Shown: positions 1 to 64,000 of the stretch, one piece after another
How positions within the stretch are numbered: the stretch's first letter is position 1
How the letters are laid out: every line of letters starts with the position of its first letter
Assembly: GCA_027488975.1 (NCBI GenBank)
Contig: JAIYAQ010000006.1
Span: forward strand, 62,001 to 126,000
DNA: 64,000 bases
Direction of reading: 5' to 3'
DNA from: Cyanobium sp. E1_MAG_00006
GTDB lineage: Bacteria > Cyanobacteriota > Cyanobacteriia > PCC-6307 > Cyanobiaceae
Position numbers and translations under genes: made by a program
The notes under the pieces: generated by a model
Database searches by the model: none
Seen by the model: the letters and a program-made list of their open reading frames with translations, nothing else
Told to the model about the DNA's origin: nothing

Positions 1-1106
1 ACCGTGAGCGCCCGGCCCAGGCCCTCCAGCAGCAGCGCCCCGGGCTGCTCCAGCTGGATCTCGCCCAGGGCCAGGCTGCCATCGCCCGCTCCCCAGACCA
101 GCCCTGCCGGCACGCGCAGGCTTGGATCGGCTTCAGCCTGAAGGCCGAAGCGCAGCTCCCACAGCTCCTCGCCTTCGGCTGGCGTGAACAGCTCCAGGCA
201 GGCCCGCGCCGGCGCCACCCGGCCGGCCACGGTTTCGCGCCAGTGATGGCTGGCGATCGCCAGCCGCTCCTGGTCCTCCTCGTCGAGGCCGATCTGACCG
301 TCGCGGCTGGCCAGACCCTGCTCCCAGGCCTCCAGCAGCGGATCGAGCCCCTGGCCGCCCGGGGTGAAGGCCTCGCGCAGCTGGCCATCCACCAGCTTCT
401 CCACAAGGCTGGCCACCAGCAGGCGGTTGGAGCGGGGCCGGCCGCAGGCCAGGTGTGTGTCGATGCGGGCGGCGGCCACTACCTGGGGCATGCGGGCCGC
501 CAGTTCCTCGAGACGGCGACGGTCGTCCTCGCGGTTGAGCAGCGGCAGCCAGCTGGCGGTGCCGGCGGCGGCATCCGGAAGCCAGCGGCCGCGTGCGATC
601 AGGCTCAGGCACCAGCGCTGCAGGTGGGCCCACCAGCGCAGGTCATCGCCCAGGCCGGCCTCGGCGTAGCCCGAGAGGGGCAGCTGGTTGAGCCATTCGG
701 CGGCGGGGCCCGGCTTGAGGCACCAGCCCTCCACTTGCCAGGGCCACCAGCTCAGTTCCTTCGGCAGCGGTTCACCCGCCTGCAGGGGCAGGCCGCTCCA
801 GGGATCGTCGGCGCCGGCCTTGCTGCCGCGCGCCCCCTGGCGGCGGCTGGGCAGAGTGAGGGTGGCCGAGGCCTGGCGCAGCGCCTCCGACCAGAAATTG
901 TTCTCGTCCAGCCAGGTGGCCAGGGTGTCGAGATCGAGGCTGAGGGGGTGGGCCGGGGCTTCAGCGGCCAGCGCCTGTCCCGGTGCCACCGGTTCGGCCA
1001 CACGCCAGGTGTCCGCCCAGATCAGCAGGCCCGCAGAGGGGGCCTTGCCTTTGGCGAAGCTTCCCGCCGGGACGACGGGAAGCCAGGTGGCATGCAGCAG
1101 GCTCAT
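1..1106 (-). CDS. SNF2/DEAD-box helicase family protein, N-terminal part (runs off the window start)
   Basis: Open minus-strand frame from ATG at 1106 reading MSLLHATWLPVVPAGSFAKGKAPSAGLLIWADTWRVAEPV..., not listed in the ORF track because it leaves the window; resembles the N-terminus of cyanobacterial SNF2 helicases. Confidence 0.6.
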   Translation of the reverse strand, partial: MSLLHATWLPVVPAGSFAKGKAPSAGLLIWADTWRVAEPVAPGQALAAEAPAHPLSLDLDTLATWLDENNFWSEALRQASATLTLPSRRQGARGSKAGADDPWSGLPLQAGEPLPKELSWWPWQVEGWCLKPGPAAEWLNQLPLSGYAEAGLGDDLRWWAHLQRWCLSLIARGRWLPDAAAGTASWLPLLNREDDRRRLEELAARMPQVVAAARIDTHLACGRPRSNRLLVASLVEKLVDGQLREAFTPGGQGLDPLLEAWEQGLASRDGQIGLDEEDQERLAIASHHWRETVAGRVAPARACLELFTPAEGEELWELRFGLQAEADPSLRVPAGLVWGAGDGSLALGEIQLEQPGALLLEGLGRALT

Positions 1107-1144
1107 GGGGGCAAGTGGGCCGGTGCCTGCGCGGTGATCTCAGC

Positions 1145-1603
1145 TCACGGCCGGGAAATCGGCCGCTGCCCCGTCGCGAGGGATCGCGAGAGGGCCTGGG
1201 ATCCGTGCAGCACCAGCGCGGCGCCGATCAGCGGCAGCCAGGCACGAACGAGCTCCATCATCACAGCTGGCGCGACCCTGGCCAGCGATTGCGACAGCGG
1301 CGCCTCAAGAGGCCAGCGCATCAGCGGTGGCAGGCCGAGGCTGTGGATGCCGCAGACGGCCCCCACCAGGCCCGCCTGCAGGTGGCCGTCGTCTGGGTCG
1401 ACGCGCTGCAGGTGGAAGGCCAGCAGGCCATAGAGAAGGCCGCAGCCGCCGGCCCGCAGGCCCGCCTCCAAACCGCTGAGCACCAGGCCCAGCCCCAGGG
1501 CGCTGAGGCCGGCCGCCAGGGCCCAGGCGATCGAGCGCAGCCGCAGCTCGGCGCGGCTGGGGGCCGGCGGAGGGGCGGGTGTGGTGGCGGGAGCGGCGCT
1601 CAT
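1145..1603 (-). CDS. Hypothetical membrane protein
   Basis: 152-aa ORF with several hydrophobic segments, divergent from alaS. Confidence 0.6.
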
Positions 1604-1649
1604 GCTGGGCGATCATGCCCTGTTCAGGCAACTTCCGCTCCGCTTCACC

Positions 1650-4352
1650 ATGGCCGCCGCTCCCTCCGCCGCTTCCACCGCCGGCGCCGGCCGCCCCCGC
1701 AGCGGTGCCGAGATCCGCGCCGCCTTCCTGGACTTCTACGAGCAGCGGGGCCACAAACCGATGGCCAGCGCCTCGCTGGTGCCGGACGACCCCACGGTGC
1801 TGCTCACCATCGCCGGCATGTTGCCGTTCAAGCCGGTGTTCCTCGGGCAGCAGCAGCGGCCGGCGTCGCGGGCCACCAGCAGTCAGAAGTGCATCCGCAC
1901 CAACGACATCGAGAACGTGGGCCGCACAGCGCGGCATCACACGTTCTTCGAGATGCTCGGCAACTTCTCCTTCGGCGACTACTTCAAGGAGCAGGCGATC
2001 CAGTGGGCCTGGGAGCTGAGCACCGGCGTGTTCGGTCTTTCGCCGCAGAACCTGGTGGTGAGCGTGTTCCGTGAGGACGACGAAGCCGAGGCGATCTGGC
2101 GCGACGTGGTGGGCGTGAACCCCAAGCGGATCATCCGCATGGATGAGGCGGACAACTTCTGGGCCTCAGGCCCCACCGGCCCCTGCGGCCCCTGCTCGGA
2201 GATCTACTACGACTTCAAACCCGAACTCGGCGACGACGGCATCGATTTGGAGGACGACAGCCGCTTCATCGAGTTCTACAACCTGGTGTTCATGCAGTAC
2301 AACCGCGACGCGGAGGGCACCCTCACGCCGCTGGCCAACCGCAACATCGACACCGGCATGGGCCTGGAGCGCATGGCCCAGATCCTGCAGGGCGTTCCCA
2401 ACAACTACGAAACCGATCTGATCGTTCCGCTGATCGACACGGCGGCGGGCCTGGCGGGGGTTGACTACCGCGCCCTCGACGACAAGCGCAAGACGTCGCT
2501 CAAGGTGATCGGCGACCACTCCCGCGCCATCACCCAGCTGATCTGCGATGGCGTGACGGCCAGCAACCTGGGCCGCGGCTACATCCTCAGGCGCCTGCTG
2601 CGCCGCGTCGTCCGTCACGGACGGCTCCTCGGCATCGACAAGCCCTTCCTGACCGCGATGGGCGAGGCCTCGATCGCGCTGATGCAGGCCGCCTATCCGC
2701 AGCTGATCGAGCGCCGTGAGGTGATCCTGGCGGAGCTGGCCCGCGAGGAGGCCCGCTTCCTGGAAACCCTGGAGCGGGGTGAGAAGCTGCTGGCCGATGT
2801 GCTCGCCGCCAGTCCGAAGCAGATCTCCGGTGAGCAGGCCTTCGAGCTGTACGACACCTACGGCTTCCCGCTGGAGCTCACCGAGGAGATCGCCGAGGAG
2901 CACGGCCTCACGGTGGATCTGGCGGGCTTCGAGGCGGCGATGGAGGCCCAGCGCCAGCGGGCCAAGGCTGCGGCGGTGAGCATCGATCTCACCCTGCAGG
3001 GGGCGATCGAGCAGATGGCCGCCGAGCTGGAGGCCACGGCCTTCAAGGGTTACGAGGCGCTGGAGCACCCCAGCTGCGTGCTGGCCCTGGTGGTGAACGG
3101 CGAGCCTGCTGAGCGCGCCAGCGCCGGTGATGCGGTGCAGCTCGTGCTGGATTCCACCCCCTTCTATGGCGAGGGCGGCGGCCAGATCGGCGACCGCGGT
3201 GTGCTGAGCGGCGATGGAGCCGGCGGTGAGGGCGTGATCGTGGTGATCGAGGGGGTGAGCCGCAATCGCAGCGTGTTCGTGCACAGCGGCCGCATCGAAC
3301 GCGGCAGCTTGGCGGTGGGTGATCTGCTGAACGCCCAGGTGGATCGCGCCTGCCGCCGTCGTGCCCAGGCGAACCACACCGCCACCCACCTGCTGCAGGC
3401 GGCGCTCAAGCAGGTGGTGGATCCGGGCATCGGCCAGGCCGGCTCGCTGGTGGATTTCGATCGCCTCCGCTTCGACTTCCACTGCCCCCGCGCCGTGACG
3501 GCAACCGAGCTGGAGCAGATCGAGGCGCTGATCAATGGCTGGATCGCCGAGGCCCACAGCCTTGAGGTGCAGGAGATGGCGATCGAGCAGGCCAAGGCCG
3601 CCGGCGCCGTGGCGATGTTCGGCGAGAAATATGCCGACGTGGTGCGGGTGGTGGACGTGCCCGGCGTGTCGATGGAGCTGTGCGGCGGCACCCACGTGGC
3701 GAACACCGCCGAGATCGGCCTGTTCAAGATCGTCAGCGAAAGCGGCGTGGCCGCCGGCATTCGCCGCATCGAGGCGGTGGCCGGCCCGGCGGTGCTGGCC
3801 TATCTCAACGAGCGCGATGCGGTGGTGAAGCTGCTGGGTGAGCGCTTCAAGGCCCAGCCCGGCGAGATCGTGGAGCGGGTGTCAGCCCTGCAGGAGGAGC
3901 TCAAGGCCACTGGCAAGGCCTTGGCGGCGGCGCGCGAGGAGCTGGCCCTGGCCAAGGCTGCGGCCCTGGCGGCCCAGGCGGCGGCCCTTGGCGACGCTGG
4001 CGGCGGTGAGCCCTTTCAGCTGCTGGTGGCGCGCCTCGATGGCGTGGAGGGGGCCGGCCTGCAGAGCGCCGCCCAGGGGCTGGCGGAGCAGCTTGGGGAT
4101 GGCGCGGCGGTGGTGCTGGGGGGCCTCCCCGATCCGGGTGATCTGGGCAAGGTGATCCTGGTGGCGGCCTTCGGCCCCGCGGTGATGGAGGCGGGCCTGA
4201 AAGCCGGCGCCTTCATCGGCGGCATCGCCAAGCTCTGCGGCGGTGGCGGCGGCGGCCGCCCCAACCTGGCCCAGGCCGGCGGCCGTGACGGTGCTGCCCT
4301 GGATTGCGCGTTGGAGCAGGCGCGAGCGCAGCTGCAGGCGGCGTTGGGCTGA
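1650..4352 (+). CDS. alaS: Alanyl-tRNA synthetase
   Basis: Class II motifs, [38 protein letters not shown]-terminal CGGTH and [15 protein letters not shown]; start chosen at [10 protein letters not shown]. Confidence 0.97.
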
Positions 4353-4455
4353 GGGCCTTCGGCGGCCCGGCCGGATCGTGAACCGCTCCCCTGGGCTGGC
4401 GGTTTGAAACGGCGGGGGAATCCTTTGGATATTGATTGCCACAGGAGCTGCAGCC

Positions 4456-4668
4456 ATGGCCAGCAGCTTTGAAATCCATGCCCGCAACCACTGGAGTTTC
4501 CGGCTGGTGCTGCTGGGAAGTCGCCTGCAGCTGGAGGGCTGCCGCCAGGCCAGCGGCCCCGGCGATGAAGCGCTCCACTGCTCCACCTGGCTCGACCCCC
4601 ACGACACCCCCTACGACGTGGCCCACGAGCTGATGGCCCATCCCAGTTGCTGCCTGACGGCGGCCTGA
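4456..4668 (+). CDS. Small conserved hypothetical protein
   Basis: MASSFEIHARNHWSFRLVLLGSRLQLEGCRQ..., intergenic between alaS and speA. Confidence 0.55.
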   Translation: MASSFEIHARNHWSFRLVLLGSRLQLEGCRQASGPGDEALHCSTWLDPHDTPYDVAHELMAHPSCCLTAA

Positions 4669-4675
4669 GCTGGCC

Positions 4676-6634
4676 TCACTCCTGCAGGTAAGTGGTCTGC
4701 CGCAGGCTGGTTTCCAGGTGGTCCATCAGGCGGCGGGCGTCGCTGATCTTGAGGTCGCCCCGCTGGATTGCCGCTTCGCTGGCCATCCGCAGCCGCTCCA
4801 GCAGCAGTTCGGGCTGGTGCTCCATCGCCTCCAGCACCTGGGCATTGGTGTTGCCGCGCACCACGTGGTCCACCTGATAGCCACCCCCGGGCGCCAGGCG
4901 GATGTGCACGGCGTTGGTGCTGCCGAACAGGTTGTGCAGGTTGCCCATCACCTCCTGATAGGCGCCGCCGAGGAACATGCCGATCCAGTAGGGCTCCCCC
5001 TCGCGCAGGGCATGCAGTTCCAGCAGCGGCTTGGCCTGGCCATCGCCGATGAAGCGGGCCAGCTTGCCGTCTGAGTCGCAGGTGAGATCGGCGAAATGGC
5101 CGAGCCGTGTGGGCTGTTCGTCGAGCCGATGAATCGGCATCAGCGGGAACAGCTGCTCGATCGCCCAGGTGTCCGGTGCCGAACGGAACACCGAGAGGTT
5201 GGCGTAGTAGGTGCCCGCCAGGGCCGCCGCCAGGGCGCGCAGGTCGTCCGGGATGGGGCCGCCACTGCTTCCGCCAGCACCTGCCGGCAGGCGCGCCACG
5301 ATCGCCTCGGCGCAGGCCCAGGTGAGCTGCTCGGCCAGGGCCCGCTGCGGCAGGCTGAGGTAACCGAGCCGGAAGGCAGCCAGGGCATCGTCCTTGAACT
5401 TGATCGCGTCGTTCCAGGCTTCCTGCAGGCGCGATGTGTCGGGGCGGTTGTCGCTGCTGGTGATGCCGGCCAGGGTGTCGCGCAGGTTGCGCACCACCAG
5501 CGGTTCACCATCGGCGGCCGGCGGGATGGCGCCGGCGGTGCCGTCGCTGCCCAGCACGCCGCCGCAGCCGAGCACATCGAACACCAGCACCGAGAAGTGG
5601 CTGGCGATGGCGCGGCCGCTCTCGCTCACCAGGGTCGGCACCGTCACCCCATGGGGTTCACAGCATTCCCGCACGGTGGCGACCACATCGTTGGCGTAGT
5701 TCTGCAGGGAGTAGTTGGTGGAGGCCGCCGTGGCGGTGCGGCTGCCGTCGTAGTCGATGCCGAGGCCGCCGCCGACATCGAGGAAGCCCATCGGCGCGCC
5801 CAGCTTGGTGAGCTCCACGTAGATCTGGCCCGCCTCCTGCAGGGCGTCCTTGAGCACGGCGATGTCGTTGATCTGGCTGCCCACGTGGAAGTGCAGCAGG
5901 CGCAGATCCGCCAGCAGCCCCGCTGCACGCAGGGCCTCCACCGTGGCCAGCACTTCGGGGATGGCCAGGCCGAACTTGGCCTTCTCGCCCACGGAGCTGC
6001 CCCAGCGGCCGGTGCTGCGGCTGGAGAGCTTGGCGCGGATGCCGATGAACGGCGCCGCCCCCAGCTCGCGGCTGGCGCGGATGATCCGCTCCACCTCATC
6101 GGCCTGCTCGATCACCACCACGGGCTGGCGGCCGAGCCTGCGGGCCAGGATCGCCGTTTCGATATAGCGCTGGTCCTTGTAGCCGTTGCAGATCAGCAGC
6201 GCCTCAGGGTCGTCCACCAGCGACAGGGCGATCAGCAGTTCCGCCTTGCTGCCGGCCTCCAGGCCGAAGTGCCAGCGGCGCCCGCTCTCAGCCAGCTGCT
6301 CCACCACGTGGCGCTGCTGGTTGCACTTCACCGGGAACACGCCTTGGTAGCGGCCGGCGTAGCCGTACTGGGCGATGGCGCGCTCGAAGGCGGCGTGCAG
6401 CCGCTCCAGCCGGTCTTCCAGGATGTCGTCGAAGCGGATCAGCAGCGGCAGGCTCAGATTGCGTCCCTGCAGCCCCTGCACCAGTTCCACCAGATCGAGC
6501 GCTCCGCCGCGGTCGCCGCGGGGCTGCACGATCACGTGGCCGCGGGCATTGAGCGAGAAATAGGGTTCACCCCAGCGCTCAAGGCCATAGAGGGCGGCGC
6601 TGTCGGCGATGGACCAGCGGGCGGCTGACGCCAT
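4676..6634 (-). CDS. speA: Biosynthetic arginine decarboxylase
   Basis: ORF with YFSLNARGHVIVQPRG, GVFPVKCNQQRHVVEQL, DVGGGLGIDYDGS; start assigned at MASAARWSI. Confidence 0.95.
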   Translation of the reverse strand: MASAARWSIADSAALYGLERWGEPYFSLNARGHVIVQPRGDRGGALDLVELVQGLQGRNLSLPLLIRFDDILEDRLERLHAAFERAIAQYGYAGRYQGVFPVKCNQQRHVVEQLAESGRRWHFGLEAGSKAELLIALSLVDDPEALLICNGYKDQRYIETAILARRLGRQPVVVIEQADEVERIIRASRELGAAPFIGIRAKLSSRSTGRWGSSVGEKAKFGLAIPEVLATVEALRAAGLLADLRLLHFHVGSQINDIAVLKDALQEAGQIYVELTKLGAPMGFLDVGGGLGIDYDGSRTATAASTNYSLQNYANDVVATVRECCEPHGVTVPTLVSESGRAIASHFSVLVFDVLGCGGVLGSDGTAGAIPPAADGEPLVVRNLRDTLAGITSSDNRPDTSRLQEAWNDAIKFKDDALAAFRLGYLSLPQRALAEQLTWACAEAIVARLPAGAGGSSGGPIPDDLRALAAALAGTYYANLSVFRSAPDTWAIEQLFPLMPIHRLDEQPTRLGHFADLTCDSDGKLARFIGDGQAKPLLELHALREGEPYWIGMFLGGAYQEVMGNLHNLFGSTNAVHIRLAPGGGYQVDHVVRGNTNAQVLEAMEHQPELLLERLRMASEAAIQRGDLKISDARRLMDHLETSLRQTTYLQE

Positions 6635-6735
6635 GGCGCACGCAGTGGAAGTGCTGCGGTGAAGACCGACGGAATCTAGGGGTGCCATCCCGGCCGGGCA
6701 CTGCTACAGCAGGGTTCCGCACTGGAATGCGAGCG

Positions 6736-9327
6736 ATGCAGCTGTTCAGTCGTCTGCCCGAGCGGCAGCTGCGGCTGGTGCGCTGGGGGTTACTGATCGG
6801 CTGGCTGCTGCTGATCGTCTCCCTGCTGCTTCCACTGCTGTCGCTGCCCGAGGGGCTGGTGCCCCCCTGCTCGCTGCTGATCGATCCGGACTGTCAGCTG
6901 CATCGTCAGCCCGGCAACCGGCTGTTCTGGGGCACGGTTGTGCCCGTGGGTGTGTTGCTGATCGGGGTGCTCAGCCATGAGCTCTGGCGGCGCGTGTGTC
7001 CGCTCGCGTTCGTGTCGCAGCTGGCCCGGGCCCTCGGCTGGCAGCGCACCCGCCCCGGCCGCAAGGGGAAGCCGGAGCTGGTGCAGGTGAAGGCGGAGTC
7101 CTGGCTGGCACGCCACCACCTGGCGCTGCAGTGGAGCCTGCTGATCGCCGGGCTCTGCCTGCGGTTGCTGTGGGTGAACGGCAGCCCCCTGGGTCTGGCG
7201 ATCCTGCTGCTGGCCACCCTGGCGGCGGCAGTGCTGGTGGGCTGGGCCTGGGGCGGCAAGGCCTGGTGCCAGTACGTCTGCCCGATGGGGCCGGTGCAGA
7301 CCGTGCTCACCGGCCTGCGAGGGCCCATGGGCAGTCAGGCCCATGTGGGCACCAGTTCGCGCGTCACCCAGTCGATGTGCCGCACGATCACTGCCGATGG
7401 CCGCGAGCAGAGCGCCTGCGTGGCCTGCCAGGCCCCCTGCATCGACATCGACGCGGAGCGCGCGTTCTGGCAGACCCTGCGGGGCAAGCGCAGCCTCGCC
7501 TGGGCCTGGTTCTCCTACCCGGGCCTGATCCTCGCCTTCTTCCTGTTGATGGAGCAGGTCGGCGTCGGCACCGACCTGGCGGCCCATCCGCTCGGCTACC
7601 TGCGCTCCGGCGGCTGGGCTTTTGATGCCGGTCTGCCGCAGCGCGCCTGGCAGGCGCTATGGCCGGCGATTCCCCTGCCACGCCTGCTGGTGATTCCCCT
7701 GGGGCTCACGGCTGCATCGGCCGTTTCCGCAGGCCTGTTCCAGTCTCTCGAGGCTCAGATCGAGCGCCGCTACACGCGACTCGGCCAGAACGATCCCCGC
7801 GAGCGGGCTGTGCAACACACCCGCCTGCTCGCCACGTTCGCCGCCATCAACATCTTCTTCTGGTTTGCGGATCCCCTGCAGGGCTTGCTCGGACCCCATG
7901 GCGCTCAGCTTCTGCGCTCCCTGGTGCTGGTGGCTTCCGCCATCGCCCTGCACCGCAGCTGGGGGCGTGATCAGGCCACCTATCGGCGGGAGAGCGCCAG
8001 CGAAAGCCTGCGGCGTCAGCTGCGTGAGCTGCCCGGGCTTGAGGCGGCCCTCGATGGCCGCTCGCTGGAGTCGCTCTCGCCGCAGGAGGTGTTCACTCTC
8101 GTCAAGGCGATGCCGGCGCTGGGCCGCCAGCAGGGCCGCGGGCTCTATCGCGATGTGATGGCGGAGATGCTGCGCACCGGCCGCCTGGAGCGTGCCCGCG
8201 CCCTGCTGGAGCTTCAGGAGCTCCGCCAGACCCTGCAGCTTGAGGAGGCGGATCACCACGCTGTGGTGCGGATGCTGACCCAGGAGCAGCCTGAGCTGCT
8301 GGAGCGCAATGGTCTGCAGCGCCAGGTGGATGACCTGCGCCGCGAGGCGGCTCGTGAAACGGTGGCGGAACTTCTGCGTCTCGCGGGTCAGGACGTGCTC
8401 GACAGCACGACCTGGCCAGCGGATCTGCGCGAGCGGCTGGAGCGCCTGCGGCTCGACTCCGGCCTGGAGGAGAAGGCCTGGCAGGCCGTCCTTGAGCACT
8501 ACGGGCCTCATGGGGAACTTGAGCGCCAGCGGCTGACGCGTCTGCGGGCCGCCTGGTTGGAGGAGGCCGCGCTGGCGGCCCTGCTGGCGAAGGAGTCGGA
8601 GGCTGATCCCCTGCTGCGACCACTCCGGCAGGCGATCGCGCTGCGCCTCAAGGAGAGCCGCTCCTCGCTCCAGCCGCGGCTCCAGGCGGCCGGCATGGAT
8701 CCCCTCCCCCCGGACGTGCCGGCGGCCGGTGGGCTCGATCAGGTCTTCGATCTGCTCTGGCGTGATGCCGATCCCGATACGGCCGCCTGGGTGCTGATGC
8801 TCGAGCGGCAGCGCAACCCCGGCCGCGTGCCGGCCCGGCTGCAGGACCCACGCCTTGGACTGGGCGATTCCCTGTTTCTGCAGGATCAGCGCGAGGGGCG
8901 ACCCTGCCTGGAACCGGACGAACTGGAAGCCCTGGCCTGCTGCGGCTTGTTCGCCGACCTGCTCCCCTCCGGCCTGGTCTGGGTGGGGCGCCAGGGCGCG
9001 CTGCGCCGCTTCAAGGCCGGCGCGGTGGTGATGACGATCGGTGATCCCAGCGACTCGCTGGACCTGGTGGTGTCCGGCGCCGTGCAGCTTCAGACCAGCC
9101 GTGGTCGCAGCCTGGTGCTCGGCACCGGTGAGGCCGTGGGCGAGCTGGGGTTGATCACGGGGATGCCGCGCATGGCCACGGTGGTGGCCGGCCCTGAGGG
9201 TGCCACCTTGTTCGCGTTGCCGGCGGAGGTATTTGAGGAGATGCTGCAACGCTCCCAGAGCTTCGCGCGTGGCCTGCTCGGACAGCTGGCGCAGCGGCTG
9301 GTGGCTGCCGCTACGCCCCAGCCCTGA
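6736..9327 (+). CDS. Membrane Fe-S (NapH/CcoG-like polyferredoxin) protein with C-terminal cyclic-nucleotide-binding-like domain
   Basis: N-terminal TM segments with RRVCPLAF, CQYVCPMGPVQT and CVACQAPC; C-terminal FKAGAVVMTIGDPSDSLDLVVSGAVQLQ...GEAVGELGLITGMPRMATVVA resembles a CNB/Crp beta-roll. Confidence 0.75.
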   Translation: MQLFSRLPERQLRLVRWGLLIGWLLLIVSLLLPLLSLPEGLVPPCSLLIDPDCQLHRQPGNRLFWGTVVPVGVLLIGVLSHELWRRVCPLAFVSQLARALGWQRTRPGRKGKPELVQVKAESWLARHHLALQWSLLIAGLCLRLLWVNGSPLGLAILLLATLAAAVLVGWAWGGKAWCQYVCPMGPVQTVLTGLRGPMGSQAHVGTSSRVTQSMCRTITADGREQSACVACQAPCIDIDAERAFWQTLRGKRSLAWAWFSYPGLILAFFLLMEQVGVGTDLAAHPLGYLRSGGWAFDAGLPQRAWQALWPAIPLPRLLVIPLGLTAASAVSAGLFQSLEAQIERRYTRLGQNDPRERAVQHTRLLATFAAINIFFWFADPLQGLLGPHGAQLLRSLVLVASAIALHRSWGRDQATYRRESASESLRRQLRELPGLEAALDGRSLESLSPQEVFTLVKAMPALGRQQGRGLYRDVMAEMLRTGRLERARALLELQELRQTLQLEEADHHAVVRMLTQEQPELLERNGLQRQVDDLRREAARETVAELLRLAGQDVLDSTTWPADLRERLERLRLDSGLEEKAWQAVLEHYGPHGELERQRLTRLRAAWLEEAALAALLAKESEADPLLRPLRQAIALRLKESRSSLQPRLQAAGMDPLPPDVPAAGGLDQVFDLLWRDADPDTAAWVLMLERQRNPGRVPARLQDPRLGLGDSLFLQDQREGRPCLEPDELEALACCGLFADLLPSGLVWVGRQGALRRFKAGAVVMTIGDPSDSLDLVVSGAVQLQTSRGRSLVLGTGEAVGELGLITGMPRMATVVAGPEGATLFALPAEVFEEMLQRSQSFARGLLGQLAQRLVAAATPQP

Positions 9328-9398
9328 TGTGCCGCTCCTGACTTGCCAAGCGGCAGGGCCGGCGCGGACGATGGCTCGGATCCCACGACAGTCATTCC

Positions 9399-9857
9399 AT
9401 GGCCGCTGAACGCAGCTTCGTTGCCATCAAGCCCGACGGCGTGCAGCGCGGCCTGGTGGCTGAAATCCTCGGCCGCTTCGAGCGCAAGGGTTTCAAGCTG
9501 GTGGGCCTCAAGCAGCTCACCCCCAGCCGTGAGCTGGCCGAGAGCCACTACGGCGTGCACCGGGAGCGCCCCTTCTTCACCGGCCTGGTGGAGTTCATCA
9601 CCTCCGGCCCGGTGGTGGCGATGGTGTGGGAGGGCGACGGTGTGATCGCCAGTGCCCGCAAGCTGATCGGCGCCACCAAGCCCCTGGAAGCGGAGCCCGG
9701 CACCATCCGCGGCGATCTGGCGGTGAACATCGGTCGCAACGTGATCCACGGTTCGGACGCCCCCGAAACCGCCGAATTCGAGATCGGTCTTTGGTTCCAG
9801 CCCTCTGAGCTGAGCGACTGGACCCCCGCTGATCAGGTCTGGCGCGTCGAGGGCTGA
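9399..9857 (+). CDS. ndk: Nucleoside diphosphate kinase
   Basis: [28 protein letters not shown]...NVIHGSD. Confidence 0.97.
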
Positions 9858-9887
9858 TCCGGCCTCAGGGGCTGCCGGGTGGGCCGC

Positions 9888-10991
9888 TCAACCGAACCGA
9901 TCCCAGCGGAAGGCCGCCAGTAACGCTTGCTGTGCGGCATCCCTGGAACCATCGATGGCGGCCTGCAGCAGCTCGGCGGTGATCGCCGCCAGCAGCACCC
10001 CGTTGCGGTGGTGGCCGCAGGCCAGCCACAGCCCCGGCAGGGGCGAGGCCCCCAGTAGCGGACCTTCATCGGGGGTGCAGGGGCGGAAGCCCCACCAGCG
10101 CTCCATCGGTGGCCACTGGCTGGCCTCGGGTAGCAGCGCCGCGATGCCCGCCTGCAGTTGGCGCTGGCCAGCGGGGGTGAGGCCTTCGTGGAAGCCCGCC
10201 TCCCGTTCGCTGGTGGCCCCCACCACCAGCAGTCCGTCTTCGCGGGGCACCAGATAGGTGCCTGGGCCGAAAATCACCCGGCCCAGGGCGTCGCGGGGCC
10301 CCTGCAGCGACAGCATCTGCCCCTTCACCGGGACGATGGGCAACTCCGGCAGCAGCTGGCTGCTCCAGGCGCCGCAGCAGAGCACCGCTGCCTGGGCCGG
10401 AAGTTCCTGGAGCTCCCCCTCGGCGGTGCGCAGGCGCACCCCCTGCAGCGCGCCGCCGTCCCGCAGCAGCTCCAGCACCTCCACCCCCTCCTGGAAGCGC
10501 ACCCCCAGGCCGGCGCAGGCCCGCTCCAGAGCGCGCATCAGCCGGCGGCGGTTGTCGATCTGCCCGTCCTGCGCAAACAGCAGCCCCGCCCGCCAGCCGG
10601 ATCCGATGCCCGGCACCTCACGCTCGAGGCCAGGGCGGTCCAGCGGCTCTCCCCAGGCGGCGGTGGGGTAAGCGTCGCGCTCGCCTGCCGTGGCGAACGG
10701 CACCACGATGCCGCAGGGGCGCAGGCCGCAGCTGAGGCCGCTAACCGCCTCGATCTGCCCCACCCAGCCGGGGATCCGCTCCAGGCTGGCCTGCCCCAAC
10801 GTCAACAGGCTGCCGCTCAGCCCTTCAGCGTGGGGGGCGAGCATGCCGGCGGCCACAAAGCCGGCGGCTTCATTGCGGCGCCGGCTGAGCACTTCCACGT
10901 TGCGGCCGCTGCGGGCCAGCTGATGGGCGATGGCCAGCCCCATCAGGCCGCCCCCCAGGATCAGCAGCGGTTCGCCGCGATGGGCCGTCAC
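9888..10991 (-). CDS. thiO: FAD-dependent glycine oxidase-like protein
   Basis: ILGGGLMGLAIAHQLARSG (FAD-binding GxGxxG-like) and DAO-type C-terminus; GTG start at 10991 avoids overlap with gatB. Confidence 0.75.
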   Translation of the reverse strand: MTAHRGEPLLILGGGLMGLAIAHQLARSGRNVEVLSRRRNEAAGFVAAGMLAPHAEGLSGSLLTLGQASLERIPGWVGQIEAVSGLSCGLRPCGIVVPFATAGERDAYPTAAWGEPLDRPGLEREVPGIGSGWRAGLLFAQDGQIDNRRRLMRALERACAGLGVRFQEGVEVLELLRDGGALQGVRLRTAEGELQELPAQAAVLCCGAWSSQLLPELPIVPVKGQMLSLQGPRDALGRVIFGPGTYLVPREDGLLVVGATSEREAGFHEGLTPAGQRQLQAGIAALLPEASQWPPMERWWGFRPCTPDEGPLLGASPLPGLWLACGHHRNGVLLAAITAELLQAAIDGSRDAAQQALLAAFRWDRFG

Positions 10992-11112
10992 GGATGCAGG
11001 GGCGGAACCAGGACCCCATACCTTTTCATGGCCGGGCGGCCGCTGGCCAGGGCCAGCCAGGCTTCGGCCCCGCCCCCTTTCCATAGGATCCCCCCAGGCA
11101 TGGAGAGATGAG

Positions 11113-12585
11113 ATGGCTGCTGAGGCCGCCTGGGAAGCCGTGATCGGCCTGGAGACCCACGTGCAGCTGGGCACTGCCAGCAAGATCTTCACGGCGGCGT
11201 CCACCACCTTCGGCGATGACCCCAACACCCACATCGATCCGGTGGTGTGCGGTCTGCCGGGCACCCTGCCGGTGCTCAATCAGAAGGTGCTCGAATATGC
11301 GGTGAAGGCCTCATTGGCTCTCAATCTGCATGTGGCCGAACACAGCAAGTTCGACCGTAAGCAGTATTTCTATCCCGATCTGCCCAAGAACTACCAGATC
11401 TCCCAGTACGACGAGCCAATCGCCGAGGACGGCTGGATTGAGGTGGAGGTGGCCGAGAAGGGCAAGGAGACCTACCTCAAGCGCATCGGCATCGAGCGCC
11501 TGCACATGGAGGAGGACGCCGGCAAGCTGGTGCATGCCGGCAGCGACCGGCTGGCAGGCTCCACCCACTCCCTGGTGGACTACAACCGCGCCGGCGTGGC
11601 CCTGGCGGAAATTGTCAGCAAGCCTGATCTGCGCACCGGCCGTGAGGCGGCGGAATATGCCTCGGAGATCCGCCGGATCATGCGCTACCTCGGCGTGAGC
11701 GACGGCAACATGCAGGAGGGTTCCCTGCGCTGCGACGTCAACATCTCCGTGCGCCGCGGGCCGGATGCGCCCTTCGGCACGAAGGTGGAGATCAAGAACA
11801 TGAACTCGTTCTCGGCCATCCAGAAGGCCTGTGAGTACGAGATTCAGCGCCAGATCAAGGCCTATGAGGCCGGTGAGCCGGTGGTGCAGGAAACGCGGCT
11901 GTGGGATGAGGGCAAGCAGCTCACCAAGAGCATGCGCAGCAAGGAAGGGGCCAGTGATTACCGCTACTTCCCCGATCCCGATCTCGGCCCGATCGAGGTG
12001 AGCCCCGCCCAGCGCGAGGCCTGGCGCGCCGAACTGCCCGAACTGCCGGCCGCCAAGCGGCACCGCTACGCCGAGCAGCTGGGGTTGTCGATCTACGACG
12101 CCCGCGTGCTCACTGATGAGCGGCCGATGGCCGCCTATTTCGAGGCGGCTGTGGCCTCTGGCGCCGATGCCAAGGGCCTGGCCAACTGGATCACCGGCGA
12201 CATCGCCGCCCATGTGAATGCCAACCGCCTCAGCTTCAGCGAGCTGCCCTTCCGCCCCGAGCAGCTCGCCGAGATGGTGCAGCTCATCGATGGTGGCGTG
12301 ATCAGCGGCAAGATCGCCAAGGAGATCCTGCCGGAGCTGCTCGAGCAGGGCGGCTCACCCAAGGCGATCGTGGAAGCGCGCGGTCTGGGCATGATCAGTG
12401 ATCCCGCAGCGATCACGGCGATCGTGGAAGAGCTGCTGGCGGCCCACCCTGAGGAGGTGGAGGCCTTCCGCGGTGGCAAGACCAAGCTGCAGGGCTTCTT
12501 CGTTGGTCAGCTGATGAAGAAGACCGGCGGCAAGGCCGACCCCAAGCTCGCCAACCAGATCCTCAATCAGATGCTGAAGGGCTGA
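11113..12585 (+). CDS. gatB: Aspartyl/glutamyl-tRNA amidotransferase subunit B
   Basis: WEAVIGLETHVQLGT, EDAGKLVH, GSLRCDVNISVR; start at MAAEAAWE. Confidence 0.97.
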   Translation: MAAEAAWEAVIGLETHVQLGTASKIFTAASTTFGDDPNTHIDPVVCGLPGTLPVLNQKVLEYAVKASLALNLHVAEHSKFDRKQYFYPDLPKNYQISQYDEPIAEDGWIEVEVAEKGKETYLKRIGIERLHMEEDAGKLVHAGSDRLAGSTHSLVDYNRAGVALAEIVSKPDLRTGREAAEYASEIRRIMRYLGVSDGNMQEGSLRCDVNISVRRGPDAPFGTKVEIKNMNSFSAIQKACEYEIQRQIKAYEAGEPVVQETRLWDEGKQLTKSMRSKEGASDYRYFPDPDLGPIEVSPAQREAWRAELPELPAAKRHRYAEQLGLSIYDARVLTDERPMAAYFEAAVASGADAKGLANWITGDIAAHVNANRLSFSELPFRPEQLAEMVQLIDGGVISGKIAKEILPELLEQGGSPKAIVEARGLGMISDPAAITAIVEELLAAHPEEVEAFRGGKTKLQGFFVGQLMKKTGGKADPKLANQILNQMLKG

Positions 12586-12595
12586 GGCTTCGGCG

Positions 12596-13243
12596 TCACG
12601 TGCGGCCCACGGCTTGGTTTACCTGAAGGGCCAGCTCCTCGGGGCTGCGGCGGTTGTCGATCAGCCGATCCGCCAGTTCACGTTTGCGTGCCAGCGGCCA
12701 CTGGGCGGCGATACGGGCGCGGGCGTCGGCCTCGCTAAGGCCATCACGGGCCATCAGCCGCTGCAGCTGCTGTTGCTCGTCGCAGTCCACCAGCCAGACC
12801 TCGCTGCACAGTTCCTCCAGGCCGGCCTCGAACAGCAGCGGGATCATCAGCACCACCAGCGGTGCGCTGGCCAGTCGCTCCAGCTCGCTGTTGAAGCGCG
12901 CCCGCACCAGCGGGTGCACCAGCTGCTCCAGCCAGAGCCGCTCCGCCGGATCGGTGAACACGATCCGCCCAAGAGCACCGCGGTCGATCACGTCGAGGCT
13001 GTCGCTGTCGGCGGCAGGTTGTGTCATGGTGCGCACCAACGCGCCATGGCGCGCCAGCACCGCCCGAGCGCCCGCACTGCCCGGGGCCAGGGCCTCGCGG
13101 GCGAACACATCGGCATCGAGCACTGGCAGCCCCCGCTGAGCAAGTAAGCGGCCCACGCTGCTCTTTCCTGTGGCGATGCCGCCCGTGAGGCCGATGCGCC
13201 GCTGGCATCCGCCCCAGCGCGTGCCGTTGAGCCGATCGGGCAT
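12596..13243 (-). CDS. coaE: Dephospho-CoA kinase
   Basis: RIGLTGGIATGKSSVGRLLAQRG P-loop. Confidence 0.95.
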   Translation of the reverse strand: MPDRLNGTRWGGCQRRIGLTGGIATGKSSVGRLLAQRGLPVLDADVFAREALAPGSAGARAVLARHGALVRTMTQPAADSDSLDVIDRGALGRIVFTDPAERLWLEQLVHPLVRARFNSELERLASAPLVVLMIPLLFEAGLEELCSEVWLVDCDEQQQLQRLMARDGLSEADARARIAAQWPLARKRELADRLIDNRRSPEELALQVNQAVGRT

Positions 13244-13381
13244 CGGAGCGCTCAGAGCAGGTCCCGCGCCAGTCTGACCAGCAGGGTTCTAGGCAGGTAT
13301 TCAGGCGTCCTGTGATCACGAACGCCACCAACCGCCACGACAGGATGGGGAGCACCAGCCCCGGCCGCTTCCTCTGCATCC

Positions 13382-14626
13382 GTGACCCATCCCTGGCACC
13401 CGATCCCCGGCGGCGTCACCGCCCCGGCCGGCTTCCTGGCCGCCGGCATCACTGCCGGCCTCAAGCCCTCCGGTAACCCCGATCTCTCGCTGCTGCTGGC
13501 ACCGGAAGGCGCCGTGTGCGCCGGCACGTTCACCACCTCGCTGGTGCGTGCCGCCTGCGTGGATCTCTGCGCCGAGCGCCTGCAGGCCAGCGGCGGCCGT
13601 GCCCGGGCGGTGCTCAGCAATTCCGGCCAGGCCAATGCCTGCACCGGTGATCGCGGCCTGGCCGACAGCCTCACAGCCACAGCGGCGGCGGCCGAGCGCC
13701 TAGGGCTGACGGCCGAGGAGGTGCTGATCTGCTCCACCGGTGTGATCGGCGTGCCGATCCCGATGGACACGCTGATCGCCGGTCTGGATCCCGTGGTGGC
13801 GGCCCTCAGCTCCGAGGGCGGCGCCGCGGCGGCCCGCGCCATCCTCACCACTGATTTGGTGGAGAAGCAGATCTCCCTTGAGGCCGAACTCGGCGGCCGC
13901 CGCGTGCGCATCGGCGGCATGGCCAAGGGGTCGGGAATGATCCACCCCAACATGGCCACGATGCTGGGGTATCTAACCTGCGACGCCGGCGTGCCGGCTG
14001 CGGTGTGGCAAGGCATGGTGAAGCGCGCGGTGGATCGCTCCTTCAACGCGATCACGGTGGACGGCGACACCAGCACCAACGACACGTTCCTGGCGTTTGC
14101 AGCCGGCGAGCCCCTGAACCCCGAGCTGTTCGATGCACTGGAGGCCGGCCTGACGGCGGTGTCGCAGCATCTGGCCCGGGCGATCGCCCGCGATGGCGAG
14201 GGCGCCACCTGCCTGATCGAGGTGCAGGTGGAGGGGGCCGCCGATGACGCCGGCGCCCGCGCCATCGCCCGCACCGTCTGTGGTTCGTCGCTGGTGAAGT
14301 GCGCCGTGCACGGCCGCGACCCCAACTGGGGCCGGATCGTGGCCGCCGCCGGCCGCGCCGGCGTGGCCTTCGATCCGAATGCGGTGGCTCTCTGGCTGGG
14401 CGACCACCAGCTGATGGCCGCCGGCCAGCCCCTGCCCTTCGATCGCCCCGCCGCCAGCGCTGACCTGCGCGCCCGGGCCGCCGGCGCCTATCTCGGCGGC
14501 AGCGGCGAGGGTGGCGACACGGTGCTGATCCGCCTGCAGGTGGGCACCGGCGCCGGCCGCGGCCTGGCCTGGGGCTGCGACCTCTCCGATCAATACGTCC
14601 GCATCAACGCCGATTACACGACGTAG
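13382..14626 (+). CDS. argJ: Bifunctional glutamate N-acetyltransferase/amino-acid acetyltransferase
   Basis: GMAKGSGMIHPNMATMLGYLTCDA and NWGRIVAAAGRAG; GTG start. Confidence 0.97.
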   Translation: MTHPWHPIPGGVTAPAGFLAAGITAGLKPSGNPDLSLLLAPEGAVCAGTFTTSLVRAACVDLCAERLQASGGRARAVLSNSGQANACTGDRGLADSLTATAAAAERLGLTAEEVLICSTGVIGVPIPMDTLIAGLDPVVAALSSEGGAAAARAILTTDLVEKQISLEAELGGRRVRIGGMAKGSGMIHPNMATMLGYLTCDAGVPAAVWQGMVKRAVDRSFNAITVDGDTSTNDTFLAFAAGEPLNPELFDALEAGLTAVSQHLARAIARDGEGATCLIEVQVEGAADDAGARAIARTVCGSSLVKCAVHGRDPNWGRIVAAAGRAGVAFDPNAVALWLGDHQLMAAGQPLPFDRPAASADLRARAAGAYLGGSGEGGDTVLIRLQVGTGAGRGLAWGCDLSDQYVRINADYTT

Positions 14627-14826
14627 GGGTGGATCACGCTTCGCGAATGGGTCCGTGCTTTGTCTGACAGTGCTGCTGTCGTCTGCCGGCCGGGAGCGCT
14701 CGCTGGAGTGCCGGGGCCCTGGCACTGCCGGGTGTTGGTCTGGCCTTCTGAGGCCCTGCGGCGTCTGCCCTGGCAGGCTGCGGCTAGCTTGACCCTCAGC
14801 CAACAGGGCGTTCGCAGCCCATCGCG

Positions 14827-15354
14827 ATGACCCAGGCCGCTCAGGTCCGTCCGCCGCAGTCCGCAGCCACTCCCTCCCGGCGACCCTCCGCCTGGACGGG
14901 GCCGCTGGTGGCGGGTCTCTGCTTCGGCCTGGCCTATGGCCTCACCCAGCGGATCGTCAGTCTCAACGTGTCTGAGCTGATCCGCTTCGGCCAGGGGTTT
15001 GATGTGCAGGTTTTCCCCGGCACGAGCCTCGAGAGCCTGCGGCTGCGTTTCGGCGCTGCCGAATCCGAGCTGCGTGGAAACCTGGAGCTGAACGAGCTGG
15101 AGAGGCAGAAGGCTGCCTCCCAGACCGACGAGGACAAGCCCGGACTCACGACCCAGCAGGAGCAGGGCCTGCCGGAGCCGTCCGCTGGCAACGCTGCTGA
15201 GCCATCCGATCCCTTCGGCTCCGGTGCTCCAGCCAACGGGCCCGACGGCCCTGCCCGTTCGGCAGGGGAACCGCCGGCTCCGGACCTGCCGCCCGCTCCA
15301 TCTGTTCCCTCCGCACCGTCGGCACCGCCGCCGCCGGCGGTTTCCAGGCCCTGA
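14827..15354 (+). CDS. Hypothetical protein, one TM segment, Pro-rich C-terminus
   Basis: 175-aa ORF in the main coding orientation. Confidence 0.6.
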   Translation: MTQAAQVRPPQSAATPSRRPSAWTGPLVAGLCFGLAYGLTQRIVSLNVSELIRFGQGFDVQVFPGTSLESLRLRFGAAESELRGNLELNELERQKAASQTDEDKPGLTTQQEQGLPEPSAGNAAEPSDPFGSGAPANGPDGPARSAGEPPAPDLPPAPSVPSAPSAPPPPAVSRP

Positions 15355-15391
15355 TCTGTCACAGTTTGGCCAGCACCCTTCGCGGCCTGCC

Positions 15392-15706
15392 ATGAGCGCG
15401 CCTCAGACCCTCGTTCAGGCGGCCCTCAACCGGCTCAGCGCCCGGCTCGGCAGTGGCCTGGTTGAGGCGGCTGCCGGACTGGCGGTGCTGGCCCAGGACG
15501 CTCCGGAACGGCTCCGCCGCGAATGGGATCTGTTCCGGGAGGAGGTGGAGCTCGAGGCCCGCCGGATTGAGCATCCCGGGGAAGGTGGCTTCGGATCCGC
15601 AGCCCCTTGGTCTGCACCCGCCTCCGGCCAGGATCCCCAGCAGCAGGTGGATGATCTGCGGGCCACGGTGGCACGGTTGGCACGCCTGGTTGAGGACCAG
15701 CCCTGA
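15392..15706 (+). CDS. Small hypothetical protein
   Basis: MSAPQTLVQAALNRLSARLGSGLVEAAAGLAVLAQDAPERLRREWD...; stop overlaps next gene start (TGATG). Confidence 0.6.
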   Translation: MSAPQTLVQAALNRLSARLGSGLVEAAAGLAVLAQDAPERLRREWDLFREEVELEARRIEHPGEGGFGSAAPWSAPASGQDPQQQVDDLRATVARLARLVEDQP

Positions 15707-17472
15707 TGCGCCGTCTGACCCAGAGCCTGCGCGGGCTGGGCCGTTCCCTGAGCATCTGGCGCACCGTGTTGCAGCTGGTGCTGCTGCTTTGGTGGGATGG
15801 CGCCGCCTGGACCTATCGCGGCGGCGCCAGCCCGGAGCGGCGCCAGAGCCGCCAGCGGCGCCGGGCTCGCTGGCTCACTGGAGAGCTGCTGCATCTGGGC
15901 TCGGCCTTCATCAAGCTCGGCCAGCTGCTCTCGGCCAGACCCGACGTGCTGCCCAGCTGCTGGGTGGAGGAGCTGGCCCGCCTGCAGGACAGCGTTCCCG
16001 CCTTCTCGTTCGACACGGCCCAGGCGCTGCTGGAGCAGGAGCTGGGTGAGCGCTGCGCCGAGATCATCGATCTGGAACCCGAACCGCTGGGGGCCGCCTC
16101 CCTGGCCCAGGTGCATCGCGCCAGCCTGCGCAGTGGCCGCCAGGTGGTGCTGAAGATCCAGCGGCCTGGGCTGGAGCGTCTGTTCCGGCTCGACCTCGAG
16201 GTGATGCAGCAGGTGGCGGCGGTGCTGCAGCGCCATCCACGCTGGGGCGTGGGGCGCGACTGGGTGTCGATCGCACAGGAGTGCCGCCACGTGCTGCTAC
16301 GCGAGCTCGACTTCCGCCTGGAGGCTGAACATGCCGCCCGCTTCCGCCAGCAGTTTCTCGATGATCCCGGCATTCGCATTCCGGCGGTGGTGTGGGAGCT
16401 GAGCACGCGCCGTGTGCTCTGCCTCGACTACCTGCCCGGCATCAAGATCACCGATCGCCCGGCCTTGCTGGAGGCCGGCATCGACCCGGCTGCCGTGGCC
16501 GAGAAGGGTGCCGCCAGCTATCTCCAACAGTTGGTGCGCTACGGCTTCTTTCACGCGGATCCCCACCCCGGCAACCTGGCGGTGGCGCGCGACGGCGCGC
16601 TCATCTACTACGACTTCGGCATGATGGGCACCCTCTCCCAGAGGCTGCGCAGCCGCCTGGGCCGAATGGTGACCGCCGCCGCCGCCCGGGATGCCGCCGG
16701 CCTGGTTCAGGAGATGCAGGCGGCCGGTGTGATCGCCACCGGCATTGATCCCGGCCCGGTGCGGCGACTGGTGCGGGTGATGCTGCGCGAAGCGCTCACC
16801 CCGCCCTTCGGCGCCAATGTGCTCGAGAAGCTCTCCGGTGATCTGTACTCCCTGGTGTATGGCCAGCCGTTCCGCCTGCCGCCGGAGCTGATCTTCGTGA
16901 TGCGGGCCCTCTCCACCTTCGAGGGCGTCGGTCGCAGCCTCGATCCCGGCTTTAGCCTCGTGGCGATCGCCCGTCCCTATCTGCTGCCGCTGATGAGTGC
17001 TTCCGGCTCCGGTCCCGGCTCCAACGCCACCGATCTGCTCAATCAGCTGGGTCGCCAGGCAGTGGAGGTGGGAAGCCGCGCTCTCGGTCTGCCTCAGCGG
17101 CTTGAGGAGAGCCTCTCCCGCATCGAACAGGGCGATCTGCAGGTGCAGATCCGCGCCGGCGAAACCGATCGGCTGCTTCGCCGCCTCGCCCTCAGCCAGC
17201 AGAGCTCCGGCCAGTCGGTGCTGCTGGGTGCGCTGGCGGTGGCTGCGGCCCTGCTGGCTGCCAGCACCAGGCCTGCACTCACCGCCATCCCACTGGTGCT
17301 TGGCCTGCCGGTGGGTCTCAGCTGGCTGAAGCTGCAGGGGCGCCTGCGCCGTGATGGCCGCCTCGATCGCCTGCCGGGTGTGCCAGCCGCTGTCAGCCCT
17401 GCCGGTGCTGGCCCGGCAGCCTCCGTCAGCCCAGCACCATCACCCCAAGGGCCACCAGGATCAGCAGGCTGA
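15706..17472 (+). CDS. ABC1/AarF/UbiB family atypical kinase
   Basis: ELLHLGSAFIKLGQLLSARPDVLP, LEPEPLGAASLAQVHRA, ADPHPGNLAV, YYDFGMMG. Confidence 0.93.
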   Translation: MRRLTQSLRGLGRSLSIWRTVLQLVLLLWWDGAAWTYRGGASPERRQSRQRRRARWLTGELLHLGSAFIKLGQLLSARPDVLPSCWVEELARLQDSVPAFSFDTAQALLEQELGERCAEIIDLEPEPLGAASLAQVHRASLRSGRQVVLKIQRPGLERLFRLDLEVMQQVAAVLQRHPRWGVGRDWVSIAQECRHVLLRELDFRLEAEHAARFRQQFLDDPGIRIPAVVWELSTRRVLCLDYLPGIKITDRPALLEAGIDPAAVAEKGAASYLQQLVRYGFFHADPHPGNLAVARDGALIYYDFGMMGTLSQRLRSRLGRMVTAAAARDAAGLVQEMQAAGVIATGIDPGPVRRLVRVMLREALTPPFGANVLEKLSGDLYSLVYGQPFRLPPELIFVMRALSTFEGVGRSLDPGFSLVAIARPYLLPLMSASGSGPGSNATDLLNQLGRQAVEVGSRALGLPQRLEESLSRIEQGDLQVQIRAGETDRLLRRLALSQQSSGQSVLLGALAVAAALLAASTRPALTAIPLVLGLPVGLSWLKLQGRLRRDGRLDRLPGVPAAVSPAGAGPAASVSPAPSPQGPPGSAG

Positions 17473-17590
17473 GCAGAGCCAGGATCGGACACATCCGGAT
17501 CAGGCCGAGCACGCTGATCGAGTCCGGCAGGCCAAGGGTCCGCTTGACCCTGCTCATGACGCGGTTGATCGTTGTCAGGGGGTTGGTCAT
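17426..17590 (-). CDS. 54-aa small membrane protein
   Basis: In-frame ATG 17590 to TGA 17426: MTNPLTTINRVMSRVKRTLGLPDSISVLGLIRMCPILALLSLLILVALGVMVLG; ATGA overlap with the upstream GGDEF gene; not in the ORF track. Confidence 0.5.
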   Translation of the reverse strand: MTNPLTTINRVMSRVKRTLGLPDSISVLGLIRMCPILALLSLLILVALGVMVLG

Positions 17591-19113
17591 ACGGATTCGC
17601 TTGCGGCGGGAGTGGTCGCCTGGGAGACCGCATCACGGTCACTGATAGATCCGAGGTCGGCGTTCCTGCCTGCGCAGGCGCTCTTGTCCCGGTACATCGC
17701 TTCGTCCGCCTTGGCCCAGGTCTGATCCAGGGTGGCGCGCTCCTCGCTGAGGGTTGCACCGATCGAGGCCTGGACGCCGGCCTTGGCCAGGGCGCCGCGC
17801 AGCCGCTCCACCAGCTCCTCGAGCCCATCCGGCGTGGGGCTGAACACCAGCAGCGCGAACTCATCGCCGCCCACCCGGGCCAGCAGGTCGGTGCTGCGCA
17901 GCTGTGCGGCCAACTGGGCCGCTGCTGTCTGGAGCATCTGATCTCCGATCTGATGGCCCTGTTGATCGTTGATCTGCTTGAAGCCATCCAGATCCACCAC
18001 CACCAGTCCATAGGGGTGGCCATGGCGCTGGCGACGACTCTCCTCAAGGGCGATGGCTTCATCCCAGGCACGCCGGTTGGCGATGCGGGTGAGGCCGTCG
18101 GTCCGGCTTTCCTTGAGCAGGGCCTGATTCAGGGCGCGCAGCTGCATTTCTGATCGGCGGCTCATCAGCACCACGGCGGCGGTGGCGAGCAGACCGATGA
18201 CGAACACCAGGGCCGCTGCGCGCTTGGCGATGCGATCGAGGGCCGCGTGGCTGACGCTGAACTGCGCGCTCACCAGCTGATTGGCGAACGGCACCACCCG
18301 CAGCGCCACCAGTTTCTTGTCTTCATCATCGAGTTCCGGCATGGCCTCATGCAGGCTGATCTGATTGCGCAGCGCGCTGGAGGGGCTCAGTCGCACGCTC
18401 ATGCTCAGCTGACCGCCACCGGACGGAAACAGCTTGTGCAGGGTCTGATCGTGTCCGCTGGTCTCGAGGGTGCTAGCCCGCAGATCGGTCAGCACAAAGG
18501 CTGTTTTCTCGGTTCCCTTATGCCGAAGCGGCCCATAGAGAAAGGCCAGCCGGTTGCGTTGGCCCGCCACGGGGTACACGCGAACGGCGGAAGGATCGAG
18601 GCCATAGCCGAGATGGTTGCAGCGGTGCTGGCGCAGATCAGCCCGCAGTTCGGGTGAGCTGTGGCTCAGCCTGGTCTGGATGGGGTGCCGCTCCCCCTCG
18701 GCCAGGTTGCCCAGCGGCAGGCTCCTGAGCAGTGCAACGGTCTGGCCGGCCGTGAGACTGCTGGAGTGAAAATCCTCGAGGGCCAGGCTCCCAGTCGTGA
18801 TCACGCCGAGGGTGGTGTGGGGGCCGGGGGTTGATCGCTCGCCCTCCGGCTCGCCGTTCACCACATCACTGCTGGCCACCGACAACGCCGTGAGGGTGCG
18901 TGAGATCGCCGTGCAGTTTGCGGAGGCCAGATGGTTGACCACGGAAGCGCCCACCGATTCGAGCGGTTCGTGCAGGATCCTGTAGGTGAACAGCGTGACC
19001 GCTGTGGTGACGGTGATGCCGATACCGGCCAGCGCCAGGCACAGGCGGGAGCAGCCCATGGTCAGGCTCGCTCTGGCCTCAGGGGTTGGATCCAGATCGC
19101 TGGGCCATTCCAT
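17587..19113 (-). CDS. GGDEF-domain diguanylate cyclase with N-terminal TM/periplasmic sensor region
   Basis: RTDGLTRIANRRAWDEAI ... DLDGFKQINDQQGHQIGDQML ... RVGGDEFALLVF. Confidence 0.9.
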   Translation of the reverse strand: MEWPSDLDPTPEARASLTMGCSRLCLALAGIGITVTTAVTLFTYRILHEPLESVGASVVNHLASANCTAISRTLTALSVASSDVVNGEPEGERSTPGPHTTLGVITTGSLALEDFHSSSLTAGQTVALLRSLPLGNLAEGERHPIQTRLSHSSPELRADLRQHRCNHLGYGLDPSAVRVYPVAGQRNRLAFLYGPLRHKGTEKTAFVLTDLRASTLETSGHDQTLHKLFPSGGGQLSMSVRLSPSSALRNQISLHEAMPELDDEDKKLVALRVVPFANQLVSAQFSVSHAALDRIAKRAAALVFVIGLLATAAVVLMSRRSEMQLRALNQALLKESRTDGLTRIANRRAWDEAIALEESRRQRHGHPYGLVVVDLDGFKQINDQQGHQIGDQMLQTAAAQLAAQLRSTDLLARVGGDEFALLVFSPTPDGLEELVERLRGALAKAGVQASIGATLSEERATLDQTWAKADEAMYRDKSACAGRNADLGSISDRDAVSQATTPAASESV

Positions 19114-19256
19114 CGCAGGACCGGATTTGACCCTCCAGGAGCAATCCTGGTCCTGAAACCAGAGAGCTCAACATACCCAGGCTCGGCGCGACTTGTCTGG
19201 GGTTGTCGGGATGGTCGTGGCAGCATGGCGCAGCTCGCGGCAGCTGGTTGCAGTGC

Positions 19257-21166
<1,910 letters not shown>

Positions 21167-21170
21167 TTCC

Positions 21171-24047
<2,877 letters not shown>

Positions 24048-24119
24048 CCCACATCCGGTAGGGTGTCTGTTTGCCGGTGCGTGCGGCAACAACGTCGCGC
24101 GACCCGCTGCCTCACCCCT

Positions 24120-24356
24120 GTGGAATCCCAGACCGACCCACAAACCACACCGGAGCCCGCCGCAGCTGCGGACATTCCGGCCCGAACCGGTTTCCTGGCC
24201 GACACCGTCGAGGAGCTGCGCAAGGTGGTCTGGCCCAGCCGGCAGCAGCTGTTCGCTGAATCGGTGGCCGTCATCCTGATGGTGACCCTCTCGGCCTTCG
24301 CCATCGCCGCCGTCGATCGCTTCTACAGCTGGGGAAACAGTCAGGTCTTCCGCTGA
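24120..24356 (+). CDS. secE: Preprotein translocase subunit SecE
   Basis: FLADTVEELRKVVWPSRQQLFAESVAVILMV; GTG start; directly upstream of nusG. Confidence 0.92.
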   Translation: MESQTDPQTTPEPAAAADIPARTGFLADTVEELRKVVWPSRQQLFAESVAVILMVTLSAFAIAAVDRFYSWGNSQVFR

Positions 24357-24400
24357 TCCCTGTTCCGCTTCCTCATTTTTCGTTTCCAACGCCCTGACCT

Positions 24401-25075
24401 GTGTCCGACGTCGACCTGACCACTGAAGCCTTCGCTCCTGCGGATCTGGAAGCCGGCGGCGACACCGTGCTCGACCTGGCCGCCGCGGCGCCTGCCGCCG
24501 AGGGTCGCGCCCCGATCGCCCGCTGGTATGCCGTGCAGGTGGCGTCCAGCTGCGAGAAGAAGGTGAAGGCCACGCTTGAGCAGCGGGCCGTCACCCTCGG
24601 CGTGGACAACCGCATCCTCGAGATCGAGATCCCCCAGACTCCCGCCGTCAAACTGAAGAAGGACGGCAGCCGCACCAGCACCGAAGAGAAGGTGTTCCCT
24701 GGCTACGTGCTGGTGCGGATGGTTCTCGATGAGGACACGATGATGGCGGTGCGCAGCACCCCCAACGTGATCAATTTCGTGGGGGCCGAAGATCGCCGCG
24801 CCACCGGCAAGGCCCGGGGGCACATCAAGCCTCGGCCTCTCAGTCGCCAGGAGGTGGATCGCATCTTCAAGCGCGCTGCCGAGAAGAAGCCTGTGGTCAA
24901 GGTTGATCTCACCGAAGGCGATCAGATCCTGGTGACGGCTGGACCGTTCAAGGACTTCCAGGGCGAGGTGATCGAGGTGTCGGGCGAGCGCAGCAAGCTC
25001 AAGGCGCTGCTTTCGATCTTCGGCCGGGAGACCCCCGTCGAACTTGAGTTCTCCCAGATCAGCAAACAGAGCTGA
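24401..25075 (+). CDS. nusG: Transcription termination/antitermination protein NusG
   Basis: [49 protein letters not shown]. Confidence 0.96.
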
Positions 25076-25194
25076 TCCCGCTGCGGCCGTCTCCCTGCGG
25101 AGGGCGGCCCTTGGTGTTGCGCCGGGTTTCCGGGGCACGCCGCAGCCGCTGCCCTAGGGTCGCGGATCCGCAGATTGCCCAAGCCGCCAGGACG

Positions 25195-25620
25195 ATGGCC
25201 AAAAAAGTCGTAGCTGTGATCAAGCTGGCCCTTCAGGCCGGCAAAGCCAACCCCGCGCCGCCGGTGGGCCCTGCCCTCGGTCAGCACGGCGTCAACATCA
25301 TGGCGTTCTGTAAGGAGTACAACGCCCGCACGCAGGAAAAGGCCGGCTATGTGATTCCGGTGGAGATCTCGGTCTTCGAAGACCGCAGCTTCACCTTCAT
25401 CACCAAGACACCTCCCGCCTCCGTGCTGATCTCCAAGGCAGCCGGCATCGAGAAGGGTGCCGCCACCTCCTCCAAGGGTTCCGTGGGTGCCATCAGCCGC
25501 GCCCAGCTCGAGGAGATCGCCAAGACCAAGCTGCCCGATCTCAACTGCTCCAGCGTTGATTCGGCCATGCGCATCATCGAAGGCACCGCCCGCAACATGG
25601 GCGTCGCCGTCAACGACTGA
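25195..25620 (+). CDS. rplK: 50S ribosomal protein L11
   Basis: [43 protein letters not shown]. Confidence 0.98.
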
Positions 25621-25729
25621 GTGTCTCTCCCGTTCCTGAGCTCCGGCTCAGCTCGGCAGGCCTCACGTCCGTCCACCCTGTCCCTTAGCGGGGGAGAGCT
25701 TCACGGCTCGTCTGCACCCCATTCCCGTC

Positions 25730-26437
25730 ATGCCCAAGGTTTCCAAGCGCTACACCGCCGCGGCCGGTAAGGTCGAAGACCGCACCTACACCCCGCAGGA
25801 GGCGGTGGAGCTGGTGAAGGCCAACGCCACGGCCAAGTTCGATGAGACGGTCGAGGCCCATGCCCGCCTCGGCATCGATCCCAAGTACACCGACCAGCAG
25901 CTGCGCACCACCGTGACGCTGCCCCACGGCACCGGTCAGACCATCCGTATCGCCGTGATCGCTCGCGGTGAGAAGGTGGCCGAGGCCAAGGCTGCCGGCG
26001 CCGATCTCGCCGGCGACGATGAGCTGATTGAGACCATCGCCAAGGGCGAGATGGAGTTCGACCTGCTGATCGCCACCCCGGACATGATGCCCAAGGTGGC
26101 CAAGCTCGGCCGAGTGCTCGGTCCCCGCGGCCTGATGCCGAACCCCAAGGCCGGCACGGTGACCACCGACCTGGCCGGCGCCATCAGTGAGTTCAAGGCC
26201 GGCAAACTCGAGTTTCGCGCCGACCGCACCGGCATCGTGCACGTGCGCTTCGGCAAGGCCAGCTTTGATGCCGCCAAGTTGCTCGACAACCTCAAGGCCC
26301 TGCAGGAGACCATCGACCGCAACAAGCCGAGCGGTGCCAAGGGGCGCTACTGGAAGAGTCTCTACATCACCTCCACCATGGGCCCCTCGGTCCCCGTGGA
26401 GGTGACGGCTCTGCAGGACATCAAGCAGGAAGCCTGA
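25730..26437 (+). CDS. rplA: 50S ribosomal protein L1
   Basis: [15 protein letters not shown]...[15 protein letters not shown]. Confidence 0.98.
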
Positions 26438-26457
26438 GTCGCTCATTGGTTCACCTC

Positions 26458-26484
26458 AGCCCCCGCTCTGGCGGGGGCTTTGTT
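26458..26484 (+). terminator. Rho-independent terminator after rplA
   Basis: AGCCCCCGC-TCTG-GCGGGGGCT followed by TTGTT; 9-bp perfect stem. Confidence 0.7.
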
Positions 26485-26489
26485 GTATG

Positions 26490-26738
26490 GTTGTGAACTG
26501 GCTATTGCCAGAAGGGCACGCGCCCGACCCAAGACAGCAGGTCAACGCCAGGTATTACCTGGAGTCGTAAACCCTGCCGAGGTGCACGCGTTTGGTTTTG
26601 CCCCAGTGGGTGTCACCCCTGGGAACGGATCAGAAGCAAGGAGAGCTTCCAAGCCCTCTGCAGCCCTCGACAGACCACCCCACTCGGGGCGGTCAGGGCT
26701 GCGTACCCGGCTTGTTCCCCCGATCCGTTCCACTTCTT
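26490..26738 (+). promoter_or_regulatory. Long 5' leader of rplJ-rplL (probable L10 autoregulatory leader)
   Basis: About 250 nt non-coding between rplA and rplJ with several potential stems (e.g. CCAGTGGGTGTCACCCCTGGG, CACCCCACTCGGGGCGG); position matches known ribosomal L10 leaders. Confidence 0.5.
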
Positions 26739-27272
26739 ATGGGCCGCACGCTGGAGAGCAAGCAACAGATCGTCGAAGAGCTCAAGGGGCTCCTCGGTGA
26801 GGCCGAAATGGCGCTGGTCCTTGATTTCAAGGGCCTGTCCATCAAGGAGATGTCTGATCTGCGGACGCGTCTGCAGGCCAGCAACGGTGTGTGCAAGGTG
26901 ACCAAAAACACCTTGATGCGCCGTGCCATTGATGGCGACAGTGCCTGGACGGAACTCGATTCCCTGCTCACTGGCACCAATGCCTTCGTGCTCGTCAAGG
27001 GCGACGTTGGCGGTGCGGTGAAGGCCGTTCAGTCCTTCCAGAAGGACACGAAGAAGTCTGAGGTGAAGGGTGGCCTTTTCGAAGGCAAGCTCCTCTCCCA
27101 GTCCGACATCAAGGCCATCGGGGATCTGCCCTCCAAGGAGGTGCTCATGGCCCAGATCGCCGGTGCGATCAACGCCGTGGCCACCAAGGTGGCTGTGGGC
27201 ATCAACGAGGTTCCTTCCGGTCTTGCCCGGGCGCTCAAGCAGCACGCCGATGGCGAGGGCACGGCCTCCTGA
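26739..27272 (+). CDS. rplJ: 50S ribosomal protein L10
   Basis: [42 protein letters not shown]. Confidence 0.97.
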
Positions 27273-27332
27273 GGCCTGCTCAGCTGAGCTCCCCGATCCG
27301 ACTGTTTTCACAGATCTGTTGCTTTCCCAACC

Positions 27333-27716
27333 ATGTCCGCTACCACCGACAACATTCTCGAACAGCTGAAGACCCTCTCGCTGCTGGAAGCCTCTGAGCT
27401 TGTCAAGCAGATTGAAGAGGCCTTCGGTGTGTCCGCCGCCGCGTCCGCTGGCGTCGTGATGGCCGCTGCACCCGCAGCTGCCGCTGAGGCCGCCGAAGAG
27501 AAGACCGAATTCGACGCCATCCTCGATGGCTTCGATGCCGCTGCCAAGATCAAGGTGCTGAAGGCTGTCCGTGAGGCCACCGGCCTCGGCCTGGGCGAAG
27601 CCAAGGCTCTGGTTGAAGGCGCTCCCTGCCCGATCAAGGAAGGCATTTCCAAGGCTGACGCCGAAGCCATCAAGAAGGCTGTGGAAGAGGTCGGCGGCAA
27701 GGTCTCCATCAAGTGA
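27333..27716 (+). CDS. rplL: 50S ribosomal protein L7/L12
   Basis: [37 protein letters not shown]...EKTEFDAIL...[22 protein letters not shown]. Confidence 0.98.
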
Positions 27717-27723
27717 TCGCCGC

Positions 27724-27751
27724 CGATGGCTCGCCGTAAGGCGAGCCATCG
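27724..27751 (+). other. 12-bp perfect inverted repeat with GTAA tetraloop just downstream of rplL
   Basis: CGATGGCTCGCC-GTAA-GGCGAGCCATCG. Confidence 0.85.
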
Positions 27752-27796
27752 CACCCCACGCGCCTTGCTCGCTCAGCACACGGTTCTGGCCGTGTC

Positions 27797-27825
27797 ACCG
27801 GTCCCCTCGGGGGCCGGTTTTTTTG
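27797..27825 (+). terminator. Rho-independent terminator of the rplJL operon
   Basis: ACCGGTCCC-CTCG-GGGGCCGGT followed by a T run. Confidence 0.85.
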
Positions 27826-27914
27826 TGTCTGTCCAAGCTGCCAAGCCACCACTTCAACAGCAGGGCGGGCCGCAGCACAGGGCTCTCCACTAAAGCAGCT
27901 CAGAGCGCTCCAAT

Positions 27915-28010
27915 AAAAAAGCCCCGCCGAAGGCAGGGCTTGAGCCGGAACGCTTCCGGGAGTCTGTCCTCGTTTCGACCCCGGAAGTGGTGTCCCGCAC
28001 TCCTCACACG
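27915..28010 (-). ncRNA. Yfr2-like small RNA (proposed)
   Basis: Minus strand: -35-like TTGCCT (28045-28040), 18-nt spacer, -10-like TATGGT (28021-28016), predicted start near 28009, GTGTGAGGAGT (28009-27999), hairpin CTTCCGGG...CCCGGAAG, then terminator AGCCCTGCC-TTC-GGCGGGGCT-TTTTTT. Confidence 0.65.
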
Positions 28011-28112
28011 AACAGACCATACGGTGGGAGGAAAAGGGGAGGCAAGGTCTGGCGGGCGCTCTGCTAACTGGCACAGCACTGGCACACCTCGCGGGGGCGC
28101 CTCGTGCTGCCG

Positions 28113-28877
28113 TCAGGGGCGGAATGGAATCACTTTCAGGGCGATCGGTCCCTGCGTCTGCAGCTGGGTCTGCGTTCCCATCGGCGTCAGCGGGGCCAGG
28201 ATGCGGCCTGGGCTGGAGAACTTGCTCGGTTGTAGGCGGGGCGCGCTGGTCAGACCCGCACCGCCACCGCGTTCCTGACCGAGAAGCTGGTTCAGGGGCG
28301 TGCCGTTGGCGAAATACACGTGGCTGAGGGTCTGCTGGCCGTACACCCGTCGCTGCAGCTGCCAGCCCGGCTCCATCCGGATCATCACGAAGCCGTCGCG
28401 GTCCCGTAGGGGCACCAGGCCCTGCCCCACCAGCAGCTGGCTGGGTTCGCCGGGGCTCATGGCCAGCAGGGCCAGGGTCGTGCCGCGTTGTTCCAGGCGC
28501 AGGCGGTAGCGGCTGGCCAGGTCCTCCTCGCCGATGCGCAGTGAGTAGCCGTTGCTGTCGAGGTAGCGGCTGCAGATGCCCGTGAAATCAAAGCGGTTCA
28601 GGGCCGGATCGATCAGCCCGTCGGGACGCTGTTCCCAGCAGCGTGGCTGGGGCTGGATCTGCTCCAGCACGAGCAGAGTCCAGTCGCCGCGGCCCACCGG
28701 CTTGGCCAGCACCGCGAAGCGACTGCCATCCAGAGGCCTGCTGCTGAACAGGGTCATGGCCGCACTGCCGGTCGGCAGGCTGAGGGCCACGGCGCCCGCT
28801 GTGGCACCGGCTGTGGCGGCGGCCAGGCCAAGCCTGCGCCAGGACCTGCCAGGCCAGCGGCTGTAGGTTCGCTGCAT
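28113..28877 (-). CDS. DUF3747-like secreted protein
   Basis: Signal-like N-terminus [33 protein letters not shown] and FAVLAKPVG...[17 protein letters not shown]. Confidence 0.65.
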
Positions 28878-28937
28878 GGTGCTCTCCTCGAAGCTGCCTG
28901 GGAGCTGAGTTGTACCGGATCGGCAGGAGATCGCCCA

Positions 28938-29789
28938 GTGCCAGCAGATCAAGCCACCACCCCGTCCAAGGCTGCATCCGGGGCCGCCGCAGCACCGCGT
29001 GTGGTGGCCGCCGCCTGCGACGGCGCCTGCAGCGGCAATCCCGGCCCCGGTGGCTGGGGCTGTCTGCTGCGCTTTGAGGACGGCTCCGTGCAGGAGTTCG
29101 GTGCGATGGAGGCGAACACCACCAACAACCGCATGGAGCTTTCGGCGGCGCTTACCCTGCTGCAGAAGCTCAGAGACCTTCCCCGTCATCCGGATCTGTC
29201 GATCCGAACCGATTCGAAGTATCTGATTGATGGCTACAGCCGCTGGATCCAGGGCTGGAAGCGCAAGGGCTGGCGCACCGCCGCCGGGGCACCGGTGCTC
29301 AACCGCGACCTCTGGGAGGCCCTTGATGCCGCCCGGCTGCCGGATCTGCCGTTCACCTATGTGAAGGGTCACAGCGGTGATCCGGATAACGACCGCTGCG
29401 ATGCGATCGCCGTGGCCTTCTCCAAGGGCGGCCGCCCCCAGCTCGCCCGGGGCGACTACGGCGGTCTGATGGTGGAGGATCCCGGCGCCGCCCAGCTCCC
29501 CCAGCCCGCAGCTGACGCCGTCCCGGAGCCGGACCCAGCACCCGCGGCACTGCAGCAGCTCCTCAGCCGCCTCGAGCTGGCGGATCGCCTGGCAGCCGGG
29601 GGCTATGCCCTCAGCCTGGCGGAGCTGGCCCAGCTGGTGGAACAGCCGCTCAAACGCCTGGAGGGCCGCCAGGGTCCATGGAACTGGCGCGACTGGCAGG
29701 TGGTGCCGGCCGGGGAGGGTCGCTGGCGCCTGCGACGCGACGCGTCAGGATCGGTGGATACCCGTGATGGGGACGCACAGGATGGCTGA
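28938..29789 (+). CDS. rnhA: Ribonuclease HI with C-terminal extension
   Basis: [59 protein letters not shown]. Confidence 0.93.
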
Positions 29790-30942
29790 GGCCGGCACTG
29801 GAGCGCTCTACCGCCGCTTCGTCGGCCCGCTGCTCAGCCGCGATGAGGGAGCCGATGCTGAGCAGCTCAGCCAGGTGAGCCTGCAGCTGCTCGGCCAGGC
29901 CAGCCTGCGGCGCCACTGGCCGCTGCTCAGCACGACCCTGGAGGGCCTGGGCGCTGAGCTGCAGCGACGCGACCTGCGCCTGGAGCAGACCCTGTTCGGC
30001 TGTCGGTTCCTCAACCCGGTGGGCCTGGCGGCCGGCTTTGACAAGAACGCCGTGGCGGCGGGCATCTGGCATCTGTTCGGCTTCGGCTTCGCCGAGCTCG
30101 GCACCGTGACCTGGCATGGCCAGCCGGGCAACCCGCGCCCGCGCCTGTTCCGGCTGGCGGCGGAGCGGGCCGCCCTGAACCGGATGGGTTTCAACAATCA
30201 AGGGGCTGCGGCCGTGCGCCGCATCCTTGAGCGCCAGGCGCTGCCGCCGGCGGGGCAGCGGCCGGCGGTGCTCGGGCTCAATCTCGGTAAATCCAAGGTC
30301 ACCTCGCTGGAGCTCGCCCCGGACGACTACGCCTCCTCCCTGGAGCTGCTGGCGCCGCTGGCGGATTATGCGGTGATCAACGTGAGCTCTCCCAACACCC
30401 CCGGGCTGCGGGAGCTCCAGGACGAACGGCTGCTGCGACGGCTGGTGGAGCGGCTGCGGCGCCTGCCGGCCTGCCCACCCCTGCTGGTGAAGATCGCCCC
30501 CGACCTCGAAGATGAGGCCATCGATGCCATCGCCCGCCTGGCCTACGAGGAAGGGCTGGCGGGTGTGATCGCCGTCAACACCAGCCTCAATCGCCTCGGG
30601 CTGGAGCAGCGCCGCCTCAGCCAGACCGGCAACAGCCTGGCGGAGGAGGCCGGCGGCCTTAGCGGTGTGCCCCTGCGGGCCCGGGCCCTGGAGGTGATGC
30701 GTCGCCTGCGGGTCACCGCCGGACCGGGCCTGCCTCTGATCGGCGTGGGCGGTATTGATTCGGCCGAGGCTGCCTGGGAGCGGATCTGCGCCGGAGCCTC
30801 GCTGATTCAGCTCTACACCGGCTGGATCTATGAAGGCCCGATGCTGGTGCCGACAATTCTGGAGGGGCTCAGCCTCCAGCTCGACCGGCACGGTTTTCGC
30901 CACATCGGCGAGGCCGTTGGCAGCGGGGTGCCCTGGCGCTGA
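29782..30942 (+). CDS. pyrD: Dihydroorotate dehydrogenase (quinone)
   Basis: [55 protein letters not shown]; start between 29767 and 29782. Confidence 0.95.
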
Positions 30943-30962
30943 AAGATCGATAACTTTGGGCA

Positions 30963-31940
30963 GTGCCATTGAGGGTGGAGTTGTTCTCCGCAGTTCAGGA
31001 GCGCCTTCAGGAGCGCATCAGCCCGCTGCGGGCCTGGTTGTTCCCGCGCCGCGTCTTCCTGCAGCTGGAGGACCAATCCATCACCGCCATGGCCCTGGAG
31101 GGCAGGCGGATCATCTGGCTGGAGCGGGTGCCCCTGCCAGCCGGGCTCTGCGAGAACGGCGAAGCGATCCGCACCGATTCCATCGCTGATCTGCTGGGCG
31201 ATCTGTTCGTGGAGCGGGGCTTCAGTGGAGCCCGTGTTGATGCGGTGCTGCCGCCGGCCGCCAGCCAGATGCGCCTCGTGCAATGGCCCGATGCTGCCTG
31301 GCCGGACGATCCCGAGCGAACCCTGAGCGAGAACGAACAGCAGCTTGCCCTGAAGACGGCCCTGCAGTTTCTGGATCTGCATCTGGTGGACCTGGATCGC
31401 GATCCGCCAACCAGCCTTCTGGTCACCGTGCCGAGCTCGACACTCGACCGCTGGATTGAGGTGTTCGACCTGGCTGGTGTTCCCCTCGATCGGATGGAAT
31501 CCGCCAACCTCTGCCTCTGTCGGGGGGTGCAACCATTGCTGCAGGAGCAGCCTGTCGATTCCCTCAGCGTGGTGCTGCAGCTGGAGCCTCAGCGCTGTGA
31601 GCTGCTGGTGCTGGAGAACGATCTTCCGTCCTACAGCCGGCATCTTTCGGGCGTCGAGAACCAGGCGGCCCTGCGCTCCGAGCTGCAGGATTGTCTGGAC
31701 TTCTGGCGCCAGCTGCGGCCGGAGCTGCTGGAGCCACCTCTGCTTCTCCTGCATGGATCGGCCCTGCGCGACGAAGCCAAGGCCCGTGAACTGGCCGAGG
31801 CTGTTGGCTGCCACTGGCAGGTGATCGATCCCTTGGCCCAGGAGTGGCTCGTGGACGTCTCGCCTGATCAGGGTCTGCATCCTGAGGGTCCAGCGTTGGC
31901 GCCGCTCTGGGGGCTGGCGGCTGTGGGGCTGCTGGCATGA
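30963..31940 (+). CDS. Type IV pilus assembly PilM-like protein
   Basis: First gene of an overlapping four-gene set ending in a secretin; actin-like fold not directly verifiable. Confidence 0.6.
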   Translation: MPLRVELFSAVQERLQERISPLRAWLFPRRVFLQLEDQSITAMALEGRRIIWLERVPLPAGLCENGEAIRTDSIADLLGDLFVERGFSGARVDAVLPPAASQMRLVQWPDAAWPDDPERTLSENEQQLALKTALQFLDLHLVDLDRDPPTSLLVTVPSSTLDRWIEVFDLAGVPLDRMESANLCLCRGVQPLLQEQPVDSLSVVLQLEPQRCELLVLENDLPSYSRHLSGVENQAALRSELQDCLDFWRQLRPELLEPPLLLLHGSALRDEAKARELAEAVGCHWQVIDPLAQEWLVDVSPDQGLHPEGPALAPLWGLAAVGLLA

Positions 31941-32650
31941 GCAGCGTGTCCCGCCTGGTGGATCAGCAGGATCTGCTTCGGCAGCGGCGCCTGGAGCGCG
32001 GTCTGCCGGCCGAGGCTCCGCAGCTGGCCTCGGCCCAGCGTCTGCTGCTGATCGGCACCGGGCTGGGCACCGGCCTGCTGGCCTTGGTGCTGTTCAGCTG
32101 GCTGTTTCTGGCCTTCAGGGATCGGATGGTTTCGGATGAGATCAGCCGCATGAGTGGCGTTCCCGGCCAGTTGCTCAGCATGGAAACTGCGCTACGCAAT
32201 GGCCAGGGCAAGCTCGACCAACAGACCAAGAGCAACACCGTTCTGGTGAGCGGTCTGGTGGCGGTTTCCTCGGGATCGGCGCTGGTCACCCAGTTGGCGC
32301 AACTCACCCCGCAGGGGGTCCAGATCACCGAGGCCACGGTGACCGGATCCAGCCTCATGCTGAAGGGACTGGCGAATGATCCCGGTGCCTTCGCGCGCGT
32401 GAACGCCCTCAGCCTGCTTCTGGCCTATGCGCCGTTGTTCCAGCCTGATGTGAAGGTGGTCAAACTGCTGCGTTCGGACGCCAGCGCCGCCGCCAAGGGG
32501 CAGGCCACCCTGCCGCCGGTGACCTGGGAGCTGGCCGCCACGCTCAAGCCTTTGAAACCGGATGAGCAGATGAGCGTGCTGCAGCGCCTCGGCGCTGACG
32601 GCATGCTGGCCCGCCTCAAGGATCTTGCCCGCACCGGAGTCCTGCCATGA
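31937..32650 (+). CDS. Type IV pilus assembly PilN-like protein
   Basis: Single N-terminal TM plus coiled region; ATGA overlap with the previous gene. Confidence 0.65.
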   Translation: MSSVSRLVDQQDLLRQRRLERGLPAEAPQLASAQRLLLIGTGLGTGLLALVLFSWLFLAFRDRMVSDEISRMSGVPGQLLSMETALRNGQGKLDQQTKSNTVLVSGLVAVSSGSALVTQLAQLTPQGVQITEATVTGSSLMLKGLANDPGAFARVNALSLLLAYAPLFQPDVKVVKLLRSDASAAAKGQATLPPVTWELAATLKPLKPDEQMSVLQRLGADGMLARLKDLARTGVLP

Positions 32651-33381
32651 CGAACTTTCAGGGGGGCACCCCAGCTCGGGTTACGCGGGAGCAGATCCTG
32701 CTGTGGACCCCCATTGCCTTGGGTGGTGTTGTTGCCCTCGCCGCCGCGGTGCTGATGCTTTTGCCGGCGGTGCAGCAACTCTCCCGCAAGCAGCAGGAAC
32801 TGACCGATCTCAAGGAGCAGGAGGCCCGGGTTCCCTTGCTGCGTCAGCAGCTCACCCAGCAGCAAGAAACGCTGGAGGAAGCCCAGCAGCGAGAAAAGCA
32901 GATCCTGCAGCTGATCGCCGGCAGCGGCGACATCAGCACGTTCATGGCGCAGCTCTCCCACGAGGCCCGCAGCAGCGGTGTACAGCTGGACAGCTATGAA
33001 CCGGTGACAGCCTCGGCCGCCCCGGCGACCACGCCGCCCGCAGGTCAGACGCCTCCAGCTGCCCCTAATCCGCCGCAGCCGGCGGCAGCGGCGGGAGCAC
33101 CTTCTGCGATGGCGGCTTCCGTGGATCCCCTGGTGGCACCAGGACTCCAGAAAACCAGTGTGCTGATCACCGCCAAGGGCAGCGGCCCACAGCTGCAGGA
33201 CTTTCTGCGCCGTCTTGAGCGCCTCAGCCTGCTGGTGGCGCAGAGCGATCTCAGCCTGAAAACCGAAGTGGCTCAGGCGACAGAAGGAGGTAAGGCCGCT
33301 GTTTCAGGTCTCACCACACTCAAGCTCACCCTCAGCGTCTACTCCAAGGCTTCAGCTGCCAGCGCTTCCCCAGCCGCCTAG
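32647..33381 (+). CDS. Type IV pilus assembly PilO-like protein
   Basis: N-terminal TM, coiled-coil RKQQELTDLKEQEARVPLLRQQLTQQQETLEEAQQ; ATGA overlap. Confidence 0.65.
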   Translation: MTNFQGGTPARVTREQILLWTPIALGGVVALAAAVLMLLPAVQQLSRKQQELTDLKEQEARVPLLRQQLTQQQETLEEAQQREKQILQLIAGSGDISTFMAQLSHEARSSGVQLDSYEPVTASAAPATTPPAGQTPPAAPNPPQPAAAAGAPSAMAASVDPLVAPGLQKTSVLITAKGSGPQLQDFLRRLERLSLLVAQSDLSLKTEVAQATEGGKAAVSGLTTLKLTLSVYSKASAASASPAA

Positions 33382-33484
33382 GCACCTAGCCAACCGGCGC
33401 CAGCCGCTCCGGCCAAATCCTGAACATGGCTGCGGCCACTGGTTTATTGAAAGACCTACCGATAAGATTCGCCGGAATGCTTTA

Positions 33485-35755
33485 TTGAACTGCTTGCTGC
33501 TGTCCCCTTGTCGGCTGGTTCTGCCTCTGCTGACAGCGGTTGCCTCTGCCAGCCCCGTTTGGGCATCAGCCACGCCAATCATCGCGGCCTCTGTCAGAGC
33601 TGGTGCGGAAGCACCATCAGTTAAGTCAATCCCGGTGGCTTCACCTCCGGCCTCCTCTGGTGTGCTGATGCTCAAGGTGCGGCGGTCCGCCACCTCCATT
33701 GATCTGCTGGTGGAGGGGACTGGGCCGGCACCGATGCTGCAGCAGAGACTGGCAGGTGAAGCCTGGCAGGGGCTCCTGCGTACGACATCACCAACTGGAC
33801 TTCGCCTCGGGCCCCAGCGCATCTCGTTGCCAGAGGCGGGGTTGCAATCGGTGAGCATCAGTGGCACGGGTAGTGAGTACCAGTTGGATGTCGTGCCCGC
33901 GCCGGGCATGCCGATCAGTCGACCTGTGATCAGTGCTGATGGACGCAACCTACTGATCAGCTTCCCGGCGTCATCGGCGATGCCTCAGCAGACGGCAAGC
34001 CTTGATCTCCGGACTCCTGGGAGCATTCCTCAGCCTTCCTTCGCGCCGCCTCTGCAGCAACGGGCCATAGCCCCTCCGTTGGGCGATATGGCTGTGGGCA
34101 GCATGGTGCTTCGCAATCGCAGCTTCATCAATGTCAGCGGACCGCCGGTGACCATGACCCTGCGCAATGCCCCGGCACGTGATGCCTTGATGGCGCTTGC
34201 GCAAATGGGCGGCTATGGCTTCGTCTACGTGGATGACACCGTATCAGCTTCTGCTGGGTCAACTTCCTCAGGCTCTGCTGGCGCTGCCACAGGGCAGCAA
34301 CGCCCCATTTCCATCGCCTTTCAAGGTGAGGCCTATGCGCGGGCGATGAACGCCGTTTTGCTTGCAGCAGGCCTGCAGGGGCGCCGAGAGGGCAACATGA
34401 TCCTCGCTGGCCCTACGGTTCTCAGCAAGAGCTTTGGAACGCAGCTTTCCAAGAACTATCGGTTAAATCAGGCTTCCGCAGCTTCCGCGTCTGATTACCT
34501 TGCCAGCCTTGGCGCTTCGATCACAAAGGTGAGTGTAATCACCAATTCCGTTTCGCAGGGTACCTCCCAGAACCAGCAAGTTGCTGGTGCGAGCACGTCA
34601 CAGCAAACGACTACGCAGAATGTCACGACAACAGAGACGTATGGAGGAGGAGTCGGTCCGCTCAAGGGGCTGATCGGAACAACGGATTCTCGACTGCAGA
34701 CCATCACGCTGATTGGTGAGCCGCAGCTCGTTGCCGTTGGCGAGAGTTATCTGAGGCAAATCGACCTGAGGCAGAGGCAGGTGGCGCTGTCGGTAAAAAT
34801 ACTTGATATTAGCCTGGATAATGACGCTGCAATATCTAACTCGTTTGCATTTAGGTATGGCAATAACTTTATCGTCAGTGACAGGGGTCAGCTCGTTGGC
34901 TCTTTTGGGAGTTTATTGCCTCCGCGGAATGATGTTTCCGGGACTGGAGTAGGTTATCCCTACAATTTTCCTGCTACCGGTGCTCCTGTAAATCCCGGTC
35001 AAAACTATCCTGCCGACAATTTCTTTAATGTTCTTCAGGCCCTGATCACCTCGTCCAGCGCAAAGACATTGGCTTCGCCAACGCTCTTTTTGACAGACAA
35101 TCCAGAGGCGAATCAGTTGAGTGAATCCTCCTCTTCGAGTTCTTCCTCCTCAAGCTCTTCGTCGTCCTCGGGCTCAAGTCTTCAGATTCAGCCAGTCACT
35201 GATCCGGGTTCTCCGGTCGGCAGGAATAAGGCAAATGAAGCTTATGTTGTAGTCGGTGAAAACGTGGTCCAGAGTTATTCCGTAACGGCTGGTTCAGGAA
35301 CTTCTCCGAATACATGTCAGCCCATCTTCGGGGTCTCCGGTCTTACTCTGGGCGCGCGAGTTAAGCGCATCGATGACAATGGCTTTGTTACATTTAATCT
35401 GTCCCCTGCGATCACGGCTGTAACTCGTGGCACAACCCTGGTGCAAGGCTGTGGTGTCATAAATACTCTTACTGTGAGGGCCTTGGATACTGGAGATGTG
35501 CGTGTTAGGGATGGGCAAACTCTGATCTTGACAGGGGTTATTTCTGACACTGATCTGCAAGTCATTCGTAAGTGGCCAATTCTTGGTGATATTCCTTTTG
35601 TGGGTCAATTCTTCCGTGATTCAAATGGCGCCAGAAAGAAGCGTGAACTCGTTATTTTGGTGACGCCCAAAATTGTCAATGATGCTGAGGGCGGTACGTT
35701 CGGATATGGTTATCGCCCAGAGACTCGTGATGCCGCTCGATTGCTTGGATCGTAG
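33485..35755 (+). CDS. pilQ: PilQ-type secretin
   Basis: STN-like domain, QITLIGEPQLVAVGESYLRQIDLRQRQVALSVKILDIS, C-terminal VRDGQTLILTGVISDTDLQVIRKWPILGDIPFVGQFFRDSNGARKKRELVILVTPKIV; TTG start. Confidence 0.9.
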   Translation: MNCLLLSPCRLVLPLLTAVASASPVWASATPIIAASVRAGAEAPSVKSIPVASPPASSGVLMLKVRRSATSIDLLVEGTGPAPMLQQRLAGEAWQGLLRTTSPTGLRLGPQRISLPEAGLQSVSISGTGSEYQLDVVPAPGMPISRPVISADGRNLLISFPASSAMPQQTASLDLRTPGSIPQPSFAPPLQQRAIAPPLGDMAVGSMVLRNRSFINVSGPPVTMTLRNAPARDALMALAQMGGYGFVYVDDTVSASAGSTSSGSAGAATGQQRPISIAFQGEAYARAMNAVLLAAGLQGRREGNMILAGPTVLSKSFGTQLSKNYRLNQASAASASDYLASLGASITKVSVITNSVSQGTSQNQQVAGASTSQQTTTQNVTTTETYGGGVGPLKGLIGTTDSRLQTITLIGEPQLVAVGESYLRQIDLRQRQVALSVKILDISLDNDAAISNSFAFRYGNNFIVSDRGQLVGSFGSLLPPRNDVSGTGVGYPYNFPATGAPVNPGQNYPADNFFNVLQALITSSSAKTLASPTLFLTDNPEANQLSESSSSSSSSSSSSSSSGSSLQIQPVTDPGSPVGRNKANEAYVVVGENVVQSYSVTAGSGTSPNTCQPIFGVSGLTLGARVKRIDDNGFVTFNLSPAITAVTRGTTLVQGCGVINTLTVRALDTGDVRVRDGQTLILTGVISDTDLQVIRKWPILGDIPFVGQFFRDSNGARKKRELVILVTPKIVNDAEGGTFGYGYRPETRDAARLLGS

Positions 35756-36000
35756 ACAGTCCTAATGCTGGTCTGGCAAGATTAGTCGCTGATTTCGTTT
35801 CTTGGCGAGGATATCGCTTTGAGCTTCTTCGTTCTGGCTGTAGTGTTTGCCTGTTTAACCTGCGGCTTTACAGGCTCCATTGGCGCTGTTTTGCCGATTT
35901 GATTGCTGATGATGGCTTTAATGTTCGCTGTAGCTCTTGGCTAAGTGATTGTGTCAGCTTGTATTTTGGGGAGTGCCCCAAAGCTCTTTGCTAAGTCGTT

Positions 36001-36795
36001 TCAGATCCCCATCGGTACGAATGCTTTGACCGCTATCGGACCAAGGAATTGGATGACTGCTAGCGCCCCGCTGAGCATTTGGCTACCCATGCCGGTGCCT
36101 CCGGGCTTCTTCTTCTCGGGTTGCACGAGCGAAACCGCCGCGCGCTCCAGTTGCCGCGACTCACTCTCTTCGCCCTGTGCGCGGTAGAGAGTGGCGGCGT
36201 AGTTGAAGTCTGCTGCGGCTGCTTCGACGTTGCCCTGTTCATTGCGGCTGATGCCACGGGCCACCCAGCTGATCGCTGAGTCCGGTTGCCGGCGGATCGC
36301 TTCACTGAACCAGCGTTCGGCTTCTGGCTGGCGTCCGGCTTTGGAGGCTTCCACGCCGGCGTTGTGCAACTCGGCAAAGCTCAGCTGGGTGGCGGAAACG
36401 CCGCGGGCTTTCTCCCAGTGGGTGCGGCTGAGGGCACCGGGATCGAGCTGGGCGCCGCTGATGTCCGCCTGGCGAAGATCCGTGCCTTCCAGCTTGGCGC
36501 CACGCAGATCGGCCCCGCGAAGCGAGGCGCCCAGCAGGCTGGTGAAACTCAGGTCGGCTCCCATCAGCTGGGCTCCGTCGAGGCGGGCCTGGCTGAGGTT
36601 GGCGCGCTGCAGCTTGGCGCCCTTCAGATTGGCCTCGCGCAGATCGGCATACACCAGATCGGCATCGGCGAGGTTGCAGCGCGCGCAGCTGCGTTTCTCC
36701 AGCAACCGGATCAGGGTTTCATCGCCGGCATGCGCCGCTGGCATCGCGACCAGCGCGGAAGCGGCCATCAACGTGATCCAGTGGCGGCGATTCAT
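36001..36795 (-). CDS. Secreted pentapeptide-repeat/TPR-like protein
   Basis: ADLVYADLREANLKGAKLQRANLSQARLDGAQLMGADLSFTSLLGASLRGADLRGAKLEGTDLRQADISGAQL and a TPR-like segment. Confidence 0.85.
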   Translation of the reverse strand: MNRRHWITLMAASALVAMPAAHAGDETLIRLLEKRSCARCNLADADLVYADLREANLKGAKLQRANLSQARLDGAQLMGADLSFTSLLGASLRGADLRGAKLEGTDLRQADISGAQLDPGALSRTHWEKARGVSATQLSFAELHNAGVEASKAGRQPEAERWFSEAIRRQPDSAISWVARGISRNEQGNVEAAAADFNYAATLYRAQGEESESRQLERAAVSLVQPEKKKPGGTGMGSQMLSGALAVIQFLGPIAVKAFVPMGI

Positions 36796-38527
36796 CGGTT
36801 GGATCCTGACCAACGGCTTATAGCGTTGATCCGGTGGCGCTTCACCTGCTGCAGGGCCAGTTGCCAGCGCTGTCGAGCTCGCCGACCACGCTGCGCTGAC
36901 TCTCCTCCGGGTGCGTAGCGCTGCTCGCGGTGCAGGGCGGCGAGTTCCGCCAGCGGCTCGGCCAGTGCGGGGAAGGCGCTGGCTGCGCGCTCTGTCAGCG
37001 ATTCCATGGTTTCGCCGGGTTCAGTTGTGATCTGCAGCCGCTCCAGGGCCTGAAGCAGTGCACGCAGCTCCCGCTCCAGCCGGTCGCGCGGCTCGCGTTT
37101 CTGCAGGCGCAGCAGCAGCAGAGCCGCTCCCAGGCAGGCGGCCACAGCGGCGAGCAGCAGCCAGCCCAGCGCCCTGCGGCGTTCCCCCAGCAGCCACTGC
37201 AACAGCTCCTCTTGCCGTGAGCGATCGAAGCCGAGCCACCAGCGGCTCCAGCCCATGTCGAGGCCCCACCACTGGCGCTGCAGCCAGCGGAACTGGCGTG
37301 CGAGGGGCCAGCCGGCTGCATCCAGGCCGGCCGTGCGCTGTTCATCGGCGGCGCTGGCGCCGCTCACCCAGCGGGTGGGATCCACCCGCTGCCAGCCCAC
37401 GCCAGGCAGCCAGACCTCGCTCCAGGCGTGGGCATTGCTCTGGCGCAGTTCCAGGTAGCTCGAACCGTTGAACGGCTCGATCCAGCTCCCCCCCAGGTAG
37501 CCGCTCACAACACGGCTGGGTACACCCGCCGCACGCATCAGGGCACTGAAGGCACTCGCGTAATGGCCGCAGAAGCCCAGGCGCCGCTCGAACAGGAACA
37601 CATCCAGGCCGTTGCGCTCCGGCAGGGTGCCGGGGGTGGTGGTGTAGCGGAAGCCCTGCGACTGGAAAAACGCCCGAGCCGCCATCACCCGGGCGGACAT
37701 GTCTGGCAGCGCGGCCCAGCTGCGGCCCAGGGCCAGCAGGCGGGGATTCGATTCCGCCGGCAGGGCCAGATCGCCCCAGCTGGGCGGCTGGCGCTGCCAC
37801 TCCAGGGGCTGTGGCTGCTCCAGCAGCCGGTAGCTGCGTCGCTCCAAGGCTGGCCGCAGCAGCCGCAGCTCCCCATCCGCCTCCAGCCGCAGGCTTGGAT
37901 CCACCGGCAGGGACTGGCTATTCCAGGGAACCGCTGTGAACCGGCTCGGTTCCACCAGCCAGATCTGATCCCGGCCCTGCAGAGAGGCTGGCGCCGGCAC
38001 CGGCTCTGGCGGACGACGGGTCTCCGCGCGGGGATCCCGCTCCCAGGTGTTGCCGTTGAAGATGGGATGCACCAGCACCCGCCAGTACCGCTCCTGCGGC
38101 GGTGGCGGTCGGTTGTTGCTGAAGGCCACCCGCGCCGCCGGGCCCTGATCGCTCGCGAGGGTGGCGATCGAGCCTGGATCGAGGCTGTCGCTCAGGCCGG
38201 TGCTGGCACGGGCGCCGGGGCCGTTGAGCCCGGAGCCCAGGGGGCTGACGCGAGGCACCAGCAGGAACAGAGCACCGCCGCCAGCAGCTGCACCAGGCTG
38301 GGCAGCAGATCGGGTTGCTGGGCGGCCAGCAGGCCGCAGCCCACCAGCTGCAGCAGGGCCACCAGCCGCCGGCCGGTGCGGTCGCGGGCCTCCAGCAGCT
38401 TCAGGCCCGCCATCAGCACGAGTGCCAGGGTGAAGCCCCCCAGCAGCCAGCCAGGATCCAACCCGACGCAGCCGGCGATCAGCACCGCCTGGGCCAACCA
38501 TTGCAAGCGTCGGGAGGGCAGGGCCAT
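36792..38527 (-). pseudogene. DUF3488/transglutaminase-like (TgpA-type) gene split by a frameshift/deletion near 38265-38290
   Basis: N-terminal TM part MALPSRRLQWLAQAVL...LLPSLVQLLAAVL in one frame (38192-38527), remainder LFLLVPRVSPLGSG...FCGHYASAF...NAHAWSEVW...VDPTRW in another (36792-~38280). Confidence 0.7.
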
Positions 38528-38534
38528 GGCCGTC

Positions 38535-39464
38535 TCAGCTGGTAAGAGCGAGAGCGAGCAAGCAGCGGTCGCGATGCTCGCGCCCGTGGCCCGGCGGGAT
38601 CAGCGTGTCGGCCAGCCGCAGGCCGTAGCGCTCACCCCGCTGGCTGAGCTGCCAGATCGCCGCGCTGAGATGCTGCAGAGCCCGCTCGTGGGGCACACCC
38701 GGTTCCGGAGCCAGCACCACGGTTTCCGTTTCCTCGTCGCGGAACACCTTGCTCAGGCGCCCCCGCCCCTGGGCCAGCGCCTTCCAGGCCAGACGGGCCT
38801 GGCTGTCCTGGGGCCGGTGGGGCCGCAGGTCATGCCAGTGTTCGCTGCCCTCGCGGGCACCGATGCGCTGTTCGGCCAGCGACCGCTCCGGCTGGTCAGC
38901 TCCTGCTGAACCCACCGGCCCCTGCCGCCGCGCCGGAATCACCGCCTGCTCCCAGGTGGGCTGCCAGCGGCTCCAGCACAGGAACAGCCCCAGGGGCGCC
39001 GTGCTACGGATCAGCACAGGGCCGGGCCGCTGCAGCCCGCGCCGGCTGCAGTTCCAGCTGAGCCCCACGCGGGTGATGCCGGGATCCAGGCGTTGGGGCT
39101 GGAGCGGCTCACCGTTCTCCAGCTGCAGGCATATGGCTTCTCGGCGGCCGTCGCTGCGCAGCTGCAGCGGGTAGCGCAGGGGTTCATCGGCAAAGCCGGG
39201 CCGCGGTTCGGTGCTTTGCAGCTCCAGCCCCTGCAGATTGAAGTGGGTGAGGTGCAGGGCCAGCAGCATCAGCGCCAGCATCAGGAAGCTGAGCAGCAGC
39301 GGACCATTGCGTTGGGTCTGGATGCCAACCATCTGCAACAGGGCGGCGCCCGCCAGCCAGAGTGCACCGAAGCGGGTCGGCAGCACGTAGAGATTGCGGA
39401 GGCCAAGGCGCAGCTCCGAGCCGGTCTGGACCGGACCCAGGCGGGTCACGTCAACGAATCGCAT
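38535..39464 (-). CDS. DUF58 domain protein
   Basis: Two N-terminal TM helices and RSLAEQRIGAREGSEHWHDLRPHRPQDSQARLAWKALAQGRGRLSKVF; downstream of moxR-like gene. Confidence 0.85.
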   Translation of the reverse strand: MRFVDVTRLGPVQTGSELRLGLRNLYVLPTRFGALWLAGAALLQMVGIQTQRNGPLLLSFLMLALMLLALHLTHFNLQGLELQSTEPRPGFADEPLRYPLQLRSDGRREAICLQLENGEPLQPQRLDPGITRVGLSWNCSRRGLQRPGPVLIRSTAPLGLFLCWSRWQPTWEQAVIPARRQGPVGSAGADQPERSLAEQRIGAREGSEHWHDLRPHRPQDSQARLAWKALAQGRGRLSKVFRDEETETVVLAPEPGVPHERALQHLSAAIWQLSQRGERYGLRLADTLIPPGHGREHRDRCLLALALTS

Positions 39465-40350
39465 GCACCTGGCGCAGCAGGGTTGCACTGCGTTCGCCAT
39501 GGCCGCTCGGATCCAGGCGGTGCTCGGCCACGGCTGTAAACACCGCCTGAATGTCGGCCGGGGTCACGAAGTCGCGTTTCTCCAGCAGTGCCCAGGCCCG
39601 GGCTGCGGCCAGGAGCCCCTGGGAGGCACGGGGCGAGAGGGGGGCGCCCTCTCGGTTTTCAGACCTGCTGGCGGCCATCAGGTCGAGCACATACTCCAGC
39701 AGGGCATCAGTGGCGTGCTGCTGCCGGCACTGCTCCTGCCAGGCGAGCAGATCGCTGGCTGTGTTGGGGCGGGCCATCGCGTCGAGGGACAGGCACTCGC
39801 GGGCCAGCAGGGCCCGCTCCGCCTCCCGTGTCGGGAAGCCCAGGCTGATCCGCATCAGGAAGCGGTCGAGCTGGGATTCGGGTAGGGGCGCAGTGCCCAC
39901 TTGATCGAGCCCGTTCTGGGTGGCGATCACCATGAACGGCCGTGGCAGGGCGTGGGTGGTGCCGTCCACACTCACCCGCCCGGTGGCCATGGCTTCCAGC
40001 AGGGCGCTCTGGGTGCGGGGGCTGGCGCGGTTGATCTCATCGGCCAGCAGCACCTGGCTGAACAGGGGGCCTGGCTGGAAACGGAAGCTGCCCGTGGTCG
40101 GGTCGAGCACGTTGATGCCGGTGAGATCCGCTGGCAGGAGGTCGCTGGTGAAGCTGACCCGCTTGAACTCCAAACCAAAGGCCCGGGCCAGGCCTTCCGC
40201 CAGGGTGGTCTTGCCCATGCCAGGCAGATCTTCGATCAGCAGGTGACCGCCGGCCAGCAGGCAGCTCACCGCCAGCTTCACCTGAGGCTCCTTGCCCAGC
40301 AGCACGCCGTTGATGGCCGCCAGGAGGTTGTGGAGGGGGGCGGATCCCAT
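39451..40350 (-). CDS. MoxR-family AAA+ ATPase
   Basis: LIEDLPGMGKTTLAEGLARAFGLEFKRVSFTSDLLPADLTG, LADEINRASPRTQSALLEAM. Confidence 0.95.
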   Translation of the reverse strand: MGSAPLHNLLAAINGVLLGKEPQVKLAVSCLLAGGHLLIEDLPGMGKTTLAEGLARAFGLEFKRVSFTSDLLPADLTGINVLDPTTGSFRFQPGPLFSQVLLADEINRASPRTQSALLEAMATGRVSVDGTTHALPRPFMVIATQNGLDQVGTAPLPESQLDRFLMRISLGFPTREAERALLARECLSLDAMARPNTASDLLAWQEQCRQQHATDALLEYVLDLMAASRSENREGAPLSPRASQGLLAAARAWALLEKRDFVTPADIQAVFTAVAEHRLDPSGHGERSATLLRQVHAIR

Positions 40351-40408
40351 CGCGGCGGAGCACTCGGGCCTGCGGGCAGTCAGGCTAAGCAGACACGCCG
40401 CAGATTCC

Positions 40409-41566
40409 GTGAGCGCCGCCGCCGCCAGCAGTTGTCAGCGCCACGGCGGCAACCTGGCGGCGGCGGCGGCACGCCTGGGCTGTCGCCCGGAGCAGCTGCT
40501 GGATGCCAGCGCCTCGCTGGTGCCGTTCCGGCCGCCTGCGCTGTTGCGGCGGGCCCTGCGCCAGGCAGCGCTGCGGCCCTACCCCGATCGCGATTACAGC
40601 GATCTACGCCGGGCCATCGCGGCGCTGCACCAGCTCGATCCGGCCTGGGTGCTGCCGGGCAACGGCGCTGCCGAACTGTTCACCTGGGCGGCCCGTGATG
40701 CCGCCGCTCTGGGCCGCAGCCAGCTGCCGGAGCCGGGCTTCGCCGACTACCGGCGGGCGCTGGCCTGCTGGGGGGGCGACCTTGTGGCTGCCCCGCTCCC
40801 CCTGGAGTGGGTGCAGGCGGGGGCGCAGGTGGGCGGCCAGCCGGGGCTGCAGCCCAACCCCCAGCCCTGGCCCCTGCCCGAGGCTGCGGGCCGGGCTGAT
40901 GCTGTGGCCGTGTTGTGGGTCACCAACCCCCACAACCCCACAGGCCAGCTCTGGGGCCGCGCCTCGCTTGAGCCGCTGCTCCGGAGCCATGCGCTGGTGA
41001 TCTGCGATGAGGCTTTCCTGTCGCTGGTTCCCGGCGGCGAGGCGCAGTCGCTGGTGCCGCTGCTGGCTCACCATCCCAATCTGGTGGTGATCCGCAGCCT
41101 CACCAAGCTGTTCGCCATCGCCGGGCTGCGGCTGGGCTACGCCCTGGGAGATCCGCAGCGCCTGGCTCGCTGGAGCGCCTGGCGCGACCCCTGGCCGGTG
41201 AACGGCCTGGCCGCCGCTGCCGGAGAAGCCCTGCTGGCCGATGCCCACTTCTACGGGCGCTGGTGCGAGCGCGTGCAGGGCTGGGTGGCGGCGGAGGGGG
41301 CCTGGCTGCAGCAGCGGCTTGGGCGGCTGCCGGGACTGCGCCCTATGCCCTCGGCCGCCAATTTTCTGCTGCTGCAGGGGGTGCAGCAGGGCCGGCCGAT
41401 CAGCCTGGAGCCGCTGCGCCTGGCCCTGGAGCAGCGCCATCGCATCCTGCTGCGCGACTGCCGCTCCTTCGAGGGTCTGGGGGAGAGCTGGTTGCGCCTC
41501 GGCTACCAGGACCGCTCCGGCAACCGCCGCCTTGTTGACGCCCTTGCCCGCGAGCTCCGTGGCTGA
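40409..41566 (+). CDS. Threonine-phosphate decarboxylase-like class I/II aminotransferase
   Basis: HGGNLAAAAARLG, LWVTNPHNPTGQLW, VICDEAFLSLVPGG, VIRSLTKLFAIAGLRLGYALG. Confidence 0.85.
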   Translation: MSAAAASSCQRHGGNLAAAAARLGCRPEQLLDASASLVPFRPPALLRRALRQAALRPYPDRDYSDLRRAIAALHQLDPAWVLPGNGAAELFTWAARDAAALGRSQLPEPGFADYRRALACWGGDLVAAPLPLEWVQAGAQVGGQPGLQPNPQPWPLPEAAGRADAVAVLWVTNPHNPTGQLWGRASLEPLLRSHALVICDEAFLSLVPGGEAQSLVPLLAHHPNLVVIRSLTKLFAIAGLRLGYALGDPQRLARWSAWRDPWPVNGLAAAAGEALLADAHFYGRWCERVQGWVAAEGAWLQQRLGRLPGLRPMPSAANFLLLQGVQQGRPISLEPLRLALEQRHRILLRDCRSFEGLGESWLRLGYQDRSGNRRLVDALARELRG

Positions 41567-41572
41567 GGCGCA

Positions 41573-42649
41573 TCAGCCGCTGAGCTCGAGCAGCAGCTGC
41601 GCCAGCAGCTGATCGGCATCGCGCACCGCCAGTCGCTCCATGCCGGCCCTCAGCCTGTGCAGCGGATCCAGTGCCGGCTCACAGCCGCGCAGCCGCGGGC
41701 CCAGCAGCCGCCAGATCGCCTGGGCCAGGGCGGGATGCTCCGGCGGGTGCTGCCACACGATCACGGCCGCTCCCACGGCGGCCGCAGCCCCGGCGTTGGC
41801 GTTCTGGTGGCGGTCGGCCGCCTGGGGGAAGGGCACCAGGATCGCCGGGCTGCCGCACACCGCCAGCTCGCTGAGGCTGCCGGCACCGGCGCGGCTGATC
41901 ACCAGATCGGCGTGCTGCAGCAGGCCCGGCATCTCCTCGCTGAACGGGCGCTCCACGTGGGCGTGGTGGTGCAGCTGGCCGCTGTCGGGATCGTTGCTGC
42001 CGCTCAGGTGCACCACCCGGCAGCCGCAGGCCAGCAGCTGTGGCAGCAGTGGCCGCACCATCCGGTTCAGGCCCACTGCCCCCTGGCTGCCGCCCATCAC
42101 CAGCAGCAGCGGGCCGCTTCCGGCAGGTACCCAGTCGGGCAGGGGCGCCGCTTGCAGGAACGCCTGGCGCACGGGCGTGCCGGTGACGCGCGGCTGGCAG
42201 CGGGGCAGCCGCTCGGCTGCCTGGGGCAGGCCCACCGCCACCCGGGTGCAGAGCCGGCCGAGCAGCCGCGTCACCTTGCCTGGCACACCATTGGATTCGT
42301 GCAGCACCACGGGGATGCCGCACCAGCGCGCCGCCAGGATCGCCGGCGCGGCGATGTAGCCACCGCTGCTGAACACCAGCCGGATCCGCTCCCGCCGGAT
42401 CAGACGGCGAACGCTCCAGGTGGCGGCCAGCAGCCGCAGCAGGTTGAGCAGCTTCTGCAGGCCACGGCCCTGCAGTCCACCGGCGTTCACAGTGTGCAGC
42501 GGGTAGGCCGCCGGCACCAGCTGCTGCTCCAGCCGGTCAGGCACCCCGAGCCAGTGGATCGTCCAGTCCGAGGGCAGGGCCTGCGCCACCGCCAGGGCCG
42601 GAAACAGGTGCCCACCGGTGCCGCTGGCTGCGATCAGCAGGCGGGTCAT
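41573..42649 (-). CDS. murG: UDP-N-acetylglucosamine transferase MurG
   Basis: [63 protein letters not shown]. Confidence 0.95.
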
Positions 42650-42715
42650 GGGCGTGGCATGGGCGAGGGCCTGAAAGCGCGCCTAACTTAAGGACCAGAT
42701 CACTGTTCTGCCCCC

Positions 42716-43465
42716 GTGCCGCTGCGCCGTCTCCCGCCTGCCGCCCTCGCTCTGGCCGGTGTGGTGATGAGCTCCGGCCTGCTGGCGGCGCCGCTGCGGG
42801 CCGCCCCGAGCCTGCAGGCCCTGCAGGATGCCCTCAACGACCCTTCGCCGGCGGCGCTCTCCGCTGTGCTCGAGTCGGGTCCGGGGCTGGATCCGGCCCA
42901 GATTGAACAGCGGCGCCTTGCCGTGCGCCAGCGCTTTCCCGATGCCCGCTGGCGTGTGCAGCCCGGCCCGCCGTTGCGCGACGGCCGTCCCACCACCGAG
43001 GTGGTCGTGACCGGCAGCCAAAGCGACGGCCCCACCCGCTTCCGCCTGGAGGCCCGCCAGCAGCTGCTGCTCGGTGGCAGCGGACCGCGGTTCAGCCGTC
43101 AGGAGGTGATCCGTGAAAGTTCGATCGTGCGCAGCGGCGATGCCGATCTGAAGGTCAGCCTGCTGATCCCTGATGCGGTGCTCACCGGCCAGCGCTACGA
43201 CCTCGATGTGGTCTTCGACGAGCCGCTGGATGGCGCGGTTGTCGCCGGCGCGATCCAGCCGGTCAGCGCCGCCCAGCTGCTGCGCCTGCAGACCCCCGAT
43301 CTTCCGCTGGAAGCCCTCGGCGGTGGTGGTCTGTTCAAGACCGTGCAGGCGCCGTATCAGCCCGGCAGCCAGACCTGGGCCGTGCTGCTCGTGCACCCCA
43401 AGGGTGTGGTTGCTGCCAGCAAGCAGGTGCGGGTGGTCGCGGACAGGGCGTCGCTGCAGCCCTGA
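42716..43465 (+). CDS. Secreted conserved hypothetical protein
   Basis: Signal-like N-terminus; 249 aa. Confidence 0.65.
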   Translation: MPLRRLPPAALALAGVVMSSGLLAAPLRAAPSLQALQDALNDPSPAALSAVLESGPGLDPAQIEQRRLAVRQRFPDARWRVQPGPPLRDGRPTTEVVVTGSQSDGPTRFRLEARQQLLLGGSGPRFSRQEVIRESSIVRSGDADLKVSLLIPDAVLTGQRYDLDVVFDEPLDGAVVAGAIQPVSAAQLLRLQTPDLPLEALGGGGLFKTVQAPYQPGSQTWAVLLVHPKGVVAASKQVRVVADRASLQP

Positions 43466-43497
43466 TGGCGTCGCGGAAGTCCCGACTGCGGTGAGGC

Positions 43498-44010
43498 TCA
43501 GCGCGGCTCCGGTCGGCTGGAGCCACCGTTGCCACGCAGCTGGCGCAGCTCATCGCCACTGATTCGCCCATCGTCGTTGCGGTCGATCGCATCGAACAGC
43601 CGCTGCAGCCAGGGGAAGGGCTCCGCTTCCTGCCGGTCCAGCTGATTGTCGCCGTTGCGGTCGGCACGGGTGAGGAAGCGCTGCGCCCGCTCGTTGGCGC
43701 CGGCAGCGCCGGCTGGAGGGCGCAGATCAGCCGGAGCGAGATAGCCCCGTTTCTGCTGATCGAGCCGCTCGAAATGCCGCTCCAGGTAGGGATGACCCTC
43801 CACCTCGCTGCGCTCAAGCCGCTGGTCGCTGTCGCGATCGAGGCGCTGGAAGAGCCTCTGCAGGCGCTGCTGGTAAGTCCTGACCTCCAGCTGGGTCTGG
43901 GCCCGCCCGGCCCCGATGCCGCCGCCGATCCCGCTCGCCAGGCCAGCAGCGAGCAGCAGCAACCCGATCACGGTTGCCCCCTTGCCACTGCTGATCCGCT
44001 GGCCTGCCAT
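43498..44010 (-). CDS. EF-hand calcium-binding protein
   Basis: EF-loop-like DRDSDQRLERSE, DRNGDNQLDRQE, DRNDDGRISGDE; N-terminal hydrophobic segment. Confidence 0.85.
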   Translation of the reverse strand: MAGQRISSGKGATVIGLLLLAAGLASGIGGGIGAGRAQTQLEVRTYQQRLQRLFQRLDRDSDQRLERSEVEGHPYLERHFERLDQQKRGYLAPADLRPPAGAAGANERAQRFLTRADRNGDNQLDRQEAEPFPWLQRLFDAIDRNDDGRISGDELRQLRGNGGSSRPEPR

Positions 44011-44146
44011 GGGCCAAGGCTATGGAGCGTTCGCCGCGGTGAACCCTGCGCTTTGCCCCACAGGTATGACCAGATCTGTCTGGCGCTGACGCCAGGGAGT
44101 GAGCTCCATACAGTCGGCCAAGTCCTGCCGACCCCTGGCCGCCGCC

Positions 44147-44887
44147 ATGGCCCTCTCACAGCGCAGCGCTCCGGCGCGTATCTGGGTGGTGGACGACGAT
44201 GCGGAGCAGCGCCGGCTGGTGGGCACCTACCTCACGGATCAGGGCTACGACGTGCGTTGTCTGGCCAGTGGCGAGCAGCTGATGGCACGGCTGGCGGGGC
44301 AGCGGCCCGACCTGGTGGTGCTCGATGTGATGCTGCCGGGCGATGACGGCCTGACCCTGCTGCGGCGCCTGCGGGACAGTGGCGATGATCTGCCTGTGGT
44401 GATGCTCACCGCCCGGGGCGACGGCGTTGACCGGATCATCGGTCTGGAGCAGGGGGCTGACGACTATCTGGGCAAACCCTTCCTGCCGCGGGAGCTCACG
44501 GCCCGGATCGAGGCGGTGCTGCGTCGCCGTATCGCCCTGCCCGCCGGCACACCGCTCGCCGAGGGCCAGCTGGTGGAGTTCGGCGCCTGCCGGCTGGATC
44601 TGGCGGCACGCTGCCTGGAGCGGGAGGGTCAGCCTGTGGTGATCACCAGCGGAGAGTTCAGCCTGCTGGCGGCCTTTGTGCAGCACCCTCATCGGCCGCT
44701 GTCGCGGGAGCGGCTGATCGAGCTGGCCCGCGGTCCTGGATCGGATACCGACAGCCGCAGCATGGATGTGCAGGTGTCACGGGTGCGCCGGTTGGTGGAG
44801 CCGGATCCCGCCCGGCCCCGCTATGTGCAGACGGTCTGGGGCTACGGCTATGTCTTCGTGCCCGATGGCCAGCCCCGCACCCGTTAG
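44147..44887 (+). CDS. OmpR-family response regulator
   Basis: RIWVVDDDAEQRRLVG, DLVVLDVMLPGDDGL, KPFLPRELTARI, winged-helix C-terminus ending RYVQTVWGYGYVFVP. Confidence 0.95.
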   Translation: MALSQRSAPARIWVVDDDAEQRRLVGTYLTDQGYDVRCLASGEQLMARLAGQRPDLVVLDVMLPGDDGLTLLRRLRDSGDDLPVVMLTARGDGVDRIIGLEQGADDYLGKPFLPRELTARIEAVLRRRIALPAGTPLAEGQLVEFGACRLDLAARCLEREGQPVVITSGEFSLLAAFVQHPHRPLSRERLIELARGPGSDTDSRSMDVQVSRVRRLVEPDPARPRYVQTVWGYGYVFVPDGQPRTR

Positions 44888-46217
44888 GTATGCCCTGCTG
44901 GGGGCCGGCATCTCCGCCCTGGCCCTGGCTCTGCTGCAGACCCTGCTGGCCCAGCGGCTCGAGCGGGCTCAGATCGCCCAGATGGGGCCGGAGGTGGCCT
45001 TCAATCTGCGCCTGGCGGAGCTCGCCCTGGATCGTCTGCCCCCCCAGGCCCTGGCACGGCTCAGCGGACTGCCGCTGCTGATCGGCGAGCGCCCCCCCAT
45101 CAGCAACGAGGGCCGCCTGCGCCGCCAGGCCGATCAGCTGCGCCGCGATCTGTGCCAGCGGCTCGATCCCTGCCCACCGGTGCTGCCGGCGGCGGTGGAG
45201 GTGCCGGGGCTGTGGGTGGAGGTGCTCTCGCCGCTGGAACGGGTGTGGCTGCTGGCTCCGGTCGGGTCGCCCCGGCGCTGGCCGCCGGATCCGCTTCTTC
45301 TGGCGGCGGCCCTGCTCGCGGGGAGTATCTCCGCGTCGTTCCTCTACCTGTGGCTTGAGGTGCAGCGCCCCCTGCAGCAGCTTGAGCAGGGCCTGGCCCA
45401 GGTGGGTCGGCAGACCACCGCTCAGGCGCCCATGCAGGCCCCGCTGTCGCCGCGGGGAGCGGCGGCCGTGCGCCGGCTCACCGGTCACTTCAATGCCATG
45501 GTGCGGCGGCTGGTCGACAGCGACCGCGATCGGGCCACGATGCTGGCCGGCATCGCCCACGACCTCAAGAGCCCACTCACCCGCCTGCGTCTGCGGCTTG
45601 GCCTGGACCACCCCGCCGCGGATGACCTGCAGAGGGCCGGGGCCGACCTTGATGCCCTCGAGCGCATCACCGGACAGTTCCTGCTGTTCGCCGGCGGCGG
45701 GGATGCGGAACCGGCCGTGCGGGTTCCACTGGAGCAGTGGCTGGCGGAGCTCACGGCGGTCCTCGACCCCGGAGATCTGGAGCTGGATCTGGAGCCGATC
45801 GAGGCCTGCATCCAGCCCACGGCTCTGGGCAGGGCCGTCGGCAACCTGATCGACAACGCCCTTTGCCATGGCCGGCCACCCCTGCGGCTGGTGCTGAGGC
45901 CGGATGACGTCGACGGTGTGCACTTCGGCTTTCGGATCGAGGTCTGGGACCGGGGCGACGGCATTTCGCAGGCCGCCTGGCCCCAGGCCCTGCAGCCCTT
46001 TCAGCGGCTGGATCAGGCCCGTGGCGGTAGCGGCCACTGCGGCCTGGGGCTGGCCATCGCCGCCCGGGTGGCCATGGCTCACGGCGGAGGGCTGGACATC
46101 CGTCGCGGCGAGGCCGCGGCCGGGGGCTTCGCGGTGGTGCTGCGGGCACGCTCGCTGCCGGACCCTTCGGACCCGCTGCCGGGGGCAGGGCCGGGGCCGG
46201 GCAGTGGCAGCCGCTGA
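44865..46217 (+). CDS. Sensor histidine kinase (HAMP + HisKA + HATPase)
   Basis: MLAGIAHDLKSPLTRLRLRLGL, GNLIDNALCHG, WDRGDGIS, GHCGLGLAIAARVAMAHGG. Confidence 0.93.
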   Translation: MASPAPVRYALLGAGISALALALLQTLLAQRLERAQIAQMGPEVAFNLRLAELALDRLPPQALARLSGLPLLIGERPPISNEGRLRRQADQLRRDLCQRLDPCPPVLPAAVEVPGLWVEVLSPLERVWLLAPVGSPRRWPPDPLLLAAALLAGSISASFLYLWLEVQRPLQQLEQGLAQVGRQTTAQAPMQAPLSPRGAAAVRRLTGHFNAMVRRLVDSDRDRATMLAGIAHDLKSPLTRLRLRLGLDHPAADDLQRAGADLDALERITGQFLLFAGGGDAEPAVRVPLEQWLAELTAVLDPGDLELDLEPIEACIQPTALGRAVGNLIDNALCHGRPPLRLVLRPDDVDGVHFGFRIEVWDRGDGISQAAWPQALQPFQRLDQARGGSGHCGLGLAIAARVAMAHGGGLDIRRGEAAAGGFAVVLRARSLPDPSDPLPGAGPGPGSGSR

Positions 46218-46340
46218 CGACAGCTGCTGCTGCAGGTGTGCGTGTCGTGCTGGTCGCATCTGGTCACATCCCGCAGGCAGGGCGGATGCACCCTCCCGGA
46301 GGCTCGGCGGCAGCCTGCAGGAGTCACCTGTTCCACGCTC

Positions 46341-46883
46341 ATGGCAGTTCCGTCCCATCGTTCCCGTATCGCGCTGTCCCTCACGGGCGTGCTGCTGCTG
46401 GGCGCCGGCTCCGGCTGGAGCCAGTCGGCGCCCGCCGGGCCGCAGCAGGGCCCGTATGACGGCCAGGCACAGCCCATGCTCGAGGCACTGAGCAGCCTCA
46501 CCCCAGCCCAGCGCCGCGAGTATCTGCAGGCCCTGCGGACCCTGGAGGACACGCGCAGCCGTGCGCACATTACCCAGCTGGATCAGGCCCAGCGCTGTCT
46601 GGCCCAGGCCAGCGTTGGGCCTGCCGTCCGCGGCTGCTGGCAGAGCCTGGCCAGTGCCCAGAAGCAGCAGCGCCGGCAGCAGATGCAGCAGCAGCAGGCC
46701 CTTCTCCAGCGCTTTGGACTGCCGATGCCGCGCTCCCGAGGTTGGCAGGGGGCTCAGGCGCGCCCCCAGCAATGGCAGCAGCAGTGGCGGCAGCAGTGGC
46801 AGGGCCAGCAGTCCCAGCGTCAGCCGCTGCAACCGATGCAACAGCCCCAGGCGGAGCCGCAGCTTCCCTACGGCTGGTACTGA
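46341..46883 (+). CDS. Secreted Gln-rich protein with LTPAQ motif
   Basis: Signal-like N-terminus, SSLTPAQRREYLQALRTLEDTRS, Q-rich C-terminus. Confidence 0.6.
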   Translation: MAVPSHRSRIALSLTGVLLLGAGSGWSQSAPAGPQQGPYDGQAQPMLEALSSLTPAQRREYLQALRTLEDTRSRAHITQLDQAQRCLAQASVGPAVRGCWQSLASAQKQQRRQQMQQQQALLQRFGLPMPRSRGWQGAQARPQQWQQQWRQQWQGQQSQRQPLQPMQQPQAEPQLPYGWY

Positions 46884-47833
46884 GTCGGCGGCGGATCGCC
46901 TGCGGCGCGGAACCAGCGGGCCAGGGCGGAGACGTCCTCGTCGCCATGGCCGCGGGCGATCAGCTCGTCCTCCAGCTGGGCGATGCGCCGGCTGAGGGGA
47001 AGATCCAACTCCACCGCTGCCGCCGTCTCCATGGCGATGGCCAGGTCCTTGCGGTGCAGGGCCAGGCGAAAGCCCAGGGGGTGGTTCCCCTCAAGCATGT
47101 GGCCAGAGCGATGGGTGAGGGCCCAGGAGCCGGCGGCGCCGGCCTGCAGCGCCTCGACCAGCTGCGCCATCGGTAGCCCCAGCCGGTGGCCGAGGGCTAG
47201 GGCTTCAGCCACGGCGCCATAGCTGCCTGCCACCAGCACCTGGTTCACGGCCTTGGCCTGCTGCCCCGCCCCCAGCGAGCCCAGGTGGGTGATGCGGCTG
47301 CCGATCACTTCGAGCAGCGGCCGCGCCCGCTGCAGATCCGCCGCCTCTCCGCCCACCAGCACCGAGAGCGTGCCGGCCCTGGCGCCTTCGGTGCCGCCCG
47401 TCACCGGCGCATCCAGCCAGGCCACACCTGCTTGCGCCAGCCGTTCGGCCAGCCGGTGGGTGGTGGCGGGGCTGATGGTTGAGAAATCGATCAGCAGGGA
47501 ACCGGGCTGCAGGCCATGGATGGCGGCATCGATGGCGGCACCGTCGCCCCCCAGCAGCACCGCTTCCACGGCGGCGTCATCGCTGAGGCAGAGGCAGAGG
47601 ATGCTGCTGCCCCGGGCCACGGCAGCCGGACTGTCGGCGCTGATGGCATGGGCGTGACTGTCGGAGTGACTGGCGGCCTCTTGCAGCACAACGGCCTCCC
47701 GCTGGCGGCTGCGGTTGTGCAGCGTGAGCGGGAAGCCGGCCTTGAGCAGATTGGCGGCCATGGGGGCCCCGAGGGCCCCCAGACCGATGAAGCCGATGGC
47801 GTCGCGGCCGATGGCGGCCGGATCAGGCCTCAT
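46868..47833 (-). CDS. 6-phosphogluconate/3-hydroxyisobutyrate dehydrogenase-family NAD(P)-binding protein
   Basis: [53 protein letters not shown]. Confidence 0.9.
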
Positions 47834-49028
47834 CCAGGGCTGCCACGCCAGGCAGCACCTTGCCTTCGAGCAGCTCGAGGCTGGCGCCGCCACCGGTGGA
47901 GATGTGCGACATCTGGTCGGCCAGACCGGCCTTCTCCACAGCGGCCACGGAGTCGCCACCGCCGATGATCGTGCAGCAACCCTTGCCGCTCAGGTCGGCC
48001 AGGGTGGTGGCAATGGCGTTGGTGCCGGCGGCGAAGGCGTCGAACTCGAACACGCCCATCGGGCCGTTCCAGATCACGGTCTTGCAGTCGGCCAGGGCGT
48101 CCTGGAACACCTTCACCGAGTCGGGGCCGATGTCGAGGCCCATCCAGCCGTCGGGGATGGCGTCCACGCTGGCGATCTGGCTGTTGGCATCGGGGGCGAA
48201 GTTGTCGGCCAGCACCACATCGGTGGGCAGCAGGAACTGCACGCCCTTGGCGGCTGCCTTGGCCTCCAGCTCCTTGGCCAGCTCCAACTTGTCCTCCTCC
48301 ACCAGGCTCTTGCCGACGGCCAGGCCGCGCGCCTTGTAGAAGGTGAAGATCATGCCGCCGCCGACAAGGATCTTGTCGCACTTGTCGAGCAGGGCCTCGA
48401 GCACGCCGATCTTGGAGCTCACCTTCGAGCCGCCCACGATCGCGGCCAGGGGACGCTTGGGCTCATCGATGGCACCCTGCAAATACTGCAGTTCCTTCTC
48501 CATCAGGTAGCCGGCCACGCTGGGGCTCAGGTACTGGGTCACGCCCTCGGTGGAGGCGTGGGCGCGGTGGGCGGCGCCGAAGGCGTCGTTCACATACACA
48601 TCGGCTAGGGCAGCCAGCTGCTTGGCGAAGTCGCTCTCGTTCTTCTCCTCCTCGGCGAAGAAGCGCACGTTCTCGAGCAGCACCACATCGCCCTCGGCCA
48701 TGGCGGCCACCTTGGCCTCGGCGTCAGCGCCGATGCAGCTGTCGGTCTTGACCACAGGCTTGCCGAGCAGCTCGCTCAGGCGAGCGGCCACGGGGGTGAG
48801 CCGCATGCCCTCGTTCACCTGACCCTTAGGGCGGCCGAAGTGGGCCGCCAGGATCACCTTGGCGCCCTTGCCGGTCAGGTCGTTGATCGTCGGCAGGGCG
48901 GCGCGGATGCGGGTGTCGTCGGTGATGACACCGGCGTCGTTGAGGGGCACGTTGAAGTCGACCCGGACCAGCACGCGCTTGCCGCGCAGTGTGTCAGCGG
49001 AGAGGCTGGCCAGGGAGCGCTTCGCCAT
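47823..49028 (-). CDS. pgk: Phosphoglycerate kinase
   Basis: [53 protein letters not shown]. Confidence 0.97.
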
Positions 49029-49172
49029 GGCGATGAGCAACAGAGGGTCGGGCGAATTTAGCGGGCCGGTCAAGGGGTGATCCCGCCGCCTGGTGCGGTC
49101 TGCTCCCCTGGCCCCTGCGGCAGCGGGCGCTAGACAGTGAAGGCACGACAGCGGCACCCCGGCCCACCGGCC

Positions 49173-49550
49173 ATGTTCGAGATCGTTCTCTTCCCCATCG
49201 ATCGCAGCCGCCAGGCCGCTGAGACCGCCGCCACGGCCCTGAAGCTGGCCCGGCAGCACGGCAGCCGCCTCGTGCTGCTTTCGGTGGTGGAGCCCGGCGA
49301 GGACGATCCCGTTGCGGTGGCCGATCTGCTGCAGCAGGCCCGCAGCCGCTTTCAGGAGCAGGGAGTGGCCTGCGAGGTGATCGAGCGGGAGGGCAAGCCG
49401 GCCTTCGTGATCTGCGATGTGGCGGATGAGATCAATGCCGATGTGATCGTGATGGGTACCCGCGGCCTGAGTCTGGAGGCCGATGAGGCCCCCAGCACCG
49501 CCTCGCGGGTGATCCAGCTGGCGCCCTGCCCCGTGCTGGTGGTTCCGTGA
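49173..49550 (+). CDS. Universal stress protein (UspA family)
   Basis: [41 protein letters not shown] ... VIVMGTRG. Confidence 0.9.
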
Positions 49551-50644
49551 GTGAGGTTTCCGGCGCGGCCGGTCTGCTGAGCGCGGCCGCTCCGGCGATC
49601 CAGTGGTACCCGGGCCACATCGCCAAGGCGGAGCGGGCCCTCACCGACAACCTGGCCAAGGTGGACCTGGTGATCGAGGTGCGCGACGCGCGCATCCCGC
49701 TGGCCACCAGCCATCCGCGCCTGCAGCGCTGGATCGGTAACAAGCAGCACCTGCTGGTGCTCAACCGTCGCGACATGGTTCCTGCCCCGGCCCGCGAGGC
49801 CTGGGATGCCTGGTTCCGCGCCGCCGGTCAGACGGTGTGGTGGTGCGACGCCAAGGCCGGCACCGGTGTGAAACAGCTGCAGCAGGCGGCGATCCGCGCT
49901 GGTGCGGCCCTGAATGCCCGCCGCCGCGAGCGGGGCATGAAGCCGCGGCCGGTGCGGGCGCTGACGCTGGGCTTCCCGAACGTGGGCAAGTCGGCTCTGA
50001 TCAACCGGCTGGTGCGCCAGAAGGTGGTGGAGAGCGCCCGCCGCGCCGGCGTCACCCGCAGCCTGCGCTGGGTGCGGCTGGGCCAGGACATCGACCTGCT
50101 CGATGCCCCTGGCGTGTTGCCGCCCCGCCTCGACAACCAGCTGGCGGCTCTGCACCTGGCCCTGTGCGATGACATCGGCCAGGCCGCCTACGACGGCGAA
50201 GCTGTGGCTATGGCCTTCGTGATGCTGCTGGCAGGCCTGGAGCCGGTGCTGGCGGCCGGCGTGCCGGTGGGCCTGCTGGAGCGGCGCTACGGCGTGGCGC
50301 TGGAGAGCTTGATGGCCGATCGCGCAGATGGCGGCGCGGCTCGGGGTGTGGCTGAGGAGCCTGAGCGGGATGGGGAGCTGGGTGTGGAGCGGGATGGGGC
50401 TCGGCTGGAGCCCCCTCACGACACTATCCCTGATTCTGTACAGCCTGTACGGAATGCCGGAGAGTCCGTGGAGGCTGCCACGGCCGTCACTAAATCCCTG
50501 CCGCCTGATGCCGCCGGCTGGCTCGCCGCCGCCGCCGCCCGCCACACCAGCGGCGATACGGCCCGCATGGCCCAGCGCCTGCTCGATGACTTCCGCCGCG
50601 GTCAGCTCGGGGCGATCGCCCTCGAGCTGCCGCCCCGCCGATGA
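49547..50644 (+). CDS. ylqF: Ribosome biogenesis GTPase YlqF/RbgA-like
   Basis: [66 protein letters not shown]. Confidence 0.93.
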
Positions 50645-51591
50645 GCGCATTTGGTGAAGGCGAAGGCGAGCTGCTGACGCTCACCTACCCCAAGCCGCTG
50701 CCGATGCGGCTGGATCGCTGGTTGGTGGCCCAGCGGCCGGAGCAGAGCCGGGCCCGCATCCAGAAGTTCATTGATGCTGGCTATGTGCGCGTCAACGGCG
50801 TCACCGGCCGGGCCAAGACGCCCCTGCGCCAGCACGACACGGTGGAGCTGTGGATGCCGCCACCGGAGCCCCTGCCTTACCTGCTGGCCCAGGACATCCC
50901 CCTGGATGTGCTCTACGAGGACGCCCATCTGATCGTGCTGAATAAGCCCGCTGGCCTCACCGTGCATCCGGCGCCCGGTAACAAGGACGGCACCCTGGTG
51001 AACGGCCTGCTGCACCACTGCCCCGACCTGCCCGGCATCGGCGGTGAGATGCGCCCGGGCATCGTGCATCGGCTCGATAAGAACACCACCGGCTGCATCG
51101 TGGTGGCCAAGAGCCAGGAGGCGCTGGTGAAGCTGCAGGTGCAGATCCAGCAGCGGGTGGCCTCACGTGAGTACCTGGCGGTGGTGCACGGCGCCCCGGC
51201 GGCGGATCACGGCACGATCGTGGGCGCCATCGGCCGCCACCCGGCCGACCGCAAGAAGTACGCCGTGGTGCATGACGACTCCGGCCGCCACGCCTGCACC
51301 CACTGGACTCTGCTGGAGCGACTGGGCGACTACGCCCTGCTGCGCTTCAAGCTCGACACCGGCCGCACCCACCAGATCCGTGTGCACTGCGCCCACATCG
51401 GCCATCCGATCGTGGGTGATCCCGTGTATTCCCGCTGCCGCAAGCTGCCGATTGCCCTGCCGGGCCAGGCCTTGCATGCTTTTCAGCTGGGACTGGATCA
51501 CCCGATCACGCGCGAGCGGCTGCTGTTCGAGGCGCCGCCGCCGCCGGTGTTCGAGAAGCTGCTGGCGCTGCTGAGGCGGCGGGTCGCCTGA
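50641..51591 (+). CDS. rluD: RluA/RluD-family 23S rRNA pseudouridine synthase
   Basis: S4 domain then GIVHRLDKNTTGCIVVAKS, RTHQIRVHCAHIGHPIVGD. Confidence 0.93.
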   Translation: MSAFGEGEGELLTLTYPKPLPMRLDRWLVAQRPEQSRARIQKFIDAGYVRVNGVTGRAKTPLRQHDTVELWMPPPEPLPYLLAQDIPLDVLYEDAHLIVLNKPAGLTVHPAPGNKDGTLVNGLLHHCPDLPGIGGEMRPGIVHRLDKNTTGCIVVAKSQEALVKLQVQIQQRVASREYLAVVHGAPAADHGTIVGAIGRHPADRKKYAVVHDDSGRHACTHWTLLERLGDYALLRFKLDTGRTHQIRVHCAHIGHPIVGDPVYSRCRKLPIALPGQALHAFQLGLDHPITRERLLFEAPPPPVFEKLLALLRRRVA

Positions 51592-51691
51592 TCGCCGCGA
51601 CTTGAGGCACCTGGCCGGCTCGGGCGGCGGCTGCACCGGGCTGGGCTCTCCCCGGAGTTCTCGGCAGACTTGAACCCCCTGGGCCTCAGCC

Positions 51692-51964
51692 ATGGCCACG
51701 CCGCCGCGTCGGCTGTTCGTCGATCAGTTCTTCGTGGGCTGGGTGTACGGCCCCTGGGTGGTGGCCGGACTGCTGGTGATCCTGGCCCTGCGGCTGCTGC
51801 TTGCCGAGGACTTCAATCTGCACAGCCACGCCTGGGGGCTGTTCGGCAACGCCTCGATCTGCTTCTCGATCGGGTGCGTTTGCAAGCTCTCCTGGACCAT
51901 GGCCCGCTTCAATGCCGTGCGCCAGCTGGAGCTGCAGCTGCGGCAGCAGCTGGGACTGCGCTGA
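51692..51964 (+). CDS. Small membrane protein A of a tandem pair
   Basis: AWGLFGNASICFSIGCVCKLSW. Confidence 0.7.
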   Translation: MATPPRRLFVDQFFVGWVYGPWVVAGLLVILALRLLLAEDFNLHSHAWGLFGNASICFSIGCVCKLSWTMARFNAVRQLELQLRQQLGLR

Positions 51965-52224
51965 TGGAGATGAGCCGCTCCCAGCTGGCGATGGTCGTCA
52001 CCCTGCCCTGGTTGGCCGCGGGGGTGGTGCTGCTGGCCATGACCCGCATCGAGGCTGAGAGCCAGGAGGTGAAGCTCGGGCTGTTCGGCAGCGCCGCCAT
52101 CTGCTTCTCAATCGGCTGCCTGGCGCGCACCACCCTGGGGCTGCACGATCTGATGCTGGCCTCCCAGGCGCGGGCGGCTGCTCCCCAGCCGCCTTCGCCT
52201 CCGGCTGGGACCGACCCGGCATGA
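51964..52224 (+). CDS. Small membrane protein B of a tandem pair
   Basis: KLGLFGSAAICFSIGCLARTTL; overlaps neighbours (TGATG, ATGA). Confidence 0.7.
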   Translation: MEMSRSQLAMVVTLPWLAAGVVLLAMTRIEAESQEVKLGLFGSAAICFSIGCLARTTLGLHDLMLASQARAAAPQPPSPPAGTDPA

Positions 52225-53906
52225 GCAGGGGCCCTCGGCTGCGCCTGAGGCGCGCTCTCGCCATCGCCTGGCTGGCGCTGCTGCCACCCGCCAGCGCCCA
52301 GACGCTGATTCAGGCCCCGGCGCCGCGCCGCTTGCCGCCACCGTCAGCGGCGCTGCTGCGCAGCCTGGAGGGCTTTCAGAACGACCTTGACGCCCTCGAT
52401 CAGACCCTGATTCCCGGGGCGGCCGGTGCCGGCCGTGCCGAAACGGCCCGGAAATCAGCTCTACCGCCGCTGCCAGCTCCCGCCGCCACGGCCTTGCCCA
52501 GCACCGTGCAGGCGGTGCAGATCCAACGCCGCCTGCCGCTCAGCCTGGCGGAGGCCCTGCAGGTGGCCGTGCAGAACGACCCCGATCTGGCGGTCGCCGT
52601 GCAGGGCGTTCGCGAGCAGCAGGGGTTGGTGGCCTCGGCCCGGGGCCGTTGGTGGCCTGAGCTGGGCTTGAACCTGGGGGGCGGGTTCGCTCAGCAGCGC
52701 TCGTACAGCTCGGTCTGGACCGATAACGCCGGCTTGTATCCCGCCGGATCGCCCTTTCTGGTGCAGCCCCAGGGCTGGAACCTGGTGCAGACCAACCTGG
52801 GGATCGGCACGGCTCGGATGGAGCTCGGCTGGGAGCTGATCAGCCCGGGCCGCTCCGCCGCGATTGCGGAAGCCGACGACAGCCTGCGGGCCTCCCGGCA
52901 GCGCTATGCCGATCGGCTGCGCCAGCTGCAGCTGGACGTGAGCGTGGCCTTCTACGGCCTGCAGCTCGCCAATCAGCTGCAGCGCATCCGTAAGGCCATG
53001 GTGGAGAGCGACACGGTGGTGCGTGATCAGGTGGCAGCCCTCAAACAGGTGGGGTTGGTGCCGCGGCTGGATCTGCTGCGGGCTGAAGCCGCCCTGCAGC
53101 AGAGCCGCTATCGCCTGGAGCAGGCCGAGGCCCTGCGCCTCAGCCGTCAGCGCCAGCTGAGCAACCTGATCAACGTGCCCTTCGATGTGACGCTCACGGC
53201 CATCGAGGCGGTGCGGCTGCAGCCCCCCTGGCCCCTCGATCTGGAGCAGACGATCCTGCGCGGCTGGACGGACAACCCCCAGCTCCGGGCCCTGCAGGCC
53301 GCCCGCGACGCCCTGCTGCGTCAGGCGGATCGCCGGGCGGCGGAGCTGCTGCCCAGCCTGCGGCTGGTGGCCGGCGCGGGCTACGGCCAGGGGGTGGTCA
53401 CCCAGCCCCTGATCGAGCTCAAGGGTTGCTGCGGCAGCGCCCATATCCCCCAGCTGCTCAATCAGAGCTCCGACTGGGCGGCCGGCCTGCAACTGCACTG
53501 GCGCTTCTTTGATGGTGGCGTCACCTCCGGGGCGGTGGCCGCCAGCCGTGCTGCCGCCGCCCGCACCGATCAGACCCTGGCCCGGGAGCGCAATGCCATC
53601 CGCCAGCGCCTCGAGGCCGCCTTCTTTGACCATCGGGCGGCCCTGGGGCAGATCGTGGCCGCACGGGCCTCCTACAGCGCCTCCCGCGAGGCGTTTCGCG
53701 ATGTGCGGGCCCGCTATCAGCTGGGCCTGGCCAATTACACCGATGTGGCTGACACCGTGACGACCCTCACCGCCGCGATGGAGGGGGTGGCGGAATCCAC
53801 CACCCTGGCCAACGTGAGTTATGCCCAGCTGCTGCGGGAACTGCTGCCGGTGCCGGATCAGCCCGGCGCGTCGGTGGCGCTGCCGCTGGTGCTCGGCGGC
53901 TCCTGA
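52221..53906 (+). CDS. TolC-family outer membrane efflux protein
   Basis: LPLSLAEALQVAVQNDPDLAVAVQGVREQQGLV, QLDVSVAFYGLQLANQLQRI, YQLGLANYTDVADTVTTLTAA. Confidence 0.9.
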   Translation: MSRGPRLRLRRALAIAWLALLPPASAQTLIQAPAPRRLPPPSAALLRSLEGFQNDLDALDQTLIPGAAGAGRAETARKSALPPLPAPAATALPSTVQAVQIQRRLPLSLAEALQVAVQNDPDLAVAVQGVREQQGLVASARGRWWPELGLNLGGGFAQQRSYSSVWTDNAGLYPAGSPFLVQPQGWNLVQTNLGIGTARMELGWELISPGRSAAIAEADDSLRASRQRYADRLRQLQLDVSVAFYGLQLANQLQRIRKAMVESDTVVRDQVAALKQVGLVPRLDLLRAEAALQQSRYRLEQAEALRLSRQRQLSNLINVPFDVTLTAIEAVRLQPPWPLDLEQTILRGWTDNPQLRALQAARDALLRQADRRAAELLPSLRLVAGAGYGQGVVTQPLIELKGCCGSAHIPQLLNQSSDWAAGLQLHWRFFDGGVTSGAVAASRAAAARTDQTLARERNAIRQRLEAAFFDHRAALGQIVAARASYSASREAFRDVRARYQLGLANYTDVADTVTTLTAAMEGVAESTTLANVSYAQLLRELLPVPDQPGASVALPLVLGGS

Positions 53907-54097
53907 GGATCAGCCTGAAGCCGCTCCCAGCGGCGGTTCAGCCAGGCCATGGTGCGCCAGATCAGCAGCACCAGCAACGCGGCGAACCAGAACCACACCT
54001 CGGGGGCGTTGGCATGCAGCAGCACCACCAGCACCGCCGTGATCAGCAGCAGCCAGGGCAGTTCCTGGCGCAGGTTGCCCGTCGTCGGCGTGGTCAT
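53858..54097 (-). CDS. 79-aa membrane protein
   Basis: Two hydrophobic segments; ATGA overlap with the HlyD-like gene; overlaps the 3' end of tolC-like gene convergently. Confidence 0.5.
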   Translation of the reverse strand: MTTPTTGNLRQELPWLLLITAVLVVLLHANAPEVWFWFAALLVLLIWRTMAWLNRRWERLQADPQEPPSTSGSATDAPG

Positions 54098-55416
54098 GGC
54101 AGGGTCCCGCGCTGCCGCAGCTGTGGCGCATCCTGGCGCTCCTGCTCAGGCAGGGTTCGGTAACTGCCGGTGAGGTCGCGCAGGATCGGCAGCAAGTAGC
54201 TCACCGGCGTGCGCCATTCCACGTAGCCATGGGCCTTGAGGGTCAGCCCCTCACGGATCGGGAAGACGCTGCTGCCGCGGCTGAGGGTCCAGCGGAAGCC
54301 ATCACCACCGGCGCGCCCGGCCCCGCCCGGCCCCGAGGCACCGGCGGGCAGCAGGTCGATCTCGGTGCGCATCACCGGCCCGTTGCGCACCAGGGCCTCC
54401 GCCAGCTGGGGATTGCCCATGGTGGTGTTCACGTCTTCCCGGGTGGCGGGCAGCAGGCTCACGCGGCTCACCCGGCCGCGGATGCCGCCGAAGCGACCGC
54501 GCTCGTCCCAGTCCGGCACCACCTCCATGGCCAGGCCGGGCCGCAGCCGCCGGGCATCGGCCGGTGCGAAGTAGGCCACCGCCCGCAGGGGGCCACCGGT
54601 GCTGCTGCCGAGGGTGCCGAGCCGCTCCCCGGGCTTCACCGTCTGGCCGCGCACCACCTGCAGGTCGAGGATGCGGCCGTCGCGGTCGGCGCGCAGGGTG
54701 CCGTCGTACCCGAGGCGGGCCTGGGTCACCTTGATGGCGCGGCGGGCGTCGTCGATGGCATAGCGGCGGCGCAGTCTGTCGGTGTCGATCTCGAGCTTCA
54801 CCTTCTGCCAGCTGTCGAGGGCCTCCCGTTCGCGGATGCGCAGCTCGGCCACGCTGGCGTCCAGCTGGATGGCGCGATCTTCGCTGGCCACCACCTCCTG
54901 GGCCAGGGGGGCCACCACCTCGCGCCGGGCCAGATGGCGGAAATCGGCCACCTTCTGGTCGTAGATGCGCCGCAGGGCATCGAAGCGGCGGCGGTCCTCC
55001 TCCAGCTTGGCCAGGGCGGTGTTGCGCAGCCGTTGCGCGGCGCTCAGCCGGATCTGATCGCGCTTGTCGAGATCGGCGTTGATGCGGATCAACTCGGCGA
55101 GATCCCGCTCCTGACGCTGCAACTGCTGCTCCAGGGTGGGCAGGTAGAGGCGGATCAGGGGCTGCTGGCGCCTCACCGCTTCGCCCACCCGCACCGGCAG
55201 GTTGAGGATCTGGCCTTCGGCGCGGGCGTCGATCACCGTGGAGCCGCCGGGCACGATCACCACGCCACGGCCGATCACCTCGGTGGGCACCGGCCAGAAC
55301 AGAAACCAGCCCGCCGTGAGGGCCCAGGCCGCTCCAAGGGCGATCAGCACCTGCTGTTCGGATTGCCGTGCCCCGGCCACCCGTTGCGCAACGCGCTTCA
55401 GCACAACGACCGCCAA
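54094..55416 (-). CDS. HlyD-family membrane fusion/secretion protein
   Basis: N-terminal TM, biotinyl-lipoyl-like VIDARAEGQILNLPVRVGEAVRRQQPLIRLYLPTLEQQLQRQERDLAEL, RDGRILDLQVVRGQTVKPGERL; TTG start. Confidence 0.88.
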   Translation of the reverse strand: MAVVVLKRVAQRVAGARQSEQQVLIALGAAWALTAGWFLFWPVPTEVIGRGVVIVPGGSTVIDARAEGQILNLPVRVGEAVRRQQPLIRLYLPTLEQQLQRQERDLAELIRINADLDKRDQIRLSAAQRLRNTALAKLEEDRRRFDALRRIYDQKVADFRHLARREVVAPLAQEVVASEDRAIQLDASVAELRIREREALDSWQKVKLEIDTDRLRRRYAIDDARRAIKVTQARLGYDGTLRADRDGRILDLQVVRGQTVKPGERLGTLGSSTGGPLRAVAYFAPADARRLRPGLAMEVVPDWDERGRFGGIRGRVSRVSLLPATREDVNTTMGNPQLAEALVRNGPVMRTEIDLLPAGASGPGGAGRAGGDGFRWTLSRGSSVFPIREGLTLKAHGYVEWRTPVSYLLPILRDLTGSYRTLPEQERQDAPQLRQRGTLP

Positions 55417-55439
55417 ACCTGCACCAGGATCATGGCGAG

Positions 55440-57062
55440 TCAGGCCAGTGCCGGCAGCCGGGGGCAGGCCTCCACGAGCGTGCGGGTGATCGCTGCCTGC
55501 GGGTCGGCCAGGAGCCGATCGCCGGGGCCCTCCTCCACGATGCGGCCACCGTCGAGCACGATCAGCCGCTGGCAGAAGCCGCTGGCCACCGAGAGGTCGT
55601 GGGTGACGAAGATCATCCCCAGCCCCAGCCGGCCCTGCAGCTCCTTGAGCAGGGCCAGCACCTCCGCCTGGATCTCGGCATCGAGCATGCTCACGCTCTC
55701 ATCGCAGAGCAGCACGCGCGGCTCCAGCACCAGGGCCCGTGCGATCGCCACCCGCTGCTGCTGGCCGCCGGAGAGCTGGCGGGGCAGGCGCTGCACGAAC
55801 GCCTCCGCCGGCGTCAGCCCGACGGCCTCCAGCACGTCGCGGGCCCGGGCGCGGGCGGCGCCGCGCCTGGCTAACCCGTGGATCAGCAGTGGATCGGCCA
55901 CCGCCTCGCCCACGCTCATGCGCGGATTGAGGCAGGCCAGCGGGTCCTGAAACACCATCTGGATCGAGCGGCGTGCCCGGCGCAGGGCTCGGCCCCGCAG
56001 GGTTCCCAGCTCCTGGCCCTGCAGCCGCACGGTGCCGCCGCGCACGGGCGTCAGCCCCATCAGCGCCCGGCAGAGGGTGCTCTTGCCGCACCCCGACGCC
56101 CCCACCACGCCGAGGATCTCCCCTTCGCGCAACTGCAGGCTGACGCCGTCCACGGCGCGATACCAGCGGCGCTGCCAGGGCAGCCCCGGCAGCGGATGCC
56201 AGCAGCGGAGCTCCTCGAGCTCCAGCAACAGCGGCGCCGCCGTGGGAGTTGGCGGCGTGGCGCTGCCTTCGCGGGTGCGGGCGGCCCCCACCAGCCGCTT
56301 GGCCAGGGCCGACTGCGGCGCCGTGAGCAGCTGCTGCGCCGGCGCCTGCTCCACCAGCCGCCCCTGATCGAGCACGGCGATCTGCTGGCACCAGCGGCCG
56401 GCCATGGCCAGGTCGTGGCTGATCAGCAGCAGGGCGCTGCCGGCTTCCTCGCACAGCTGGCAGAGCTCTGCCATCACCTGGCCCGCCACCGCCACATCGA
56501 GGCTGGTGGTGGGCTCATCGGCGATCACCAGCGCCGGCTGCAGGGCCATGGCCAGGGCGATCGCCAGGCGCTGGCGCATGCCGCCGCTGAATTCGTGCGG
56601 GTAGTTGCCGTAGCGCTCCGGTGTGATTCCCACCCGCTCCAGCAGCTGCTCAGCCCGCTGGCGCACCTGGCGACGCCGCCAGCTGGGGCGGTGCTCCGCC
56701 AGGGTGTCGCTGAGGTGATCGCCCACGTTCAGCAGAGGGTTGAGCCGCGTCATCGGGTCCTGGAACACCAGCCCCACCGCCTCGCCCCGCAGCCGCCGCA
56801 GGGCGCCCCGCCGCAGCGTGCGCGGATCCTGGCCCTGCAGGCGCAGCTCGCCACTGCACTGGCTGCCGGCCGGCAGCAGCTGCAGCACGGCGCGGGCCAC
56901 GGTGCTCTTGCCGCAACCGGAGGGCCCCACCAGGGCCAGGCGCTCCCCGGCCGCCAGGCTCAGATCGAGCCCATCGAGGGTGGCGGCGCCTGCGCCCGGG
57001 TAGCGCACCACCAGCTGCTGCAGGCTGAGAACCGGATCGGGCTTGGACTCGGGCACAGGCAC
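55440..57062 (-). CDS. Oligopeptide-type ABC transporter, two fused ATP-binding domains
   Basis: Walker A GPSGCGKSTVARAVL and GASGCGKSTLCRALM; signatures EFSGGMRQRLAIA and QLSGGQQQRVAIA. Confidence 0.95.
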   Translation of the reverse strand: MPVPESKPDPVLSLQQLVVRYPGAGAATLDGLDLSLAAGERLALVGPSGCGKSTVARAVLQLLPAGSQCSGELRLQGQDPRTLRRGALRRLRGEAVGLVFQDPMTRLNPLLNVGDHLSDTLAEHRPSWRRRQVRQRAEQLLERVGITPERYGNYPHEFSGGMRQRLAIALAMALQPALVIADEPTTSLDVAVAGQVMAELCQLCEEAGSALLLISHDLAMAGRWCQQIAVLDQGRLVEQAPAQQLLTAPQSALAKRLVGAARTREGSATPPTPTAAPLLLELEELRCWHPLPGLPWQRRWYRAVDGVSLQLREGEILGVVGASGCGKSTLCRALMGLTPVRGGTVRLQGQELGTLRGRALRRARRSIQMVFQDPLACLNPRMSVGEAVADPLLIHGLARRGAARARARDVLEAVGLTPAEAFVQRLPRQLSGGQQQRVAIARALVLEPRVLLCDESVSMLDAEIQAEVLALLKELQGRLGLGMIFVTHDLSVASGFCQRLIVLDGGRIVEEGPGDRLLADPQAAITRTLVEACPRLPALA

Positions 57063-57185
57063 TCAGGAACGGCGACAGCAGCGCGCGCACGTTCCAGCAG
57101 CTTGACCGGGGAAGCAACACCTGAGGGCGGGAGGCGGATGCTTTGTCTCAGCCCCTGCATACGATGGTCTGAAACGCAGCACTCC

Positions 57186-59558
57186 ATGCTTCAGGTGGTG
57201 CCCGACACGGCGGAGACCGCGGCTTCCGAGGCCGCGCCCGCAGCTGCTGCGGCACTCCTGGATGGCGTTCCTGCTGGGCTGAGCGGCCCGCGCTCGATCC
57301 GCTGCGCCGACGACTACGGCATCGCCCTGCCGGACTGGCTGCGCCGCTGCATCGAGCACGTGCCGCCCGGCGCGGGTGACAGCTGCCCCACCGACACCGA
57401 GGGGCTGCTCGCTTCCGCCTTCCACTTCGCTTATCAGCTGCATAACGGCCAGGTGCGGGCCAGCGGCGAGCCCTACATCTGCCACCCGGTGGCGGTGGCC
57501 GACCTGCTGCGCGACATCGGCGCCAGCGCCGGTGTGATCGCTGCCGGCTTCCTGCACGACGTGGTGGAGGACACCGATGTCACCCCCGAGGAGATCGAGG
57601 CGCACTTCGGCGCTGAGGTGCGCGGCCTGGTGGAGGGGGTCACCAAGCTGGGCGGCATCCATTTCACCAACAAGACCGAAGCCCAGGCGGAGAACCTGCG
57701 GCGCATGTTCCTGGCGATGGCCAGCGACATCCGCGTGGTGCTGGTGAAGCTGGCCGACCGCCTGCACAACATGCGCACCCTCGGGGCGCTGAAGCCGGAG
57801 AAGCAGCAGCGCATCGCCCGCGAAACCCGCGAGATCTACGGGCCCCTGGCCAACCGCCTCGGCATCGGCCGGCTGAAGTGGGAACTGGAGGATCTGGCCT
57901 TCAAGATCCTCGAGCCGGAGGCCTTCCGCGAGATCCAGCAGCAGGTGGCCAGCAAGCGCTCCGATCGCGAGGAGCGCCTGGGGGTGACGGCCGGACTGCT
58001 GCGCGAGCGGCTGCTGGCGGCGGGGCTGGAGGGGGTGGACGTGAGCGGCCGGCCCAAGCATCTCTATGGCATCTGGAGCAAGATGCAGCGCCAGCAGAAG
58101 GCGTTCCACGAGATCTACGACGTGGCGGCGCTGCGCATCATCTGCCCGAATCTCGAGAGCTGTTACCGCGCCCTGGCGGTGGTGCACGACACCTTCCGGC
58201 CGATCCCCGGCCGCTTCAAGGATTACATCGGTCTGCCCAAGCCCAATGGTTATCAGTCGCTGCACACGGCGGTGATCGGCCGTCACCGGCCGATCGAGGT
58301 GCAGATCCGCACCGCCGAGATGCATCAGGTGGCGGAGTTCGGTATTGCGGCGCACTGGAAGTACAAGGAGGGAGGGTCGCCTGCTGCGATCGGCAACGAC
58401 GCCGAGCGCTTCAACTGGCTGCGCCAGCTGGTGGATTGGCAGAAGGATGATGTCGGTGAAGACAGCAGCGACTTTCTGCGCTCGATCAAGGAAGACCTCT
58501 TCGATGAGGAGGTGTATGTGTTCACCCCCAGCGGTGATGTGGTGGGACTGCGTAAGGGCTCGACGGCGGTGGATTTCGCCTATCGCATCCACTCCGAGGT
58601 GGGCAATCACTGCCAGGGCGTGCGCATCAACGACCGCCTCTGTCCGCTGGCCACGCCGCTGCAGAACGGTGATTTCGTGCAGATCGTCACCGCCAAGTCG
58701 GCCCATCCCAGCCTCGACTGGCTGAATTTCGTGGCCACCCCCACGGCGCGCAATCGCATCCGCCAGTGGTACAAGAAGAGCCACCGCGAGGACAACATCA
58801 CGCGCGGCATGGCCATGCTGGAGCGGGAGCTGGGCCGCGACGGTTTCGATGCCCTGCTCAACGGCGAGGCGATGGCCAAGGTGGCCCGCCGCTGCAACCT
58901 GGTGGGCACTGAGGATCTGCTGGCCGCCATCGGCTTCGGCGGGGTGACCCTGCACCAGGCGCTCAATCGCCTGCGCGAGGAGCTGCGCCTGCTTTCGGCT
59001 GCGGCGGTGCCGGTTCAGAGCAATGAGGAGCTGGCCCGCACGGTGTCGGCCCAGGGGGAGCAGGCCGCCGCCTCGGCAGCTCCGCCGGCCACCGCCCACG
59101 GCGACGCCAGCCCGATCGTGGGGCTCGAGGGTCTGGAATACCGGCTCGGGGGCTGCTGCAGCCCATTGCCGGGTGAGGAGATTTTGGGCACGGTCGCCCT
59201 TGGCAACCACGGCATCACGATTCACCGCCAAGACTGCGGCAACTTGGTCAACGTGCCTGCCGAGCGGCGCCTGCCGGTGCGCTGGAACCCGCTGGCGGTC
59301 GAGGAGCAGCGCCGCCGCTACCCGGTGCAGCTGCGCATCGAGGTGCTCGATCGGGTGGGTGTGCTCAAGGACATCCTCACCCGCCTCTCCGATCACCGCA
59401 TCAACGTGAGTGACGCCCGCGTGCGCACCAACCCCGGCAAACCGGCCCGGATCGACCTGCGCGTGGAGCTGCTCAGCGCCGTCCAGTTGCGCAACACCAT
59501 GGATCAAATCCGCTCGATGGCGGATGTGCTCGACATCGCCCGTACGGGGATCGGCTGA
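57186..59558 (+). CDS. Bifunctional (p)ppGpp synthetase/hydrolase (RSH)
   Basis: HD region FLHDVVEDTDVT, RelA_SpoT YDVAALRII...GRFKDYIGLPKPNGYQSLHT, TGS EVYVFTPSGDVVGLRKGSTAVDFAY, ACT C-terminus. Confidence 0.96.
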   Translation: MLQVVPDTAETAASEAAPAAAAALLDGVPAGLSGPRSIRCADDYGIALPDWLRRCIEHVPPGAGDSCPTDTEGLLASAFHFAYQLHNGQVRASGEPYICHPVAVADLLRDIGASAGVIAAGFLHDVVEDTDVTPEEIEAHFGAEVRGLVEGVTKLGGIHFTNKTEAQAENLRRMFLAMASDIRVVLVKLADRLHNMRTLGALKPEKQQRIARETREIYGPLANRLGIGRLKWELEDLAFKILEPEAFREIQQQVASKRSDREERLGVTAGLLRERLLAAGLEGVDVSGRPKHLYGIWSKMQRQQKAFHEIYDVAALRIICPNLESCYRALAVVHDTFRPIPGRFKDYIGLPKPNGYQSLHTAVIGRHRPIEVQIRTAEMHQVAEFGIAAHWKYKEGGSPAAIGNDAERFNWLRQLVDWQKDDVGEDSSDFLRSIKEDLFDEEVYVFTPSGDVVGLRKGSTAVDFAYRIHSEVGNHCQGVRINDRLCPLATPLQNGDFVQIVTAKSAHPSLDWLNFVATPTARNRIRQWYKKSHREDNITRGMAMLERELGRDGFDALLNGEAMAKVARRCNLVGTEDLLAAIGFGGVTLHQALNRLREELRLLSAAAVPVQSNEELARTVSAQGEQAAASAAPPATAHGDASPIVGLEGLEYRLGGCCSPLPGEEILGTVALGNHGITIHRQDCGNLVNVPAERRLPVRWNPLAVEEQRRRYPVQLRIEVLDRVGVLKDILTRLSDHRINVSDARVRTNPGKPARIDLRVELLSAVQLRNTMDQIRSMADVLDIARTGIG

Positions 59559-59666
59559 GGATCAGTGGGCGACGGGGATGGCGTCGACCGGTTCGATGAA
59601 CGCGATGAACAGCACGCAGGAGTGCTTGCTGAAGCACGTTGCCGTGTGGGCCAGGCCGGCGGGGCC

Positions 59667-60062
59667 TCAGTGGCTGATGGTGTCCGGCTGCCAGGGCTCG
59701 TCCATGGCCAGATCCAGTGCCATGTGCAGTGCCCCCAGCACGGCCTTCAGCTCCGCGCGAGTGATCCTCCCCAAGGGGCCGGCCAGTTGCTCTCGTTCCA
59801 CGCTGGTGGGCAGCCAGGCCATGGCATGGCTGGGCTGATGCAGACCCGTTTGCGCCGTTGCCGCGAGCGATACGGCCAGGGGATGGCCCGCGAGGCGTGC
59901 ATCCGTGCTGATGGGCACAACGACCCACCGTTGACTGCTGCGTGTGGCGGCATCCGGGGCGATCACCAGCACTGGCCTGGCCTTGCTGTCGCCGAAGGCG
60001 CGATTGCGGGGCCAGGTGTAGAGGCGGCCGCGCTGGGGCTGGCTGAGATCCGGTTTAGTCAT
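59667..60062 (-). CDS. MazF/PemK-like type II toxin
   Basis: QPQRGRLYTWPRNRAFGDSKARPVLVIAPDAA...WVVVPISTD. Confidence 0.75.
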   Translation of the reverse strand: MTKPDLSQPQRGRLYTWPRNRAFGDSKARPVLVIAPDAATRSSQRWVVVPISTDARLAGHPLAVSLAATAQTGLHQPSHAMAWLPTSVEREQLAGPLGRITRAELKAVLGALHMALDLAMDEPWQPDTISH

Positions 60063-60345
60063 CGAGCCGCTCAAGGCTGGCGCTCCCCATGGCAGTGGCA
60101 GCGGCTGCGGCGGCTGCGGCGTCACCGCCCTCCAGCCGCCCCAGCTGGTGATACGCCTGCTGCAGGGCCGCAAGACGGCGTTGCTTCAGCCAGAGCTCGA
60201 GCGCCTCGCTCAGCGCGGAGGAGCGGTTGCGCCGGTCCGGGCCGCAGGCGCGGTTCAGCTCCTCGTCCAGTTGCTGTAGCTGGGCTTCATCTAGCGAGAT
60301 GGAGATCGACCGGGTGGCCATCGGTCTTGCCATGATTGATGGCAT
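60055..60345 (-). CDS. Ribbon-helix-helix antitoxin-like protein
   Basis: MATRSISISLDEAQLQQLDEELNRACGPDRRNRSSALSEALELWLKQRR; overlaps the toxin start by 8 nt; actual start may be one of three nearby Met. Confidence 0.75.
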   Translation of the reverse strand: MPSIMARPMATRSISISLDEAQLQQLDEELNRACGPDRRNRSSALSEALELWLKQRRLAALQQAYHQLGRLEGGDAAAAAAAATAMGSASLERLDD

Positions 60346-60402
60346 GAATCCTATTGGCTTTTGTGGCAGCCCTCTGCTGCTCTGCTTCTGGGTGCAATCC
60401 CA

Positions 60403-61215
60403 TCACTCCAGCAGCTCAGGATCGCTGTGGAGGATGTCCTCCCAGAACGACTGAAACCCCAGCCAGCCGTCCTGGGGTCTGCCGATGTTGCGCTGGGTGT
60501 AGGCAGCCCACTCCTCGCGGATCAGCTGCGGGCTGCCGGCCGCTTCGGCCAGCAGCTGGGTCTGGCAGCAGCGCTCCAAGGCGATGAACCAGAAGGCGGC
60601 GGCATCCACGCTCTCGCCGACGGTGAACAGGCCGTGGTTCTGGTGGATGGCGGCCTTGCCCTGCAGGAAGAGGTCGGCAAAGGTCTGGCCTGAGGCCTCC
60701 TCGAACACCACCTTGCCGCCATCCGCCTGGATCAGCTGGTGGTCGTCGAAGAACAGGCAGCAGTCCTGCGTGATCGGATCGAGGCGTTTGCCCAGGCTCG
60801 AGAAGGCCTTGCCGTAGGGCGAGTGGGCATGGGCCGCGGCGATCACCTCCGGCCGCCGCGCGTGGATGGCGGCATGCAGCACGAACGCGGCTCGGTTCAC
60901 GGGCCGATCGCCGATCACCACCTCGCCGGAGTGGTTCACCAGCAGCAGGTCGCTGACGCGCACGCGATTAAACGACAGGGCAAAGGGATTCACCCAGAAG
61001 TGATCCGGAAACTCCGGATCGCGGGCGGTGATGTGGCCGGCCACGCCTTCCCCAAACCCCATCCGGCCGAAGATGCGCAGCGCTCCGGCCAGGCGTTCCT
61101 GGCGATGGCGTCGCTCCTCCTCCACGTTGCTGAAACGCGGTGGCGAGAGATCCCGCAGCGGCTTCGGGGTGAGGGGGATCCCGTCGATTGCGCCTGGACT
61201 GAGTGGATCGGCCAT
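60403..61215 (-). CDS. Class II aldolase/adducin family protein
   Basis: GVAGHITARDPEFPDHFWVNPFALSFNRVRVSDLLLVNHSGEVV, AAAHAHSPYGKAFSSLGK. Confidence 0.93.
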   Translation of the reverse strand: MADPLSPGAIDGIPLTPKPLRDLSPPRFSNVEEERRHRQERLAGALRIFGRMGFGEGVAGHITARDPEFPDHFWVNPFALSFNRVRVSDLLLVNHSGEVVIGDRPVNRAAFVLHAAIHARRPEVIAAAHAHSPYGKAFSSLGKRLDPITQDCCLFFDDHQLIQADGGKVVFEEASGQTFADLFLQGKAAIHQNHGLFTVGESVDAAAFWFIALERCCQTQLLAEAAGSPQLIREEWAAYTQRNIGRPQDGWLGFQSFWEDILHSDPELLE

Positions 61216-61351
61216 GGGGCTTGTGCCGCTCTCACCATGCTCTCAAGCCCCCCGCCCCGTTCCGATCCGCCCACACAGCTCCGCCGGGTGTACCCCACTA
61301 CAGATCCAGCGGCGTGGGCTGCCTAAAAACGCTGCACTTACTGGAGTTGCC

Positions 61352-61540
61352 ATGACCTCGGAGCAGGCCGCTCAACTGATCGACGACACCCTGGATCTGG
61401 TGCACCAGCGCCTCGTGGAGCTGGAGCAGATGCAGCAGGGCCGGGCTCACCGCGCCCTGGCTGAGGAGTTCCGTGAATGGCGTCACCCCGATGGCGGCCA
61501 CATCGATCTGATGATCTGCCCGTGTTTCCCCGCCGCCTGA
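61352..61540 (+). CDS. Small hypothetical protein
   Basis: MTSEQAAQLIDDTLDLVHQRLVELEQMQQGRAHRALAEEFREWRHPDGGHIDLMICPCFPAA. Confidence 0.6.
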   Translation: MTSEQAAQLIDDTLDLVHQRLVELEQMQQGRAHRALAEEFREWRHPDGGHIDLMICPCFPAA

Positions 61541-61694
61541 CTCCAGCTTCAGACCCTCCTACCCGAAGTTCGTGGACACTTTTTGCTCTGGTATGCAGCT
61601 GGATGCAGCCGCTCTACAGCCGTTAACAAGGATATGCATGCCAGTGCAGCAGATAGGCCTTAGATTGCTGGCGGACAACACCCTTCCTTCCCTG

Positions 61695-61705
61695 CCCCCC
61701 CCCCC
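61695..61705 (+). repeat. C11 homopolymer tract
   Basis: CCCTG-CCCCCCCCCCC-GTCAATG directly upstream of a candidate start codon. Confidence 0.95.
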
Positions 61706-61709
61706 GTCA

Positions 61710-62318
61710 ATGTTGCAGCCAGTGGCAAGGCAGCGGCGTTCCGCCCAGAAGTGGTTAGCCGCTTTTGCTGCCGTGGTTTCGGCTCTGTTGCCCCTCAGGG
61801 CTTGGGCCCAGGCCAATCCGGCGGCCACTGCGTCGTCTGCCGCGAATGCGGCCGGAACCACGGTGAACAACCAAAATAATTCGCAGATCAACACCAGCAC
61901 CTTCTACGGTTTTGGTCCGGGTATCAACTGTCCCACGCCTTCGTTCACTGTGTCCGGTTTCGGCGGTGGTGGAGCTGGTTCCAGCGCCGGCGATACGATT
62001 GGCGCCAATGTGAATAGTGATAACTACGGTGGAATCGTCGCGTTGACCTTGCCGATTGGCGGAGCCAATGCCGAAATCTGTAAGGAAATCGGTAAGGCGC
62101 AGGTGGAGGCTCTGAAGTCTCAGGCCATGCGCACCAATTTGGAAGCTGCCAAAACCCAGGCTGATATCAACTTGGTCACGGCCTTGAAATGCGTTGAAAT
62201 CCTAAAGGTTGCTGTATTGGCAGGCCCTTTTCAGCAGGTCTGCGCCGGCGTGTTTCCCCGGGGGGTGAACGTCGTTAGCAGCCAAGGTGGACGCCAAGTC
62301 CAAACCTTCACTCCCTGA
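61710..62318 (+). CDS. Secreted hypothetical protein, Gly/Asn/Ser-rich
   Basis: MLQPVARQRRSAQKWLAAFAAVVSALLPLRAWAQA signal-like; an in-frame upstream extension to 61572 is possible. Confidence 0.6.
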   Translation: MLQPVARQRRSAQKWLAAFAAVVSALLPLRAWAQANPAATASSAANAAGTTVNNQNNSQINTSTFYGFGPGINCPTPSFTVSGFGGGGAGSSAGDTIGANVNSDNYGGIVALTLPIGGANAEICKEIGKAQVEALKSQAMRTNLEAAKTQADINLVTALKCVEILKVAVLAGPFQQVCAGVFPRGVNVVSSQGGRQVQTFTP

Positions 62319-62357
62319 ATCTCCGCGCTTTTTAGCTCTTCGCCTAGCTAGCCCCTC

Positions 62358-63698
62358 ATGTCTACCCTCCGCCGTTCTGTCACAATTGCTGGTCTTGCGA
62401 CCATCGCCGTGATCGCCGGTTTGAGCCAGGCGCCGGCAAAGGCTCAGGCCAATGCGCTGCAGGAGTTGAGCCGTCAGATGATCGGCAGCAACTTCGATGG
62501 CATCACTAGTCCAACCACCTTGCCGGGTAGTCCGAGCCTTGTGCAGAGCGGTAGTGAGAGCAGCGGTCGCGTGGTTGTCGATCTCGTGGATCAGGAAATC
62601 CGCCGCCGAACCACCGCGCCCAGGTCGGTTGGCACGAAGAAGGCTGCGAAAACGGTGCAACTCTTGGTGCCGGTGCGCACCGGTCTTGAATTTGCCCAGA
62701 TTGAGCAGCTGGTTCCTGGCGCGAAGATTCTGGAAATGAATGGCGCTGTGTTTGTACTGGCCAGTGAAAATGCACAGGCCCTCCCCGTCTACCAACAAGG
62801 TCGCCTGTTGCAAGCCAAGCTTGGCGTTGCGTTTCAGCTTGCCTACAGCGATGGCCATCCTGATCTGAATCTAGCCTGGATGTCTGCTGTTCACGCGGAT
62901 GTCGCTTCCGCTCCCAAGCCGGCTTCTCCGCAGCAGGTGGCTGCCGAAAAGCCGCCTGAACCCGTTAAGCCCGGCACGGCGAAGGATCTGGGTTTGGTGG
63001 TGCTACAGGCCCCTTGGGGGCACCAAGCCTCGCAAGCCTCGGCGGCTGCCCCTTCGCTACCGCCAACCTCTCGCCGGCCAGCACCCGATTCACGTTTGCT
63101 CAACAACATGGCAGCGATCGAGTCCAGTGCCACGGCAACGCATGCCGTTCCGAAACAAGCTGATACTCAGCCCCCACTGTTGGCCGCAGCAGCCAGCCAG
63201 CCAGTTCTTGTGGCTCAGCCTCAGCCCGTTGCAGTGAATGCTCCAGTTGCTCAGCCGCCATCCAATCGAAGCTTGCGTGATTCGCTGGCAGAACTGCGTG
63301 CCATGCGCCAGGCTTCAGCCGAGCCTGAGCCAGTTGCATCGGCCCAGACTACTCCACCTGCACGTTCCGCATCTCTCGTTAAAGCTGTTGCCATCCTTCC
63401 CCATCAGGTTGGCAATGTAGTACTACTCAGTAGTTCGTTCATGGCTGTTAACCAAGAACTGGCTTATGTCTATGTGAAGCTGCGTGATATGGTTGAAGTT
63501 GCATCGTTGAATCATGTTACACCAGTGGTTGCTGTTCATAACCGTGATGGACAGCTGCTGGCCCGTGTTGGTGTCTACACCAATACCCGCGTTGGAGGTC
63601 GGCTGCTCAATCAACAAATGCACATGTTGCGGCAGCAAGGTTATGAGGCGGAGCTTGTGGCCGGTAGCAACTGGAGTGCATCGGCGAGCAAAGGCTAG
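62358..63698 (+). CDS. Secreted hypothetical protein with SPOR-like segments
   Basis: Signal-like N-terminus ...AGLSQAPAKAQA; C-terminal QLLARVGVYTNTRVGGRLLNQQMHMLRQQGYEAELVAG resembles a SPOR repeat. Confidence 0.55.
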   Translation: MSTLRRSVTIAGLATIAVIAGLSQAPAKAQANALQELSRQMIGSNFDGITSPTTLPGSPSLVQSGSESSGRVVVDLVDQEIRRRTTAPRSVGTKKAAKTVQLLVPVRTGLEFAQIEQLVPGAKILEMNGAVFVLASENAQALPVYQQGRLLQAKLGVAFQLAYSDGHPDLNLAWMSAVHADVASAPKPASPQQVAAEKPPEPVKPGTAKDLGLVVLQAPWGHQASQASAAAPSLPPTSRRPAPDSRLLNNMAAIESSATATHAVPKQADTQPPLLAAAASQPVLVAQPQPVAVNAPVAQPPSNRSLRDSLAELRAMRQASAEPEPVASAQTTPPARSASLVKAVAILPHQVGNVVLLSSSFMAVNQELAYVYVKLRDMVEVASLNHVTPVVAVHNRDGQLLARVGVYTNTRVGGRLLNQQMHMLRQQGYEAELVAGSNWSASASKG

Positions 63699-63727
63699 GC
63701 CAGAGCTGCCCCGCAGGTTGTGGTTTA

Positions 63728-64000
63728 TTAAGGGAACAAATCCGGAATTGTTAAGTCCATATCAACTGTAGGAATGGCGATCTGATCCTTAATCACGCTG
63801 GGGCTGGGCAGAAGATCACCACTGTTCTTGCGTTGGCTGCTGCAGGCAAAGCTGCCATTACCGACGTAGGTGCAGTCGTCTCCTTTGCCAGAGCGTCCAG
63901 TGGTCTTCAGGGGATTCTGGCAGGTGGTGACGCCACCACTGTCTTGAACGCAGGTGAACTGCCGGCCAGTGTTGGATTGACAACTCGCCACCCCACCCGC
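63728..64000 (-). CDS. Hypothetical Cys-containing protein, C-terminal part (runs off the window end)
   Basis: Open frame to the window edge: ...SCQSNTGRQFTCVQDSGGVTTCQNPLKTTGRSGKGDDCTYVGNGSFACSSQ. Confidence 0.4.
   Translation of the reverse strand, partial: AGGVASCQSNTGRQFTCVQDSGGVTTCQNPLKTTGRSGKGDDCTYVGNGSFACSSQRKNSGDLLPSPSVIKDQIAIPTVDMDLTIPDLFP

Follow-up and report, generated by a model that had tools for sequence, protein, structure and literature searches.

Directly behind the ribosomal protein gene rplL, the 64-kb stretch of DNA analysed here (the window) harbors on its minus strand a short structured element, the 5′-end of which is complementary to the core of the small RNA Yfr1. 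The question arises whether this element is a gene of the Yfr2 family, as an earlier note on the same DNA had suggested, or only the structured end region of one of its neighbours. On the grounds of sequence and comparison, it is very probably a yfr2 gene possessing its own promoter and its own terminator. Its features and surroundings are compiled in Table 1.

Table 1. Features of the yfr2 locus and its surroundings (window positions)
Feature	Position	Strand	Remarks
yfr2 sRNA gene (Yfr2 family, Rfam Cyano-1)	27915..28009	-	~95 nt, 5′-end inferred at 28009
5′ motif GTGTGAGGAGT	27999..28009	-	fully complementary to the Yfr1 core; extends to 12 nt if G 27998 is included
Central hairpin	27953..27987	-	CTTCCGGG(G)TC / GACTCCCGGAAG, conserved 12-nt loop GAAACGAGGACA
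Rho-independent terminator of yfr2	27915..27941	-	10-pair stem and T-run; conserved in homologues
-10 element TATGGT	28016..28021	-	6 nt before the inferred start
-35-like TTGCCT	28040..28045	-	present, without conservation in relatives
Upstream promoter box GCCAGTTAGCAGAGCGCCC	28054..28072	-	-63 to -45; candidate activator site
rplL (ribosomal protein L7/L12)	27333..27716	+	convergent neighbour; Pfam PF00542, PF16320
Terminator on the rplL side	27797..27818	+	terminator scan
DUF3747-domain gene upstream of yfr2	28113..28904	-	start codon provisional; Pfam PF12565; conserved neighbour
RNase H gene (rnhA)	28938..29789	+	next conserved neighbour; Pfam PF00075

Results

Identification of a yfr2 gene

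The whole window was compared with 4227 Rfam families by cmscan. The sole family exceeding its gathering cut-off was Cyano-1 (RF01701), which we take to be the Rfam name of the Yfr2 family. The match (28013-27944, minus strand) extended from end to end of the model (positions 1-69 of 69) and reached 44.9 bits, just 4 bits above the cut-off of 41 bits; many relatives score higher. The earlier note had assigned the element to the Yfr2/Cyano-1 type and had regarded a missing covariance-model hit and missing conservation as evidence against this assignment. A full-length match above the gathering score is present, and sequence, structure and position are all kept in relatives. The published coordinates of yfr2, yfr3, yfr4 and yfr5 coincide with Rfam matches in the MED4-like genome G152.

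The 11-nt match to the Yfr1 core (27999-28009), from which the note had started, is perfect. In the window, a single occurrence of the 11-mer contrasts with 0.02 expected ones, and its complement ACTCCTCACAC is found exactly twice in the whole genome, namely at the yfr2 locus and in Yfr1. Since an 11-mer alone is weak evidence in 2.7 Mb, we judged the locus to be real because of the covariance-model match and the conservation. A chance match was ruled out by the Rfam match, covariation and synteny.

We classify the gene as an ordinary member of the known Yfr2 family, to which Yfr2-Yfr5 of Prochlorococcus MED4 and Yfr2a-c of Synechocystis 6803 belong and whose common free 5′ motif is (G)UGUGAGGAG. 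Gene and family share a hairpin with a 12-nt GAAAC..AGGA loop, an own terminator, a length of about 87-95 nt and a near-complement of the Yfr1 core. They differ in the base pairs closing the loop, GUC/GAC in the window gene as opposed to GUG/CAC in the family. Moreover, the genome studied contains a single Cyano-1 match, whereas MED4 has four yfr2 genes, and the window gene has a fixed place behind rplL, while yfr2 positions are unconserved in published accounts.

Structure and conservation of the RNA

The stem arms CTTCCGGG and CCCGGAAG of the central hairpin reside at 27987-27980 and 27960-27953, respectively, and the stem exhibits a bulge near the loop, which like that of Cyano-1 includes GAAAC and GGA. 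The terminator sequence AAGCCCTGCCTTCGGCGGGGCTT comprises positions 27941-27919; its T-run TTTTTT (27920-27915) overlaps the last bases of the stem. Thus, the 8-bp hairpin, the terminator with T6 and the length of roughly 95 nt were found at the places indicated by the earlier note. The RNA was predicted to fold with -48.3 kcal/mol (z -3.6), a value attained by none of 200 shuffled sequences. In the predicted fold, the first 7 nt (UGUGAGG-type 5′ motif) are unpaired with a probability of at least 0.99, and bases 8-10 of the motif are paired within the RNA, as is mostly base 11.

An alignment of 51 homologues located on the rplL side disclosed invariant GTGAGG and GTCGAAAC sequences as well as an invariant part of the terminator T-run. 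Out of the 22 base pairs of the structure described above, 17 had changed on both sides; one covarying pair is G-C in 23 homologues and A-U in another 23. For these 22 pairs, 91.7% of the cells in the alignment were paired; shuffling lowered this value to 84.6%, and sliding the partners to 59% or less. A close relative (L051) contains an identical RNA sequence. Within the genus, a Cyano-1 match was obtained in 21 of 25 genomes (20 above the cut-off), including all 14 near-complete ones.

Promoter and 5′-end

The earlier note had described a promoter consisting of TTGCCT, an 18-nt spacer and TATGGT. All three parts could be located, of which the -35 region did not reveal any conservation among 57 relatives. 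By contrast with the shuffle mean of 1.2, nucleotides T-12, A-11 and T-7, anchored at the inferred +1, were kept in 46 of these relatives. Further upstream, 48 of the 57 relatives contain the box core G[ACG]CA[GC][TC][TC] between -66 and -59 (shuffle mean 0.9). With one relative per genus, the -63 box was present in 31 of 38 cases; kinship within a genus is ignored by the promoter shuffles, but is partly accounted for by the one-per-genus count. A wider pattern of the box gave three matches in the genome. The -63 box looks like an activator site. At the yfr2 promoters of MED4, the GntR regulator PMM1637 binds to the CGRE1 motif (PMC6778093).

The published yfr2 5′-ends of MED4, MIT9313 and SS120 start with GTG (PMC1242208). 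The inferred start at 28009 is consistent with the published Yfr2 5′-ends of MED4 and MIT9313, and a TATGGT sequence with the same spacing also precedes the one of MIT9313. Promoters of yfr2 copies situated elsewhere than behind rplL (L158, L159, L163) contain the palindrome ACTGGCACAGTGCCAGT or a close variant downstream of the -63 box. A related direct repeat, GTGCCAGTGCTGTGCCAGT, is located in the window at ~28085-28067 on the minus strand.

A conserved place behind rplL

The position right behind rplL given by the earlier note proved correct, rplL being the convergent neighbour. On the other side, the DUF3747 gene, which has the same orientation as yfr2, stops 104 nt before the yfr2 start. 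Loci of the genus containing the rplL-side copy show the order rplJ-rplL, convergent yfr2, DUF3747 gene and rnhA. We also analyzed a family sample of 61 genomes, about one per genus, in 54 of which rplL was detected. A convergent yfr2 gene was found 61-681 bp (median 130) behind rplL in 39 of these 54 genomes. Of the sample genomes, 32 gave just one Cyano-1 match, which lies behind rplL in 23 of them. A pattern derived from the window copy led to 15 named relatives, including Vulcanococcus and freshwater Synechococcus/Cyanobium, all of which have an rplL-side yfr2. Outside the family, coordinate comparison yielded an rplL-side yfr2 in only two of 63 genomes of the class (G224 and G242, ~2.7 Mb, both of one other family).

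According to the literature, the loci of yfr2 genes are not conserved (PMC6778093; PMC1242208). The genomes that match MED4 (G152) and SS120 (G010) by their yfr2 coordinates have no yfr2 behind rplL. A genome matching MIT9313 (G071, locus L157) does harbor a yfr2 there, which scored 40.2 bits and thus just below the cut-off; G071 was taken as MIT9313-like because the coordinates of its other yfr2 agree with those published for MIT9313. The view of unconserved loci holds for the marine strains compared at that time, but not for the family as a whole. The rplL-side copies may already be listed by Gierga et al. 2009.

Copy number and partner RNAs

Apart from the window gene, the 2.7-Mb genome did not yield any Cyano-1 match, even at E<=1, though a very divergent second yfr2 could escape the model. 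Elsewhere in the same genome there is one typical Yfr1 gene (RF01116, 68.3 bits). The first 12 nt of the window Yfr2 are complementary to the core of this Yfr1 and one base flanking it. Yfr1, which the earlier note had proposed to locate elsewhere in the genome, is thus present with the matching core, and the core was kept by every one of the 15 Yfr1 genes fetched from the genus. Across the genus, an exact 11-nt complement is the normal situation and no peculiarity of the window gene. Exact complementarity is not strictly needed, since base 9 is G in many of the family's other genera, where it forms a G-U pair with the core of Yfr1. Cofolding of Yfr2 with Yfr1 of the same genome was calculated to gain 16.2 kcal/mol over the separate folds. 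Yfr1 with a shuffled core gained 6.0 kcal/mol on average, and none of 200 such variants was as good as the real Yfr1.

A Yfr10-like candidate was also noticed in this genome (L081:1472-1531, minus strand; G000:C22 ~58960-59020). It contains the core CATTCCTCACACC and a terminator, has a sub-threshold Yfr1 score of 26.7 bits and lies near a high-light-inducible-protein-like gene. In relatives of the genus, yfr2 copies that are not adjacent to rplL have a Yfr10-like gene within ~100-250 bp. The two genes are arranged in tandem (L034, L035, L056, L057), convergently (L053, L058) or divergently (L059). In high-light Prochlorococcus, Yfr10 was reported to lie upstream of Yfr2 (PMC6778093), which this pairing fits, orientation aside. 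Yfr1 (RF01116) and Yfr10 carry the complementary core, and both types are present in the window's genome, the latter as a candidate. They represent the complementary strand of the motif, have a different structure and are targets or partners of yfr2 rather than its relatives.

Search in phages

Neither pattern searches of IMG/VR nor phage records disclosed any phage-borne Yfr2. Two near-identical IMG/VR contigs (L145:1082-1143, minus strand; L146:2827-2888, plus strand) contain a Yfr1-like core and a terminator-like hairpin. The viral Yfr1-like matches scored 35 bits, below the cut-off, and by a rough estimate several such pattern matches lie within chance, to which these elements may be due.

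Discussion

Family membership, structure, promoter elements and position of the element are established on the level of sequence and comparison, from which we infer that an RNA is produced from the yfr2 locus. The same structures might nevertheless be explained as an end region, i.e. either the 3′ UTR of the DUF3747 gene releasing a processed fragment or a bidirectional terminator serving the rplKAJL operon. Such an explanation has a precedent, as the screen of Axmann et al. in 2005 filed an element of MIT9313 and WH8102 (Cluster 226) as a 'possible bi-directional terminator of the rplKAJL operon', which was untested there (PMC1242208). It concerns the same operon as the rplL-side yfr2, read as a terminator rather than an RNA, and the two are probably identical. 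Read-through from the DUF3747 gene is possible as well, given its strand and the short distance of its stop. However, rplL has its own, separate terminator, and a terminator alone has no need of an invariant 5′-end and loop, a conserved -10 element or a -63 box. In addition, Yfr2 is independently transcribed wherever it has been mapped (PMC1242208), and in some relatives keeping yfr2 (L028, L032) the DUF3747 gene was not found within ~700-800 bp. We thus regard an end region as improbable; a terminator and nothing else was held unlikely in view of the separate rplL-side terminator and the conserved -10 element and -63 box.

That the locus is a decayed, yfr2-derived copy which has lost its expression or function is still less plausible. 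The Rfam score, lower than in many relatives, would agree with decay, but promoter, 5′ motif, loop, stems and terminator are intact, the same RNA sequence recurs in the close relative and there is no other match in the genome. It is hardly conceivable that the plus strand is the functional one, encoding a Yfr1- or Yfr10-like RNA by way of the core at 27999-28009. This core is exact, and the plus strand folds well (z -3.7), which is to be anticipated when the opposite strand forms a hairpin. Neither a Yfr1 (RF01116) match in the window (cmscan) nor a terminator between 28009 and 28200 (terminator scan) was found on this strand, and a proper Yfr1 exists elsewhere in the genome. A plus-strand Yfr1/Yfr10 was rejected accordingly, as the core ACUCCUCACAC is not followed by a terminator hairpin and lacks an Rfam match.

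For the minus-strand yfr2 gene, analogy makes a mechanism of the MED4 type most likely. In MED4, Yfr2 relieves the repression of a porin leader by Yfr1 in a reporter system, and Yfr1 protects Yfr2 from RNase E (PMC6778093). The 5′-end GUGUGAGGAGUG of the window Yfr2 would pair with CACUCCUCACAC of Yfr1 and also with the Yfr10-like RNA, GUGUGAGG being the motif on which this titration would depend. Both RNAs would be taken away from their mRNA targets, and Yfr2 would in turn be shielded from RNase E by the pairing. Binding and counteraction of Yfr1 are predicted from the 12-nt complement and the gain on cofolding. Pairing would need some opening of Yfr2, because motif bases 8-10 and mostly base 11 are engaged in the predicted fold. 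As the sole Cyano-1 match, the gene would be responsible for all Yfr2 function in the cell.

Beyond the finding of the earlier note, our analysis shows that the place behind rplL and the promoter box are conserved and that only one copy is detectable. One may speculate that, in this lineage, the rplL-side yfr2 is the ancestral copy of the family, inherited vertically and kept because its convergent place behind rplKAJL, along with the -63 box, couples the amount of Yfr2 and hence the Yfr1 network either to the synthesis of ribosomal proteins or to a dedicated activator; we consider this idea rather doubtful at present.

Yfr2 and Yfr1 are among the few RNA-on-RNA regulatory pairs common to nearly all cyanobacteria. 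The survey qualifies the view that yfr2 genes lack a conserved position, as one copy has such a position in the window's family and in one other family. The interplay of both RNAs was elucidated in MED4, a strain with four copies of yfr2 for which no genetics is available. Provided that a strain can be manipulated, a clean deletion test would become feasible in a lineage where just one yfr2 is detectable, together with one gene each for Yfr1 and a Yfr10-like RNA.
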